Part shown: in pieces, positions 1 through 64,000 of the stretch
Position numbering within the stretch: the first letter of the stretch is position 1
Layout of the letters: each line of letters begins with the position of its first letter
From: Aspergillus flavus
Taxonomy: Eukaryota > Ascomycota > Eurotiomycetes > Eurotiales > Aspergillaceae
DNA length: 64,000 bases
Assembly (NCBI RefSeq): GCF_009017415.1
Contig: NC_092407.1
Span: 2,542,001 to 2,606,000 of the forward strand
Direction: 5' to 3'
The notes under the pieces: generated by a model
What the model was told of the DNA's origin: nothing
Seen by the model: only the letters and a program-made list of their open reading frames with translations
The model's database searches: none
Position numbers and translations under genes: made by a program

Positions 1-2116
1 CCTACCAAGTCAATGGAGCAACTTGCGGCACAGGTGAACTTTCACCCTCCACCTCCATCGCACACATTCCCCCCACCTCCGACGCCGCAGCAATCTTCTC
101 AAAGTCACAGGCTACCTGACTCGATGCTGGACGTTTACTTTGCTCGACTTCATGGCAAGCCCTACTTTATCTTGGACGAGTCTGCTACCCGCCAGCTTCA
201 TCAGCGAGGACACTTACCCGTATGTTTATCTATGGCTATCCATGCTCTGACGATAAGGTCTGTCACAACTTGTCCGTGCTCTCGAACGTTTCTGACATTG
301 CGCAGATATACCGTTCTCAACCCTTCTCCTCAAGGTCTAGACTATGCTCGTCAGGCTCGACGCTTAGTGGACATTGATGATCCTTCTATTGAGGGGCTGC
401 AGACTCTTCTACTATTATCACAGACCTTTTTCGCTTACGGTTATGGCAGAAAGGCCTACATGGCGTTGAGTAAGCTTCCCCATCCCAGTATACTTGCCCC
501 ATAACTAACATGCAAAGGCAATGCTGTTGCTATGGTCTTGGCTTTGGACCTGTATCGTGAACTACCTGCTCAAAGCCCGTCGCGTAGTGCGGAACGTGAG
601 ATGAGGCGTCGTCTCTTTTGGACGGCTTATACCATGGATCGCTTTCTTACTTGTGGCTCTAAGCGGCCCTGTCTCCTCGCTGACCATTCCATCGTATTAC
701 GGTTACCTTCCGCTGGACCGGAAGCTGGCGAATGGTTTAACCCGGTCGGTCCCAACATCCAGTTCACATCCGACCGTCGCAAGGGCCCAGGAGCCACTGC
801 TCTTTTGGTCGACATCACTCGAATTTTGGGCGTCACCCACCGCTACTTAGCTGCTGGCGGTGTCAAAGGTGACTCGCATTTTCCTTGGCATGCTCTCTCA
901 AACTTGTCCAAGATCCGTCAGGAACTTGACATCTGGGCGGCCGGCACGCAGGACCTATTCGCCTCAATCGAGGCCCTATTTGGTCATCCAGAGAGCACGC
1001 TTCTGCTTCTTAGCAAATTGATATATCACCTAGTCCATTGCCTGCTGTATCGACCGTTTCTTCCTATTGACCTCGCTGAGCTCCGCGGGACGGGCCAGCA
1101 TCAGTCATGGCAGATTGAGGCTACCACGCTTTGTTTCTCGCACGCCAATGCCATCGCCGAGTTGGTTGAGCTGGCGCGCCATGCGCCGCGCATTGAATGG
1201 CCGGACTTGATAGCCTACTGTGTTTGCACCGCTGGTACGGTCCACATTCACGGCGTACATTACAATGGCCGCGAGGGTGAAGTATTCGCATCGAGTGCTG
1301 ACTTCCTTACGCGTGAGATGAACCAGCTAATATGGCTGCGTCATTCCTGCTCGGGAGTTCAGCACCAGCGCGAGATGCTACAAGCCATTTCGGCATGTCA
1401 CGCAGATCTGGTGCGAACATTAGCTGCGCGACCGGTGCGGTTCGCACCGGTCTTCCATCTGGAGGATTTTTTCGATCGGTATCCAGGATTAGCTGTTGAA
1501 GGAGCGCATGTAAGATTAGTGGATATAGATGACCCGTGAGTTCTCTCTGTTGTTAAGGCTTAATGATCTCAACCTAACGGTGATTTAAAGCGCCCGCTTT
1601 GACCGCGTGGATGCCCACGACGGGAATAGAGCGATTTATCCGGCGATCCCACCAGCTACGCCAACTCTCCCATCACAAGCCGGCCGAAGCAACTCGATCA
1701 GCTTCAACCCACCCCAGCCATCACCCTCACCATGGCTTGGCCCCGACCTGAGTCTTCCAGACGGCAGTCTCGGGTTCTCTCCGTCCGGGGTAAACACCTC
1801 CCCAGCCGCATTCCTCTCCGAGCCATTCAACGCACCGACACCACCGTCACAACCGCAATACGCCACCTTCCCCTTTGAAGCATCCGTTCCGGGGACAGCT
1901 TTGACGCCGGACGCTCAGTCCCAAGGTAGCGCCTCGGGGGCGGGAGCGGGGCCGGGAGACCAAGGCTCGTCCGAGAAGGACCCATTCCTAAGCTTGTTGG
2001 AGCAGCTAGCGGAAAACGAGCACTCGCAAGGGGGTCCGAGCGAGCTGGACTTCTTTCTTGGAGAGAGCTTAGAGGCACCGAGGGACGGATGCCAGGATGA
2101 AGTTGTTAATGCTTAG
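1..2116 (+). CDS. Fungal-specific transcription factor, 5'-truncated by window edge
   Basis: The reading frame is already open at base 1, so the N-terminus and any Zn2Cys6 DNA-binding domain lie outside the window. Exons I assemble are 1-257, 306-469, 518-1535 and 1591-2116. The first intron (48 nt) is a multiple of three and could be read through, but removing it restores a typical ARYT-like join before the conserved [13 protein letters not shown] stretch. The middle region matches the Fungal_trans domain (PF04082): the [22 protein letters not shown] helix, then [22 protein letters not shown] and a [13 protein letters not shown] helix. The tail (from about 1600) is rich in Pro, Ser and Gly with acidic clusters, as in activation domains. 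Target genes cannot be inferred. The family call is firm; the exact exon 1/2 junction is less so. Confidence 0.8.
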
Positions 2117-3282
2117 TTTATGATACCCTCTATGTACTATGATATATAATATATATGAATCTATGAATAACGACGGTTCTATGAACGATCTCCGGCCTGG
2201 CTGAAGCCATGGGTGATGGGACTCCTAGTAGTAAATGTCATATTATGTCCGAGACAAGTAAGATATCCCCACGGTAAAGGGCTCGTCCCCTCAGCCCCTC
2301 GTCACGCTAGGGACTTTACCGAAGAGCTAAAGGGCGAGAAGAAACAGTTGGCAATTCTCCACAAGCGCGATCGAACTAAGCCCACACCCGCAATCATACC
2401 ATTAACCGATGAGCCAATCGCATGAAAGGACCAAGACACTGGCCCCCGGAGGATATACCTGTTCGGGTCAATTGTCGCCGATCCCGAAGCCCTACCCTGC
2501 GGCACCGCGTACCATAGTAGCTTGGTCTATACCTTGGGGTTAGAGTGGTTAGATCCGACGGTCCACATATCCGAGGAACGGACGTGAGACTATTTTTTGC
2601 ACACCCGCGGAGTAAGAATGGCCAAAGAATGAACCCTGACTATCTTTCCCCGGGGCTTAGTGTTCCCCCGTTCCCTGTAAGCGATGGTTTGACCCTGTGT
2701 TTCTGCAGGTCCCTTGTCTGGTACATTATACCCTCTAGTGTGGGTTTAATTTATGTTCAATGATGATCTCAATTATTGTGAAGGGTATGATAACATGTGA
2801 AAGAATCATAGAATCTCTTGTTGAGACTGGTCTAGTATTGACTCTCTTTTACCATAGTCATATTATACTTTCCGAACGCCTAGTCTACGATGATCAGTAT
2901 ATCACACGCACAAACGTGAAACAGAAGAGTAGATACTCGAGAATTAGCCGATGAAAGAAATGTCCAGCGATCCGTCGAGACTGGCTGCACTGATATACCT
3001 ATCAGGAAAACTTGCATGAGTGAACAGAGTGGTGGATAAACGAAACGAGATAAGGATACCATTGCTATTATATATATAGGGAAGGCTTGTATACTATCAT
3101 ACCTAACAAGTAGCTCTTACCATTCAATCAAAACAAGACTTGGAATCTATATTCTCCAATTAACTAGATATCTTACTATCGCCATCAGGCCTGTAGTCAC
3201 TTCGCCAAGGAAGGTTACTATGTCATCATCAGTAAAGCATTCAGATTGACTCAAGCTCTACACCCATCGTGAGACTGTAGCC
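2117..3282. other. Intergenic, no gene seen
   Basis: About 1.2 kb between the regulator and the alpha/beta hydrolase. Only short unconserved frames occur. The first 60 bases after the stop are AT-rich with overlapping TATATA runs, consistent with a 3' UTR or polyadenylation region. I see no tRNA, repeat or conserved RNA motif here. Confidence 0.5.
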
Positions 3283-4236
3283 CTAGAGCCTTTGTGCTGA
3301 CCTTTTCTCCAAAATTTGGTCCCTCACCCATCGGATCTCAAACGCGACTACGTCTGGACGGATGAGATGGACATGATGACCGCAGTCAGGAAGGTAGGTA
3401 AGACGACTGTTGGACGACAATCGGAGTTGCTCAGCCTGTGCACGCTGATCATATTGATCCCAGCGGGCGAGTAGTCTGCGAAAGGCCGCGCGCTGCGCTT
3501 CAGTACCGTTGCCCGCCTCCACACCTTTCTCATATATCCGTTGGTAGTCTTGAGAGCCACGACACCGTATAACACTCAGAGGTCTAACTCCTAGTGCTTG
3601 GTTCCTATACTGCTCCTTGCTTCCTAGTGTCTTACAGACTTCAATTGCAGCTGCAGATTCAGCCTGTGATGTCGGGAGTCCTCGTGCAATGTCTGCTGCA
3701 CGAGCCCTCCACTCGTCTCGAGAGAGTTGAGCACTGTCGCGTAACCCCGTGACCTGGCTGAATTTGAGGTCACCCAGTACAGCGTTGATGTCCAGATCTG
3801 GATCGTCTAATAGCTCTGCTTGCCTCTCCGTCGATGCATCCGCGAGCACCATTCCGGCTACTTCCTCGGGGTAGAGGTGCAGGTACTCGCGCGCAACAAT
3901 ACCACCATAGGAGTGAGCAACTAAGAGGAGGGGAGGGGTCAGGTCCGCGCTGTGTAGCAATTGATGCAGCTCGGTGGCTGCTGTTGTGGCCGTTGGCTTC
4001 ATAGGCCCATCTTGACTGCGTCCTAGGCCGGATCGGTCATAAAGGACAACGGGTGCAAATGTACCCACGAGCCTTTCAACCGTGACGTAGGACGAAGCGA
4101 CATCTCCTGCACCTGCGAGAAAGATAACAAGCGGCTCCCCAGTCCTACGAGCGACCCCGCCTATGGAGAGGAAGAGGCTGTGTGTCCCGATGGAGAACAT
4201 CGCGCCGCTTTGGCTACCGTGTGTATCGGACGTCAT
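3283..4236 (-). CDS. Alpha/beta-hydrolase fold protein
   Basis: A single-exon frame of 317 aa opening at an ATG (4234-4236). It has the alpha/beta-hydrolase layout: an oxyanion-side loop LAGAGDVASSY (residues 40-50), the strand VVLYDRSGLGRS (63-74), a nucleophile elbow AHSYGG with Ser109, a probable acid in the LADAS strand (Asp133), and the catalytic His in DCGHHVH (around 287-288). It resembles the small intracellular hydrolases of the Abhydrolase_1/6 group (esterase, epoxide hydrolase or lactonase-like). The substrate is unknown. There is no signal peptide. The nearest gene on the minus strand is 5.6 kb away, so there is no cluster context. Confidence 0.85.
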   Translation of the reverse strand: MTSDTHGSQSGAMFSIGTHSLFLSIGGVARRTGEPLVIFLAGAGDVASSYVTVERLVGTFAPVVLYDRSGLGRSQDGPMKPTATTAATELHQLLHSADLTPPLLLVAHSYGGIVAREYLHLYPEEVAGMVLADASTERQAELLDDPDLDINAVLGDLKFSQVTGLRDSAQLSRDEWRARAADIARGLPTSQAESAAAIEVCKTLGSKEQYRNQALGVRPLSVIRCRGSQDYQRIYEKGVEAGNGTEAQRAAFRRLLARWDQYDQRAQAEQLRLSSNSRLTYLPDCGHHVHLIRPDVVAFEIRWVRDQILEKRSAQRL

Positions 4237-5171
4237 GAGGCAATGGATATCTATAGCATGATCTGGTATTGAACTGGTGGGACTTCGGATCTAACTCGTG
4301 GAGTTAGAAGAGGTTCCTGTGTTATGTCCGATGTTGGGATTTAATCGGTCTTTGTTGTACCATATCACGTGGGAGGAGACAATCTCACTGCGTTCATCAT
4401 TTCTCGACGAAAGATATTCGTCAGTTGCCTCTGGTACCACAGTGATCAACTCTGGTAGAGCAACACTCCTTGTCAAAAATGATTAACATGGTTCCTCGAC
4501 ATCCTTATGAGTTTTCGGAGAGTTACTATGCGGTGCACGAGCTATTACTGGAAGAAGCCAAGCATGAGCATTTAGTGACTTTAGGCTTACCAGTCACACA
4601 GGTAGCTGGACATGTGTTTTAAAGATAGGACTCCTCTTTTCTGGTTGTTTACAACCAAACTAGCCAAGCATTGAGGCTTGCAGACTGGGCTAATTCATCA
4701 TAGGTCCTGAAGAATCCTTGAGGCCCATACCGTGTTGAATTGCAACCTGACTCGTCCACTCAGGTAGTAAGAACAGCTGTGTGCATCATCCTTAATGTAC
4801 AACGCAAGGCAGCTTCATCGAGGCATGGACAGATAAGATAATAACGTTATTATTGGTTAATGAAGCTACTTGTATAACTTAGGAAATCGGGATACAATTG
4901 CCTCTTAGAGCACATGTGACCATTGAACCCTTTATTTCCGGGCGAGTGAATCATTTTCCTTGTCTGCATGGCATACTGAGGCAACTGAAGGACTTTTCGT
5001 TGAATTTCAATTAATTCACTACCGTGGGAGGCTAAACAAGTGGGATTTCTTTGTATAAGAAAGCCGCTTTCTGGTTAATGAGAGCTACTTCAATATTTTC
5101 ATCCCATGCGGCTAGCCGATTAATATGTTTCTTGATTCTTAGCCACACAATTCTGTCTTCGATCTGCTACA
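4237..5171. other. Intergenic, shared upstream region
   Basis: This 935 bp lies between the divergent starts of the alpha/beta hydrolase (minus) and the carboxylesterase (plus). It is AT-rich, and no frame longer than 70 codons with family resemblance was found. It presumably contains both promoters. No clear TATA box or regulator site stood out. Confidence 0.45.
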
Positions 5172-6999
5172 ATGATCATAGATCTTTCTATCTCCGCTCT
5201 TACGTTTTTCTTAGTGACGTATCTGCACATCTCCACGGCCTCTTCCCTGCCTGTGGTTGATCTAGGTTATGAGCTCCATCAAGCATTCTCGCTAAATGTA
5301 AAGCACAGCTCACCACAAAAACCAAGGCATTAGCGACTGACACTATCCCAGGAGACTACTAAACTCTACAACTTTAGTAACATCAGATACGCAGCTCCAC
5401 CTCTAGGAAACCTACGGTTTCGAGCCCCGTTGCCGCCTAAGGTGAACCGCACTAAAGTCCAGACAGGGACAGTAGGTAGAATTTGCCCACAAGCTACGCC
5501 GATATGGAGCAGATATATTATGCCGCAGTTTTTGACAAGCTACTTCACAAACGCAACGTTTAGCGCTTCCCTCGATGTCTCCTCCTACCCTGTCCCACTC
5601 ATCCAGGACCCCAGAATCTCGGAAGATTGTCTTTTCCTTGATGTTGTGGTTCCACAGAAAGTATTTGACCGAGCTCAGGGCGAAACCCCGGTACCTAAAG
5701 AAAGTTTGGCTCCGGTCATCGTTTATTTCTATGGCGGAGGGTATGTTCTAGGCGATAAGGGTGGTGTTGATCCATCTGGTCTCATTCAACGAAGTCAACA
5801 GCAGGGGAAGGACGGGGTCATATATGTGGCTCTGAACTACAGGGTAAGTATCTCAGTCTTTATAGGTGAAAACAAAAGGACACCCTATCGTTGACTACAA
5901 TTCATAGCTCGGTGCATTTGGCTGGCTTGCTGGTCACACAGTATCCCGCAAAGGAACCCCCAACGCCGCACTTCATGACCAACGACTCGGCTTGACCTGG
6001 GTAGCTCAGAATATTCATCTGTTCGGAGGTGATGCCGACCGAGTCACTGTCATGGGCGTATCTGCTGGATCAGGGTCCATCCTTCATCAACTCACTGCGT
6101 ACAAAGGGCTCCAGGGACCTTCCCTATTCCAACAGGCCATCCTACAAAGCCCCTCCTGGGAGCCGAACTATGACACAGACAAGCAGGAACGGACATTTCG
6201 TCAATATCTCAAGCTCCTCAACGTCAGCACCATCGAAGAGGCTCGCCAGTTACCTTCCGAAAAACTCATTGCTGCCAACACCCATCAGGTTTCAAGCTCA
6301 CCCTACGGAACATTCACTTACGGCCCCGTGGTGGACGGCGTCTTTGTTGCCGGTCTCCCGGGCAAACTTCTGCTGCGCGGGGAGTTCGATCATAGCGTCA
6401 GGATATTGAACGGTCATACTTTGAACGAAGCTCTCATGTACACGCCTCCATCCAGTTTTCAAGAACGGGGTTTACTCGCACTCATGGACGAGCATTTCTT
6501 TGACCTTTCGGAAGATATGAAAGAGACCATCGTAAATGTTCTATATCCACCCATTCTGGATGGGAAGTACGGGTACCTCGGCTGGGTCGAGCGAGTCTCT
6601 TCCGCCCTCTCAGACATATGCTTTCAGTGTAATTCATACCACTTGAATCACGCATACAGTAACAGCACTTACACCTACGTATTCTCCATCCCTCCCGCTA
6701 TGCACTGGATGGATCATCCCTACTCATTCTACATTAAAGGTGGAAAGCCTTTAGTTGAGAATCCTCTCTTCCAAGTGACAAACGAGACGGTGGCCTTTAT
6801 CCTGCAAGACTACGTTACAAGTTTTGTTCAAACGGGAAAGCCGACTTCTTCATTAGCCCCGGCCCTCGAGATATGCGGCCCGGAGAGCCGTGTGGTCAGT
6901 ATAGGATCAAACAATATCACGCGGATGCGTGATCCAGCTTGCAATGCTCGGTGTGTTTACTGGCAAACTGCGTTTGCCTACAGTCGGGACGACTTGTGA
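5172..6999 (+). CDS. Secreted type-B carboxylesterase/lipase
   Basis: Three exons, 5172-5297, 5352-5843 and 5908-6999, give 569 aa. I chose the ATG at 5172 because it yields a signal peptide (hydrophobic ISALTFFLVTYLHIS, then an ASS-L cleavage region) and then joins in frame to LYNFSNIRYAAPPLG, the conserved N-terminus of COesterase (PF00135). Other landmarks are EDCLFLDVVVP, YFYGGGYVLG (oxyanion hole), ALNYR|LGAFGWLAG spanning intron 2, NAALHDQRLGL, the nucleophile elbow GVSAGSGS (Ser258), a likely acid at Glu380 (HTLNEALMY) and the catalytic His around 472 (PPAMHWMDHP). The elbow has Val where most family members have Glu (GESAG). The natural substrate is unknown; extracellular ester hydrolysis is inferred. 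Confidence 0.9.
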
Positions 7000-7317
7000 G
7001 GCGTATTTCGGTTATTGCATGATGGGTAATGGTTTTGAGAGGTTGGATCAACGCAGATTGTATGGCTGTCGAGACTATGAGGAGTTGCTTTTCAGACTGT
7101 AGTGTACAGTGCATACGTACTTCGGGAAGAAAATTGTCAACTAATTTAATATGTTGTGCTATCAAAGACTCTCTTCTCTCATTTGACTCATATTCTGCTA
7201 CGAACCCCCTAAATCCACATGCACCGTTTATATGAACACATCCCAACTCTCGTATCCTAGGCCTCGTATAAAGGCACAGTCATACATGAACAAGACCCGC
7301 ACTTCCCCATAGATAAC

Positions 7318-7357
7318 TATAAATAGCCTTCGCCGTCCCTGGAAAATCTATATAAAA
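7318..7357 (+). promoter_or_regulatory. Tandem TATA-like boxes upstream of the phosphatase gene
   Basis: TATAAATAG at 7318-7326 and TATATAAAA at 7349-7357 lie 131 and 100 bases upstream of the phosphatase ATG. Another TATAAAG sits near 7267. The spacing fits a core promoter. The leader that follows is A- and C-rich, as is common before fungal start codons. Confidence 0.5.
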
Positions 7358-7448
7358 CCCGCGACCACCCATCACATACAGCTACTCAACATATCACCAG
7401 CCTTCCCAAACACCATAAATAGAAGAAACCCTAAAACAACAACGCGCA

Positions 7449-8429
7449 ATGGAATCCAACAAAATCCCCAACTACAACCCCCAAGAACACCTTACAACCG
7501 ACATACGAACCGAAATCCCCGCCGAAACAGTCACCACCATAACATCGCAGGCCCCCTTCGTCACCATCCCGGGACTCTTCAACATCCGCGACCTCAGCAG
7601 CGGCAATCTGCGCCCGGGATATGCCTACCGCTCCGGCGTTCTAGCCAACATCTCAGACGAGGGCAAAACATCCCTCCGCAATCTAGGGATATCCACCATC
7701 TTCGACCTGCGCAGACCAGATGAACGGACTAAATCACCTAGCCCTGTCATCGAGGGCGTCGAGACCGTCTGGGAACCGTATATCCGCGAGCCGGGTCCGA
7801 TCAATCCTCTAGACTTCAAGGAAGAGGATCAGGGCGTCTCCGGGTTTCTGAGCATGTTTATGTGTATCATGGAGATCTCGACACCGATCTTTAGGAAGGT
7901 CTTTCTGCATATTAGGGATTGTCCGCAGAGACCGTTTCTTTTTCATTGTTCTGGTATGTATTTATGACATTTTGCTTTTATTCTGTGTGTTCATTCTGTT
8001 GAATGTACTTATGTATATATATGTATGTGCAAGTACTAATGGCTCGGGTCAATCTATATAGCCGGTAAAGACCGTACCGGCGTCCTAGCGGCTTTAATCC
8101 TCTTGCTAGCGGATACGCCCTCCGACGCCATTGTCCATGACTTCGCTCTTAGTCGCGTTGGAATCGAACCCGCTCGAAAAATGCTTATGGCGGCCTTTCC
8201 GACCCTCTCCGGCGCTGTGACTCCGGAGAATGCCGGGTGGCTGGAACTGATGAGCGCGCGGGCTCCTGCGATGGTTGCGTTCTTGGAGACGGTTGAGCAG
8301 TCTTTCGGGGGCGTGATGGGGTATTTGACGGGCGTGCTGGGGTTCTCGGATGAGGATGTGGAAATTATGCGGGCGAATTTGAAGGGGAACTTGGAATTAA
8401 CGAACGTTCTACTTCCAGTTGGTGTATGA
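7449..8429 (+). CDS. Protein tyrosine/serine phosphatase (Y_phosphatase3 family)
   Basis: Two exons, 7449-7953 and 8062-8429, encode 290 aa. The 108-nt intron falls inside the active-site loop. Splicing restores HCSAGKDRTG (residues 166-175), the HCxxGKDRTG P-loop of the Y_phosphatase3 (PF13350) family, with catalytic Cys167 and phosphate-binding Arg173. Upstream elements are the FNIRDLSSG...RPGYAYRSG stretch (about 38-60) and STIFDLRRPDE, typical of these enzymes. The C-terminal half has the GVLAALILLLADTP helix and a predicted helical bundle. Members hydrolyse phosphotyrosine, phosphoserine or phosphoinositides; which one cannot be told here. No signal peptide or membrane segment is present. 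The next gene downstream is the same-strand DUF3632 gene, 366 bp away. Confidence 0.9.
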
Positions 8430-8795
8430 TGGAGATACTAGTGTTCATTTGGATAGATGGGTAATGGGGAGGGACAAGTATGAACCATGGGGAGCTTCAT
8501 CCTAACAAACCCCCCACCACTATGTATTCAATCGATACTTCCCCAATCAGATATCCTGACCATATCTAAGCTTTGCGACCTTTGATAGGCATAATTCAAG
8601 CCATAAACGCTATACAAATTAGGGTCCCGATACCATCACATGACATGACATCATGACCAGTATAGTCATTCCAGCATCATCATACCACCCTCTTATAATC
8701 TATGAAGCCAGAGAAAGAAGAAGTAGCATAAATTCATCCGAGTAAAGTACCCTAACACACACGGACAAGTTTCTTCCCGCCTAAATAAACGTACA

Positions 8796-9029
8796 ATGAA
8801 CACCCTCGACACCCTAGCAACGGACCACGGCTGGGTCCATGGCGCCGTGACCAAACCCTTCACGGCCATCGTCACCCTCTACATGGGCCAGCAATTGGCG
8901 CTCGAACTTGCCGTACAGGAGATAGTCAGTGTCATCAATGAGGTATATTACGGGGGTGATAGTGATCTCGGTATCATTTCCCAGAGCCTGTTGTGTCTCT
9001 GCGATATATGACACACGGATATAAAACCT

Positions 9030-9078
<49 letters not shown>

Positions 9079-9827
9079 ACTAACTGGTTCCTTACTTCAA
9101 AGACGAATATCTTAGAGATATATGGAGCACAATAATTCACACATCTCGGAAAATCCCTCGAGAAAAGCCGCACACGCCCCCGGATGTCCCGACAGCTCTC
9201 CAGATTCGTCTCGCTGCCCTTCTCCTGACGCTCAAACGCCAGCCGGACCCGGCGCCGATGCCTACAACTCATCTGCAATCGCCTGTTAATGCTCGTCGGG
9301 ATCTGTCCTGGAGACAGCTGCCGCTGTTCGAAGAGACGGTTTATGAGGCGCTGAAGGATGAGCCCGGGCGACGGGCAAAGTTTACCAAGATCGAGACCGA
9401 AGGGTGGGTGAATTTCATGGCGTTTTTGGCGCTAATCACGAAAGAGCGAATCGTGGGGCTAGAAGATATCGGGGTTGTAGTCCTTCGGGAAGCATTGGAG
9501 GAGAGACACGATTCTCTTCCTTCGACGGACGGGGCGGATGATAGCAAGATCGATGAGGCAACGCGGTTGAATGTGTTTGTAGCTGCGGCGGCTATTTGGG
9601 CGGTTATTATGGGAGAGGAGCTGTGGGAGCGAATGGGGCAAGAGGATGAGTGTCCAGTGGGTTTGTCTCTGGGGCCTGCACCTAAGCAACTTATTGGAAC
9701 AATTCCTAAGCGGCGTTGGGAAATGTGGATTGCTCGACTTCAATTCCTGAGCCTGCGTGAAGATCTTAAGATATGTACAAGAGAGTTGGCAGCGGAAGCC
9801 GCTGCTGTTATGATGCGGGTTCTATAA
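8796..9827 (+). CDS. DUF3632 family protein
   Basis: Two exons, about 8796-8955 and 9103-9827, give 294 aa. The first has the start MNTLDTLATDHGW and a helix LYMGQQLALELAVQEIV. The second, read back from its long open frame, begins DEYLRDIW and carries the family pattern: SWRQLPLF, GWVNFMAFLALIT, VVLREALEE, an AAAAIW helix, then RWEMW near the C-terminus. This matches the uncharacterised fungal family DUF3632 (PF12311). The donor could instead be GT at 8971, adding five residues. The intron contains a 46-base T run, followed by a TGACTAACTG branch site and a TTCAAAG acceptor. Function is unknown. It is convergent with palA, with only 71 bp between stop codons. Confidence 0.75.
9032..9077 (+). 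repeat. Poly(T) run of 46 within the DUF3632 intron
   Basis: An uninterrupted run of 46 thymines just upstream of the branch-point-like TGACTAACTG. It is the longest homopolymer in the window. Its true length is uncertain, because such tracts are prone to sequencing and assembly error. Confidence 0.9.
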
Positions 9828-9898
9828 CAACAATCAAGAAAAACAGGTGTAATGTATGATGTACCATGGCTCTATAATTGTGAGTAATGCAGTAAATA

Positions 9899-12710
9899 TT
9901 AAGAAAACTTCACTCCCTTGCTTGGATCCCAGGTCCCCTGTGCTCCGAATCGAATCCCCATCTCGGGTGACCACACACCGGGAGCCATTGAGGGTCTTGT
10001 GTTGGCTCGTGTTGGTTGGGGTGCTGTTAGTGGCTCATCCCTTGGTGGTTGGTGCTGGACTGGTTGAGGTTGAGGTGGAAGCTGATTCGGTGGCTGAACT
10101 GGCTGGGCAGGCTGGACAGGCTGAGCGGGTTGGGTGGGTTGTTGGCTATACTGGCGTAGATGTGGTTGAGAGAGATTGAGCGAGGCCATCGCCGCAACGC
10201 TGGTGATGTCCCTACTGAAGTCAGCGCCTTGAAATCAGTTACTGGGCTTTCGAACTACTCACCCTTCTATTTGGCTTGCCTCCATCCTCCGCTGATGTAC
10301 AAATGCTTTGCAGTCATCCCGGAATCGACCGACGATCTTGGCCAAATCATTGTAGAATTTCCGTCCCACCTCGATGTTCGAGATGATTTCCTTGTATTTC
10401 AGATAACCATTTTCCAGCTCTTGCAAAGCCTTCTCCCGCTCCTTGGTTGAAGCATCGCCAGTGTGCGCCCGAGTAAATGCACGGTTAGCCTCCCGCACCT
10501 GCGCAGAAATCTGGTCTTGCTCGTGTTGCTCCTGGGTCACCATCTCCAGATCTGTATCGTACAGATGCAGCTGCTCCTCGAACAAATCTTCGAACTGGCT
10601 TGCCTGGATCGCCTGCATGGGGAACTCCCGCTCCAAGCGGGCGGCTTCCTTGAGAAGGGCTTTGCCTGAGAGTTGTTAGTGTTGGTCTTCGAACCCAGCC
10701 TTGTAACTTACTGATGTCATCCGTTCTGGCTTTGTCCTTCAAAGCCTGCGCTCGGCGTTTCCGTCGGTTCTCCAGCCGACTTACTTCGCTCAAGCAGCCC
10801 CGTAGCCGAATAGATTCCCGTTCGACCTCTGGCGGAATTGCCGCTCTCCGGCTGCTAGGGACGTACATCTCCAAATCCCGGTTAGTACCGGTCAAAACTC
10901 GGAAGACTGCCTCCGAGTCTCTCAGCTTCTGCTCTACCAGATTATCGCTACTCTGAGCGGAGGAAAAGTAGCCGTCTATCTCTCGAGCAGTAGTGTACAG
11001 CTTCGACGCTGCTGCTTCGGAGGGCTCTCTGGCCCACCTGTCAGTTCCGTATTTGCGGCGCGAAGAGTCATCCTCTGCCTTTTCTGCGGCGAGTAGTTCA
11101 ACACCCTCATTGTATGCAGCTTTGTCATTGGCCTTCACCCTGGCGGTATCCTCGAGTGATCTCCGCAACCGGTTCAACCCATCTTGCTGGCGCATTTCTT
11201 CCGCATGGGAGACCAACGTAGGCGGTAATCCAAGAGGCTTTTCCAGAGCCTGCAAGGAGCCCGGAAGATTCAGAGATGATAATAAACTATACCAGTTAGT
11301 ATCTTGCTCATCATAGCCTAGATTTTAATACTTACTCCCGTAATTTGTCCGTCATGGTCTCCAGCTCCCCGATAATTGTCTCGTTGACAAGCCGATCACG
11401 GCGGTCGGAGTAAATACTGGCAGCGATATGAACGGCATATGGCACCAGCTTTGAAAATAACGGCTGCCCTAAAGGTCCGTTGTCTCCCAACATGGAGATA
11501 GCATCAGTCACCTGAGATGGCGCCTTCGCTGCGACCATACATGCTCGATCGATGATCTTCAATTCTGACTTTGGAGGGACTGGATTGAGATAGATTACAT
11601 CGTTGTCTTTCTCGGCGCGCTTTAAGTCCTCCGTCACACGGTTTTTTAATCCTTGCAAGTCCCCTAGCACAGTGCGATTGATCCAACGTGATTCCTTCAA
11701 GGCCTCGTTGACACAAACCTCGCTGTCTCGAAGACGAGCCACCTCTTCACCATACTTTCTCTTCTCCAAACAGTCCAAGGACTGGCGATACTGCGCAGCG
11801 GCAGCAAAATGATGATGCTTGGCCGTCATATGGTGAATCCATTCAGGACTAATGGCATTCGATTGAACCGCATAGTCACCTCCTTCTGCGTAAAAATCGG
11901 AGACCTTGGCCGCCAGCCGAGCAATGGAAGCATCTTTCAGCCCATCCTTGACGGCCTTCTGCCAGAAGCACTCTTGTCCCTGCGCGAGAAGAAGCTGTTC
12001 CAGACTCTGTAGTGTCATATCATCCATATCCTCTGGGGGAGAGGCACGAAGATCAGGGAGGATATCCGCTCGGAGATGTGCTAAGACTCCAGCTGCCTGG
12101 CAGAGGTAGTTGCATGCCTGTTTGAGTCCATCTGGTGTTGTACGATTCACCGAGAAGGCTAATTGCGAGTATAGTGCTACCAGGTTAAAGAGGATATTGG
12201 CAAGTTCAAATCGAATATTGTTCTGCGAGACTTGTATTCGTTAGCAACAATGCTAGTGACCGAATTACTCTTAACATACTCGGTCTTGAGGTATTGAAAC
12301 CAAACGCAGGGTACCATGGAAACTCGACTCCAATCTGTAGACTCCCGCGTTAATAACGGCTTTGTGGTCAGTTCCCCCACCGCTATGCTACGGTTACTCA
12401 CATCGACCGGAAACTTTCCACCAAGCCATTTCAACTGCGCGGCATATGTTACCAACCGACTGATCCCACTAACATGTGGCTCCTGGACATGAATCGCTTC
12501 GTTACGCAGGCGATCTATGATCAATAGATCATCTGCGAACATATCTGGACGCTGGTCATACTTGGTCGAAATATACTGAGTGATCGCATCTGACAAGGAA
12601 ACGGTGTGAGAGCGTCGAAAGGGGATCTGAAGGATATTTCTGAACAATAAATTAGCCTAGACAATCAAGATGAAACAGCATATCCTTAGAGACAGCACAT
12701 ACGATGTCAT
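9899..12710 (-). CDS. palA: pH-response regulator PalA/RIM20 (BRO1-domain, ALIX-like)
   Basis: Seven exons: 12703-12710 (8 nt), 12402-12639, 12280-12334, 11336-12230, 10712-11286, 10263-10665 and 9899-10214. They give 829 aa, close to known Aspergillus PalA. The N-terminal BRO1 domain is evident (ILQIPFRRSHTVSLSDAI, RPDMFADDLL, FPWYPAFGFNTSRP, NNIRFELANILFNL, HHMTAKHHHFAAAAQY). It is followed by a coiled-coil V domain with LENRRKRRAQALKDKAR and FEDLFEEQL, and a Pro/Gln-rich tail of QPAQPVQP repeats. PalA binds YPXL/I motifs of the transcription factor PacC and the ESCRT-III subunit Vps32 at endosomal/plasma-membrane sites. This brings PacC to the PalB protease for ambient-pH activation. The start is set by the 8-nt exon, whose donor GTATGT rejoins frame as MTSNILQIP. 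I see no lesion. Confidence 0.95.
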
Positions 12711-13054
12711 GCTGGGCAACGGTCAAGAGCGCAATGAAGGAGGGATCGTCGCCGGGCAACTTTTGTTGATGTTGTTTGAAAACCCAACCCCACCGGACAA
12801 CGGATGACGTTGTGTGTTGGCCTGAGGCACCACATAACTTGATATTGTATTTCTATAGATTCACTCCGCACAATAATTTGTGGCTACACGACTTAGTCTA
12901 ATTAAATAACAGTCAAGTTATTCATTCTGTATTTGCGTGGAGCCTCAGGCTCATGCACATATGTACTCGATAAAATATAAATCATAAAAGCATACTCCGG
13001 CAGTCCCCAAGGCCAATGGCCATCTGCGCATCGGCTAATGTCCCAGAAATCGTA

Positions 13055-14379
13055 TCAATCCAATTGATTGATCTTCATCTTTATGTATTCGAAGATACTG
13101 AGCAAGATCATATTGTTTACCCCAGTACGGATGAGAATAATCGAAAGTCCTTTATACATACTGGACTTGGCAACCGCAGCCGACGCCTCCCCGACTTCGC
13201 TGGATTTTCCGAGCAACACGCTCTGGGCACGGGTCTTTCGAGTATCAAGTGGATAGGTCTATGACGGTTAGTAACCCGCAAAAAGGCATCATTGTTGCGG
13301 CACTTACACAAAACCACGGGACAGTGCTGCAAATCGCCCCGGCAATCATGGGGCCGCCGAACGGGGATTTGTCTGGGCCAAGCTCTTTCGATGCGACTTG
13401 CTTTACCGTTTCGTAGACACTAAAGTATAAGCCAGACCCTAGAGTATCACGCAGAGCGTGCAGATGAAAGCCGGTGTACAGGCCACGGATTCCGTAACGT
13501 TGGACGATCTGCCGAATGGCCTCGATGGTGCCGAGACGGGGCTTGTTACGCAATGAGGGGTCATTGACCGCGTCTGGCGAGGCCTGGGCACGGTTTGACA
13601 CCAAGACCGAGGTCTGAACGACATTCTTAGCAAGCTCAAAGGGGCCTTTACTCAAGTCAGTGGCTGAAGCTCAGGTAAACAGATGCAATTATTCAGTCGT
13701 ACATGCAAGCGGGGAAGTGATGAGCCCAGCAATTAGTCCAGCAGTGGTGAACGTCACAAAGGTAGAGACGGTAGGCGTGCTGCCCGGTTGATTGTACATA
13801 ACCAGAGGAGACTCGCCAGTCATTCTCTCGAAGAAATCTGAGATACGATGTTTGGCAGCGTTATATGTAGAGAAGTTTACAACCCGAACAGCTGTAACAC
13901 TCGCTAAAGGTGGCAGAGCCCCTGAATGCAGACACGTCAATTGTCGACCATTGCTCATTCCAAGTTCTGCGATGACTTACCGGCAACGTAGCCACGGGGT
14001 CCTTCAGTCCGCCACAAGTAGCGGACACACTGAAACACATTTTTAAAGTTGTGGCTAGTGAAGTCAGCACAGGTTTTCCTATTGGGTTTGTTAAGCACTT
14101 ACGTCTGCATGCGAGTTTTCACATTTTCGAGAGGAGTCTAGGGGCAGCCAATTAGCTTATTTTCTATTCAAACATCCGCTCTAGCCTGAGGCGTACCACA
14201 GCAAGAGTCGCGCAGATCGTAGAAGTCGCCGAGGCCACCTGGGTCTTGTAGTTCTTGAGAAATTTGTTACGAGTTGCTTCATCCATAATCCAGGTACTAC
14301 CAGCCGGCATCATGGCAGGTGAAGGTTGTGAGGGGGACGGAGAAAAGGGCGCATGTTCAGAGTGTTCGTCAAGAGTCAT
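13055..14379 (-). CDS. Mitochondrial carrier (SLC25) family protein
   Basis: Six exons (14197-14379, 14103-14137, 13981-14054, 13703-13921, 13308-13645, 13055-13258) give 350 aa. The three carrier repeats each show the Px[D/E]xx[K/R] signature: PLENVKTR after helix 1, PFELAK after helix 3 and YPLDTRKTRAQ after helix 5. The even-helix regions RGLYTGFHLHALRD and GLSIILIRTGVNNM also fit. Such proteins exchange small metabolites across the inner mitochondrial membrane; the substrate cannot be assigned from what I can see. The chosen ATG gives a hydrophilic Pro/Ser-rich N-terminus (EHAPFSPSPSQPSP). The frame stays open for 66 bases upstream to a TTG, so an extra 5' exon is possible. It is in tandem with palA, 344 bp apart. 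Confidence 0.85.
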
Positions 14380-17180
14380 CCCTGGAGGTATCCCATTTGG
14401 GGCGAAATGGGAGAGGCCCTGCTTGATTGTAGCTCGTATGTTCAATTCGGTTCAATGTTGTGAAGCAGGCTGGGGAACCCTATGGAACGCAAAGCGGTCT
14501 CTCAACGTGCGAGCAGACCGTTCGGCGTCCCACAATTGTCCATGAAGCAGGGGCCTAGACCACCCTTTGTTTCCGAGATTCGATCTGTAGAGAGAGGGTG
14601 CGGATACTTCGCGGGGAGGGGGATCGATATCGTTTGTTATATCAGTGAAGGAGAGACGATAGCGGAGGCCAGTAGTAGGGCCGTAGCGACAATGTCGGCG
14701 TCTTTCGTGTCTGCGCACCCGACACGGCTACAGTCGGGGTCGAATGGTTTTCTGGACCTGGTGTAGAATACACCAAGGTGCCTTTTCTATCACGTTCAAA
14801 AAAAAAAAAAGAAAAGAAAAAAAGAAAAGAAAAGAAAAATAGCAGGAAAAACAGTGCGATTCAGGAGCTACCTATATAGCAGAACCATAATGTCAGCTTC
14901 ATCGAGCACACTAGGCCTTTTCATTTTTTTTTTCTCTGTTCTTTCTTTCTTTTTCTTCGTCTTGGGACCATTGTGCGAAAAGGAAATGTAAAATCAGAGG
15001 AAAACCAAGCTTACCTCCAGGGACGAGACCTCCAACTTTTGTGGGTGTGGAAGAAACCCAATACAGTGAACACACTCGAATGGGATGAATCGAAGAGGGA
15101 GTCGAGTTGAGGGAATCACCAGCTGCCCATGATCGTAGTCGGTAGGCACGGACTGTAACTCAGTACAGCTGGTGGTAATTTAGGTAAGTTCCAGCTTCTA
15201 AATTACAATTGCAGTGGAAATTCCAGCAGGTATGTGGGTGAGGGCAGTAAATGGTGGACCTTCTTTCTCCCCTTTCAACTGGTCGGTTCGCTCGAACTGG
15301 TTTAGATTATCTGTCCAGTGACGTCGTCGTGAGGCATCCAGTACGACCTCCACCATACACACACTTAAACCCACCCTACTTTCCTTAGAGGTCGATCCTC
15401 CCATTGCTAGACTCCAGTTAGGGAGGTACTGCTTTAGTACTCAATGAGCGTATGGTAATATTTAAATGTTTACTTTCTCTCTTTCTCGCTCCAATTCCCA
15501 CCCTCTTCCACGATAATACAGCTAAGTCCCGAGTTCTCAACAATCATTTATCGGAGTTCAAGGTACTGCCCCCCTTTATGGTAGGAACTGACCAGTGCCA
15601 GTGGCAAGGGCGTGAAGGCGTATCGGACCAAACCAGTCCGGGCGGTGGTAACACCCGCTCCGTCTACCCCGCCCAACCAACGGGCCCTCTGATTGATTGA
15701 GGAATGAAGAGGATGGGTGGACTACTCCGGATTTGGTCTAGGTGAGTGCCAGGGACAAATCATTTAGAATATGACCTAGTCTAGATACTGCCTGAGTTAT
15801 TGACGGAGTATATAATCCTTTGTTGAATGATAGGTAGACGGCAGCCATCCCTCCCTCCCCCTAGTCATGGAGTAAACCTTCATCCATTACCTATTCTTTT
15901 AATCGTGCGTATCTGGAAAAAGCCCCTCGTGATGATGGAGTCAAAAATGAATCCTCGTCCGTGTCCATGACGAATACCACTCGATTCATGAAAACATCAG
16001 TTGAGCCAAATTGCCTCATAAAGCAACTGACAATTATCGTTTCAATATCTTCCACCGTCAGGAAACTATGGATCGACGGAGTGTATCGTTGGCCGTACCA
16101 CGGTTATGTAATGGCCCCGACCATCCTAGTCGAAGAATGGTGTCGTAATAGTAGGTCACTAAGAGCTATGTAGGTAGTCTAAATAATCTGACTCGCAATC
16201 AGAGGCGCAAACAGCTGCCCCAACTTTGGTCCTCTTCGGTACATCACCCATGTTTACTGGCCAGAATGTCAGGGCATCATCAACTTGACAAGTGAGCTTT
16301 GATCCGGTTTATCAACTAAATTCTATCCCAAGCCACGTAGAATAGTTGATATGCCATGTGATTGGGGACTTTTGGGTGGGAATCGGCTTCGAAGCTCAAT
16401 CAACTTATACTCGACTGTCTTAAGGTCTGCTGAGTACAGAGGAACTAGATCTAGTTCTTGTTCCACCCCCATTAAACTAGAACAAGTTTCTTGTTCATTT
16501 CATGAATGCATTGTGTATAACAAGGCATGAACCTGGTTATATCCCGCGGTACAGAACCCGATATATACTCATTACCCTCTAGGCTAGGTACGGCAGCATA
16601 CCCAACACCACAACTGGGCCCAACAAGTTATTGATCACCTCGGACTCAATCATATACCTTTTTTTTATGTTTCCACCCCCCTTTTATCAAATCTAGTAGA
16701 CATTGTCCCTCGATTGATCTGATCGTATAACCCTCGGAACCTCACAGTCGACCTAGGTACAACGCAATCATGTGAGATGGACCAAAAAACAAAAAGAGGC
16801 TTGACCATGACTACCCTTGATCTAGACGGCGAGATGATCAGCAAAAAGCAATAGCTGTGGTTTTCTATGCATCGTACAGTAGAAAGACATGAGATATGAA
16901 GAGTTGTGCAGGACGTACACAAAGGAACAAAGAATATCCTCGGGACCTCGGTCGGCGGCTCCCCGCAAAAAAGTACCGTGTGGCTTTCTCCGCAGTAAAT
17001 CATTCTGCAGAGATTCATATGCTTGCTCCTGGACCGATCGTTATATATACTTTAAACCAGAACAATAGTTTCATAGTTCTCCATTTCTAGACAACCTACA
17101 CTACTTCACAGACTTTACCTTCCTCCCTTTCTTCTTCCTCCCTTATCGATTAGAATATCTGATAACCACCTATCGTCACA
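14380..17180. other. Long intergenic region, no gene seen
   Basis: A 2.8 kb spacer between the divergent mitochondrial carrier and SCP2-thiolase genes. It holds a purine-rich AAAAG stretch (about 14798-14839), a T/C-rich block (about 14923-14960), and short unconserved frames. One of these (15198-15404, minus) begins MGGSTSKES, but has no family resemblance. The right end is the thiolase promoter, with CCTCGG elements and a TATATATA near 17041. Confidence 0.5.
16638..16951 (+). promoter_or_regulatory. Three CCTCGG fatty-acid-response motifs
   Basis: CCTCGG occurs at 16638-16643, 16938-16943 and 16946-16951. The last two are separated by two bases and lie about 230-240 bp upstream of the thiolase ATG. 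CCTCGG is the recognised core site of the fungal fatty-acid regulators FarA/FarB (Ctf1 type), found upstream of beta-oxidation and peroxisomal genes. The tandem pair next to a thiolase gene makes a regulatory role plausible. Binding itself is inferred. Confidence 0.55.
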
Positions 17181-18616
17181 ATGGGCAAAAAAGCAGCATC
17201 TCCCGCCTATGTCCTAGGTGTGGGAATGACCAAGTTCATCAAACCCCGGGGCAAGGTTGACTATCATGAGCTTGGTTTTGAGGCTGGTGTCAAGGCCATG
17301 CTGGACGCCCACATCAATTACGACGATGTTGAGCAAGGGATTGCGTGCTACGTCTATGGTGACAGCACCTGCGGCCAGCGTGTGTTTTATCAGTTCGGTC
17401 TGACACAGATTCCCATTTACAATGTGAACAACAACTGTTCAACGGGCTCCACTGGCTTGGCGATGGCTCGTACGATGGTTTCTCACGGAGCCGCCGACTG
17501 TGTTCTCGTTGTCGGCTTCGAGAAGATGAGTCCTGGAAGCCTTCAGTCGGTTTTCAATGACCGAGAAAACCCCACAGGCTTGTTTGGAATGATGATGGCC
17601 GAGACCAGGGGAATCACGAACGCCCCAGGAGCAGCTCAAATGTTTGGCAACGCTGGTCGGGAGTACATGGAAAAGTACGCTCTCCGCGGCCCATCTGTCT
17701 GTTTCTACAGAGTCTAACTGACATGGTGTGTAGGTATGGAGCGAAGAACGAAGACTTCGCCGAGATAGGCCGTATCAACCATGAGCATTCCAAGCGCAAC
17801 CCATACTCGCAGTTTCAGACCGAATACACCCTTGAGCAGGTTCTCAAGGCGCCCATGATTCACGAGCCACTCACCAAGCTTCAGTGCTGCCCGACATCGG
17901 ATGGTGCTGCTGCCGCTGTTATCGTTTCCCAAGAATTCCTGGATGCTCGGCCGCATCTCAAGGACCAGGCGATCTTGATTGCAGGCCAGCAACTGGCCAC
18001 CGACAATAGCACCCTATACAACCGAAGCTCAATTGACTTGATGGGTTTCGGAATGGCCCGTAATGCTTGCCGAGCGGCTGCTAAGGAGGCCGGCGTGAAT
18101 GTAAAGGATATCAAGGTGTGCGAGTTGCACGACTGCTTTTCCGCCAATGAGATGATAACGATCGACGCACTGGAGCTGTGCGAGCCCGGTAAGGCGCACG
18201 AGATGGTTCGTCGGGGCGACATTACTTATGGGGGGAAGATGGTTATCAATCCATCGGGAGGCCTCATTTCAAAGGGCCATCCACTGGGCGCGACGGGCAT
18301 CGCGCAGTGCGCGGAACTGGTGTGGCACCTGCGTGGCTGGGCAAACAACCGGTTGATTGATGGAACGGATGCCGCCCTGCAACACAACCTGGGTCTGGGA
18401 GGTGCGGTCGTAGTGACTGTCTACAAGCGAGCGGATGGCAAAGTTGCGACGCTCGTGCCGTCGGACGCTGTTGGAAAGATCAACGGTCTTGGCTACAACC
18501 CAGCTGTTGAAGCCAAGGGCTTCACAGCTGAACAGGCAAAGACGGTTTTGAGTAAGAACCACAGCAGTGAGTGGGCACTATCCGACACCCAGGACAGGGT
18601 TCTCGCTCGTTTCTAG
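17181..18616 (+). CDS. SCP2-type (sterol carrier protein X) thiolase, probably peroxisomal
   Basis: Two exons, 17181-17674 and 17734-18616, give 458 aa. The donor GTACGC splits a Lys codon and joins YMEK to YGAKNEDFAEI. Thiolase landmarks are NNNCSTGSTGLAMA with the acyl-accepting Cys86, CELHDCFSANEM and NPSGGLISKGHPLGATG with catalytic His and Cys. The sequence aligns with the thiolase half of SCP-X (SCP2-thiolase), which cleaves 3-ketoacyl-CoA, including branched-chain substrates. There is no C-terminal SCP2 lipid-transfer domain; the last 70 residues are a fungal extension. The protein ends in Ala-Arg-Phe, a divergent PTS1-like tripeptide, which fits a peroxisomal location but is not the canonical SKL. 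Three CCTCGG elements upstream suggest fatty-acid induction. Confidence 0.9.
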
Positions 18617-20171
18617 AGCAAGGTCAGTGTGGAGTGCAAAAGACGATGGTAGCCTTGTCACGGCTCTGCTACTGCCTTTGCACTACCATCTTGGCTTTGT
18701 ACATTGTTTATACATAGAATGACGAACTACGGAGTAATAAGTTATTCAAGGAACCGGAATATCGTACAGCCGTACTACTGCTAGTTGTTAGTTGTAGATT
18801 ACATAACCCATCCCACAAGCTCCACCGAATAAATTTCCGCGTTTGTTTCCCACCGGCTTTTCCTTTCTTCAACATATTTCAGGTCTCCGACATACCCTTG
18901 TTGATGGAGGTTTTGGCCTTCAAAGCTCCCGTTCCGTCTGCAAATTTTAGACCGAGACCGAGAGCGATAAATCTGTGCTCGTTCTAATCCCATCACCTGC
19001 CAGCCGGTTTAACCGGTTCGACTCCGGGGTTGTTTGGGTTCGCTTTGAGCATACATCCCTTTCTGAGGGATTTTGATTGAGGACGCATGCCAGTCCTTTC
19101 GTATTTAGTTGAGCGATCAACCATCTCAGCCTTGAGAGAAGGGTGACTGCTTTTTTTTTTCTTATAGCCCAGGAGAGAAGATGATCTTTCCCTTGCTCAA
19201 CCGAAGCTGCTCACAGACTAACAAACAGGTCAATATACTCTCGTAAACTCGCACAGAAAAAGACAAAATTCAAACAAGGCATATTCGAAGTCTCGTCCGT
19301 CACTGCTCTATGATATTCGAGGTCAAAACCGTGCCGAAAACGACTCGTGGACTATGTCCACTTCTAAACGCTCCCTCGTGTTGCGTCCACCTATGTTTCA
19401 AATGGGGTGGTACGTGTCAAAGTAGGGAGATACATTCCGAATTGTGTCACTCTGTAGTTTTCTGGAATGTGCGTTGCGTAGTCAAGATTTTCAAAGTATG
19501 TCGCCTTGGGAATTTGTGGCGTGTTTGCAAAGCCAAGGCGCCGGGAAGGGCTTCCACGGTCTCCTGCGGATGGCTTATCGCGGCAGGCTTCGACACAAAG
19601 ACGGTAGAGCTTAATCGGATGATCCCAAGGAGTATGTCGATCAGACCAGTTAGTTATGTTGCCCAGCCAAGGGCGGGCTGCAATATCTGGAAAGATCTTC
19701 TTCTCATCCTAGGATGGGGAATGTGTCTGGCAAGATTATCCTACACTGGTTGAGGCACTCCTTCCAATCAAATGAGGGAATAACGACAGGAGTCCATACC
19801 GTGAATTCGACATACTGTTTACTCCCTTGCTTCCTTGCAGTTGCCATCGTACACAGTATGGTGCTTGAAGTTTGTCAGGAGAAGACCATACGCAAATCTC
19901 ATTGCGCGAGCCAGCACCTTACGAGCTCTGGGAAATACCTGGTTGCCACCCTTGGGTATGTGTGTATGTGTGTCCTCGTGTGTTTACCGTTTTGACAATC
20001 TGTCTCCCCTATAAATGATGGGTTTATTCTGCACGAGGTAGTGAACCGTTCCTTCTAGAGCACGTTCCCTCAGAAAGTTGTATGCAAATAGTTTGGCTAT
20101 CTCTATAGGCCTGTCCATTCCTTTCAATTGATATCTTTCTCGTTGCAATCTCAGCTCACACACCTGTCAAA
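18617..20171. other. Intergenic, no gene seen
   Basis: A 1.55 kb spacer between two same-strand genes. The longest frame (19310-19753, 147 codons) is Cys/Trp-rich, lacks family resemblance and is probably chance. A GGTTCGACTCC string near 19014 looks like a tRNA B box, but no tRNA can be folded around it. The bases just before 20172 form a pyrimidine-rich leader. Confidence 0.45.
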
Positions 20172-20786
20172 ATGGCTCGTACCACGCTCTCTTTCTATGC
20201 CGTTTGCTTCATCCTAGCCCTCACGGGCTCTGCTTTGCCTGCCAAGCGCGCCGACCCTTCCTCGTCTGCCAGTGCGGTTGCCCCCAGCGGCATGACGAAT
20301 TTTGCCTACGATGCTGTGAAGGTGAGCTATACGCTGAATACGCCTGCTGGGCCGGTGATTGATAGGACTCAGTCCGCCACCCACATGGCGCAGGACATCA
20401 ACAAAGAATTCTATGACGATGATGAGACTGCGAAGCCCACGCCCATCGATATTCCCCCTGTTCATCCCACGCCTTCCAGCAGTGGGCCAGCAACAAAGTC
20501 TCTAAAGGACGTTTACAAAGAGCAAGCTGCACAGAAAGTGCATGATCTCGAGGAGCCCTCACCCTCGCCTACGCCGAAAACCGACACCAAGGCTGAGGAG
20601 CCTCAAACGGAGCCTTCAACGGAAGAGCGACAGCAAAGCGAGCCTGCTCCTACTCCTACTCGCACGGAGCAGCAGCCCGCCAGCAGCTCCTCCGTAGCTC
20701 CAGCCGCTTCTAGCTCTCCTGTTGAGAAACCCGACCCTATCGGTGATCTCCCCATTATCGGCAGTCTCCTGAAGGGAGTGCTGTAA
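20172..20786 (+). CDS. Small secreted Pro/Ser/Thr-rich protein
   Basis: A single-exon frame of 204 aa. Residues 1-22 form a signal peptide (hydrophobic FYAVCFILALTGSA) followed by LPAKR, a likely Kex2-type dibasic site at Lys25-Arg26. A short ordered region follows (NFAYDAVKVSYTLNTPAGPV, about 43-62). The rest is low-complexity, rich in Pro, Glu, Ser and Thr, with repeated PSPTP/PTPT motifs suited to O-mannosylation. The last nine residues, IGSLLKGVL, form a short amphipathic or hydrophobic end. No GPI signal is obvious, because there is no long hydrophobic tail. I do not recognise the family. A cell-surface or secreted role is inferred only from composition. Confidence 0.75.
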   Translation: MARTTLSFYAVCFILALTGSALPAKRADPSSSASAVAPSGMTNFAYDAVKVSYTLNTPAGPVIDRTQSATHMAQDINKEFYDDDETAKPTPIDIPPVHPTPSSSGPATKSLKDVYKEQAAQKVHDLEEPSPSPTPKTDTKAEEPQTEPSTEERQQSEPAPTPTRTEQQPASSSSVAPAASSSPVEKPDPIGDLPIIGSLLKGVL

Positions 20787-21574
20787 ATTTTGTACCGGGA
20801 GGACTATATTGAGTCACGGGTTGTTGGGGCAAGTTAGAAGTCATGTTTCTGAACATCTTATCTATACATCTTAATCAAATTATTAGCCATCGTTTTCCAT
20901 TTGACTAATTGGACTTTGCTTGGTGCATAGAGGCGCCTTGAGACCCCGTGTGAAGAAAAGCTGACCAATCTAATATGTGCTCCAGTCCCTATTGGAGCAA
21001 ATGATTCGTGTAGCAAGATATTTGAGTAAGTTAATACACTGTGTGATCAATGTGTAGGTGCATTTCTTGTCTGCAAGAGGTTATCTTGAAATTCTGCTAT
21101 AACCCTCAGATGCCGAGTTAGGGCTTAGATGCGAGGAATCATCGCCTTGAACATCAGCTCACAGACGGTCGGCTAGGCATGAAGACTGGGTTCATGGTTC
21201 TAAAGTCTTGTGCATACGGCTGGCCTCCAGCATAAGTAAAGATTATCGTACATAGTTGCTGCCAATAGCTGCCTAAACCGAGCAGACCACGTATATAGGA
21301 CCCTGGCATACACGTATGATCCATCACTTACACATCTGGGTATCCTCCAATAATGAATAATAGACCTCTAGTATTGCGAGTCCAGCGCGCGTTGATGACC
21401 CTGTCTATTCTTTAACCCGGTAGCTCACCCAGGAGTATTGCCAACTGACATACACAGACCGCGGCATCTAGAAGACCTGCCTGCGAGGATAACAGTTGGA
21501 TGTAGTAGCGTTTTATATCACCCTTGTATTGATAGTGAGGTAGTGATTGCCCATCACTTGCAGCGAGAGATGGG
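20787..21574. other. Intergenic, no gene seen
   Basis: About 0.8 kb of convergent 3' flank between the secreted-protein gene and the SMN gene. No repeat, RNA motif or coding signal was recognised. Confidence 0.5.
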
Positions 21575-22254
21575 TCATGAACTCTTATTTTGGTTTGCTC
21601 TCTGCTGCCCTTCGTAAAGACCAGTGTAATACCCTGCAAAGTACCAGGACATCATAAGGTTCTTCAGTCCTTCATCTTGGACTAAGCCATGCACAAAATC
21701 AGCTTATATGGCGGCATATGGATGCAGAATCTCTCACCTTGCGATAACATTGCCTGAGGCATGGCGGCTCCCAAAAGATTGGGCCCATCCGTGGTATTCG
21801 TTCCTTGAACAGAGACTTCTGGGCTGCCTGCTTTCTGAGTCAAAAATTAGTTGCCTTGTCATAAATCAAGTACAGCTAAAACCGCATACTTGCGAGACAT
21901 CCGTTTGTGGAATGTGCTGAGCCTCAGCGGATGCCGCTACTGAATCGATTGCCGGCTCGTCAACATCGGCCTCCATGTGGTCAACTTCTTGATCATCCTC
22001 CTGGATTATCTGTTCATTTTCAGCGCCTTGAGCATCCCTCAATACATCCTCGACATTCTCCCCTTTGGCGTGGATGCTATGGTAGAGCTATTCGGTGGTG
22101 TGTTAGAAATGCATATCACGTGCGCCGGGGTTTCAGAGGGAGCAGAAGGTACCTTGTATTCTTCTACTGCTTCGTCCCAACTCTGTACGAGCGCAGAGTC
22201 ATCCCAGATTTCTTCTTGTGTCAGTGCCTTAGTCGCATTCTTGTTCTTCCCCAT
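21575..22254 (-). CDS. smn1: Survival motor neuron (SMN) orthologue
   Basis: Four small exons, 22153-22254, 21890-22087, 21738-21834 and 21575-21681, give 167 aa, near the size of S. pombe Smn1 (152 aa). Exon 1 carries EEIWDDSALVQSWDEAVEEYK and exon 2 opens LYHSIHAKGE. Together they match the N-terminal Gemin2-binding segment of SMN. The middle is acidic and low-complexity. Exon 4 carries LKNLMMSWYFAGYYTGLYEG, an exact fit to the SMN YG-box (YxxGYxxGxxxG), the C-terminal oligomerisation zipper. No Tudor domain is present, as in fission yeast. SMN assembles Sm rings on spliceosomal snRNAs. All four exons join with good GT/AG sites and a single stop at 21575-21577. The gene is divergent from NOP15. 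Confidence 0.9.
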
Positions 22255-22500
22255 GGTATCTACTTCACCTTAGATAGAAAAAGGGGAAAGAAGGGCAGTT
22301 TTCTTGAGGACGATTTGTTGTGGTGCCAGTGAAAGGTAAATCGATAAGAACTAAGACTTGAGACGGAAGCTCACCGCTTGGCGTTCCATCGGAAGAAAGA
22401 AAAAATACGTGCAAAAAAAAAGTTTCCGCACCCTCTTCCTATCAACAGGTTTGGATTGTAGCGCTCAACCACAGCCTACAATTTATTAATCCACGCCATA
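22255..22500. promoter_or_regulatory. Divergent promoter between SMN and NOP15
   Basis: Only 246 bp separate the SMN start (minus) from the NOP15 start (plus), so both genes must draw on this segment. It contains an A9 run near 22413 and pyrimidine-rich patches, but no TATA box. Shared regulation is inferred from geometry and common theme (RNP assembly). Confidence 0.5.
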
Positions 22501-24025
22501 ATGGCCCCAGATAAGAAGGATAAGAAGCGCAAGGGTATGTTGCCCTTCCATTTCGCTAAGACATCTCAGGTCGGCTACCGTACCACTTACTGACAATGTC
22601 ACAGCTGCCGCCGCTACTGCCGCCGCCGATTCTCCCGCAAAGAAGACCAAGAAGGTTGAGGCCAAGCCCACCGAATCCACAAATGCAAGCCCCAAGCCTA
22701 TTCTGAAGAAGAACAAGGAAAATGATGCGGAGAAGCCTGCTGCAAAGTTGAAGGTCAATGGCGAACCGACAAGGCAGGTCAAGCCTCGCAAGCGCGCTGC
22801 CGATTTCCTCAGCGACAACGAGGACAGCGAGTCGGAGGACGCCCCTAAGACCAAGATCGAGACAGAGAAGAAGTTGAGCAACAAGAAAACTAAGAAGGCG
22901 GATGGTACAGCAGCCCCCGCTCCCAAGGAGAACACTACCAAGGCCAAAGCAAGCACCAAGGCCAAGAAACCAGAGCCTGTCGCAGAAGAGTCTGACGATG
23001 GGGAGATGGATGATGAAGAGTCTGCCGCATCTGGCGCTAGCGCAAGTGAAGATGAGGAAGAGGATGACCGGACAGCCGCGCTCATTAGGGGCTTCGAGAG
23101 CAGCGGGGATGAGGACGAGTCCGGGGATGAAGGATTTAACCCCGACCAACCCGTTCCTAAGATCCCTGATTCTAAAAAGGCCAAGAGAAAGATCTTGAAG
23201 AAACAGAAGGAAAACAAACAAGAGGCAGAGGAGCCAGGTACTGTATACGTCGGGTGAGTGTTCCGGGCCTTACTCGTTTATTGATGAATTAGGTCTAACC
23301 AGCCACTTTACAGACGTATTCCGCACGGTTTCTACGAACATCAGATGAAGGCTTACTTCTCGCAATTCGGCGAAATCTCTCGTCTGCGTCTTTCTCGGAA
23401 TCGCATTACCGGCCGCTCGAAGCATTACGCTTTCATTGAGTTCACCTCCACCTCTGTGGCGAAGATTGTCGCTGGGACCATGGATAACTATCTGATGTAT
23501 GGTCATATCCTGAAGTGCAAATACGTGCCCCAGGAACAATTGCATCCAGAGCTCTGGAAGGGCGCCAATAGACGGTTTAAGCGGACCCCCTGGAACCGAA
23601 TTGAGAAGAAGCGACTCGACAAGGCCAAAACAAGAGAGCAGTGGTCGGAGCGCATCGATCGCGAACAGAAGAGACGACTCGCCAAGGCTGAGAAACTCAA
23701 GGCTCTGGGCTACGAGCTCGAATTACCTCAGTTGAAGAGTGTCGACGAGGTCCCTATTCAACAGGAAGAGAATAAGACGATTGAGGCGTCGGAGACAGTA
23801 TTCGACGAACCTGTCAAGGCTATTGAAGCGCCAAAGGAGGAGAAAAAGGTTGCTGATGATACCCCAAAGAAAGCTAAGAAGGACAAGAAGAAGGGCGCAC
23901 AATCAACCGACCAGGAGACACCAAAGGAGCAACCCAAGAAGGAGATCCCTGCAGCAACTGCTTCGCCTGCCACCAAGGCTGGAGCAAAGGCTAAGAAGGC
24001 GAAAAAGACCAAGGCCAAGGCGTAA
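22501..24025 (+). CDS. nop15: Ribosome-biogenesis RRM protein Nop15
   Basis: Three exons, 22501-22534, 22605-23253 and 23314-24025, encode 464 aa. The N-terminal half is a highly charged Lys/Glu/Ala-rich region with acidic blocks (SDDGEMDDEE, SEDEEEDD). The second intron sits just inside a single RRM: TVYVGRIPHGFYEHQMKAYF (RNP2), then RSKHYAFIEF (RNP1). After it come WKGANRRFKRTPWNRIEKKRLD and a Lys-rich tail, the arrangement of Nop15 and human NIFK. Nop15 binds pre-60S particles near ITS2 and is needed for 27S pre-rRNA processing in the nucleolus. A strongly repetitive codon pattern produces long antisense frames that are artefacts. The RNase MRP RNA gene begins 356 bp downstream. Confidence 0.92.
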
Positions 24026-24381
24026 ATTCCAGTTTAAAATTCTCTGTAACTTTCATAGCATAGATTATGTTTTCTCCATTGCCTTGGGACAAAAAGCGGC
24101 TGTATGTTTTATATTCCTAGTCTAAGTCTTAAGTCACATTAGTTGAAAATTCCCATTATCGAAAGAAAAATGGTGATATCTTCCAGCAGCGCTTCTTTCT
24201 CTCTCTTACAGTCCGACACACAAATTCCGGCACAATGTAAAGGACATGATTGGCTGTTCAGGATACGTAACACGTGATTACACTAGCCCACAGAGGCTTA
24301 GTGGAACCACTACCATCAGCCGAAAGACTAGAAAAAAAGCGCCAGCGGAACTTTTCGCTCTCGAATTCTTCCTCTCTCTCC

Positions 24382-24748
24382 AACTTCTCGCTCAAAGGAT
24401 CGCATTCAAAGCTCACACACAGAATATTCCTAACGGGATATTCTCCTCTTCTCAAGAGAGGTAATGGCTTTGGGAGAAAGTCCCCGGACATCCTGACCTT
24501 CTTATCGGTCAGGCACTGCGGAAACGCGCCGCCATAGAAGCAATTCGATAGCGGCTGACTGCCCTATTCCCTCCCAGTGTCCTGTTTGTATCCGACGCCT
24601 TCAAGGTGGAAACAATGGTGGTATAACTGGGTGCTGGAGAGGGGTTTATCTGGGTTGCTATTCGTCGTGTTTGGATAGTCATGCGATTGCTTGGTTCCCT
24701 TGCAGGAACTGGGTAACTCAATGGGGCTCATTCTTGAGGCGAGAAGTT
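24382..24748 (+). ncRNA. RNase MRP RNA
   Basis: About 367 nt containing both signature elements of MRP RNA in order. CR-I is GAAAGUCCCCGGA at 24476-24488, identical to the human RMRP core. CR-V is GGGGCUCAUUCU at 24723-24734, as at the 3' end of human RMRP. The ends pair to form P1: AACUUCUCGCUCAA (24382-24395) with UUGAGGCGAGAAGUU (24734-24748), 14 pairs with one bulged G. Other helices are CCUGACC/GGUCAGG (24492-24498 with 24507-24513), CCUCU/AGAGG just before CR-I, and GAAUAUUCC/GGGAUAUUC, placed where the P3 domain belongs. A TTTT follows at 24755, consistent with RNA polymerase III. The RNA cleaves pre-rRNA at site A3 with the RNase MRP proteins. The ends are set by P1 and could differ by a few bases. 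Confidence 0.92.
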
Positions 24749-24754
24749 CACTTC

Positions 24755-24758
24755 TTTT
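24755..24758 (+). terminator. RNA polymerase III-type T-run terminator of RNase MRP RNA
   Basis: TTTT six bases after the 3' strand of helix P1, followed by ATCTT. Its placement fits a pol III stop. A run of four T is short but sufficient in many eukaryotes. Confidence 0.5.
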
Positions 24759-25095
24759 ATCTTCCAGAGTCTGTAGCTTATGGTAAAGCGGTGCATCGTG
24801 TTGGCTTCACACGGAGTCGAGCACAGAAGCCCTGTCGCAGGGGCCGGACTCCCTTGTTTACATCTTGTTTCGCTGTTTCTTTCACTGTTCGCATGATGAT
24901 ATACCAATCATAGAGTCAAGCCCTGAAATCCCTACTACGGTAAGGGGTTGTTGACGATAAACGATTGTTTTCATATCTGAAGAACATCATTCTTGTACAC
25001 TATTAGAGAGATATCTTCTTATTCTAACAGAATAAACTCTTGGTTTTCTTTTACATTCTCATGCAACCCATAATATGTAACATGGCAACCGTCAA

Positions 25096-25890
25096 TCATT
25101 GCGTCTTTTGAGCCGTAGCAACCGGAGTAGGTCGTGCTGTTTGCAGAAACATCGAAGTGACCATCTCCGCCGTAACCGAAACCGCCGTCGCGCACACGCT
25201 GTTCCAAACATGAACGCTCACCGATCCCATAGGAGCTCGGGGGAATGACAGAATCCATTGCACGTAGTAAGGGATCCACGCTTCAGGTAACGCAAAAACG
25301 GGCGTCTTCGAGTACCAGAATTGAAGGAAGATTTTCAACCCGTTCGTGCTAAGCCACCGGGCGATCTTGACGCTCCAATCGAAGGAGCTCTTCTGTGCCG
25401 TGAGAGTTTTATCTGTAGGTGTGGTATATTGAATTAGCCTCAGCACTAGTTATGGAGGTGTGGCTCAAAGAGAATGTAAACAAGAGGGCTGGAGGCACGT
25501 CACATACTCAGCTGTTCGTATTCATCCATGGTTTTATCATGTCGACGCCTAAGCTTAGCCCACTTTGCGAATTCATCCTGAGAGCTGGTGTTGTTCATGT
25601 CTCGTTTCAGCTCGAGGGCTTCGCGCTTCAACCGGCTCTGTTCCCGCGCATTCTTCGAAGTTGATGTGGGTAATTTCAGGTAGAGGAGCCATAGCTAAAG
25701 GAGAAAAGCCTAGTCAGTCAAGGAACAGCTGATCAAGGTGGCAGTTAAAGTGGTTTGGACCGTGTGACTGGGTGTAGCTTGATCAGGAAACGTTAGGACG
25801 TACCAGGCTGTCAATCGTGCTTGCGCCAGCAGTATTCACCACATAAATGGCAACATGAAGAAAAAAGATCGTCCAGATCAAGGATAGCAT
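25096..25890 (-). CDS. get1: Golgi-to-ER traffic protein GET1 (WRB/CHD5 family)
   Basis: Three exons, 25804-25890, 25508-25694 and 25096-25412, give 196 aa. Residues 1-22 form the first membrane segment ([17 protein letters not shown]). A basic coiled coil follows ([20 protein letters not shown], then [16 protein letters not shown]), the cytosolic arm that contacts the Get3 ATPase. The third exon holds [16 protein letters not shown] and two more membrane segments around [15 protein letters not shown] and [16 protein letters not shown]. With Get2, Get1 forms the ER receptor that inserts tail-anchored proteins. The starting ATG is at the extreme N-terminus of the family. The gene shares a 442-bp upstream region with the plus-strand prenyltransferase-like gene. 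Confidence 0.93.
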
Positions 25891-26332
25891 CGTGAAGCGT
25901 GTAGTTTAGGTTGTGGTAGAGAAGTATGACTGACAGAAGGAACTGACTGCACAGCTACTTTTTTGGTTTGTGGGAGACCACAGCACCCACCTGCGCTGGA
26001 GAGATAATCAGACCTGCTCCGTGCGATCTTAAAATGACGAAAACCCCAATTGACGGGTTGAGGTCAGGAGACAAGTGGAAGAAGAGTAAAAAGGAGAAAC
26101 TGGACACTCAGTCGGAGAGGTCGTGGAACAATGAACTCTCGTAACTTGGATGACGTTGTCATGTTGGCCTCTCTCTCGTTTCTGCCCCATTTAATCCGTC
26201 GGCAGCGTTTCTGCCCGCCTTTCAACACAGCATCTAATTGTACCCACCTGAAACTACCACACAAGGCCATTGTCAACGCCATGATAAATGACGGTTGACT
26301 AGTTCAATGATGGGACAGATTGAAACATCCCA

Positions 26333-27472
26333 ATGTCCGCCTCAGACAATGCGTTCCAAGAACTCGCCCGGATCTTTTCGACCAGAAATAACCGCATTCT
26401 TGAGATCGAGATTCTCCCGCCAGCTCTTGGTCCCCTGCTCCAAGACGAATGCTCTGTAGGTATAACAAAGAAATACCTGGTTCAGTCGTTTGTGGTTGCT
26501 AGACGTATATTCTTTGAGAAGTCGAGGTCCAACTTCGAATGTGGATCTCCACGCGCGATACTTCGGAACGAGAATGAGAGCGTAACGCACGGCGCTTCGG
26601 ACGCGATCCTCGAGGACCTTCTAGTCTCAACAGAAATAATCTTGTTATTCGACTGCGAGCATATTACAGCATGCAACTGGAGACGCGGACGGCTGGACGC
26701 CCTCAACAGACACCATGATTTTTCCTCCGACGATCCGGGGCCGCTTATCCAAGCTCTAGAAAATGAGCTCACCCTGATGACAACTTACCTTTGTTCGCCC
26801 TTGCACCGGCATACAAAATCCCCGACGTTATGGCAACATCGATTATGGGTGCTAGCTCGGTTACTCGAAATACGCGAGGTGGGAGCGAGACGAGCAAACT
26901 TCGTCAGCCCGTTCGAAGTAACAAACCAACAACAGAAGAGTAATGTCGACTGGCTAAAATCTGAGCTAGCTGTTGTCCATCGGGCCGGAGAACTACACCC
27001 ACGGAACTATTATGCTTTCAACTACATGAGACAAGTGCTCGGCGTCCTTTCCGATACGACAAAAGCCCGGCAAGGTCCTTCTGCGTTGGCCGAGTCAATC
27101 ATTGATTTGGCGCTGCCTTGGTGCTTGGCCCACCCTTCAGATGTATCCGGGTGGATGTTTATGCTCTATCTCCTGGAAGTTGTTCCGAAAGGAGATCTTC
27201 ATCCTAATGTTGTTAAGAAGGTGGTCGGCTACGCTTTAGATGTCGGGTGGGAAGGCGAGAGCCTCTGGACTTTTATAGACCTGTCTGTTCAATCGCTTGG
27301 TCTGGAGGAAACGGTCAGAAATACGCTGCAGATGATTCCGGGGACCTCCTATACTACTATTTCCACGGTTCAAGATGAATCGACAAGGAATACAGCTCTG
27401 CCGGCGCGGTCTTGGAAATCTTGGCTGACGATGGCGAGGAAATACTGGGATAGCTGCAATCAAGTTGCCTAA
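26333..27472 (+). CDS. Protein prenyltransferase alpha-subunit-repeat protein (PTAR1-like)
   Basis: A single exon of 379 aa. PPTA-type helical repeats (PF01239) are visible as the W-x-x-R/H signatures: HITACNWRRGRLDAL (about 110-124), SPTLWQHRLWVLARL (about 162-176) and RNYYAFNYMRQVLGVL (about 225-240), with ELAVVHRAGELHPRN before the last. Repeats are fewer and more diverged than in the farnesyl- or geranylgeranyl-transferase alpha subunits. The overall look is that of PTAR1, the alpha subunit of GGTase-III, which double-prenylates the SNARE Ykt6. That assignment is inferred. A geranylgeranyltransferase-II alpha relative is the alternative. It is divergent from get1. Confidence 0.72.
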   Translation: MSASDNAFQELARIFSTRNNRILEIEILPPALGPLLQDECSVGITKKYLVQSFVVARRIFFEKSRSNFECGSPRAILRNENESVTHGASDAILEDLLVSTEIILLFDCEHITACNWRRGRLDALNRHHDFSSDDPGPLIQALENELTLMTTYLCSPLHRHTKSPTLWQHRLWVLARLLEIREVGARRANFVSPFEVTNQQQKSNVDWLKSELAVVHRAGELHPRNYYAFNYMRQVLGVLSDTTKARQGPSALAESIIDLALPWCLAHPSDVSGWMFMLYLLEVVPKGDLHPNVVKKVVGYALDVGWEGESLWTFIDLSVQSLGLEETVRNTLQMIPGTSYTTISTVQDESTRNTALPARSWKSWLTMARKYWDSCNQVA

Positions 27473-27908
27473 TAGACCTATATATCCAAAAACACCAAAC
27501 GCTACCCACGTTCGGGCCGTGGCGAGATGCCACCAAATGTTGAGAAATTTAATGTTTTAAGCAACAGGTATGATTAATGTAATCTCTCGTGCCTTCGTGA
27601 TACGTCGCTCTGGGTACAAAGAATGGAAACTCCTCCGCGTTCGAATAACGCCTCGCTAGATATAATGCTATAATAATATGCGCCAGTAGCCCCCAACTTC
27701 CCTGTATGGTATCCAGTGTATTATATGAAATAGCCCGCATAGATCCATCATTCCCGTCACCAACATATGGCATCTCTCCAAACACATGCGCTCCAGCGAA
27801 TATGGTTATAATCCAAAAAAGCGGATGTTGCTCGAGGGATATATCACAAGAGGACGTTCATTGAAGCGAAGGGGGGTGGTATATGCGATGGATCCAAGCA
27901 AATACTGG
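27473..27908. other. Intergenic 3' flank, no gene seen
   Basis: About 0.44 kb between the convergent PTAR1-like and 4F5 genes. A 78-codon antisense frame (27549-27785) has no family resemblance. Confidence 0.5.
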
Positions 27909-28271
27909 TCATTTCTTTTTATCGGATCCGGCTTTCGCTGCGTCGGCTAATTTCAAACACCAGGAGTTAGTGAATGATAGACGAACAGAATGATGCTGTC
28001 GGCGGATTGTGTGTCACCGGTAGACAGAGTGGAAAATACTTACCATTTGCTTGTTTCCTTCGCATGATCTCGGCATCCGACTCCTTTTTCTGCTGGTACT
28101 GCGTCCCGGACAAACTGTTGGCTGTTTTCTAGACATGGTGTTAGTGAACACCCGACAGTGGAGATCCGTAGTAGTGGGATGTAATTCTGTATAACAAATA
28201 TCATTTACCTTCTTTGCTGCTTTTTTCTGGTTCTTGATGCGATCTTGGTCTCTCTGGTTTCCGCGGGTCAT
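27909..28271 (-). CDS. 4F5/SERF-like small basic protein
   Basis: Three exons, 28209-28271, 28044-28128 and 27909-27946, encode just 61 aa. Exon 1 reads MTRGNQRDQDRIKNQKKAAK, the hallmark N-terminus of the 4F5 family (PF04419; SERF, small EDRK-rich factor). Exon 2 continues with NSLSGTQYQQKKESDAEIMRRKQ and the protein ends in DKKK. SERF proteins are small, highly charged and disordered, bind nucleic acid and modulate protein aggregation. The precise cellular role in fungi is not settled. All splice sites are GT/AG and the frame closes cleanly. The gene is easily overlooked because no exon exceeds 90 nt. Confidence 0.9.
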
Positions 28272-28685
28272 CTTGATCGATGTTGGATTTTTTTTTTGTC
28301 TTGGCTCCTTCTCTTTTGTTTGTGACTATATAATTATTTTTATTTATTTATATATATTATTGGTTCCTTGTCTGCGGAAGCTGCTGGGATGGGGATGAGG
28401 AAAAGGGGGGCGCTTAAAAAATGACGGTAAAAAAAAAAGTTTGCTTTTAGGAACTTCCAATACTATTTAATCTTATCGAGTAGGACTTTTTAAAAGTACA
28501 AGGGTCATGGAAGGTTCCGCCGGTATCCATTTAATCCTATTTTAACCAACAGTCTGCAAAGCCACCAAGTCAACATTGCTAGTAGCCAATATTCCTTCGA
28601 AATGTATTTTATTCAACCTGTAAAATTACTTTGGCTCGGAGGATTGGCCTTTACAGAGGAGATATTCCGATTCGCATGACCCTTT

Positions 28686-28711
28686 TATATATATATATAT
28701 ATATATATATT
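28686..28711. repeat. (TA)13 microsatellite
   Basis: Twenty-six bases of alternating T and A within a very AT-rich segment between the SERF gene and the NLR-like pseudogene. Confidence 0.9.
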
Positions 28712-28803
28712 TTAAAAAAGAAAAAAATTTGATATATACTTATATACTATGTGTAACTGCCTGGTTTTCCCTTGAATGGCGGCCCAGTATATCTCACTCA
28801 GCA

Positions 28804-31800
28804 TCAACCCAATTCCATCTGTTGAAGGAGGTTCACGATAGACTCCCAGGCCACTGTGACGTGCGAATATTTATCCCGGGCTTCCTGAGCTTCTAGAAGC
28901 ATGCTTATAGCCTTGTCTGCGCCACACCATTCCGACAGTGTCCCGATAGATGTCAGAGTGTTCTCGTGGAAAGGCCCAAGTACTTCCTCGTTATTCGTCG
29001 TCTCGACCAACAACTGGATTGCCTCTGCTTCTCGGCCATGACGGTTTAGGATTACTGCCACAGAGTATTTGCATTTCAATGTGAGAGAATGGCGCTGACC
29101 TAGCTTTTGAATGCTTTCTTTGAACAGTTCCCTCTCGAGAATTTCGGACTCTCTCACGAGTCCCTTGTTCCAATATATCGTTGCCAGTCTATCTTTTCTG
29201 GCCAGCATATCATATGGGACCGAATCCTGTTTTCCAGCTCTTTCTAATATCTGTATGAGTAGTCCCTATGCCTTGTCCCATTCTCTAATCTCTGTATAAA
29301 TGCCTGCCAAGTTGCTCTTGCTTTGGAGGCACAGGGAATGATTCGGCCCTAGAGCGCTCTCGATTGTCCGAATAGTTTCGATGCTCAAGTCTTCTGCTTT
29401 TTGGAATTCTCCTTGAGCTCTATACAACTGAGCCATGGTGCCAGCGCTCAGCCAAGTTACTTGGTGCCCCGAGCCATAATTTTTTCTCCAACTCCAGGAA
29501 CGTCGTATCAGAACCTCTGCGCTTTCCATTTTCCCTAGGTCAAGGTAGAGAGCCCCTAGGCTAGCCATAGCGCCGATCGTGCTGTCATGTTCCTCCCCAA
29601 AGTTGGACTTTCTCTCTTCTAAAACTTCCACTCTCAGAGTCTCTGCCTCTTGGAGTCGGCCAAGGTACTCATAGGCCGAGGCTAGGTTTGCCATACTAGT
29701 CAAAGTAAGATTGTGGCGTGGCCCCAGCAGCTTTTTCCTTGTTTCGACAATATACATATCCAATGCTTCTGCCTCCGACCACCTTCCCTGGTTTTGATAT
29801 GTCGATGCCAGGCTAGCCATACTCTCCAAGGTCTCTGGATGATCCCTACCAAAGTACTGCTTTTTCTCCTCCAATATCAGAATATCTAGTTCCTCGGCCT
29901 CATTACAGCGGCCCTGTGACCACAGGCAATAAGCTATACCTTCTTGAAGATACAACCTCCTCTTCTTCAAGCCCTCTCCATGCAGTTCTGGAATAAACCT
30001 GAGGGTTGACTGGGCATGAGGCAGATAAGCTCCGCAAATACCCCAATTCTCGAAATTGGCACCAGGGAACGCTCCAGCAAGATATCCATAGCCTGAATGG
30101 CCTTCTCCTCAAAGTCGTCCTTGATTATCAGCCATTTACGTAACACTAGTTGCATCAACCGATGCAACGAAAAGCTGTCTTTGTCCCTGCTAGGGGTTAT
30201 AAGGGAGAGTGTCTTCAATGTGCCTAGGGTCTTGACGAGATCCAGTGCCTTCTTTAATTGTTTTTGAAGTAAACTCTTAGGCATATGAGAGTGGTCAAGG
30301 AAAGCAGGCAGCGATAAGACCCCAATGACTTTGGTGTCTCGCTCTTTAATGTGGTTGATGGAGACCATTAACGTCGTAGCAAGGGCATTTGAGACCTCCG
30401 TATCCCTCCCTAAAGTTTCAAATGGTTCGCATAGTAAATCCATCCGAGTTTCGTCGCTGTCATTGTATAACTCGATATATTCACCCACCGTTAGTGCGTT
30501 CTCCTGTATGAAAGACATAGCTTGTACTATAGCAAGCGGCAGATGCTCTAGTAATTCAGCAAGTTCGTCTACTTCGGAGTCCTCAGGACACTGTTCAGTC
30601 GCAGTAGACTTGATAAGGGATGCTGACTCTGCCTCCGTCATAGAGACGACCTCAATAAGATTTTGCGCGCAACTTTTGGTGAATCTAACTCCTGTCACAC
30701 GATCTCGAGTTGTGATGATAATTGAGCCATGGGGGCAATCAGGGAGGTAATCCAAGATTGACTGATGCTTATGTGCTTGCGTTGCTGTTCCTAACTTGCC
30801 TCCTTTGATACTGCCCTCTGAAGTGAGCAACGAGGCTTCGTCCGCATTATCGGTAATGAGTAGCCACTCATGATGCTGCTTCTCTAGACACTCTCTCACA
30901 CGCATCGGTCTGTCAGAATCTCGATTATCTACTTCAGGAAAAACGCCACATGCGTCAAGAAGATCACAGTATCCTTGTTTAAATCGGTCGATACTGCTGG
31001 CGTGGACCCAAAATACAGATTCCTCGGGGTGCTCTGTAGTAAATCGGTAGGCAAATTCGATAGCTACATGTGACTTGCTGTTGCAGTTAGTCTGACGTTC
31101 AGGGATCGTGTTATACAGGAACTAACCCAACACCCGCCAAGTCCATATAGGGCAATTCGGTTATGAAGCATTCTGAATGAAGCAAGACAGACTCCCAGAC
31201 TCTCAAGGATAGGGCCCCCCGCCAACAAATCCAGAGTTGCGCGAGTACGGTAGAATGACTATCGCAAAGATCCGGTATTAGCAGCCGCCGCGAATTCTTG
31301 CATGATTAACATACAAAAGTTCGCGTTAACTTTTTCTGCAACATATGTCGACCCTAAAGTACTGAAGCTTCTTAACGACGGCCCAGTTACTGATGCGGCA
31401 AGTTCGACAATCAGCGAAGAGACACGTCTATAGTCATCATCATCTTCGCTCGCTAATCTGCAAATAGATTCGTGATCAGCGTCCAAAGCCACTACCATCT
31501 CACGAGAATCAGGCAGACCAAGAGTTGCTGATCTCATTTCCACTATCTTATTACAGATCAGCAGTGTCCAAATATTACATAGCACGAGGTAGCAAACACA
31601 CTAGTCCAAAGTTTTTTAACGGTAAGGTCTTGCAGAAATTTAGATATCGGTACTTTTCAAGTAACTGTTGAAAATTCGACGATATTTCCCTGGCATACAA
31701 GTCGTCGCTTTTGAAAGCATTCATAAAAGTATTCTTCGGATGCCTTAAGATAGCTCTCACAATTTTAGCGAATACGTCCCCTATAGGTGCTAAGCGTGAT

Positions 31801-32248
31801 CCTTGATGAAAGGTCCCAAAAAACGTTATGCCAATCGTTGATGCACCGATAGTTTCATATGACATACCAAGTCTCGCTTGCACAAGCGACTGTTGGTGTC
31901 AGCTTTAGCGTGGGCTGTAATTTGACATGGATTGAATACCTCCTTGACTACAATTCCCCCTAGACTATGAAAAATATATAAGATAGGCCGACATTCACAG
32001 GTCTTTCTCTCTAGACCTAGTTGAATAAGAAGATTTTGCGCCTGCTCTCGCACGCCAGCTGAAGAAGACTCAATGCTAACATTGGACTTATAACCGAAGA
32101 GCATTGTCCTGGCACGTGGAAGCTTGTTAGGGAGGAAATCCTCAAGCCACAATTTCCCATTGGACTCCCAAGTCCTCTCCGCATGGTTTACCTTGTTTTT
32201 AGGGTTAAGGCCATGGACTGCAACGACACTAACTGTTGTGTGAGCTAT
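28804..32248 (-). pseudogene. Decayed NLR-like protein: alpha/beta hydrolase + NB-ARC + TPR
   Basis: Read in order on the minus strand. First is a PGAP1/DUF676-like serine hydrolase (VSVVAVHGLNPKN, then the elbow FHSLGGIVVKE, FFGTFHQGS and LGLPDSREMVVALDADH). Next is NB-ARC (RIALYGLGG P-loop region, LLITDNADE Walker B, GSIIITTRDR, LEHLPLAIVQA). Last are TPR repeats with the AEELDILILEEKKQYFGRDH period. Introns 31890-31939, 31547-31601, 31259-31314 and 31078-31126 still look functional. Coding is broken four times: one base too many in the C6 run at 31215-31220; one too many at 31127-31132, disrupting the P-loop; one too few near 30070-30074; and an in-frame TAG at 29266-29268. No ATG joins the N-terminal frame, which meets a stop about 32251. 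Intact relatives are candidate heterokaryon-incompatibility or immune-type receptors. Confidence 0.8.
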
Positions 32249-33521
32249 CTATTCGCTTGTTTTTGACCATGATTTCCTACTCAATATTTGGCTTGTTGCC
32301 AGGGACCAGAGTACGGAGAAAGTTTCTCGACTAGTAAACTATCAGATCGGGGAAAGGGCTTCGTTGACGACTGCAGAGCGCATCTTGTGGGAACATACCA
32401 TAGTAGTACTGTGCAGCAGCGCTCATTTGAGAGGACTAGTGCACACGGAGAGTGAGGAGCGAGGGAGCCACCCCCGGATTATGAGGAGGATAATCTCTTT
32501 ATGAACAAGATCAGGTATTAGATTAGACAACTCCCAGATCGAATGGATTGGTTCAAGGTTAGAACGAGCTATCCAGGTATATGTGCAGTGCCACCACTTG
32601 GGCGGTTAGATCGGGTGGGCGATTGGGTGAACAAATAGTGCTCTAATGCACCTGTGGAAGATGCACCCTGCATAATCTTAACGATGATCCCATAAGGTAG
32701 TGGAGTAGTCCTAAAAATAAAGAATGGAGTGGGCGCTTAACCCTAGATTATATTTTCTAGTCAGCTCAGTGACGGGACCCAATGAGTCGCATGCCGAGCA
32801 GGGAAGGGTAAATTTACCATGATGCTCGAAGTTCAAGCTGGATGGGAAGCGCCCGCGATCAAAGCCAATCTCCTTCTCAGGCCTGGGACTCTGTAAGTAC
32901 GGCAAATATCGAGCGAATATGTAAGTCAATGATTGTGTTTTCCGTATGTATAAGGCAGCGCTAAAGAAATCTCCTGTAAACACCAACCAAAATCCACGGT
33001 AGCGCCGATTAGTCGCTGTTGAAAAGTTAATGAAACACCGAGCTGCGATGGGAGACAAAGAAATCGCAACAATTTGCGCCAGGATAAAGATGAATGGGTA
33101 TTGTCGCTCGATAGAACATTGAGCGTGTTTCAGGCCCGACTCCTGCCTATTGTACCTATTGTCGCTGTCTGACAATACGCTTGGGGTTCTTTCCCGACAT
33201 TTTGTGGCGCGCCAGGACTCATCAACAAGGCTCCGGGGGCAATGTCCTGGTTGAGTTATGTTGATCTAATTTCTTCTTTAACCCTCAGGTTAACCTTGAC
33301 CTTGTCGCTCTTTCTTTCTCTACCCCCTTCAGTATCCGAAAACAGTCCGCTGCTGGTCAGTCCTTAGAGTCGCGTTCCCACCTTCCTTATTATCAGTTTC
33401 TCTCTTCAACCTCACTCGAGTACCATTTTTCGAATACATTGCTATAAGGATCCTGGAATAGCTTTGCATAAGTTTGGACGGGCAGGTACAGGCGTATTGT
33501 CTTCATTATAAAACCGCACTC
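32249..33521. other. Intergenic, no gene seen
   Basis: About 1.3 kb upstream of both the pseudogene and the DUF7598-like gene. A 154-codon frame (32711-33175, minus) opens at a non-ATG codon and has no recognisable domain. I treat it as chance. Confidence 0.45.
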
Positions 33522-34402
33522 ATGATGGCTTCATTGAAAGAATCCTTGGCAGGTCCAGGTTTTGTGATTCTTAATGCGATTCGGGTCTTGAACATAATCG
33601 CCTTGTTAGACATCATCGCTGCGTGCGCGGTGATGCTGGTGAAAATCTCGCTGCTGAGCAGCTTCTTTTTCTTCCAGGCGGCATCTCACGTCATGACCGC
33701 CGGAGTTAGCTGTAAGTGATTGCGGCGCCCTTGTTAACAAGCTTCTTGGTCAGATTGTTAAATGATTATGATGACAGTAATCCTTATAATCTCGGAGCTC
33801 CCTTTCTTCCGCGGTTATTTTGATCACAACTGGCCCCTGTTGGGTCAGGATTCTGGGTTTATCACCCTGGCACTCGCGATGCTGATACTTGGAGTCTGTA
33901 TTTTGGGTGACTTAAATACGGAGGCTACAAGCCAGGAGTCCCTGGGAACCTCGTTCTGGCAAATTGTTCTCTCTGCCGGGATATTGGCTATGGTTATGAG
34001 CGCTATTAACCTGGTCGCGGTAAGCTTTCTTCACTGGATGTGGCATAGGACTTACACTGACCGAAGCCAATGGAATTGCAGAGCTTTGTCTTCGCTGACA
34101 GCAGTAGCGGTGTCACTGCACGCCATGTCCGGGTGTATGGAGCAGTTGCACCACAGAAAGTGGTCAAGCGAACTGACAGCCAACGGTCGTTTCAGCTCTG
34201 CATGAAGCGAGAAGATACGCTGCCAAAGTACAGTACAGAGTCGACCCCAAGGAGACAATCTGCCATGCCTCGATTTCCACTGAAAATAAATGGACTAGTG
34301 AACACGGATGACGCAGCGTCATCAAAATATTCAAGAGATTCATCAGGAGTTGCTATCCCCGACTTAGCCCATCATCCGGCGATGCAGTCTGGGCATGTTT
34401 AA
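33522..34402 (+). CDS. Four-TM fungal membrane protein (DUF7598-like)
   Basis: Three exons, 33522-33711, 33778-34019 and 34082-34402, give 250 aa. Hydrophobic segments are at about 14-45 (AIRVLNIIALLDIIAACAVM), 55-72, 85-110 (FITLALAMLILGVCILGDL) and 120-142 (LSAGILAMVMSAINLVAVS). A conserved loop LPFFRGYFDHNWPLL lies between the second and third. The C-terminal third is cytosolic-looking, with SGVTARHVRVYGAVAPQK followed by Ser/Arg-rich disorder. I recognise this as the uncharacterised fungal membrane family annotated DUF7598; no biochemical role is known to me. Two adjacent ATGs (33522 and 33525) could serve as start. The MITE-like element lies 373 bp downstream. Confidence 0.78.
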
Positions 34403-34775
34403 TCCCTTTAGGCCAGATGACTAAAACCTTTCGTTAAGCGGATGAATGATACCTTTGCATTTTTTTTATAAAGCGTGGATTGTTTTTAAGAAATCAGCGA
34501 CTGAGATCATTTGGAATATCATGCGTTCTATACTGCTTCTTCGTTTTTTCAAAGTGTTCCTCATAGCTTGCTAGTGCTGTACCTTTCGGGGTTCATGATG
34601 TTGTAGCAATGAAATGATAAGAACCATGCGAACACGTTAGAACTTACGCAACATGTGTAGGTATGGATATGACTACACCGTTCTGTCCATAGTATGAGGT
34701 ACGTCCAAAGTACAAGTTTCAATGTGTATACTACCTACTACTTTACATTCATTGTCGACAATCTGTAATCTTATT

Positions 34776-35234
34776 TACGGCGGACTAAATCTAGCTTACG
34801 GACAAAATAAAATATTACCAAATTTACCAATACCAACGCACTGTATATTAGCTCTACTACCACTACCATCACTACCACCACCACTACCACCACTACTACC
34901 ACCACCACCACTACCACTACCACTACCAATACAGCACTACCACTCAGTACTATTACTATTACTATTACTACTACTATTACTACTACTATTACCACTACTA
35001 TTACTACTACTATTACCACTATTAATTTAATGAATATTATTGATTATATATAAAATAAAACTACTATCTTAAATCTTTAATAATAAATATTCTATATAAT
35101 AGTATATTTTAGAGCTTTATTAAATCTATATCTTAAAGTGCGTGGCAGTCGTGGCCGAATGTAAAACAGCGAGATTTCGGTAAAAAATCTGATAATCCGA
35201 AGTTTTGTCCGTTAGCTAGATTTAGTCCGCCGTA
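34776..35234. mobile_element. MITE-like element with 32-bp terminal inverted repeats
   Basis: The left end (34776-34807) and the reverse complement of the right end (35203-35234) both read TACGGCGGACTAAATCTAGC and onward, identical over 32 bp except for one T/A difference. The 6-bp direct repeat CTTATT sits immediately outside each end (34770-34775 and 35235-35240), fitting a target-site duplication. The 459-bp body has no transposase; it is an ACC/ACT/ATT trinucleotide array followed by AT-rich sequence. If the true ends are one dinucleotide inward, the flanks would read TA, as in Tc1/mariner elements, so the superfamily is open. The element sits 141 bp upstream of the next gene's start codon. 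Confidence 0.82.
34857..35022 (+). repeat. Trinucleotide (ACC/ACT/ATT)n array
   Basis: About 165 bases of imperfect ACC, ACT and ATT triplets inside the MITE-like element, shifting from ACC-rich on the left to ACT/ATT-rich on the right. It creates long spurious poly-Leu and poly-Val frames on the two strands. Confidence 0.9.
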
Positions 35235-35375
35235 CTTATTGGTAGATGACAACCGCTGCTTGGCGCCCACCGCCGATAAGATCGACCGAAAGGGCGTTTA
35301 TGACACCTGAGCTTCATTTCTTTCAAATTGTCGTCGGGCGATGCGACAGCCAACGCTATACGACAAATTGGAAAG

Positions 35376-36598
35376 ATGGTGGAACTAGGGATCTCCTTTG
35401 GAACGTATGTATTCTAGACATCCAGGAATAATATTGTTGACGTATTTATTGGCTGACACTGACCTATCATAGCATCAAATCTCTCTTGATCTTCTTCGCA
35501 CCGATCATTTTACCTCGTATCGTCAACTTCTACCGGAGTACGCGAGTCGCATTAGCATCACGTCCAGCGCCTCGGGCTCTCCCTCAGGATGCATCGCGTG
35601 CCCTGAATGTTCTCTTCTTTGCGATCATCTTCTTCTTACTCCTTAGCCTACCGTTTAACCCCCATGCGCCGAGCCCAAACATCTTCACTCTGACACGTTC
35701 ACGCCTCAATACTCCAACGGACGTCGTATTCAATCGGCTGGCGCGCTATAGACCAGAGAACACATTGACAGACGCAGACACACTACTACGGTCCAAGTTT
35801 ACGTCGCTGGGGGCCAGAAAGGTGTACCTACGTTTTGGGCCAGAAACGTTGACAGGATGTCAGTTCTGCTCGCTTGACAATATAAACACCTACCTCCTAT
35901 ATTATCTTCCCTTTCACACACTACTTCCACATCTCTTCCACATGGTGATAGTGGGCTTGGTTACGTCGGCACCGTTCGCAGGTCGAGAGGCGGCAGGCTG
36001 GCGCAACAAGTTCACGATGGCGGGCATCGCTCTGGCTACCCTAGATGCTTACATCGTATTTACTTACGATCCAGTGCAGTCAGCGTCCGCTGCTGTACGG
36101 GCTGGTATCAGTCCGCCATCGAGTTTGTACCATCAGATCACCCTGTTGCGCCCCTTGGCGTTTGCGATCTTTGACGGCATCTGCTCTTTCTTGATTTACG
36201 TGACGGCCACCCACCGTTTCTTCTTCACCCCTCCCTCCCAAGCGGAACAAGTGGATCAGTTGGTGGGCTCATCCCTGTCGGCTCTGTCTGGAGCCACTGC
36301 GAAGCTCCACGCCGTGAACGTGGCTCGCAATGCGGTTGTCAGGGACAAAGTGTTGAAAGACCGAGATGATGCATATTGGCGGGCAGTTGTTGCGATGAAC
36401 GCGGACACCACTAAGGCCGACGGTGGAGGTCTGTCGACTAATATCTGGGAGGAAGAAGAAGTGGTGCGAGCTATGTCGCGGGCGATGGCAGGTGAAGGAG
36501 GAGTAGATTTGGCCAAGTTGGGTGTTAGCGCGGCGGAATATGTCAATGGAGTGACGGCCGACTTGGATAATGATGCTGAGCCTCATGAGAAATCATAG
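35376..36598 (+). CDS. Conserved fungal multi-pass membrane protein, function unknown
   Basis: Two exons, 35376-35404 (29 nt) and 35473-36598, encode 384 aa. The tiny first exon gives MVELGISFG and joins in frame to TIKSLLIFFAPIILPRIVNFYRS, a far better start than the non-ATG opening of exon 2. Hydrophobic segments are near residues 10-27, 52-72 (LNVLFFAIIFFLLLSLPF), 145-165 (LLPHLFHMVIVGLVTS), 180-197 and 225-248. A motif YLRFGPETLTGCQFCSLDN lies between the second and third. The C-terminal 120 residues are hydrophilic and helical, with a conserved-looking DAYWRAVVAMN segment. I recognise the overall pattern from other ascomycete genomes but no characterised family. The MITE-like element lies in its promoter. 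Confidence 0.75.
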
Positions 36599-37649
36599 TA
36601 TTTGTTGTAGTGGATATTCCATAGTTAAATGCGCCATATAAATATATGTACATTATTATTTTACCACCGGCGTTATGAAGAGTGGAATGAAATACAAAGA
36701 ATAGCAAGTTTAGATCTTCAAAATTTGCATCACGATTGTCCATGCTACGTAGCTGGTCTGGCAACACTCCCCGCATCGTCTTGAGAGGAAGAGAGGGTCA
36801 GGTGGTTTCCCTTAGTGCAGTACTTTAAAACCCTAAATTCCAAATGATGGGCCGTTCACTATTCCTCCAGGGTCGTAGCACTAGGCGTTAGATAACCAGA
36901 TGACCCGAACAATCGTACATTAGTCGTGGACCAAGCGAAACGGAACAGCCTCTAGAAAGAGCGTGTGTAGAGAACGACGACGACCATTGGGGAAAGCCGT
37001 GCGGAGGTTGGGAACCTTGAGGTGATGGGATTTTCACAGGCGGTGTACTCTGGCACACTGGTGGTGGTACGGAGTACTTCCCTGATACTTCAGGTCTTTA
37101 GGTAGAGCCAGAGTAATCCCATGTACTGCATACGTAACTGGCTGTGGGCCGTCCCTCTTGTGAAACACTCCCCTCATCTCCCTCCTTCTCTTTCTCTCTG
37201 TCTCTTTTTTTAATTCTTTTTTTTTTTTTTTTTTGGTTTTTTCCCCCTCTAATTTTTATCGTTTAGGGTTTCCTCTCTATATCTCGTTTCTCTTCTGGGT
37301 TGAAAACGAGAAGTTGATTCTCTTTCCTTTGGATTATCGATCTATAAATTTTAAAAATAAATGATCCCGACCGGTCTGGCACCACGGTCCCGTCCCTTGA
37401 TCTGCCTGAGACTCCAGGCATTCCAGCCCAGCCAAACCCAACAAAAAGAGGTACCCGCAGCGGAACCGCGGGTTCAAGTAACTACTGCTTAACCGCGACG
37501 GAACAGTGGTCGGGAACCACTCTCGCCCGCTTCTCTACCCTGTCCTTTCCATTTTCCTCTTTGTTGGTTCCGCCATTGGTGCAGAACAGTTATCGTTCTT
37601 GCTAGGCATTTTAGGATCCTTGATCCTCCAACACTTGAGTCTTCTCGTC
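36599..37649. other. Intergenic, pyrimidine-rich promoter of the ceramide synthase gene
   Basis: About 1.05 kb between two same-strand genes. The right half has long C/T tracts and T runs (about 37160-37330), typical of fungal promoters and leaders. The frame of the next gene is open upstream to 37506 without an ATG. No other gene is seen. Confidence 0.5.
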
Positions 37650-39219
37650 ATGACCAAAGAAGCGCCGTCGCAGTCGGTCACAGAGCTCAATGCCTGTGTT
37701 TCCACGGGCCACCGCCCTGCCGTGAAAGAAACCACGTTCCGAGAATGGGTAGTTGACAATCAAATCGGTACGTATGAATGATTCGATCCTATCCTTTGTT
37801 TGGCTTGCTTGCTCCTTCGACTGCCGTCTATGTGGTTTCTATGCGTGGACTTCTAGAGAGCAGAACAAACAGTGGCATTGTCTTTGCTAACGGTCGGTTG
37901 ATGTACAGGAATTTCATTGACAATCCTTTCTATGCTATTGGCCGTGCACCATCTCTACCCTTCTCTAAGACCTTATACCGCTCCGTTCTTCCAACTATCC
38001 TACTATCAAGCTTCTCAAGGCGTTTACGTTCAGGGATGGGATGATATTTACTTTGTCGCTAGTTCCGCGATCGCCTTTACGGCCATCCGGGCCATTGTAA
38101 TTGACTGGGTTCTTCGACCAATTGCGATGCATACAGGACTGAAACGGAAAGCTTCAGTTCGGTTTGCCGAACAAGGCTGGATGTGGCTGTACTACGCGTT
38201 CTTCTGGACTTTCGGCATGGTTCGTACAATTCCACTAGTTGTGTGGTTGCTCCGGACACTGACCGTCGGTGTAGTACATTTGGTCGAACTCCAATCACTG
38301 GATGAATTTTGCCGCCATCTGGGATGAGTGGCCTGCTCGCGGCGTCTCAGGCTCGCTCAAATGGTATCTCCTGGCACAGCTTTCATTCTGGATACAGCAG
38401 ATTTTCGTCATCAACATCGAGGAGCGGAGAAAAGACCACTATCAAATGTTTACCCATCACATCATCACCAGCACTCTCTTAACCTCCGCCTATATATACG
38501 GATTCTACAATGTCTCTAATGTGGTTTTGTGTCTGATGGATATCGTGGATCTCTTGTTGCCAGTAGGTCCCAATTGATGTCTTTCTAAAGGTCCAGTATA
38601 CTGACTGCACGGATAGACCGCAAAAATATTGAAGTACTTTGGTTACGAGCTGGCGTGCAACGTTGCCTTCGGTGTTTTCATGCTCACGTGGCTGATCACA
38701 CGTCATATAATGTACCCTCTGCTGTGCTGGTCCATCTTTAAGGAGGTTCCCGCGAGGATGTCGTACGGCTGTTATTCCGGAACAACCGCCGAAATGATCT
38801 CGAACGATGGGTACCCCGATCAACTGGCCCATCTTTTCTACCCATTCCTGAACATCGATGGTCCTATCTGCATGAATCGCACCATCAAGTGGATCTTCCT
38901 ATCCCTCCTGCTATTCCTTCAGGTGTTGTCCATCATCTGGTTCGCGATGGTCATCCGCGTTGCGGTTGGTGTTCTCCGTACTGGAAATGCAGAGGACTCG
39001 CGCAGTGATGATGAGGAAGAAGAAGAGATGGAGATGAGAATCTCGAGCAAGGATGGCCCTAATGGAAGTGCGGCAGGTTCTGATGGCACCACTGCCGACT
39101 GGCGCCGATTGAACGGATCATCTACCGTACGCCCTCGCGCACGTGGGCGGGTTCGACTCGGTGAGCAGAGCGATCGCAAGGCACTACTAGGCAGAATCGG
39201 ATGCGACAAGCCAACCTAG
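37650..39219 (+). CDS. Lag1-type ceramide synthase (sphingosine N-acyltransferase)
   Basis: Four exons, 37650-37767, 37909-38219, 38275-38562 and 38617-39219, give 439 aa. Landmarks of the TLC/Lag1 domain are WVVDNQIG before the first long membrane segment, FAEQGWMWLYYAFFWTFG, WFIQQ-like FWIQQIFVINIEERRKDH and the catalytic double histidine in QMFTHHIITSTLL. LCLMDIVDLLLPTAKILKYF and several further membrane helices follow. The C-terminus after the last helix is acidic (DDEEEEEME) and then basic, as in fungal Lag1/BarA proteins. The enzyme N-acylates sphingoid bases with fatty acyl-CoA in the ER. Fungi have two classes with different acyl preferences, and I cannot assign which one this is. The ATG at 37650 gives a short cytosolic N-terminus of about 38 residues. 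Confidence 0.93.
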
Positions 39220-40302
39220 TTGCGCCATGTTTCTATTTCGCATATTTCTTTTTAACGTTATCATGGGATTGATATGCAGCGATGCAGATATAAACGACTT
39301 AGCCAGCTTTGAAAAAAAGAGAGAACACACACGTTTTCCAGTGACCCACCATGCCCACCCTGGGCTTTCATCAGCAAGTTTCTATTTTTACGTTTGATAC
39401 CATGGACTGGGTTGATCGTATAACGAGGCGTGAACGAGGATGGACCGTTTATGAGTTGCGTTTCCTGGACTTTATTTACATTTACCCTTGACGGCATGTT
39501 ATTGAATTATGTTTTCCACGGACCATGGAAGTCTGAACTCGAATCCGTGGATGCTTTCCTTATTATTAATGGTTAGAGTGCAATCCAAATACCCACCAAG
39601 TGATTTGAACTGGTTATCACGATATGACATGAATGTGTGTATGTATGTACGGCCGGATGTATAATAGATTCATAGACCCGGCGCGGATGAGTCTCGTCAA
39701 TTTACGGACGTCAACTTAAGAAGAAACATACTGGACCCGTTTGCAAACTATGCCAGTGTAATTTCTCCTATAGTGTTTATTGGGATACGTGTTCCGAACT
39801 ATTGATCACTGGAAATTTTTACACTACGTTCAAGTTCCAAGATTGTAGACTATGGAATGCAGACTCTGGTTACTCCACCCACCCTTACATGAACGCTGAC
39901 TAGTAAATGCCTCAGGCACCCTTGCTTTTTTGGGTCTGTGGCAAGGGATAATTAATTGATTAGTAGATCGAGTAAAGCTATCACAAGGTTTCAACTAGTC
40001 TTTAGAGACTCATTCTTCCTCGTATGCCTTGATCCCGCACCGTTGTACATAGATTAAGCTATATATATCACCCTTTGAAGGGGCATGAACGTATCATTTC
40101 GAAGAGTTGATGTTGGATGAAGTAATAAAAGGAGAGTATCCAACGCCTCTGCAGCTAGCAAAAGAAGAAAGGATGAACCAAAGAGATCCCTATGCAAGGC
40201 AATTTTTCTTTTCTCATGATATCCGTTACCGTAATCATACTCGTCATCATCATTAGCATCATGGATTGACTGTATAGCAAGCACTGCATTCAGGCCTGCT
40301 AG
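39220..40302. other. Intergenic between convergent genes, no gene seen
   Basis: About 1.1 kb of AT-rich sequence. Short frames only, and no recognisable RNA or repeat. Confidence 0.5.
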
Positions 40303-42479
40303 TCATGTAAGGATTGGTACATTTGTCTCCGAATATGGTGTGAAAGATCTGAGGTCAAAGTCCAAAATATCTTCGCGCATTTCGTCCTCATTCCAAAAGT
40401 ATTCGGCCGATCGCCGGCGCTTCTGCTGTCGAGCCGCGAGGGCCTCTTCATTGACTTGGTCTGTTCCAAGGGCACATTCTTGTTGAGTTAGAATGAAATC
40501 TATTAAGACTTGCCGAAGACGGTCCCAGATTGTCCCGTGGCGTTTCCATTCCAGACGTTTGGAAATGCGGATCATTCGGGAGACGATCCAGCATCTCTCT
40601 CCTGCGTCGCAAGCCTGGTCATTTGGATAGCCACCGTTATTTAGGAAAAGCCATAGTACGGAGGTAATGCTGGGGTTCGTATGCGGATTGAGCTTTTTTA
40701 TCTCCAAGTCCAGCCAATCAAGGTACCGGTCGAAGTTGGAAGATGTTGAGTAACAATCGTATAACGCAACAGCGAGGAAGAAGAGACATGACATGCATGT
40801 GAATTCGTCAATGAATCGCACATCGCGGATCCCATGGTCGTAATCTGGGAGCATAGTGAGGATCGAATATAACTGGGTGCCAGGGCCAAAGCGCTTGTTG
40901 CGGTGACCAGTATTGCTAGATACCATGATAGAAGGTGATTCGAGTGCAGTGTATTCCAGCTCATGAAGGCGGCGGAAAAATCTTAAGAAATCTTCAGATG
41001 CCCGGAGTTGGTCACAGAGGCTTTCTGCACCTTCTTCTGTTGCGAAATGATGGGGGATAGCAAAATGGAGGTTAGTGTCGACAAAATCAAGTCCAGCGGG
41101 AGGACTGTCAGGTAAGGTTCCAGACCAAGGTAGCGAAGTACCATATATCGCCTTTGGAGCGCAACTGAAGTCAACCCTGCACAAAATTTAGTCGATGACT
41201 ACATCGGGATAGAGGCTTTAAGCTGCTGTGAAGATTACCAGTATAAGACTTTCTCCAGGAAGGGGCTCGAGGCTCGCATTCCTTGCATTCCTCCTCGATT
41301 TCTGATCATTGACGCTAATCCCCTGAAATGCATCCGTTCTATTGAAGCATCCTTCGACCATTTCTCCACGGTGTCAGCTGTTGGAATTAACAAGCAAGGA
41401 TGAAGCCTACCTCAATAACGGCCATAGTAGCCACAGCATAGATAGTCCCATCATGCTGACCCATAGAGTCTGCTTGGATGCGTTCATTCATTAGTCGCAG
41501 CGCTCGCATTTTGTGGGTGAGACTCTGGACAGATTCCGCCTTTCCTTCTACGCCCGCACGATGCTTGGAGGCAATGGCAAGCATGGCTTGAAAAGGAAGC
41601 TCATCATGTAATGCGAATTGTCGGAATATCTCCATCAATGGATTGTTCGCAATAGATTCGGCGAATTTATACATCATGGACGGATAAGTCACCACAACTT
41701 CAAATTGTAAGCTCCCAGCCATATCAGAGAACAAAGCCCCTACGAGAGCCTGGACGTCCGCCGCTTCCACTACTCTCAATTCGTACCAAATCTATGGGCA
41801 AACTCAGGATGCGAGAGGATCAGGACTTACAGTGCTGGATCAACTCATGATCCACATGGTTAACTGAGATCGGATAGCAGCTAAAGGGATCTCGCCTGCC
41901 TCCTTCTCCAGGAGACGCGCGAGGGTCAGACGTTGTGTATTCAGCAATCGGAGGAGAAGTCTCCTCCTCACGTTTAACCTTGTGCAGTTTTGGTATCAGT
42001 AACCGTGAGGGTCTTCTAGTGTGTTCTGTATTATTTTGATCCTCGGTCATAGTCGGTGATTCTGCTTTGACCTTTGCATAAGTCTCCTCTTGTACTTCTT
42101 CCACGCGGGAAGAAGTGTCTGATACATGACTGTCAGAGGGAGGACGGGTGGTCCAACCGCTAACAGGTATACGGGATGCCCCTAGGCGAGCAATGCTGTC
42201 CAAGCGCCGCTGATGCATATATTGACGCATAGCATGACGGCGTACCTGACGCCGAGACTCATTATCTGTAACTAACACGAACTCGAAGTTTCTGGACTGG
42301 GAGGCCTGCGGGCCCGTCCTGGGGGATTGGTTGTTCTTGGACGGCCCTGCTCCGTTGCTCGCATGATTACTAGCAGGCCGAAGTGCGTATTGGCCCGCTG
42401 AGCTAGAACCATTTGAATCCTGGAAGTTGACATCGGGCTTTATTCCGGGCCCAAAGTCCTTAGCACCCTCCTCCCCCAT
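40303..42479 (-). CDS. Fungal-specific transcription-factor-like protein lacking a Zn cluster
   Basis: Four exons, 41831-42479, 41411-41697, 41239-41363 and 40303-41176, give 644 aa. The N-terminal 220 residues are polar and disordered around one conserved basic patch, FVLVTDNESRRQVRRHAMRQ followed by YMHQRR. This patch is typical of a large group of ascomycete regulators annotated as fungal-specific transcription factors (PF11951-like). The remaining 420 residues form the helical regulatory region (LIQHF, TYPSMMYKFAES, FHALHDELPFQAM-like LHDELPFQAMLAIASKH, ERMHFRGLASMI). No CX2CX6C zinc cluster is present. Acceptor 41698 is preferred because it restores LIQHF-VVVTYPSMM; a nearer acceptor would add about 28 residues. 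The ATG at 42479 is the first in frame. Confidence 0.72.
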
Positions 42480-43442
42480 CGTCTCATGGTCCAGGCTCGG
42501 CCGGCTAAAGTTGGATGGCACAGCTCAAGCCGTGTGCTGGAAGCAGTTGAGTGGAGAACAGCTTGCCGGTGGGGAACGCCGCTCGTTAATCGGATAAGTA
42601 AGAAACCTTCATCCCACACTGAGGTCACTAGGGGCCGCATCCGAGATCCTGGTGCATATCAAGAGTGTCGTGTTGGAACCAAAACTTCCAATGTTGGCCG
42701 TCTCCCCGATTTCCCTTTTCGGTGCGTTGCCCCACCGTATCCACACGTGATTCATCCTTGCGTCTGACTCAGCAGCTTCTGTGTTTCTGCAATCCTCGTG
42801 AGATTTAAAGCCCTAGGTTGGGTGCCATGTTCATACAAAAGAAAATTCCTTTTAGCGTTTTAAATGCAGGAGCGTCGCGATAGCTAGGGATCATCATGCC
42901 CCATGCAGTGCCGTGTTGCTTGACATTAGCCTAAGAAATAAGCTCCACATTGCGAAGGAATCAGTTCCGCAACCTCCCCATGGGGAAATCAGCTCTCGCT
43001 CTCACCCACATTAGAGCTCTGGTATCAAAACTCAATGTGTGTGACTCGTTCGCTGAGCCATTCTAATGACTGCCGAAAAAATAAAAAAGTAATGTGGATA
43101 CTAAGAGGCTCATTTTAGCTATAACCATTCTATCCCACAAAGAAAAGGTCCTGCAGAAAGGACCACATAGTGAATATTGTTGTATCTTATGACCCGCAGC
43201 AATAGGGACAACACATAGTTTCAAAGCTGCTTTGTTATGTGGCGTCTCATCCACCCGGCATCCTTTGAACTCTCCGCTTAGCAATGGGCCACGAATGCTG
43301 TTATCCAGTCCTCGGGAACGCCACAGTATCCATCACCTAGGTCGCTTATTATACTCGAAATTGAATCACTTGATGCGAAGGCATTCATCTAGGTGCACAC
43401 AGCGTAGGGAGCTCGACTTTTGTGTATTGGAAGCGAATCTAT
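42480..43442. other. Intergenic, no gene seen
   Basis: About 1 kb between two minus-strand genes. Short frames overlap on both strands near 42480-42770, none with family resemblance. The left part is the promoter of the regulator. Confidence 0.5.
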
Positions 43443-44471
43443 TTATCCACTGCTTTCTCTAAGTTTTGCCAAAGCTGCCAATATACCATCACTCATTCCT
43501 TCCTGCTGAGCAGCTTTGTCCGGATGGACACGTTCAACGAGGCTGCCCTGAGACACCACATGCGCGACTTCTGATTCTGCTGCTAGTATTGCCTCTTCAT
43601 CCTCATCATGTGCATTCATTGAAGTTGACATTTCGGTGTTTCGACTCGTAGGTTCGTTGTTCTTTTGACTATTTAAGTCTTTTGCAGGTGCCGCTATTTT
43701 CTTCGATGCCTCCACCCTAAAGTCTTCTCTCACCGCATTACACCACTGCCGAACTTTCTTCTCACCCCAGCCGGGTACAGCGCTGATCTGTTCTGGCTGC
43801 GCGTTGATAGCATTTTGCAGACTTCCAAATGTGGAGATGAGACTCGCCGCATCGGACTTATTTATGCTTCTGGGAGCCGTTACAAACTCAACAAGTGACT
43901 CCTTATACGACTGCGCTTGCTGGGTGCGGATTGCAGTCGGTTGGGAGTTTTCGGAGGACTTGAATAATTCTAAATAGTGCGCAGCTTCAGGAGCGGACCA
44001 ACAAAGGGTCAGGGTGAGGTTGTTGATGATTGAGGTCTTGGATAGCTCCTTTAAACTGTCTTCATGGTTTGGGATGTCTACCATAATCAAGAGAATACGA
44101 AGCAGATACTTCCCTGCGAGGAGTCGGATTCGAGAATAGATGTATTCAGGATGTAAGCGGTGATATTTCAATGATAGGAAGAGAGCACAAGTAGTCGCCC
44201 CAACCACGTAATCAGCCGGGATATCGGCATATTCCCAGGGCAGAAGTTTGATATGATTCAATATTGGGTTGCCCTTTTGTCTCGTCGAAACAAGGATAGC
44301 TGAAGGGGTGCTTCTGCTTGGGAGGGCCTGCGGCTTTGGCTGCTGGATTTTTGAAGGCACCAGCCCTGCTGGTGTTCGTCTGGATGCAGAAGCCTCAGAT
44401 CTGGGCGTAGCACTTCCTTCTACATTTGAAGGAGAGTCTACCCCCGTACTTTCGCCGTACTCATTGACCAT
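43443..44471 (-). CDS. rad10: DNA repair protein Rad10/ERCC1
   Basis: The main exon gives 342 aa from the ATG at 44471. A Ser/Pro-rich N-terminus precedes the nuclease-like central domain (about 67-185): GNPILNHIKLLPWEYADIPADYVVG, LFLSLKYHRLHPEYIYSRI, RILLIMVDIPN and LTLCWSAPEAAHYLE, all characteristic of ERCC1/Rad10. A helix-hairpin-helix pair follows (about 205-245: DAASLISTFGSLQNAI, ISAVPGWGEKKVRQW). The last 95 residues form a charged fungal extension. Rad10 pairs with Rad1/XPF to cut 5' of lesions in nucleotide-excision repair and in single-strand annealing. The frame stays open upstream through PTAFEVPPLISPK to a CTAG acceptor near 44518, so a short 5' exon may exist. It is divergent from nop4. 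Confidence 0.9.
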   Translation of the reverse strand: MVNEYGESTGVDSPSNVEGSATPRSEASASRRTPAGLVPSKIQQPKPQALPSRSTPSAILVSTRQKGNPILNHIKLLPWEYADIPADYVVGATTCALFLSLKYHRLHPEYIYSRIRLLAGKYLLRILLIMVDIPNHEDSLKELSKTSIINNLTLTLCWSAPEAAHYLELFKSSENSQPTAIRTQQAQSYKESLVEFVTAPRSINKSDAASLISTFGSLQNAINAQPEQISAVPGWGEKKVRQWCNAVREDFRVEASKKIAAPAKDLNSQKNNEPTSRNTEMSTSMNAHDEDEEAILAAESEVAHVVSQGSLVERVHPDKAAQQEGMSDGILAALAKLRESSG

Positions 44472-44680
44472 GACTTTCGGACTGATCAAAGGCGGGACTT
44501 CAAAAGCGGTAGGTACTACTAGTCGTAGTCATCAACCCAATCACTATCTAATCGCAGTTGAGCCGAGCTCTCTTCACCGCCTAGACCCACTTTTATCTTC
44601 AAAACCATCACTGGGAATTTTCTGCCGCTGATTTTGATGCAAAGAACAGAAAAAAGAGAAAAGCAATCCAGATTGCAGTG
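44472..44680. promoter_or_regulatory. Divergent promoter between RAD10 and NOP4
   Basis: About 210 bp separates the two assigned start codons. It may include a short upstream exon of rad10. An A/G-rich patch (AGAAAAAAGAGAAAAG) lies just before the NOP4 start. No TATA box is seen. Confidence 0.4.
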
Positions 44681-46870
44681 ATGGCTGTAAGGGACGAAAC
44701 TAGCCATAAAACCCTCCCGGAAGGTAGAGGGAATTCTGAGGAGGTGGAAGCTGCTATGGATACTGCGAAAAATGACACAGTCCAGGAAGAATCGGTCTCC
44801 GACAAGCCTAGAAGAACTTTGTTCGTTCGATCTCTGCCCGCCTCTGTGACGACCGAGAAGTTGGTGGAATATTTTTCGCAGTCCTACGTTATCAAACACG
44901 CTTTGGTCGTCAATGATTCCGAGACAAAGCAGTCTAAGGGATATGGTTTTGTGACGTTTGCTGATGTTGACGATGCGAAAGCCGCTCTGGACGAATTTAA
45001 TGGATCCGTTTTCGATGGGAAAAAGATTAAAGTCGACTACGCCCAGCCTCGTCACCGTACAGTCGATGAGAATGCGGGGAAGAGTGTACCATCATCCGCA
45101 GCGCTTGAGGCTAAAAAACAGAGAGAGCAAGAGAGAGCTGCCACTCAGCCGCCCAAACTGATTGTTCGCAACTTGCCTTGGAGTATCAAGGAACCAGATG
45201 ACCTTGCGGTCCACTTCAGAAGTTTCGGGAAAATTAAATATGTTAATCTCCCAAAGAAGGGGAACAAACTTGCAGGATTTGGTTTTGTGGTACTGAGAGG
45301 AAAGAAGAACGCCGAGAAGGCACTGGAAGCTGTCAATGGAAAGGAGGTGGATGGGAGAACTTTGGCTGTTGATTGGGCCGTGGACAAGGCTGTCTGGGAG
45401 AATATACAGCAGGATAGCCAAGAGCAGGGAAATGGAGAGGAAGAAGAGTCAAGCGACGCTGAGATGGCAGATGACGCCGAGGCCGAATCAGGTGTTGATG
45501 ATGATGGAGACCTCCCCGAAGATGAAGATATGGATGAAATCGCTCAGAGTGACGAAGATGAAGACGAAGAGGAGGAAGAGGAGGAAGAGGAGGAAGAGGA
45601 AGAGAAAGAGGATGAAAGGACGGCCGCCACCGTCTTTATTCGGAACCTACCATTCACCTGTACAGATGAGACGCTCTACGAACATTTTACTCAGTTCGGA
45701 CCCTTGCGTTATGCACGTATCGTTGTCGACCCGGAAACCGAACGCCCTCGTGGTACAGGCTTCGTTTGCTTCTGGAAGGTTGAGGATGCAGCGGCGTGTG
45801 TGCGTGACGCTCCAAAACAACAAGATACTATTGCCCCAGAGAAGGAAAAGGCCAAGAAGGGCTCCATTGCATTCAAACATTCCGTCCTTCAGAACGAGAA
45901 CGCCGATCCAACTGGGCGTTATACCTTGGACGGCCGGGTGCTGCAGGTTTCCCGTGCTGTGAGTAAGTCACGAGCTACGCAACTCGCAGAGGAAGGTGTC
46001 TCACGGCGCCTTGTTCGTGATACTGACAAGCGTCGTCTGTATCTCCTGTCTGAGGGAACTATCCCCTCAGACTCCCCTCTGTACAAGAAGCTCTCACCAT
46101 CTGAGATTAAAATGAGAGAGGATAGCTTTAAACAGCGACAAAGTTTTATCAAGAAGAACCCAACGCTTCATCTTAGTTTGACGCGACTGTCCGTTCGAAA
46201 CGTGCCCCGCCATGTCACATCGAAGGATCTAAAGCAACTCGCTCGACAAGCCGTTGTTGGTTTCGCCCAGGATGTCTCGGCTGGCTTGCGCCAGCCCTTG
46301 TCCAGGGATGAGCTACAGCGTGCTTCGGAAGAGATGAAGGAAGCCGAGCAGCTCAGAAAGAAGAAAGGTCTTGGGGTTGTGAGACAAGCCAAGATCGTTT
46401 TCGAAGGACGGGATGGAAGTAAGGTCGAGGAGAACAGTGGCGCCGGAAGAAGCCGGGGTTATGGTTTCGTCGAGTATTTCACCCACCGGCATGCGTTGAT
46501 GGGACTCAGGTGGCTCAACTGCCATGCCGTCGAAGCCCCCGCAACCGGCTCCGAAGATGCTAAGGACAAGAAGAAACGACTCATTGTTGAATTCGCTCTT
46601 GAGAACGCGAATGTTGTCAAACGCCGCCAAGAGCAACAAGAAAAGATGCGCAATTTCAAGAAAGGAGGTCAGAAAAATGAGGACTCTTCTAAGAATGGCG
46701 GCTCCCAGAACAAAACACCACCGAAGGGCAATAAACGAAAGCGCTCCGAGAGCAACGGCGATCAAGGGCAGGGTGGAGCAGATACGGAAGAGCAGAACAA
46801 GATCGCCAAACGCAATCGTATCATCGCAAAGAAAAGAATGCAGCGGAGGACTCGGAAGGGAAAGGCGTAG
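44681..46870 (+). CDS. nop4: Nucleolar RRM protein Nop4 (RBM28 family)
   Basis: An intronless frame of 729 aa from the ATG at 44681. Four RRMs are recognisable. RRM1 is about 45-120 (TLFVRSLPASVTTEKL; SKGYGFVTF). RRM2 is about 160-235 (KLIVRNLPWSIKEPDDL; LAGFGFVVL). RRM3 is about 315-420 (TVFIRNLPFTCTDETLYEHF; RGTGFVCFW). RRM4 is about 505-640 (LSVRNVPRHVTSKDL; SRGYGFVEYF). Between RRM2 and RRM3 lies a long Asp/Glu tract, and the C-terminus is Lys/Arg-rich with KRKR and RRTRKGKA. Nop4 is required for 27S pre-rRNA maturation and 60S subunit formation in the nucleolus. The length and four-RRM layout match the family. Confidence 0.93.
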   Translation: MAVRDETSHKTLPEGRGNSEEVEAAMDTAKNDTVQEESVSDKPRRTLFVRSLPASVTTEKLVEYFSQSYVIKHALVVNDSETKQSKGYGFVTFADVDDAKAALDEFNGSVFDGKKIKVDYAQPRHRTVDENAGKSVPSSAALEAKKQREQERAATQPPKLIVRNLPWSIKEPDDLAVHFRSFGKIKYVNLPKKGNKLAGFGFVVLRGKKNAEKALEAVNGKEVDGRTLAVDWAVDKAVWENIQQDSQEQGNGEEEESSDAEMADDAEAESGVDDDGDLPEDEDMDEIAQSDEDEDEEEEEEEEEEEEEKEDERTAATVFIRNLPFTCTDETLYEHFTQFGPLRYARIVVDPETERPRGTGFVCFWKVEDAAACVRDAPKQQDTIAPEKEKAKKGSIAFKHSVLQNENADPTGRYTLDGRVLQVSRAVSKSRATQLAEEGVSRRLVRDTDKRRLYLLSEGTIPSDSPLYKKLSPSEIKMREDSFKQRQSFIKKNPTLHLSLTRLSVRNVPRHVTSKDLKQLARQAVVGFAQDVSAGLRQPLSRDELQRASEEMKEAEQLRKKKGLGVVRQAKIVFEGRDGSKVEENSGAGRSRGYGFVEYFTHRHALMGLRWLNCHAVEAPATGSEDAKDKKKRLIVEFALENANVVKRRQEQQEKMRNFKKGGQKNEDSSKNGGSQNKTPPKGNKRKRSESNGDQGQGGADTEEQNKIAKRNRIIAKKRMQRRTRKGKA

Positions 46871-47104
46871 CTGGGGGTTCAAAAGTTATATCTGGCTAAT
46901 ATTGTACACAACATTTGATTTATAATTACTCGTGCTTCAGTTTTAGACATGGTTTACCTTGAAAGAAGCGGAAAGCATCTGTGATGCTCCATAAACATCT
47001 GAAATGAAAATAGCTCAAATCCCATGGGTATAGTACTTATTCCAAGGTGTAACGATAACTGATTCCGCATCACCCGCTTGCGACCTCCTCGCTTGCCCTT
47101 GATA

Positions 47105-47616
47105 TCAATAGTTTGTAGCGTCTTTCACCTTTCCAACAATATTATACCTTTTGCTGAAGAACGTGAACCACTCATCTAAAACCGTCTTTTCCTTATCTTC
47201 GAGATCGTCCCACTTAGGTCTACAGTCCTCCGGTTTCAGAGATGAGCAGGCCAGGGCTCGGGAAGAATCCTTTCCTGCAAAGACTGCAACTTGTCAGAGT
47301 AGATCCTGACTGCTGGAGGGACGGAGATAACCTACCACGATACGAACCATTCGGGCCATAAGCTGGGTTTTTGGATACGTCGAAAACGATACCCTTGATG
47401 GCTACCCAAGTCGGACGGTTGGGATCCGTACCTAGTGGTGAGATTGTCCTCCGTCAGCTTGGTATCCCGGCGAGAGTGTAGATAAACATTGGCGTACTCG
47501 GCCTCGACTGGGAGAGAAAACGTACCGTCGCACTTTGACAATTCCTCCACGGTGATCGGATCATCCTTGGGGTCTTCGAGTTGAACAGGTACCTTGGGCG
47601 CGAAGCGTTCAGACAT
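47105..47616 (-). CDS. dap1: Dap1/MAPR cytochrome-b5-like heme-binding protein
   Basis: Three exons, 47526-47616, 47336-47431 and 47105-47283, give 121 aa. The cytochrome-b5-like fold is seen in ITVEELSKCDG, then PTWVAIKGIVFDVSKNPAYG, then SYRVFAGKDSSRALACSSL, followed by LDEWFTFFSKRYNIVGKV. This is the membrane-associated progesterone receptor (MAPR)/Dap1 pattern, where heme is held by a Tyr rather than the two His of true cytochrome b5. The Tyr in NPAYGP or GSYRVF is the candidate ligand. Dap1 supports P450 enzymes of sterol synthesis (Erg11) and damage resistance. There is no N-terminal membrane anchor, unlike the mammalian form. It is convergent with nop4. Confidence 0.92.
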
Positions 47617-48167
47617 ATTGATACAGTTTTCAAGACAAATTCGTATCTTTCAATGTGGATCAAGAATGGATCAGAAGCTGTTATATGTTTTTCGGTGTCG
47701 GAAAGTCGTTAGAATTCGGACCGACACAAAACGCGGGGCTGTTCGGCGGGGGGGTAGTAATTCGACGCAAAGACCAAGCCAACCGTGGGTCTGACCGTGA
47801 TTCAATTCGAATTATGTTCAAGATAGAATTGCGATGTGATTGGCTGACAATAAGGGTTTGTACTGTTATGGATCAGTTTTCAAAGTAGAGTTCGGCAATA
47901 GATTGATTTCATCTCGATATGCACGTTCAAAGCTTTTTGGATTTAATTTATTTTTATTTTTAAGAAAAGTCACTGGTCACTGGAACTGTCGCGTGGTCCA
48001 ACTGACGTCAACCGCCACCAACCCCTGCCCGTCAAACCATATAAGTAAAAGACTGGCTCTAAGCTAACTCTTCTGATCACTCCCAAGATCTAAAATACTT
48101 TCAACAACCCTATTTGCAGCTACTATCTAATCAAACCTGCTCTACGGTGAAGATTGGTACGCTGAGA

Positions 48168-48410
48168 ATGTCTTCTTCACTGCAAGAACCTCAAGGGAGC
48201 CCGCAAAGCCAAAGCCCTCCCGAAAACACCAGGGGATCCTGTGGAGCGAGCACTATCGAGCGTGATATGTCGCATTATCTTTATTTTGAAGATAACGATT
48301 GCTTCTTCCCGCCAACCGAGCTGGGTCAGAAACCACCAAGGCAGGGCGAGGGACGGGAACCAAGGCAATCGCGGATGGATGTGGAACAACCGCGAGTCCC
48401 AGAGGAATGA
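48168..48410 (+). CDS. Possible small hypothetical protein
   Basis: An 80-codon frame starting at ATG 48168 (MSSSLQEPQGSPQSQSPPEN), with another in-frame ATG at 48114. It is polar and Pro/Gln/Ser-rich, with one YLYFEDNDCFFPP segment. A TATAAGTAAAAG box at about 48038 and a C/A-rich leader make expression plausible. I do not recognise any family, and codon bias is weak, so this may not be a gene. Confidence 0.3.
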   Translation: MSSSLQEPQGSPQSQSPPENTRGSCGASTIERDMSHYLYFEDNDCFFPPTELGQKPPRQGEGREPRQSRMDVEQPRVPEE

Positions 48411-49762
48411 GGGCCGAAGCATTTGTTTCAAAGGTTTGAGGCTTGAAATATCCGGGTAAAATGTAATAGCTAATTCACTGATTAAGGACTGCCGAAGAGT
48501 CATTCATACTGCTCTATGGCTCAACCCAAGGATATCTAAATAATTAGGCTGTACCTTTCATAGTCGAAGGCCAATTCATACTACAGTATTACAATTTACG
48601 GGTAGTACTTATAGCGGTATGGTGTTCAATTGTCCCAAGATTCCTTAAATTACTACCTAGTAACCCTAACACAACTATGAGCACTTGTCTGCTCTTCATT
48701 TTTTGCTTGGCAAGGGAATCCACCAACAAATGTCAACTGTAGGTAAAGGAAGTTTTCAATTCACGATACAGTAGCATGTGAATCCATGATTTAGAAGACG
48801 CTACCGGAAGAATCCATAATTGCAAGCCAAGTGGAGCCTCTTCTCTTAGTTAATTGTTAGAGCGTAGCCTGATCAATTCCCTTTATCTTGCAGAATTTCT
48901 TCCCAAACAACGACGAAGATTCATCTCTAGGGTAACTTTATAAGTAAGACTAGCTAATACCCCCGCTAGATCTATCAAACGGGCATGTACATTGTACATT
49001 GACTGACAAGCAGGGAGTGAGACGTTGAGATGTGCCCCTCCAGTAATGCGCCCCACGCGGGTTGCATTCCAACATACCTAATATGGTTTAAGTTAGTCCG
49101 TCACGGTGGGACATAATTTCCACATTGGAATCTGATTTTACTCCGTAGACACTTCCATGACTGCCCCTCCTCCCCCATGGGACATTGGGAGAGGATCCCC
49201 TGTATGGATTCCTTTATCCTCTTTGTGTTACTCGAAAGATGGGCGACCACGAAACCATGATCATGATTCCAGGGACTGACGCAAGGGCTGATGATTCAGC
49301 CACCTACGGAGTAGATCAGAAAAGAGAGTGTGCGCTTGCTCCCTAGAATCCCATTAACCTCGGATGGTGCGCATCTGTCCGCTCTTGTGGGGATCCCCCC
49401 GGTAGGTGAGCTTCTACCGTATTTTCGCCGAACGGTGATTTGCTCACGAGAACCTTTCATACTCACTACTGCACGTCTGGATCTTATTGGTTTTTTGTTC
49501 CTTCTTTTTTTTTTTTCTTTTTTCTTTTCTTTTTTTTCTCATTCCCACAAAAGTCGGGTATGATACTACGGTGATACCATGATCATTTGCCCGGCTCAGC
49601 TAGTTTGCAAAATTTCTCACTCACGCCTGCTTCTTTAACCGCCTGGTTTTTTTTGCGTCTCCCTATTTTCTCTTCAGTTCTCCTTATATACAACCTATCC
49701 CATCTTTAACATTGCAACCCCACTTAAACATTGACAACCCTGAGGGCCAGTAGTAATTGGCT
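48411..49762. other. Intergenic, permease promoter, no gene assigned
   Basis: A 1.35 kb spacer. It includes a T/C-rich block (about 49495-49540), and a TTATATAC box near 49684 about 75 bp before the permease start. A telomere-like TAACCCTAAC decamer lies at about 48661. Nothing coding was recognised. Confidence 0.45.
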
Positions 49763-52310
49763 ATGGTCAATTCCAATTCAGATCCTGAGCGTGCCCAGGG
49801 GCCTGTCGCAACTTCCCTCCACTATGGAGAACTTTCCTCTTTATCGGCGGACAAGCTGACGAGGCGGATGGGCGTTTCAATGGATATCCCTGAAAAGAAC
49901 CCCGCGATGAACCGCAGTGAAGAGTCACTCGATGCCGGGTTCAACACACTTACCAAAGATGGCACGCATCGATTTCTTAAGTCACGTCATATCCAGTTGA
50001 TCGGTATCGGAGGCACAATTGGTACAGCGCTTTACGTCCAGATTGGCCAAAGTCTGCTTAATGGTGGTCCCGCCAGTTTATTTCTGGCATTCACAATATG
50101 GTTAGTCCTCATAACCCTGCTGATGTACTCTTCTACCTGTCGTCATGGCTTGCATCGATTGGGGTTACTGTGTCTCAAAGAACCTTAAATATTGGTGAGT
50201 CTATACGGGCAGCGAAGAACCGAATATTACTTCTCGTTTGAGATTCCAGTTTGCAAATGGAAGAGATGCAGCGCCAATGAATATAAAGCAAAAGCATAAA
50301 AAAACCGCTCCACAGATCCTGAAACCATCATGACATGCAGCGCGGTTTTTGAAGAGACAAACAGAGCCCAGACCCTATATTCTTTCCCATACAAGTCCCC
50401 TTTGTTCCTTCTATATATGGGGCCGTGGAGTCTTATACATCTCTTTTCTTAGGTGCTCCGTCATTTTAGCTATAACTGTTTGTACGAACTCCCACCCCCC
50501 AAAGCTCCGAAATCCTTGCCTTTCTTCGATATTGCCGCCAGCAGCACTTTCCTCCCAATGCAGTCCTCTCGGTGGATGGCTATAGGTCTCCATAAGCGCC
50601 AAAAGTCCCCATGTGCCCATGTCCATAGAATCCACCGGTTTTCACATTCCCATCTTTCCGTTGCGGCCATGCTGGTCTACCCTAATGCGATCTCTCTTTT
50701 ATGCCCTCAGTTATGTAGCTTTTACTGAAAAACAGGAACTCTTAGGTCTGGCTGAGATGGTTGTATACCTTCCCGTCTCCTCTCCTTTCATCCACTTTGC
50801 TGGCCGCTATGTCGACGAAGCCTTTGGGGTAGCAGCCGGCTGGAATTTCTTTGTCTTCGAAGCTGTGCAGGTGCCATTCGAAATCACCGCATGTAGTATG
50901 ATCATCCACTACTGGAGCGATGTGGTACCAACAGTTGCAATCATAGTCATTGTGCTTGTGCTCTATGCGTGCGTCATTCCTCGTGCGATTAGAGGCGGCC
51001 CCGTGAAACTTGGATTCTAACCCATCAAATAGATTCCTGAATGTCTTCGCCGTAAACTATTACGGTGAAGCCGAGTTTTGGCTTGCTCTGGGAAAAGTCT
51101 TACTCAGTATAGGTCTGATAATTTTCACATTTGTTGCAATGTTGGGTGGCAATCCCCAAAAGGACCGATTTGGGTTTCGCTATTGGCAAGAGCCTGGTTC
51201 ATTTGCAGAGTATTACAAAACGGGAGACCTTGGGCGATGGTTAGGATTTCTTGCTTGCTTGATCAAGGCGAGTTTTACCATTGCGGGTCCCGACTATGTG
51301 TCAATGGCCGCTGGAGAAACGGAGAATCCACGAAAGGTCTTGCCGAAAGCATACAATGGCGTCTTCTACCGACTCACGTCATTCTTCGTTCTAGGAGCCT
51401 TGTGCGTGGGTATTTTGGTCCCCTATAATGACCCGACCATGGTCAATGCATTCGAAAAGGACCTACCTGGCGCGGCTGCATCACCCTATGTCATTGCGAT
51501 GGACAGACTGGGTATTCCGGTTCTACCGCATATTGTCAATGCCATGGTCCTCGGAGCCGCCTTCAGTGCAGGAAACAGCTACGTCTATTGCGCCAGCAGA
51601 TGCCTGTATGGACTTGCGCTGGACAACAAAGCGCCGAGAATCTTCAGGAAATGCACGAAGAATGGCGTCCCCATCTACTGTGTGGGCCTTGTCCTGCTGA
51701 TTGCGCTGCTTGCCTTCCTGCAAGTCTCCAACAGCGCATCGGTTGTGCTCAATTGGTTTATCAACCTGGTAGGTCACCCCATAAACTACCTCGAGGCAAG
51801 CGGCTAAGTCGTGCATCAGGTTACTGCATCGCAATTGATTAATTTCTCTGTCGTTACATTTTCCTATACCCGCTTCAGGAAGGCGCTCATCACGCAAAAC
51901 GTTCCCCGCAGTTCTCTCCCGTATCAAAGTCTCGGTCAGCCTTACGTTGCATATGCGGCCCTGGTCTGTACGGTGGTCATGGCGTTTGTGGGTGGGTATG
52001 AAGTCTTTTTACCTGGAAAATGGGATATTCCCACCTTTTTCTTCTCATACACCATGATTGGGGTATTCCCAATCATTTTCTTTGGGTGGAAGCTTTGGCA
52101 CAAAACCCAGATTCGAAAACCTGAAGAAATTGATCTGAAGACCGGACTCGATGAAATTGAGGAGTATGAAAGAAATCATGTGCCGTTGCCTGCGAGGTAT
52201 GTGCTATCCAGACTTTCTGAAGTATTTCCCTCCCCGCTATGCTTCTTTGCACGGCTAAGCATCCTCATAGCAATATATTCTCGAGGTTTGCCGATTGGAT
52301 TTTCGGCTAA
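49763..52310 (+). CDS. Amino-acid permease, Dip5/AgtA (dicarboxylic amino acid) type
   Basis: Six exons, 49763-50100, 50453-50481 (29 nt), 50746-50968, 51033-51768, 51820-52196 and 52271-52310, give 580 aa. The signature SRHIQLIGIGGTIGTALYVQ starts the first membrane helix (about 75). CLAEMVVYLPVSSPFIHFAG, AGWNFFVFEAVQVPFE, ASFTIAGPDYVSMAAGETEN and AFSAGNSYVYCASRCLYGLA follow, with about 12 helices in all. The closest pattern is the fungal AgtA/Dip5 subgroup, proton symporters for glutamate and aspartate; exact specificity is inferred. The last exon supplies NIFSRFADWIFG before the stop. The first two introns (352 and 264 nt) are unusually long for this genome, and the microexon between them is required to keep frame. 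Confidence 0.9.
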
Positions 52311-52585
52311 GGCTGTGTACATGCACCTCTGTTTTTGGGTGGCCTGTTGTCTAGGAACTCCAGCTGTACGGCATTACGAATTGAACGGTGTAACATCAAT
52401 ATATCTGAGCAGCTCTCGTCGTAAAACTCATTAAACCTGTAACTGTATGTGAAACCTAAAATGTGTTGAGTTATTATACATAAGCAATCAATCTATAAAT
52501 CAGAGAATGGTTCCCCGGCACCAAAAGCATAAGTCCATAACCCCTACTCTTTTAGAACTAGCGACCTTCTCACAGCTCCCTGCGC

Positions 52586-53119
52586 CTAATTGCTATCTTC
52601 CTGCGCACCCTGAGCAGCCTTCAGTGCCTCCATCCGTTGCTTGTTTCTCTTTCCTAGCACCCGCAACGTATTCTTCTTCTCAATCTCCGTCATCTGCGCC
52701 CAGTTCGCGATGCGGGATAACGTCCCATCCTGGTTGACCACTAACGGACCCAAGTGATCCAATTTCACCGTCGACCCATCACCGCTGACATCAAGCTGCT
52801 GTGTCTGATCGGCGCTGCTGGCGTCGGGAAGAGCGAGGTACTGCTCTGGTTTCTTTTCGGTGGTGGAGTCGGTAGCGACATTCTCGGGTTGTTGATGTTG
52901 TTGTTGGGGGGTTTGCTCGGTGGACGATGACATTGTAGAGTAGGATTTTTCTTGATACAGATTGGAGGGACACTGGGGGTAGGCAATCGGTGTACGGGCT
53001 AGTCTTTGTGAGAGGATTGCCGTAGGTGCGATTGTGGTTGAAGCGCGCGTCGGGATTGTCAGGAGTGGGTTTAGGATGAGATTTAGTAATGTTGTGCGCG
53101 TTAAAATGGATTTGTGCAT
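52586..53119 (-). CDS. Conserved fungal small protein, possibly mitochondrial
   Basis: An intronless frame of 177 aa. Residues 1-62 are rich in Arg, Thr, Leu and Ser with no acidic residue before Glu57, like a mitochondrial presequence. An internal ATG at residue 63 (MSSSTEQ) could give a 115-aa cytosolic form. The C-terminal 70 residues carry the conserved part: DGSTVKLDHLGPLVVNQDG, then TLSRIANWAQMTEIEKKNTL and RVLGKRNKQR. I recognise that block from other filamentous fungi but know no function. Pro/Gln-rich linker sequence joins the two halves. It is convergent with the permease gene, 275 bp apart. Confidence 0.7.
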   Translation of the reverse strand: MHKSILTRTTLLNLILNPLLTIPTRASTTIAPTAILSQRLARTPIAYPQCPSNLYQEKSYSTMSSSTEQTPQQQHQQPENVATDSTTEKKPEQYLALPDASSADQTQQLDVSGDGSTVKLDHLGPLVVNQDGTLSRIANWAQMTEIEKKNTLRVLGKRNKQRMEALKAAQGAQEDSN

Positions 53120-53376
53120 GTCTTCTATCTAGGCTGGGTTTCCTGTTCCTGGAGGTGGGTAGATTGTGTGTGTCGGTGGATTTGGTGGTGCGGGAGTTCG
53201 GTGGGACTGACGGAGGATTCTAGAACGATCATTCGAACTTGCTTGTTGGTGTTTTTGGTGGTTTGACGTTGCCTTGTGATATATCTCCAACTTGTACTTC
53301 TCTACCTATTTACATGTGTAGTGATTCTCTAGTTGGTAGAATTGATTGTATTATATGAAGACTATTTACTTTGAAT

Positions 53377-54420
53377 TTATCTAAACCACCAATTGACCTA
53401 TGGTGTGTCAGAGGACGTATGACATGCAACACATGAATAAAGAAGGGAACCTACCGAAGCAGTGACACCATGCCCTACCCCCTTAATGCTATGCCACCAG
53501 CCTTTAGGAATGAACATCCCATCCCCAGCCTCCAGCTGTGCTTCGTACCCAACATACTTGCGTTCCGAGCTGGCCGTGTCCAAACCATCGTCCCAAACCT
53601 CCTTCTCCAGCAATGTCCTCTCTCGTCCCTGCATCATTTCTGACCCTCGAAACACAGCAGCTTCACGATTCCCACTTCTCCCCAATTGGCTTCTAACCGA
53701 TGCGAACAGCACCTGTCCATCGTCGGGAGCAATTAACCGCACGACTTTTCGTCCAGCAAGCTGAACGAACAGGTTCGGATTGGGATCACGATGAAGGGGT
53801 GTGTATGTTGGTGGATAACCGATCCACACATTGGTGTCGTAGACATCGCCGTTGCCCGCCTGGGACACAAGCTCGGGAGTCGCAAAGTCCCCACGAAGCG
53901 TCCGTGGCAAATCGGATAGCTGGCATTGTGCTAAATACAGTCGAATCGACTGCGGCTGTTCCTCGGCTGTGCGCATCCATTCCAGAAAAAGGCTGAGCGG
54001 TGCATGGAATTGTCTGAAACTGATATCATCCTTGTCCGGTTCGGTCGATGGCTGTGTAAGTTCTAGTGGGACAAGAGCGTCTGCGCCATGCTGCTCAAGG
54101 TATGCGGTATTCAATCGGGACACGTTGGGCTCGGATGGAGAAGACTGGAACCAGCGACCGAAGGCAGGTAGGTCGCGGAAGTGACGGCGTGGGAGGACAA
54201 TGGGAAGCTCGGGGATGAAATGCGCCTTGCGAAAATTCTCTATGCTAGCATCGTCAAGGATTTTCAAAGGGTGATACCTGCAAGGAGTTGCGACGGAGGA
54301 AATGTTTTGGGTGCTAGATTGAGCATGTCGCCTGTTTGGATTATTGAATTGTGCAACGGCGGATAGAGGGCGGTACCAAGCTCGTGGGTTACCGTTGAAA
54401 AGACATCGCTGGATCTTCAT
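53377..54420 (-). CDS. JmjC/cupin-fold Fe(II)/2-oxoglutarate oxygenase with mitochondrial-like N-terminus
   Basis: Two exons, 53455-54420 and 53377-53397, give 328 aa; the 21-nt last exon supplies VNWWFR before the stop. The cupin core is evident: YDTNVWIGYPPTYTPLHRDP with the HxD metal pair, NLFVQLAGRKVVRLIAP, and the distal His in FIPKGWWHSIKG, with VTASVNWWF closing the fold, as in JmjC proteins of the TYW5/KDM8/FIH type (Cupin_8). The first 50 residues are Arg-rich and free of acidic residues (KIQRCLFNGNPRAWYRPL), suggesting mitochondrial import. The substrate (protein or RNA hydroxylation) is unknown. Transcription is toward the 177-aa gene. Confidence 0.85.
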
Positions 54421-55079
54421 TCAGGAGAGATGGGCGTCTTTTGTAAGTTTCGTCTGGCGAGATGTTTCAAGATCTCTCTGTACCTGAAGATCGTAGCTTA
54501 ACTCGGGCGACAGCCGATCGGGGAATTTTGTCTTCCGGATTCCGAAGTTTAGTTCATATAGGAATTGGCTAAAGAGACCGTTTTGTAACAAAAAGTGTTG
54601 GAGCCCCCCAAAGGAAAAGGGATCCGAGTGCGCGTTGATTCGAAGCACATTCTACTACATTCGCTAGGTCAGGTGTCATCTGCATGTGTCCCGTTATGTA
54701 TGGGACAAACCAATGGTTCCTGACCTCTACCTGGAAGCTTTTCAAATAGTCCTGGCAGCTCATAATGATGCAGTGGCTGGGTCTATTTTCCTAATACGTG
54801 ACTGGCAAGCAATGACTACCGAGCTAGAGTACTTCGGCTAGCATTCAACATTCACTATTTACTATCTCTTAAGTAAAATTGATTCTACCACTTTTATCAG
54901 TGAATCTCACGGAATTGTCCGAGGCCCGCAAATCCTTGCCTATTCAGGGCTGGTGTGGTCTGGGGAAAACGGAAACCCCGCGCACCCAATTGAATGAATG
55001 TCGAAAGGAATCTCTCCGCACCGGCTGCTGCCATCGTTCGTTCCCATACCGGCTCATCGCACTCTAAAAGACCGTCAAG
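54421..55079. other. Divergent intergenic region
   Basis: About 0.66 kb between the JmjC gene (minus) and the Zn2Cys6 factor (plus). No gene was recognised; short frames only. Presumed to hold both promoters. Confidence 0.5.
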
Positions 55080-57705
55080 ATGGCTTCGGAGACCACTCCG
55101 GTAGATACGACGACGTCGAAAGCGGCATCTGGCGACCAGGATGCCCCTGTGGAGGGTGATAGTGCGAAGCGGAAAGCGGAACAGACCAACGGAACACATA
55201 CGCGCACGAAGCGGAATCGTTATATCTCTATCGCCTGGTATGACCCCGGATCTGGATCGTCCGATTCTAACCCCTCTGGAGAACATGCCATATCTGTTGG
55301 TGTCTCGTGATATCTTGCGGCAGTGGAGCTGACTAGTCTTGGTACTGTACTTCCAGCAATGAATGCAAGCGACGGAAGATTAAGTGTAACGGTCAGGTAC
55401 CGTGTCAACGCTGTGGACACCTCAACCTCGAATGTTAGTAGACGGAACAACAGCCGCACCTTGTTCATCCCAAGGGGCAGCGGTCCTCACCCATGTATCA
55501 TGCGGTTAATCATGTCTTGATAGGTCGATATGCCCCGAATTGCTGCAACAATAACTTTAAGGATTCGGAGTATGTTGGCCGAACTACCCTCTATTCTGCG
55601 CCTACCACGGCTAATCTATGTCTACCGTGAATAGTGAATTCCGGTCTATGAAAGATCAGATTACGACTTTGCAAGACCAGGTCAATAGCCTTTTCAGTAG
55701 TCTAAATGAGCTCCGCTCGCAGAGATCTTCAATTGAATCGCCGAGCTTCGATAACTTCTCGCGAGATGGATCGCAGCCTGTGTTTACTCCTATGCATGCT
55801 GGGCTGGCAAAACCACGTTTGAGACACCCCCGGTTTCATGGCCCCACAAGCTCGACTTTCAATTTCAATGTAGCAAGATCTAGCCTTCAAAACATGGGCA
55901 TCGCTCCGACAGAAGAAGTGATAACTGACGACCTGACTACGGCTCATGCAACACCTGCTGGCTCACCTCCCCATGTTACACCATTCGCGCCTCCTATCCA
56001 TCCTACTAAAGATCCCATATGGGCCATCAAACGTGAGGATGCTATACGATTATGTCAAATCTACGAAGAAGAGATTGGGATCATGTATCCACTCTTCGAA
56101 ATCGAAAAGGTGACGCAACAAATCAACTTACTCTACACATTTATGGAAGCTGCAACCCGCACTGGATTTGCACAAAGAGCGCTGCCCGGCTCAGATGGTC
56201 TCCAAGACGACAATACAAACCTTATAAAGATGATCCTTGCAACAACGCTGGTCGTTGAGGGAGGTGGCCAGAGCGAGCTTGGTCAACGTCTTTATCTCAG
56301 TGTGAAACCTGTCATTGAGTCCAAGATTTGGGAGCCATTGGACATTAGAACCATTCAGCTCTTCGGTATCGTGGTATGTTATCATGATTCATCGCACAGA
56401 CCTTTGATACCTAACATCTCATGATAAGGCAACCTACCATTTCCACACGGACGATGATGCCATGGCCTACCGTCTCATCGGGTTATCTGCTCGCATGTGC
56501 CTTGAACTAGGGCTGCATCGACGAGATGCGTTGGCGAAGTCATTTCCTAACGAAGATCAATGGCCAGAGATCATCAAGATCTTCTGGGCGATCTATAGCT
56601 TGGACAGGCGCTGGAGCCTTGGTACTGGACTACCGTTTGTTATTCAAGATGAAGATATTGATCCGAACTTACCAGAACCGGTAGAATATGCTTACAGCCG
56701 ACCCATTAAGGCTACATGTTGCTAACAGGCTTTTAGGATGCATCGCTGCCGTACCTAAAGTGTATGATTTCTTATAACCGCATCAGCTCAAAAATTTGGT
56801 ACTCTGGGCTTGGCTCAGAGGGAACAACGGACATACGTCGAGATGAAATCGGCTATCTGGACTATCAAATTCTCCAGTGGTACAAACACATTCCAGAAGC
56901 CCTGAAGTTCTACCCAGTGCAGTCACCAAAGCATGGTGAGCCAGTGAACCGTGGTCTTCGACGACTGCGTGTGCTGTTATATTTGCGCATGAACCAGCTT
57001 CGCATTCTTATCTACCGACCGGTCCTTCACTCAGCAGCTAGCATCTCCGAAGATAAGGGCCATGCCCAAACTGTGGTGGATGTAGCCAAAGATACGGTTC
57101 GAGTGCTTACACGGTTGAATCAAACTTCCGACATTTACCGCACTCAACAGATTACATTCAACTATTTCCTTGTTGCCGCTCTGGCTGTCCTCTTTCTCGC
57201 CGTCTGCCATGCGCCGACGGAGTTCAACCGGCAGGTCCGAGACGAGTTCTACATGGCACTCGATCTAGTCAATGGCTTTAGCACGAAATCTTACGTATCG
57301 AAACGGTTATGGAAGGCCATTAAAGGCCTTCGAAAAATTGGTGAAAGGCTAGGCGTGCTCGTGCGTCCCTTTGGGTCTGATTCTAATGACCCTCATTCTA
57401 CCGCGGCTGTCGCCATGGCCGGTTTGGCTGGCCATCCGATCGAAGATCTATCGGTATATGGACCTATGAATGGGATGAATGAACTAGGAAATAGTCCATT
57501 AAATGGGCTCCAGATGAGCCATGAGCTAACAACATTGTTCGAGGCTGTTGGAGGGTTTGGCAACTTCATTGCGTCTAGCACAGCGCAGGACGGGATGGGC
57601 GGGTTTGTAGGACCCGATGGAGAAATCCAAAACACGGGGGAAGGCCTTTCAGGAGTTCTGGGAGATGACGGTGAATTATCACGAGCCATCAGGGACTTGT
57701 TCTAA
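55080..57705 (+). CDS. Zn2Cys6 transcription factor
   Basis: Six exons, 55080-55237, 55357-55433, 55524-55569, 55635-56373, 56429-56680 and 56737-57705, give 746 aa. The zinc cluster is split by introns and only appears after splicing: C53-NE-C56, C63, C69-QR-C72, C79, a CX2CX6CX5CX2CX6C binuclear cluster containing KRRKIKC. A linker and a coiled coil follow (FRSMKDQITTLQDQVNSLFS), for dimerisation. The Fungal_trans region lies at about 230-560, with DDDAMAYRLIGLSARMCLELG, RRDAL, IFWAIYSLDRRWSLGTGLPF and LRILIYRPVLH. The C-terminus is Gly/Asn-rich and acidic. The regulon cannot be inferred; neighbouring genes do not form a pathway. Confidence 0.92.
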
Positions 57706-57871
57706 GGGATACGTTTGTATGTATATCGATGTGGTGTGTATATAGTGAGATTATTCTTTTAGGGTATTCTTTGTGGGCAAACCTGACCACGGTGGGAACC
57801 GCTTTGACACAATGTCGATAAAGTAATCAAACTAAATTTTCTGAGTACTGTTAACAGGTGGTACTGATAAT

Positions 57872-57905
<34 letters not shown>

Positions 57906-58768
57906 AGAGGAGGAGGAGGTAGTACTTCAAGTACCCATGGACGGTCGAGACCAGCCCTCACTCCCTGCACGTGACCCCGCATGGCTGCCGTCAATCAGAG
58001 GGCTGGAGAGTTAACCCAAGTTCTCTCGCCAACCACCCATCCTCTTGAACCCCTAATCAAGCCAGAAGCCATGCCCAACTGACGACCTACGGTTTGTGAG
58101 GCCACACCTTCGACGTTGAGGGAACTCTCCACTTTCATCTAGTTCGCGACGGCCACGGCAACTGGGACCGCTGGCAAACATCTTTTTCCACCGCCCCACG
58201 AAACCTAATTTCGGAGAACCCCTCGACTGCGGCGATCAATCACTGCACAATCAAGAAAGGGAAGGAGAGACAGGGACTCCCGGTTTTATTGCTCACTGTG
58301 CCCATCAAGGATCGATAATTGCCAATATCCGAACTTTGTCTCCAATTTCCATGATCGTCTGAAGTCGACTCCTTAGTGGGGGGAATTTATCGCTATCACG
58401 TCAACGCCGTCTCATCGCACAATAAGTCTCGTTTCGCACATTGTTATGACCCTTGACCCTATCAGACAGACTCGTTCGCTTGTTTTTGGTCTCTAAGGGT
58501 GCTCCAGTTGGCGCCATTGAACAAGGACCCCAATCTCCTGAACCCGGGGGTTCCTGAGCGAAAGTGACTTGGGCCGGGACGCAGTGTCAGCTGGTGCAAG
58601 TTGTCAGCGCCCTATCTCTTTACGAGATCACCCCAGAACGGTTTTTACCGGTAGCTCGGCAACGTGTCGAGAGAGACAGGTTCGGCGTTGGCCGACGGCC
58701 TAGACAGGCTGGATCTGAGTCAACTGTCTGAATCAACGCCCTCATCATCTGCGTCCGATTCGTTCGAT
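57706..58768. other. Intergenic and long leader of the CK2-beta gene
   Basis: About 1.06 kb containing a trinucleotide microsatellite (57872-57920) and a GC-rich region with CT-rich patches. The CK2-beta frame is open upstream of its ATG to a GTG at 58664, but the family start is at 58769. Confidence 0.5.
57872..57920 (+). repeat. Compound (AGC)n(AGT)n(AGG)n microsatellite
   Basis: Eight to nine AGC units (57872-57897), followed by three AGT units and about four AGG units. It lies between two genes and is likely length-polymorphic. Confidence 0.9.
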
Positions 58769-59833
58769 ATGTCATCTTCGGAAGGTGCCCCGGAGTCATG
58801 GATCTCCTCCTTTTGCTCCCTCATGGGTCATGAGTTTTTTGCCGAGGTGTCGGAGGATTTCATCGAGGATGACTTCAATTTGACGGGACTGCAGTCACAG
58901 GTGCCCATGTACAAGGAGGCATTGGAGATGATCTTGGATGTGGAACCAGAGGAGGATGAGGACGAGGACGAGGAGGAAGAAGAAGAGGAAGACGAGGATG
59001 AACTATTAGGTGATGAGAAGCTCCCCGGGTATCGGCGAGCCGGTGACCGAAGGCATACGCGGGTAGCCAGTGATCTGAGCGTTATAGAGAGCTCTGCTGA
59101 GCTGCTCTACGGCTTAATTCATCAGAGATATATCACTTCTCGGCCGGGCATACAGCAGATGCTGGAGAAGTACGAGATGCAGCATTTTGGCGTCTGCCCC
59201 CGCGTCTACTGCAATGGTTGCAAGGTTCTGCCTGTTGGTCGATCTGATACTCCAGGCCAAGAGACGGTGAAGCTCTTTTGTCCGAGCTGCCAGGATCTGT
59301 ATACGCCCCCAAACAGTCGTTTCCACTCTGTTGATGGTGCCTTCTTTGGAACTACTTTTGGATGCTTATTTTTCATGACATTCCCTGACTTGGACATTGG
59401 TCCTCGGCTCGATAGCTCTCTTGTATCGCCGGCACGGTCATCCACAGTAAATAACCAGGTCTCTCCCGATGTTCCTCCTGCTCATCAGCCGGTGGAGATT
59501 AACGGGGTACGAACGGCCAATTTCTGCCCCGGACTTGGATTGGGCAAGATCTATGAATCACGGATTTATGGATTCCGGGTTTCGGAGCGGTCTCGGACCG
59601 GACCACGTATGAAATGGCTACGGATGAAGCCCACGGATGTTGAAGAACTCAATGAGATGGCCCGATATGAGGCAGCTCGTAGGGAAGCCGACAACGACGG
59701 CGATACAGAAATGGGCGCCGCTCCTGCAGGAGGAGCGCAGAACTCGGCGATAGCAAAGAGGAAAAAGGCACCTATGCGGAGACGGCGGTACAACCCTGAT
59801 CAAATGAGCATTAACGGCGCTGAGGCGGGATAA
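58769..59833 (+). CDS. ckb1: Casein kinase II regulatory (beta) subunit
   Basis: An intronless frame. The ATG at 58769 gives 354 aa starting MSSSEGAPESWISSFCSLMG, the exact family start. The CK2-beta landmarks are all present: HEFFAEVSEDFIEDDFNLTG, QVPMYKEALEMILD, an acidic stretch (residues 60-80, almost all Asp/Glu), LLYGLIHQRYI and the Zn-binding CPRVYC...CPSC (Cys142, 147, 170 and 173). RIYGFRVS also fits. An insertion of about 60 residues (SLVSPARSSTVNN...) before KIYESRIYGF, and a basic tail (RKKAPMRRRRYN), make it longer than the 215-aa animal protein, as usual for filamentous fungi. The subunit dimerises through the zinc finger and controls CK2 substrate choice. Confidence 0.95.
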   Translation: MSSSEGAPESWISSFCSLMGHEFFAEVSEDFIEDDFNLTGLQSQVPMYKEALEMILDVEPEEDEDEDEEEEEEEDEDELLGDEKLPGYRRAGDRRHTRVASDLSVIESSAELLYGLIHQRYITSRPGIQQMLEKYEMQHFGVCPRVYCNGCKVLPVGRSDTPGQETVKLFCPSCQDLYTPPNSRFHSVDGAFFGTTFGCLFFMTFPDLDIGPRLDSSLVSPARSSTVNNQVSPDVPPAHQPVEINGVRTANFCPGLGLGKIYESRIYGFRVSERSRTGPRMKWLRMKPTDVEELNEMARYEAARREADNDGDTEMGAAPAGGAQNSAIAKRKKAPMRRRRYNPDQMSINGAEAG

Positions 59834-62646
59834 ACGGACACAACAGCTATCATTATTAAAACTCTTTTGGGCGATGGGAAAGGAATATTTAGAAGGAAAT
59901 TAGTGTGGAAGTGATGGAAGCGCGCATGTTGACTTTTTGTGGTTCTTTTCCTTTTTACCACTACCTCTTGGTCCACGGTCCTCTCAAACAACAATTGAAC
60001 TTTTTCTTCTCTTTTTTGTGTGTCTTCCTTTCGCCTCTCATCCCACAACTCCCCCATTCCCTTCCTTCGTCAACTATTCATGTATGTCTTCTCTATGTTC
60101 ACTGAATTATGTCTCATTTCTTTGACTGCATCAAGGCGTCTTCGGGTCGACTTTTCCGTCTTCCTGGCGTACAGATTCACGTTCGAGTACAGTACACAGA
60201 GCAATCATGGAATTAAAACTTTGAATGTTGATGACCTAAATGATTGTAGTTGATTATCCTCCTGGTAGATTCAAACAATGCAGGCATGACTCCCGTCGCA
60301 GACCATCGGACGCAGGGCTCTTTGCGGTATTATACTACACCTAGCATTGCTCGTCGCTTCCGCCTCTCGTATGCAGCCATTAAACACTACTACATAGTTT
60401 ATACCAAAGTGCTAGTCGAATAAGAAATACAGAGGGAAATGAAGGGAAGGTACATCCAGCCCTACATCAATTTTCGTTTATTAGAAAGATCAACATTGAT
60501 AATGCTATGGAAATGAACTGTATTCTCACCAGCAAAACATGCAATGACAAGACTGTACGACTTAGCTACATTTCTACCTACCTTACTTACATAAAGGCAG
60601 AACGAGACTTCTACCATGTATCAGATTGCTAGTTGGTTGTTTCGTATATATCTCATGTTGGCCTTCATATTATTGGATGTAGGAATAGTCTAGGACTATG
60701 TATGTTTATGTGTCTGTGCTGTATTTTATTTAGAAAACGAAGTTCGATCCAGTCTCTTCACGATGATGGTTCTTCACGGGGTGAGAGAGGCAGAGTCAGA
60801 GGACATCAACTTTAGGTGCTCTTCTATTCTACATACTATATGCTGGCGATGTCTACAACAGACGTAGTGAAACTAGTCCAGTCAAAAGGGCACAGTTGCA
60901 AGCTATCAATATTCGGTTGTTTTTTTTTTCTAGACCGGAGGGTATTTATAGGTTGAAAGGTGCCTGTCCGGGCAATTGAGCAGACAGAATAACGTCTCAG
61001 ACCTGCGCACGCATTGCTAGGTGAGGCTTGTAGGTATCAACAACAAAGTGAGCCTGAAGGTGCGTTGAGAAAAGAATCGAATATTGAATTTCGAGATCAA
61101 GTCTGCCTCCTCCGTCACTCTGTGCAGATACCATAGTCCGTAGTATGATATAAATTAGCACAACTGGAGGTCTTACATACGAACTCTCTCCTCTTCTCCT
61201 CCCCTCCTCCCTCTTAGAAAACTAATATTATACCAGTCCAATTTTGGCGCATACAACGTCCTACCTTCCTCTCCGCATCGTATACCTGCTGTTCTCTGGT
61301 ACGCACTGCAATGGTGAGACATGCTTGAAGCAAGTCTTGCGTATTCACTGAGAGAGCGCTGCGGATATTCAATAGCTGGTGCGCAACTCTGCATCCACTT
61401 GCGCTTATCTTCAGCCCAACATTATAGGTACATCTTTGCGGGAACTCTTGTCTATTATGATGCAGGAAAGATGTAGATTCATTCGATAATTGTGTTTTGC
61501 TCCGAAGATGAACGATGTACAGTCGCCAGACTGCGTAACACTATGGTTTAGTCCAGGACGTCAGGTAGGATTAGATAGCCGACGGTGGTGCTCGGCAATG
61601 ATATTTGATATTCTCGGCTCCGTGATATATACCATAGGAGGCGTCAATATTTGCTCTTCCCTGGGAGTGTGAGGTGAGTGTACGGCATATGTAGAATGAT
61701 CGAGACGCGGCTGAAATTCGTTGATATGAGGTCACTTGATAGAACTGAGCGACCGGACATATTTTTTGAAGTCTCCAATTGAAGCGCTTGGGCTGCTTGA
61801 AATAGTGTCATCTTCTTGTATGGAATGGTCCATTCGGTATTACGGTAGGCTGATAGTGTACGTTGAGAGATTGCTACCAAACTCAGGCGTGGGCCCCACG
61901 TTAAGACTTAGCATAAAATTGTAGACGGGATCGGATAGCTCATCGAACACTGAGAGGTGTCGCACTTGAGTCAAGGAACATTCGGTTAGTTCGTAACGAG
62001 GAACTCAGTATGATTCATGCGCGGCATTTGCGAGATTGTCCCGAGCTAGAGTGATGGTGAATCACACCCACAGCCTGGCCAAGCTTCCATTTGTTGAAGT
62101 GGATTGGAATCAAATGATCATCATCGGTTGCTCGCCGGGATTTAAGAATACCATTATGATGCTCTCCAACTTCGCAAGACCCAGAACAGATATATGTGCT
62201 ACATTCAATACCCTTGGATATGGCCAATAGGTACAGCAGGTAGATGGGAACGAGCTGGTGCAAAGTTTTTCCGGACAAGCATAAGAAATCTCATTTTCCT
62301 GATCCATCCTGATTCGGTCTCTGTCGTGCGCAGTTGTTAGCAGTCAAGGAGTATCAAGATGGCAGCCGCTATTTCACTTTGGGTAATGCAAACGAGTCAT
62401 TGGAAATCCCACCTGCCTGCGTTTTGTTTGGTGATACTCCCCGGGAGTCAGCTGAAGAGCTCGGGGTTTGTCCGAATGGAGAGTCGATCATACAAGGCTT
62501 GGCTAGAGATTCCTCAGGTGGGTTCAAATTGTTAGTGATGATATATTACAGATTGATACAAGTTGATTTATGAACTTTTCAGTCCTTAGGGTATTCTTAG
62601 TTGGGAAAGTGTAATTTTTCTAATTTTCTTTGAGATATTCTCTCTG

Positions 62647-62677
<31 letters not shown>

Positions 62678-64000
62678 CATAAATAAACAAATTCAAAGTC
62701 TCTCTAACGGTAACGGCTGATATAAAGCATTGTATGTACTCCGTACTCCGTGTCGATTTAGTGGATCCGCGACGATAGAGATAAGGTCTAGAATATATCC
62801 CGTAATCTTCATGAAGGGCCACGCGCATGCTAATGATGCACGCTAAGGCATGCACCGTCATAGTCACTCATCATATAGTCAATTTCCCTCTCGTTGAGAA
62901 TTACCCGAATCGTTAAGACTCCATTATCTCTCAGCAACAGGGATTCTTCGTGTCTTTTGTATTCATGTCGGACAATCCTCTCAAATCTCTCCCGGGGGTC
63001 GAATAATGCGATTTGAAATACTCGATCAATTCCCGAGAAATGTTACTCGGGTTTCGCCGGTAACATAGACCTCGATGGACGAATTAATTGGCCTCCTTTG
63101 AGCCGCCTTGCGTAACCTTCCTTGACGAATCCCAGGCCAAAATCGAGAGTTTGGATTCCACACTAACGCAAGGACAGGTCGACGGCTTAGCCGGATACGA
63201 GTTGACTATTGAGTCAAGTATCACCACCACTTCAGGGATTACATTTGATGGGCATAAAAGTTTCGAGATTAATAATGGCTCCCGACTGCCGGTTTCAAAA
63301 CCATGTAACGTCGTCGATGCCTAGCGCTGGATAACTCCCTTTTGAGTTAGACTACCGTACCTCCTGTATGGTCGGGTATCTGTCAAAGTGGGGAATTGCC
63401 CAACTACTCCACTAGTAATCATTAAACCCACCGGTACCAAAACCTGTGCGGGCTGTCAGCATTCAGTTTGCTCGCTCGCCACGCTGATTGGCTTGCTCGG
63501 GTGTTTTGACTTGGACCTTCGCACCAAGAGGCTGATCACCCATTGCTCCGTGTCATGATTTAATGGATATGGCATAAGGCTGACCATCAGGTCAAGTTCC
63601 GTGGCGGTTCACGCGAATGGCCCTGTACCACGACAGGCCCGAGTTGAAGTTTATACGGTGAATATTGACGCCGTATTTCACAGACAAGATAAACTGACTG
63701 AACAAGAAAGTGGGGAGGTGTAAAAACAGATACGGAAAGAAAGAGAAAAAAAAAATTCTTTTCCCCTTTCGACTAATAGTAAGGACGAGATAGATGGGTA
63801 ATAAATATGCAATGTATTTTCAGGCCACCAATGATACTTCGAGATAACCGGAACAGGTAATTGGTAGCGGTTGCAGTGCTCATTTATCCCTATCGTGTGG
63901 CTGCATTGTTGCTGTTGTTGTTGTCTTTCCAGCACATCTGCAACCATGAGGTCCTCAAGGATCAGGTTGCCTTGCTGGTACCAGGGCATGCAGAGCCCGA
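59834..64000. other. 4.2 kb gene-poor region to the window edge
   Basis: I find no conserved coding pattern here on either strand. There are many short frames, none with family resemblance, including a Gln-run frame (63678-63989, minus) at the right edge that could be the 3' part of a gene lying outside. Simple features are a 27-A run (62651-62677) and scattered AT-rich patches. An unspliced or non-coding transcript cannot be excluded. Confidence 0.4.
62651..62677 (+). repeat. Poly(A) run of 27
   Basis: Twenty-seven consecutive adenines in the gene-poor right end of the window. There is no adjacent target-site duplication that I can see, so a retroposed tail is not supported. Confidence 0.85.

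Follow-up and report, generated by a model that had tools for sequence, protein, structure and literature searches.

An RNase MRP RNA gene of Aspergillus flavus with a probable snR66-like box C/D snoRNA downstream on the same strand

The window considered here is a stretch of 64,000 nucleotides of Aspergillus flavus DNA, and all coordinates are positions within it. At 24382-24748 on the + strand lies what is almost certainly an ordinary RNase MRP RNA gene. RNase MRP cuts ribosomal RNA precursors, and MRP RNA is the RNA core of that enzyme. Upstream of the gene, a coding sequence for an RRM protein (RRM_1 match) ends at 24025 on the + strand, while two exons with CHD5/GET1 matches in Pfam are located downstream on the minus strand. 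The initial annotation had named these flanking genes NOP15 and GET1; the CHD5/GET1 exons bear out the second name, and the RRM_1 match is consistent with the first, the domain alone having been tested. On the far side of the MRP RNA gene is a probable snR66-like box C/D snoRNA. The features of both RNAs are as follows:

24382-24748 (+), RNase MRP RNA gene of ~367 nt, closed by P1 (RF00030; ends placed from P1)
24382-24395 (+), 5′ strand of P1, 14 of 14 pairs with the 3′ strand
24398-24403 (+), 5′ strand of P2, GAUCGC, pairing with GCGAUU at 24683-24688 (Rfam structure line)
24407-24472 (+), P3 domain, 24407-24412 pairing with 24467-24472 (Rfam structure line, sequence)
24476-24488 (+), CR-I, GAAAGTCCCCGGA (RF00030 match, word search)
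24487-24489 (+), 5′ strand of P5, GAC, three pairs with GUC at 24664-24666
24518-24527 (+), P8 hairpin, GCG-GAAA-CGC, with the GARAR element in truncated form
24677-24682 (+), CR-IV, AGUCAU, six nucleotides, ending where the P2 strand GCGAUU starts
24690-24713 (+), P19 hairpin (Rfam structure line, minimum free energy fold, sequence)
24723-24734 (+), CR-V, GGGGCTCATTCT, pairing with CR-I to form P4 (RF00030 match, word search)
24734-24748 (+), 3′ strand of P1 (Rfam P1, pair count)
24755-24758 (+), TTTT, a possible 3′ end signal, six bases past P1
24886-24986 (+), probable snR66-like box C/D snoRNA (weak RF00477 match, boxes, terminal stem)

Four frames that begin with ATG and encode at least 50 amino acids overlap 24382-24748, on both strands. 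No Pfam match at E 0.001 was obtained for the four to five short frames across the interval, in agreement with the earlier expectation that coding frames called here would be false genes.

Also in this part of the window, positions 26333-27472 (+) encode a single-frame protein with the protein prenyltransferase alpha repeat (PF01239). It occurs across Aspergillus and Penicillium and is seemingly fast-evolving. Among the best 120 of its 290 matches, identity is 100% to one unnamed entry, 77–82% to entries from A. pseudocaelatus, A. bombycis, A. pseudonomiae, A. bertholletiae, and A. parasiticus, which we take to be the flavus group, and 43–64% to other named Aspergillus species. These matches agree with an Aspergillus source belonging to that group.

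Assignment of the gene rests on the covariance model of the family. The RF00030 match covers 24385-24744 (+); its score of 101.4 bits is twice the curated Rfam cut-off of 50, and its E-value is 3.2e-27 for the 64-kb window. Its alignment spans model positions 1–266 of 266 with a mean accuracy of 0.68, and it is the sole Rfam match at gathering thresholds in the window. A permissive scan of 24000-25200 (E ≤10) likewise retained MRP as the clan member at the locus. In the whole assembly (37,736,778 bases in 8 contigs), one RF00030 match was listed at E ≤0.001, 25 of the 421 candidates from the first look having been scored, while the control search gave a match in one of 14 prokaryotic genomes (Thermotoga), which fell below the cut-off. 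The locus has the family's domain 1 architecture and is the single copy listed, and the full-length match upholds the identity that the initial annotation had proposed. No title on this gene was found in the literature on Aspergillus MRP RNA, as searched among mostly non-subscription journals. The locus may, presumably, already stand in Rfam or in a 2005 survey by Piccinelli that might list fungal MRP RNAs.

The quality of the RF00030 alignment is uneven. Domain 1 is strong, while toward the middle of the RNA, in domain 2, posterior marks are low and pairs are broken. The poor alignment of domain 2 is to be expected, since this domain is described as variable in the MRP RNAs of fungi (PMC5033589).

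Individual elements of domain 1 can be followed at the level of single bases. The CR-I and CR-V words are each unique in the + strand of the window, the strand scanned for them, and their pairing as P4 was read by eye from both strands. Their presence and positions are as first annotated, with a measured spacing of 234 bases in place of 235. The 14 pairs claimed for P1 were also borne out, in two runs (24382-24391 with 24739-24748, 10 of 10; 24392-24395 with 24734-24737, 4 of 4) that are separated by one bulged G at 24738. P2 has a longer register in which 8 of 9 pairs are formed, and the P3 domain contains an inner hairpin near 24421-24444. The P5 strands are assigned by our own reading of the sequence. 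A 17-base word of CR-I was found as an exact copy in two viral contigs of IMG/VR, but neither stretch gave an MRP match at gathering score, and the shared word is put down to chance. Each of these two viral stretches contains one tRNA.

Some of these features carry little weight on their own. Perfect 10-bp arms that enclose 350–380 nt occur twice in the window, P1 being one of the two, so P1 alone is weak evidence. The same is true of the TTTT beyond it, since runs of at least four T occur at 4.3 per kb on the + strand. The decisive test is the covariance match.

Folding of 24381-24750 gave a z-score of -4.6, and none of 100 dinucleotide shuffles equalled its stability. The minimum free energy structure contains the ten outer pairs of P1 plus a U-G, lacks the four inner pairs, and pairs the CR-V end otherwise, and its core departs from the family structure; the program used cannot draw the P4 pseudoknot. 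Because of the lost inner P1 pairs and the re-paired CR-V end, the fold is taken to support the stability of the RNA and not each of its helices.

The second RNA element begins 137 nt downstream of the MRP P1, on the same strand, and is probably a snR66-like box C/D snoRNA, judging from its boxes, its terminal stem, and its position. It has a C box (ATGATGA, 24893-24899), a D′ box (CTGA, 24923-24926), a variant C′ box (TGACGAT, 24952-24958), and a D box (CTGA, 24977-24980), enclosed by a terminal stem of TGTTC at 24886-24890 with GAACA at 24982-24986. The snR66 model (RF00477) matches 24881-24944, but its score of 27.9 bits does not reach the cut-off of 65; E is 0.06 in the scan of 24000-25200. 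This match covers the 5′ half only, ending at 24944 and thus short of box D. In the genome search it was the single RF00477 match at E ≤10 (E 0.445; 61 of 2712 candidates scored), and 10 of the 14 prokaryotic control genomes also gave matches at that threshold. Since controls match too, and since only the 5′ half is covered, the score alone does not convince. Other points favour the snR66 reading: the segment in common with the model is box C plus the D′ guide, the Neurospora homologue is an intergenic RNA of similar length that also has a D′ guide, and SNR66 sits beside NME1 in S. cerevisiae. Position adds to it: the chance that the best match of a genome falls within ~150 nt downstream of the MRP RNA and on its strand was estimated by hand to be of the order of a few per million placements. 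In yeast, snR66 guides methylation of Um2417 in 25S rRNA (PMC8307265). A presumed 15-base target word for the Um2417 region has no exact occurrence in the A. flavus assembly.

Seven matches besides MRP, snR66 included, were returned by the permissive scan of 24000-25200. Weak matches to snR56, snR87, and Afu_294 lie over the snR66-like element or over its start and could reflect its C/D boxes, while those to ToxI, mir-9465, and ceN61 (E ≤10) were set aside as chance.

In the spacer between the two RNAs, 24767-24851 (+) shows by eye a seven-pair outer stem, a D-arm-like hairpin, and a tRNA-like left half. A reading of this segment as a tRNA was rejected, as ARAGORN found no tRNA in the window, nor, at normal stringency with introns allowed, in the window or in 24001-25300, and as the spacer is no more stable than its shuffles. 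At a lowered threshold, the program gave six tRNA-like matches in 24001-25300, which are taken as chance.

With regard to transcription, both polymerases have precedents. Yeast NME1 has been reported as a Pol II gene and human RMRP as a Pol III gene (PMC7277114), and the MRP RNA genes of animals are described as Pol III genes (PMC4287351). The A. flavus locus was scanned with consensus words for A boxes, B boxes, and TATA. Even with 2 mismatches allowed, 24026-24900 contains no B box. Every A-box-like site in 24026-24760 has 1 or 2 mismatches, and 24026-24400 has no exact TATA but TATA-like sites with one mismatch, the nearest at 24329. The T4 noted earlier just after P1 is present, but with neither a B box nor an exact TATA in the regions scanned it counts only as a possible Pol III stop.

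The same observations bear on how the MRP RNA and its snR66-like neighbour may be produced. One possibility, to which we give rather less than even weight, is that Pol II transcribes both into a single RNA, which is then cut apart, and that the MRP RNA is not an independent Pol III gene. The shared strand and the 137-nt spacing are in keeping with such a transcript, as is the lack of a B box and an exact TATA, though the A-box-like sites with one mismatch point the other way. Yeast provides further parallels, in that NME1 and SNR66 are listed one after the other on the W strand (PMC9731477), with NME1 placed upstream of SNR66 by the systematic numbering, and in that yeast snR66 is a known Rnt1p substrate (PMC4334505); the reported Pol II transcription of NME1 is a third, offset by the Pol III genes of animals. 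The TTTT six bases past P1 is harder to accommodate, given that a T tract right after the yeast MRP RNA is described as stopping both Pol II and Pol III (PMC12129344), which argues for separate ends. Folding of the spacer (24759-24870) likewise shows no excess (z -0.13, with 79 of 200 shuffles as stable), and the identity of the snoRNA is itself not certain.

In literature that takes in few of the subscription journals, and that was available in part, linkage of MRP RNA and snR66 was found for S. cerevisiae only and is not described across fungi. Such linkage may be the sole point at this locus that a specialist would not expect. A tentative and on balance doubtful proposal is that the one-strand pair is an old ascomycete arrangement, present in Aspergillus and Saccharomyces, and maybe expressed as a single Pol II precursor that is cut by RNase III and exonucleases. 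If this were so, a joint precursor would couple the supply of an enzyme for pre-rRNA processing to that of a guide for rRNA methylation. If the tandem of two ribosome-biogenesis RNAs is conserved, it would offer a testable case of co-transcription, and if ascomycetes in general show the linkage, gene order could be used to find MRP RNA in fungi in which its sequence has drifted.

Other readings of 24382-24748 itself are far less probable. It is most improbable that the locus encodes the nuclear RNase P RNA, although RNase MRP and RNase P RNAs have a common C-domain architecture with CR-I, CR-IV, and CR-V (PMC13184271). Features described as specific to MRP RNA are a six-nucleotide CR-IV with A1, G2, and A7, where RNase P RNA has eight nucleotides, a three-pair P5 adjoining CR-I, and a GARAR pentaloop on P8 (PMC13184271). 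In A. flavus, CR-IV is AGUCAU, of six nucleotides and not eight, and directly precedes the P2 strand, and a three-pair P5 (GAC/GUC) is found directly at CR-I. The purine-only loop of P8 is the four-letter GAAA on a GCG/CGC stem, as opposed to the five-letter GARAR; truncation of GARAR to GARA is already in print (PMC3737539), so the loop represents a known variation and not a new one. A genome search for the sister RNA with the RNase P model (RF00009) gave no match (15 of 2383 candidates scored), a result that might be thought to leave the present locus as the RNase P RNA gene but that is uninformative, since none of the control genomes gave a match either. Exclusion of RNase P RNA therefore rests on the motifs and on the clan comparison, which retains RF00030 at the locus with 101.4 bits. 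A decayed or duplicated MRP pseudogene is equally implausible, as no point in its favour was found, the match is the sole one listed for RF00030 in the assembly, CR-I, CR-IV, CR-V, P1, and P2 are all intact, and yeast cannot do without its MRP RNA (PMC7277114). With the locus of this RNA now placed, no protein call is warranted across 24382-24748.

As an RNase MRP RNA, the product of this gene would be an RNA of ~367 nt that is closed by P1, with CR-I and CR-V pairing as P4. P4 and CR-IV would together form the catalytic pseudoknot that is common to RNase P RNA, P3 and P19 would complete domain 1, and domain 2 would be made up of the middle of the RNA, where conservation is lower. Together with Pop1, Rmp1, and other shared proteins, the RNA would be expected to cut the pre-rRNA in ITS1. 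We infer that the gene is transcribed with ends at or near those given, that its RNA is assembled with protein, and that the enzyme cleaves ITS1 (A3). In favour of the MRP identity, the genome also has gene matches to POP1_N (PF06978, best E 1.2e-46) and to RMP1 (PF20945, best E 5.9e-12), the latter being the family of an MRP protein.

Comparison with known systems places the gene well within its family. With RF00030 members such as S. cerevisiae NME1 and human RMRP, it shares P1, P2, P3, P4 with CR-I and CR-V, and P19, along with the six-nucleotide CR-IV and the three-pair P5, and its length of ~367 nt is similar to the 340 nt of yeast MRP RNA (PMC12129344). It differs from the family in the GAAA of its P8 loop, which is a truncated GARAR, and from the model in the inserts and deletions of its domain 2. 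RNase P RNA (RF00009) has the catalytic core in common with it (PMC13184271), but is set apart by a CR-IV of eight nucleotides in place of six, and by the P5 that adjoins CR-I here. The putative snoRNA resembles snR66 (RF00477) in box C and in the stretch of the D′ guide, CAUAGAGUCAAGC, although it scores below the Rfam cut-off and the 3′ end of the model does not fall at box D. In Neurospora, the snR66 homologue CD2 is an intergenic RNA of 99 nt with a D′ guide (PMC2780460), as compared with ~101 nt for the A. flavus element. Finally, the relation of the MRP RNA gene to its snR66-like neighbour, in adjacency and in strand, is the same as that of NME1 to SNR66 in S. cerevisiae.
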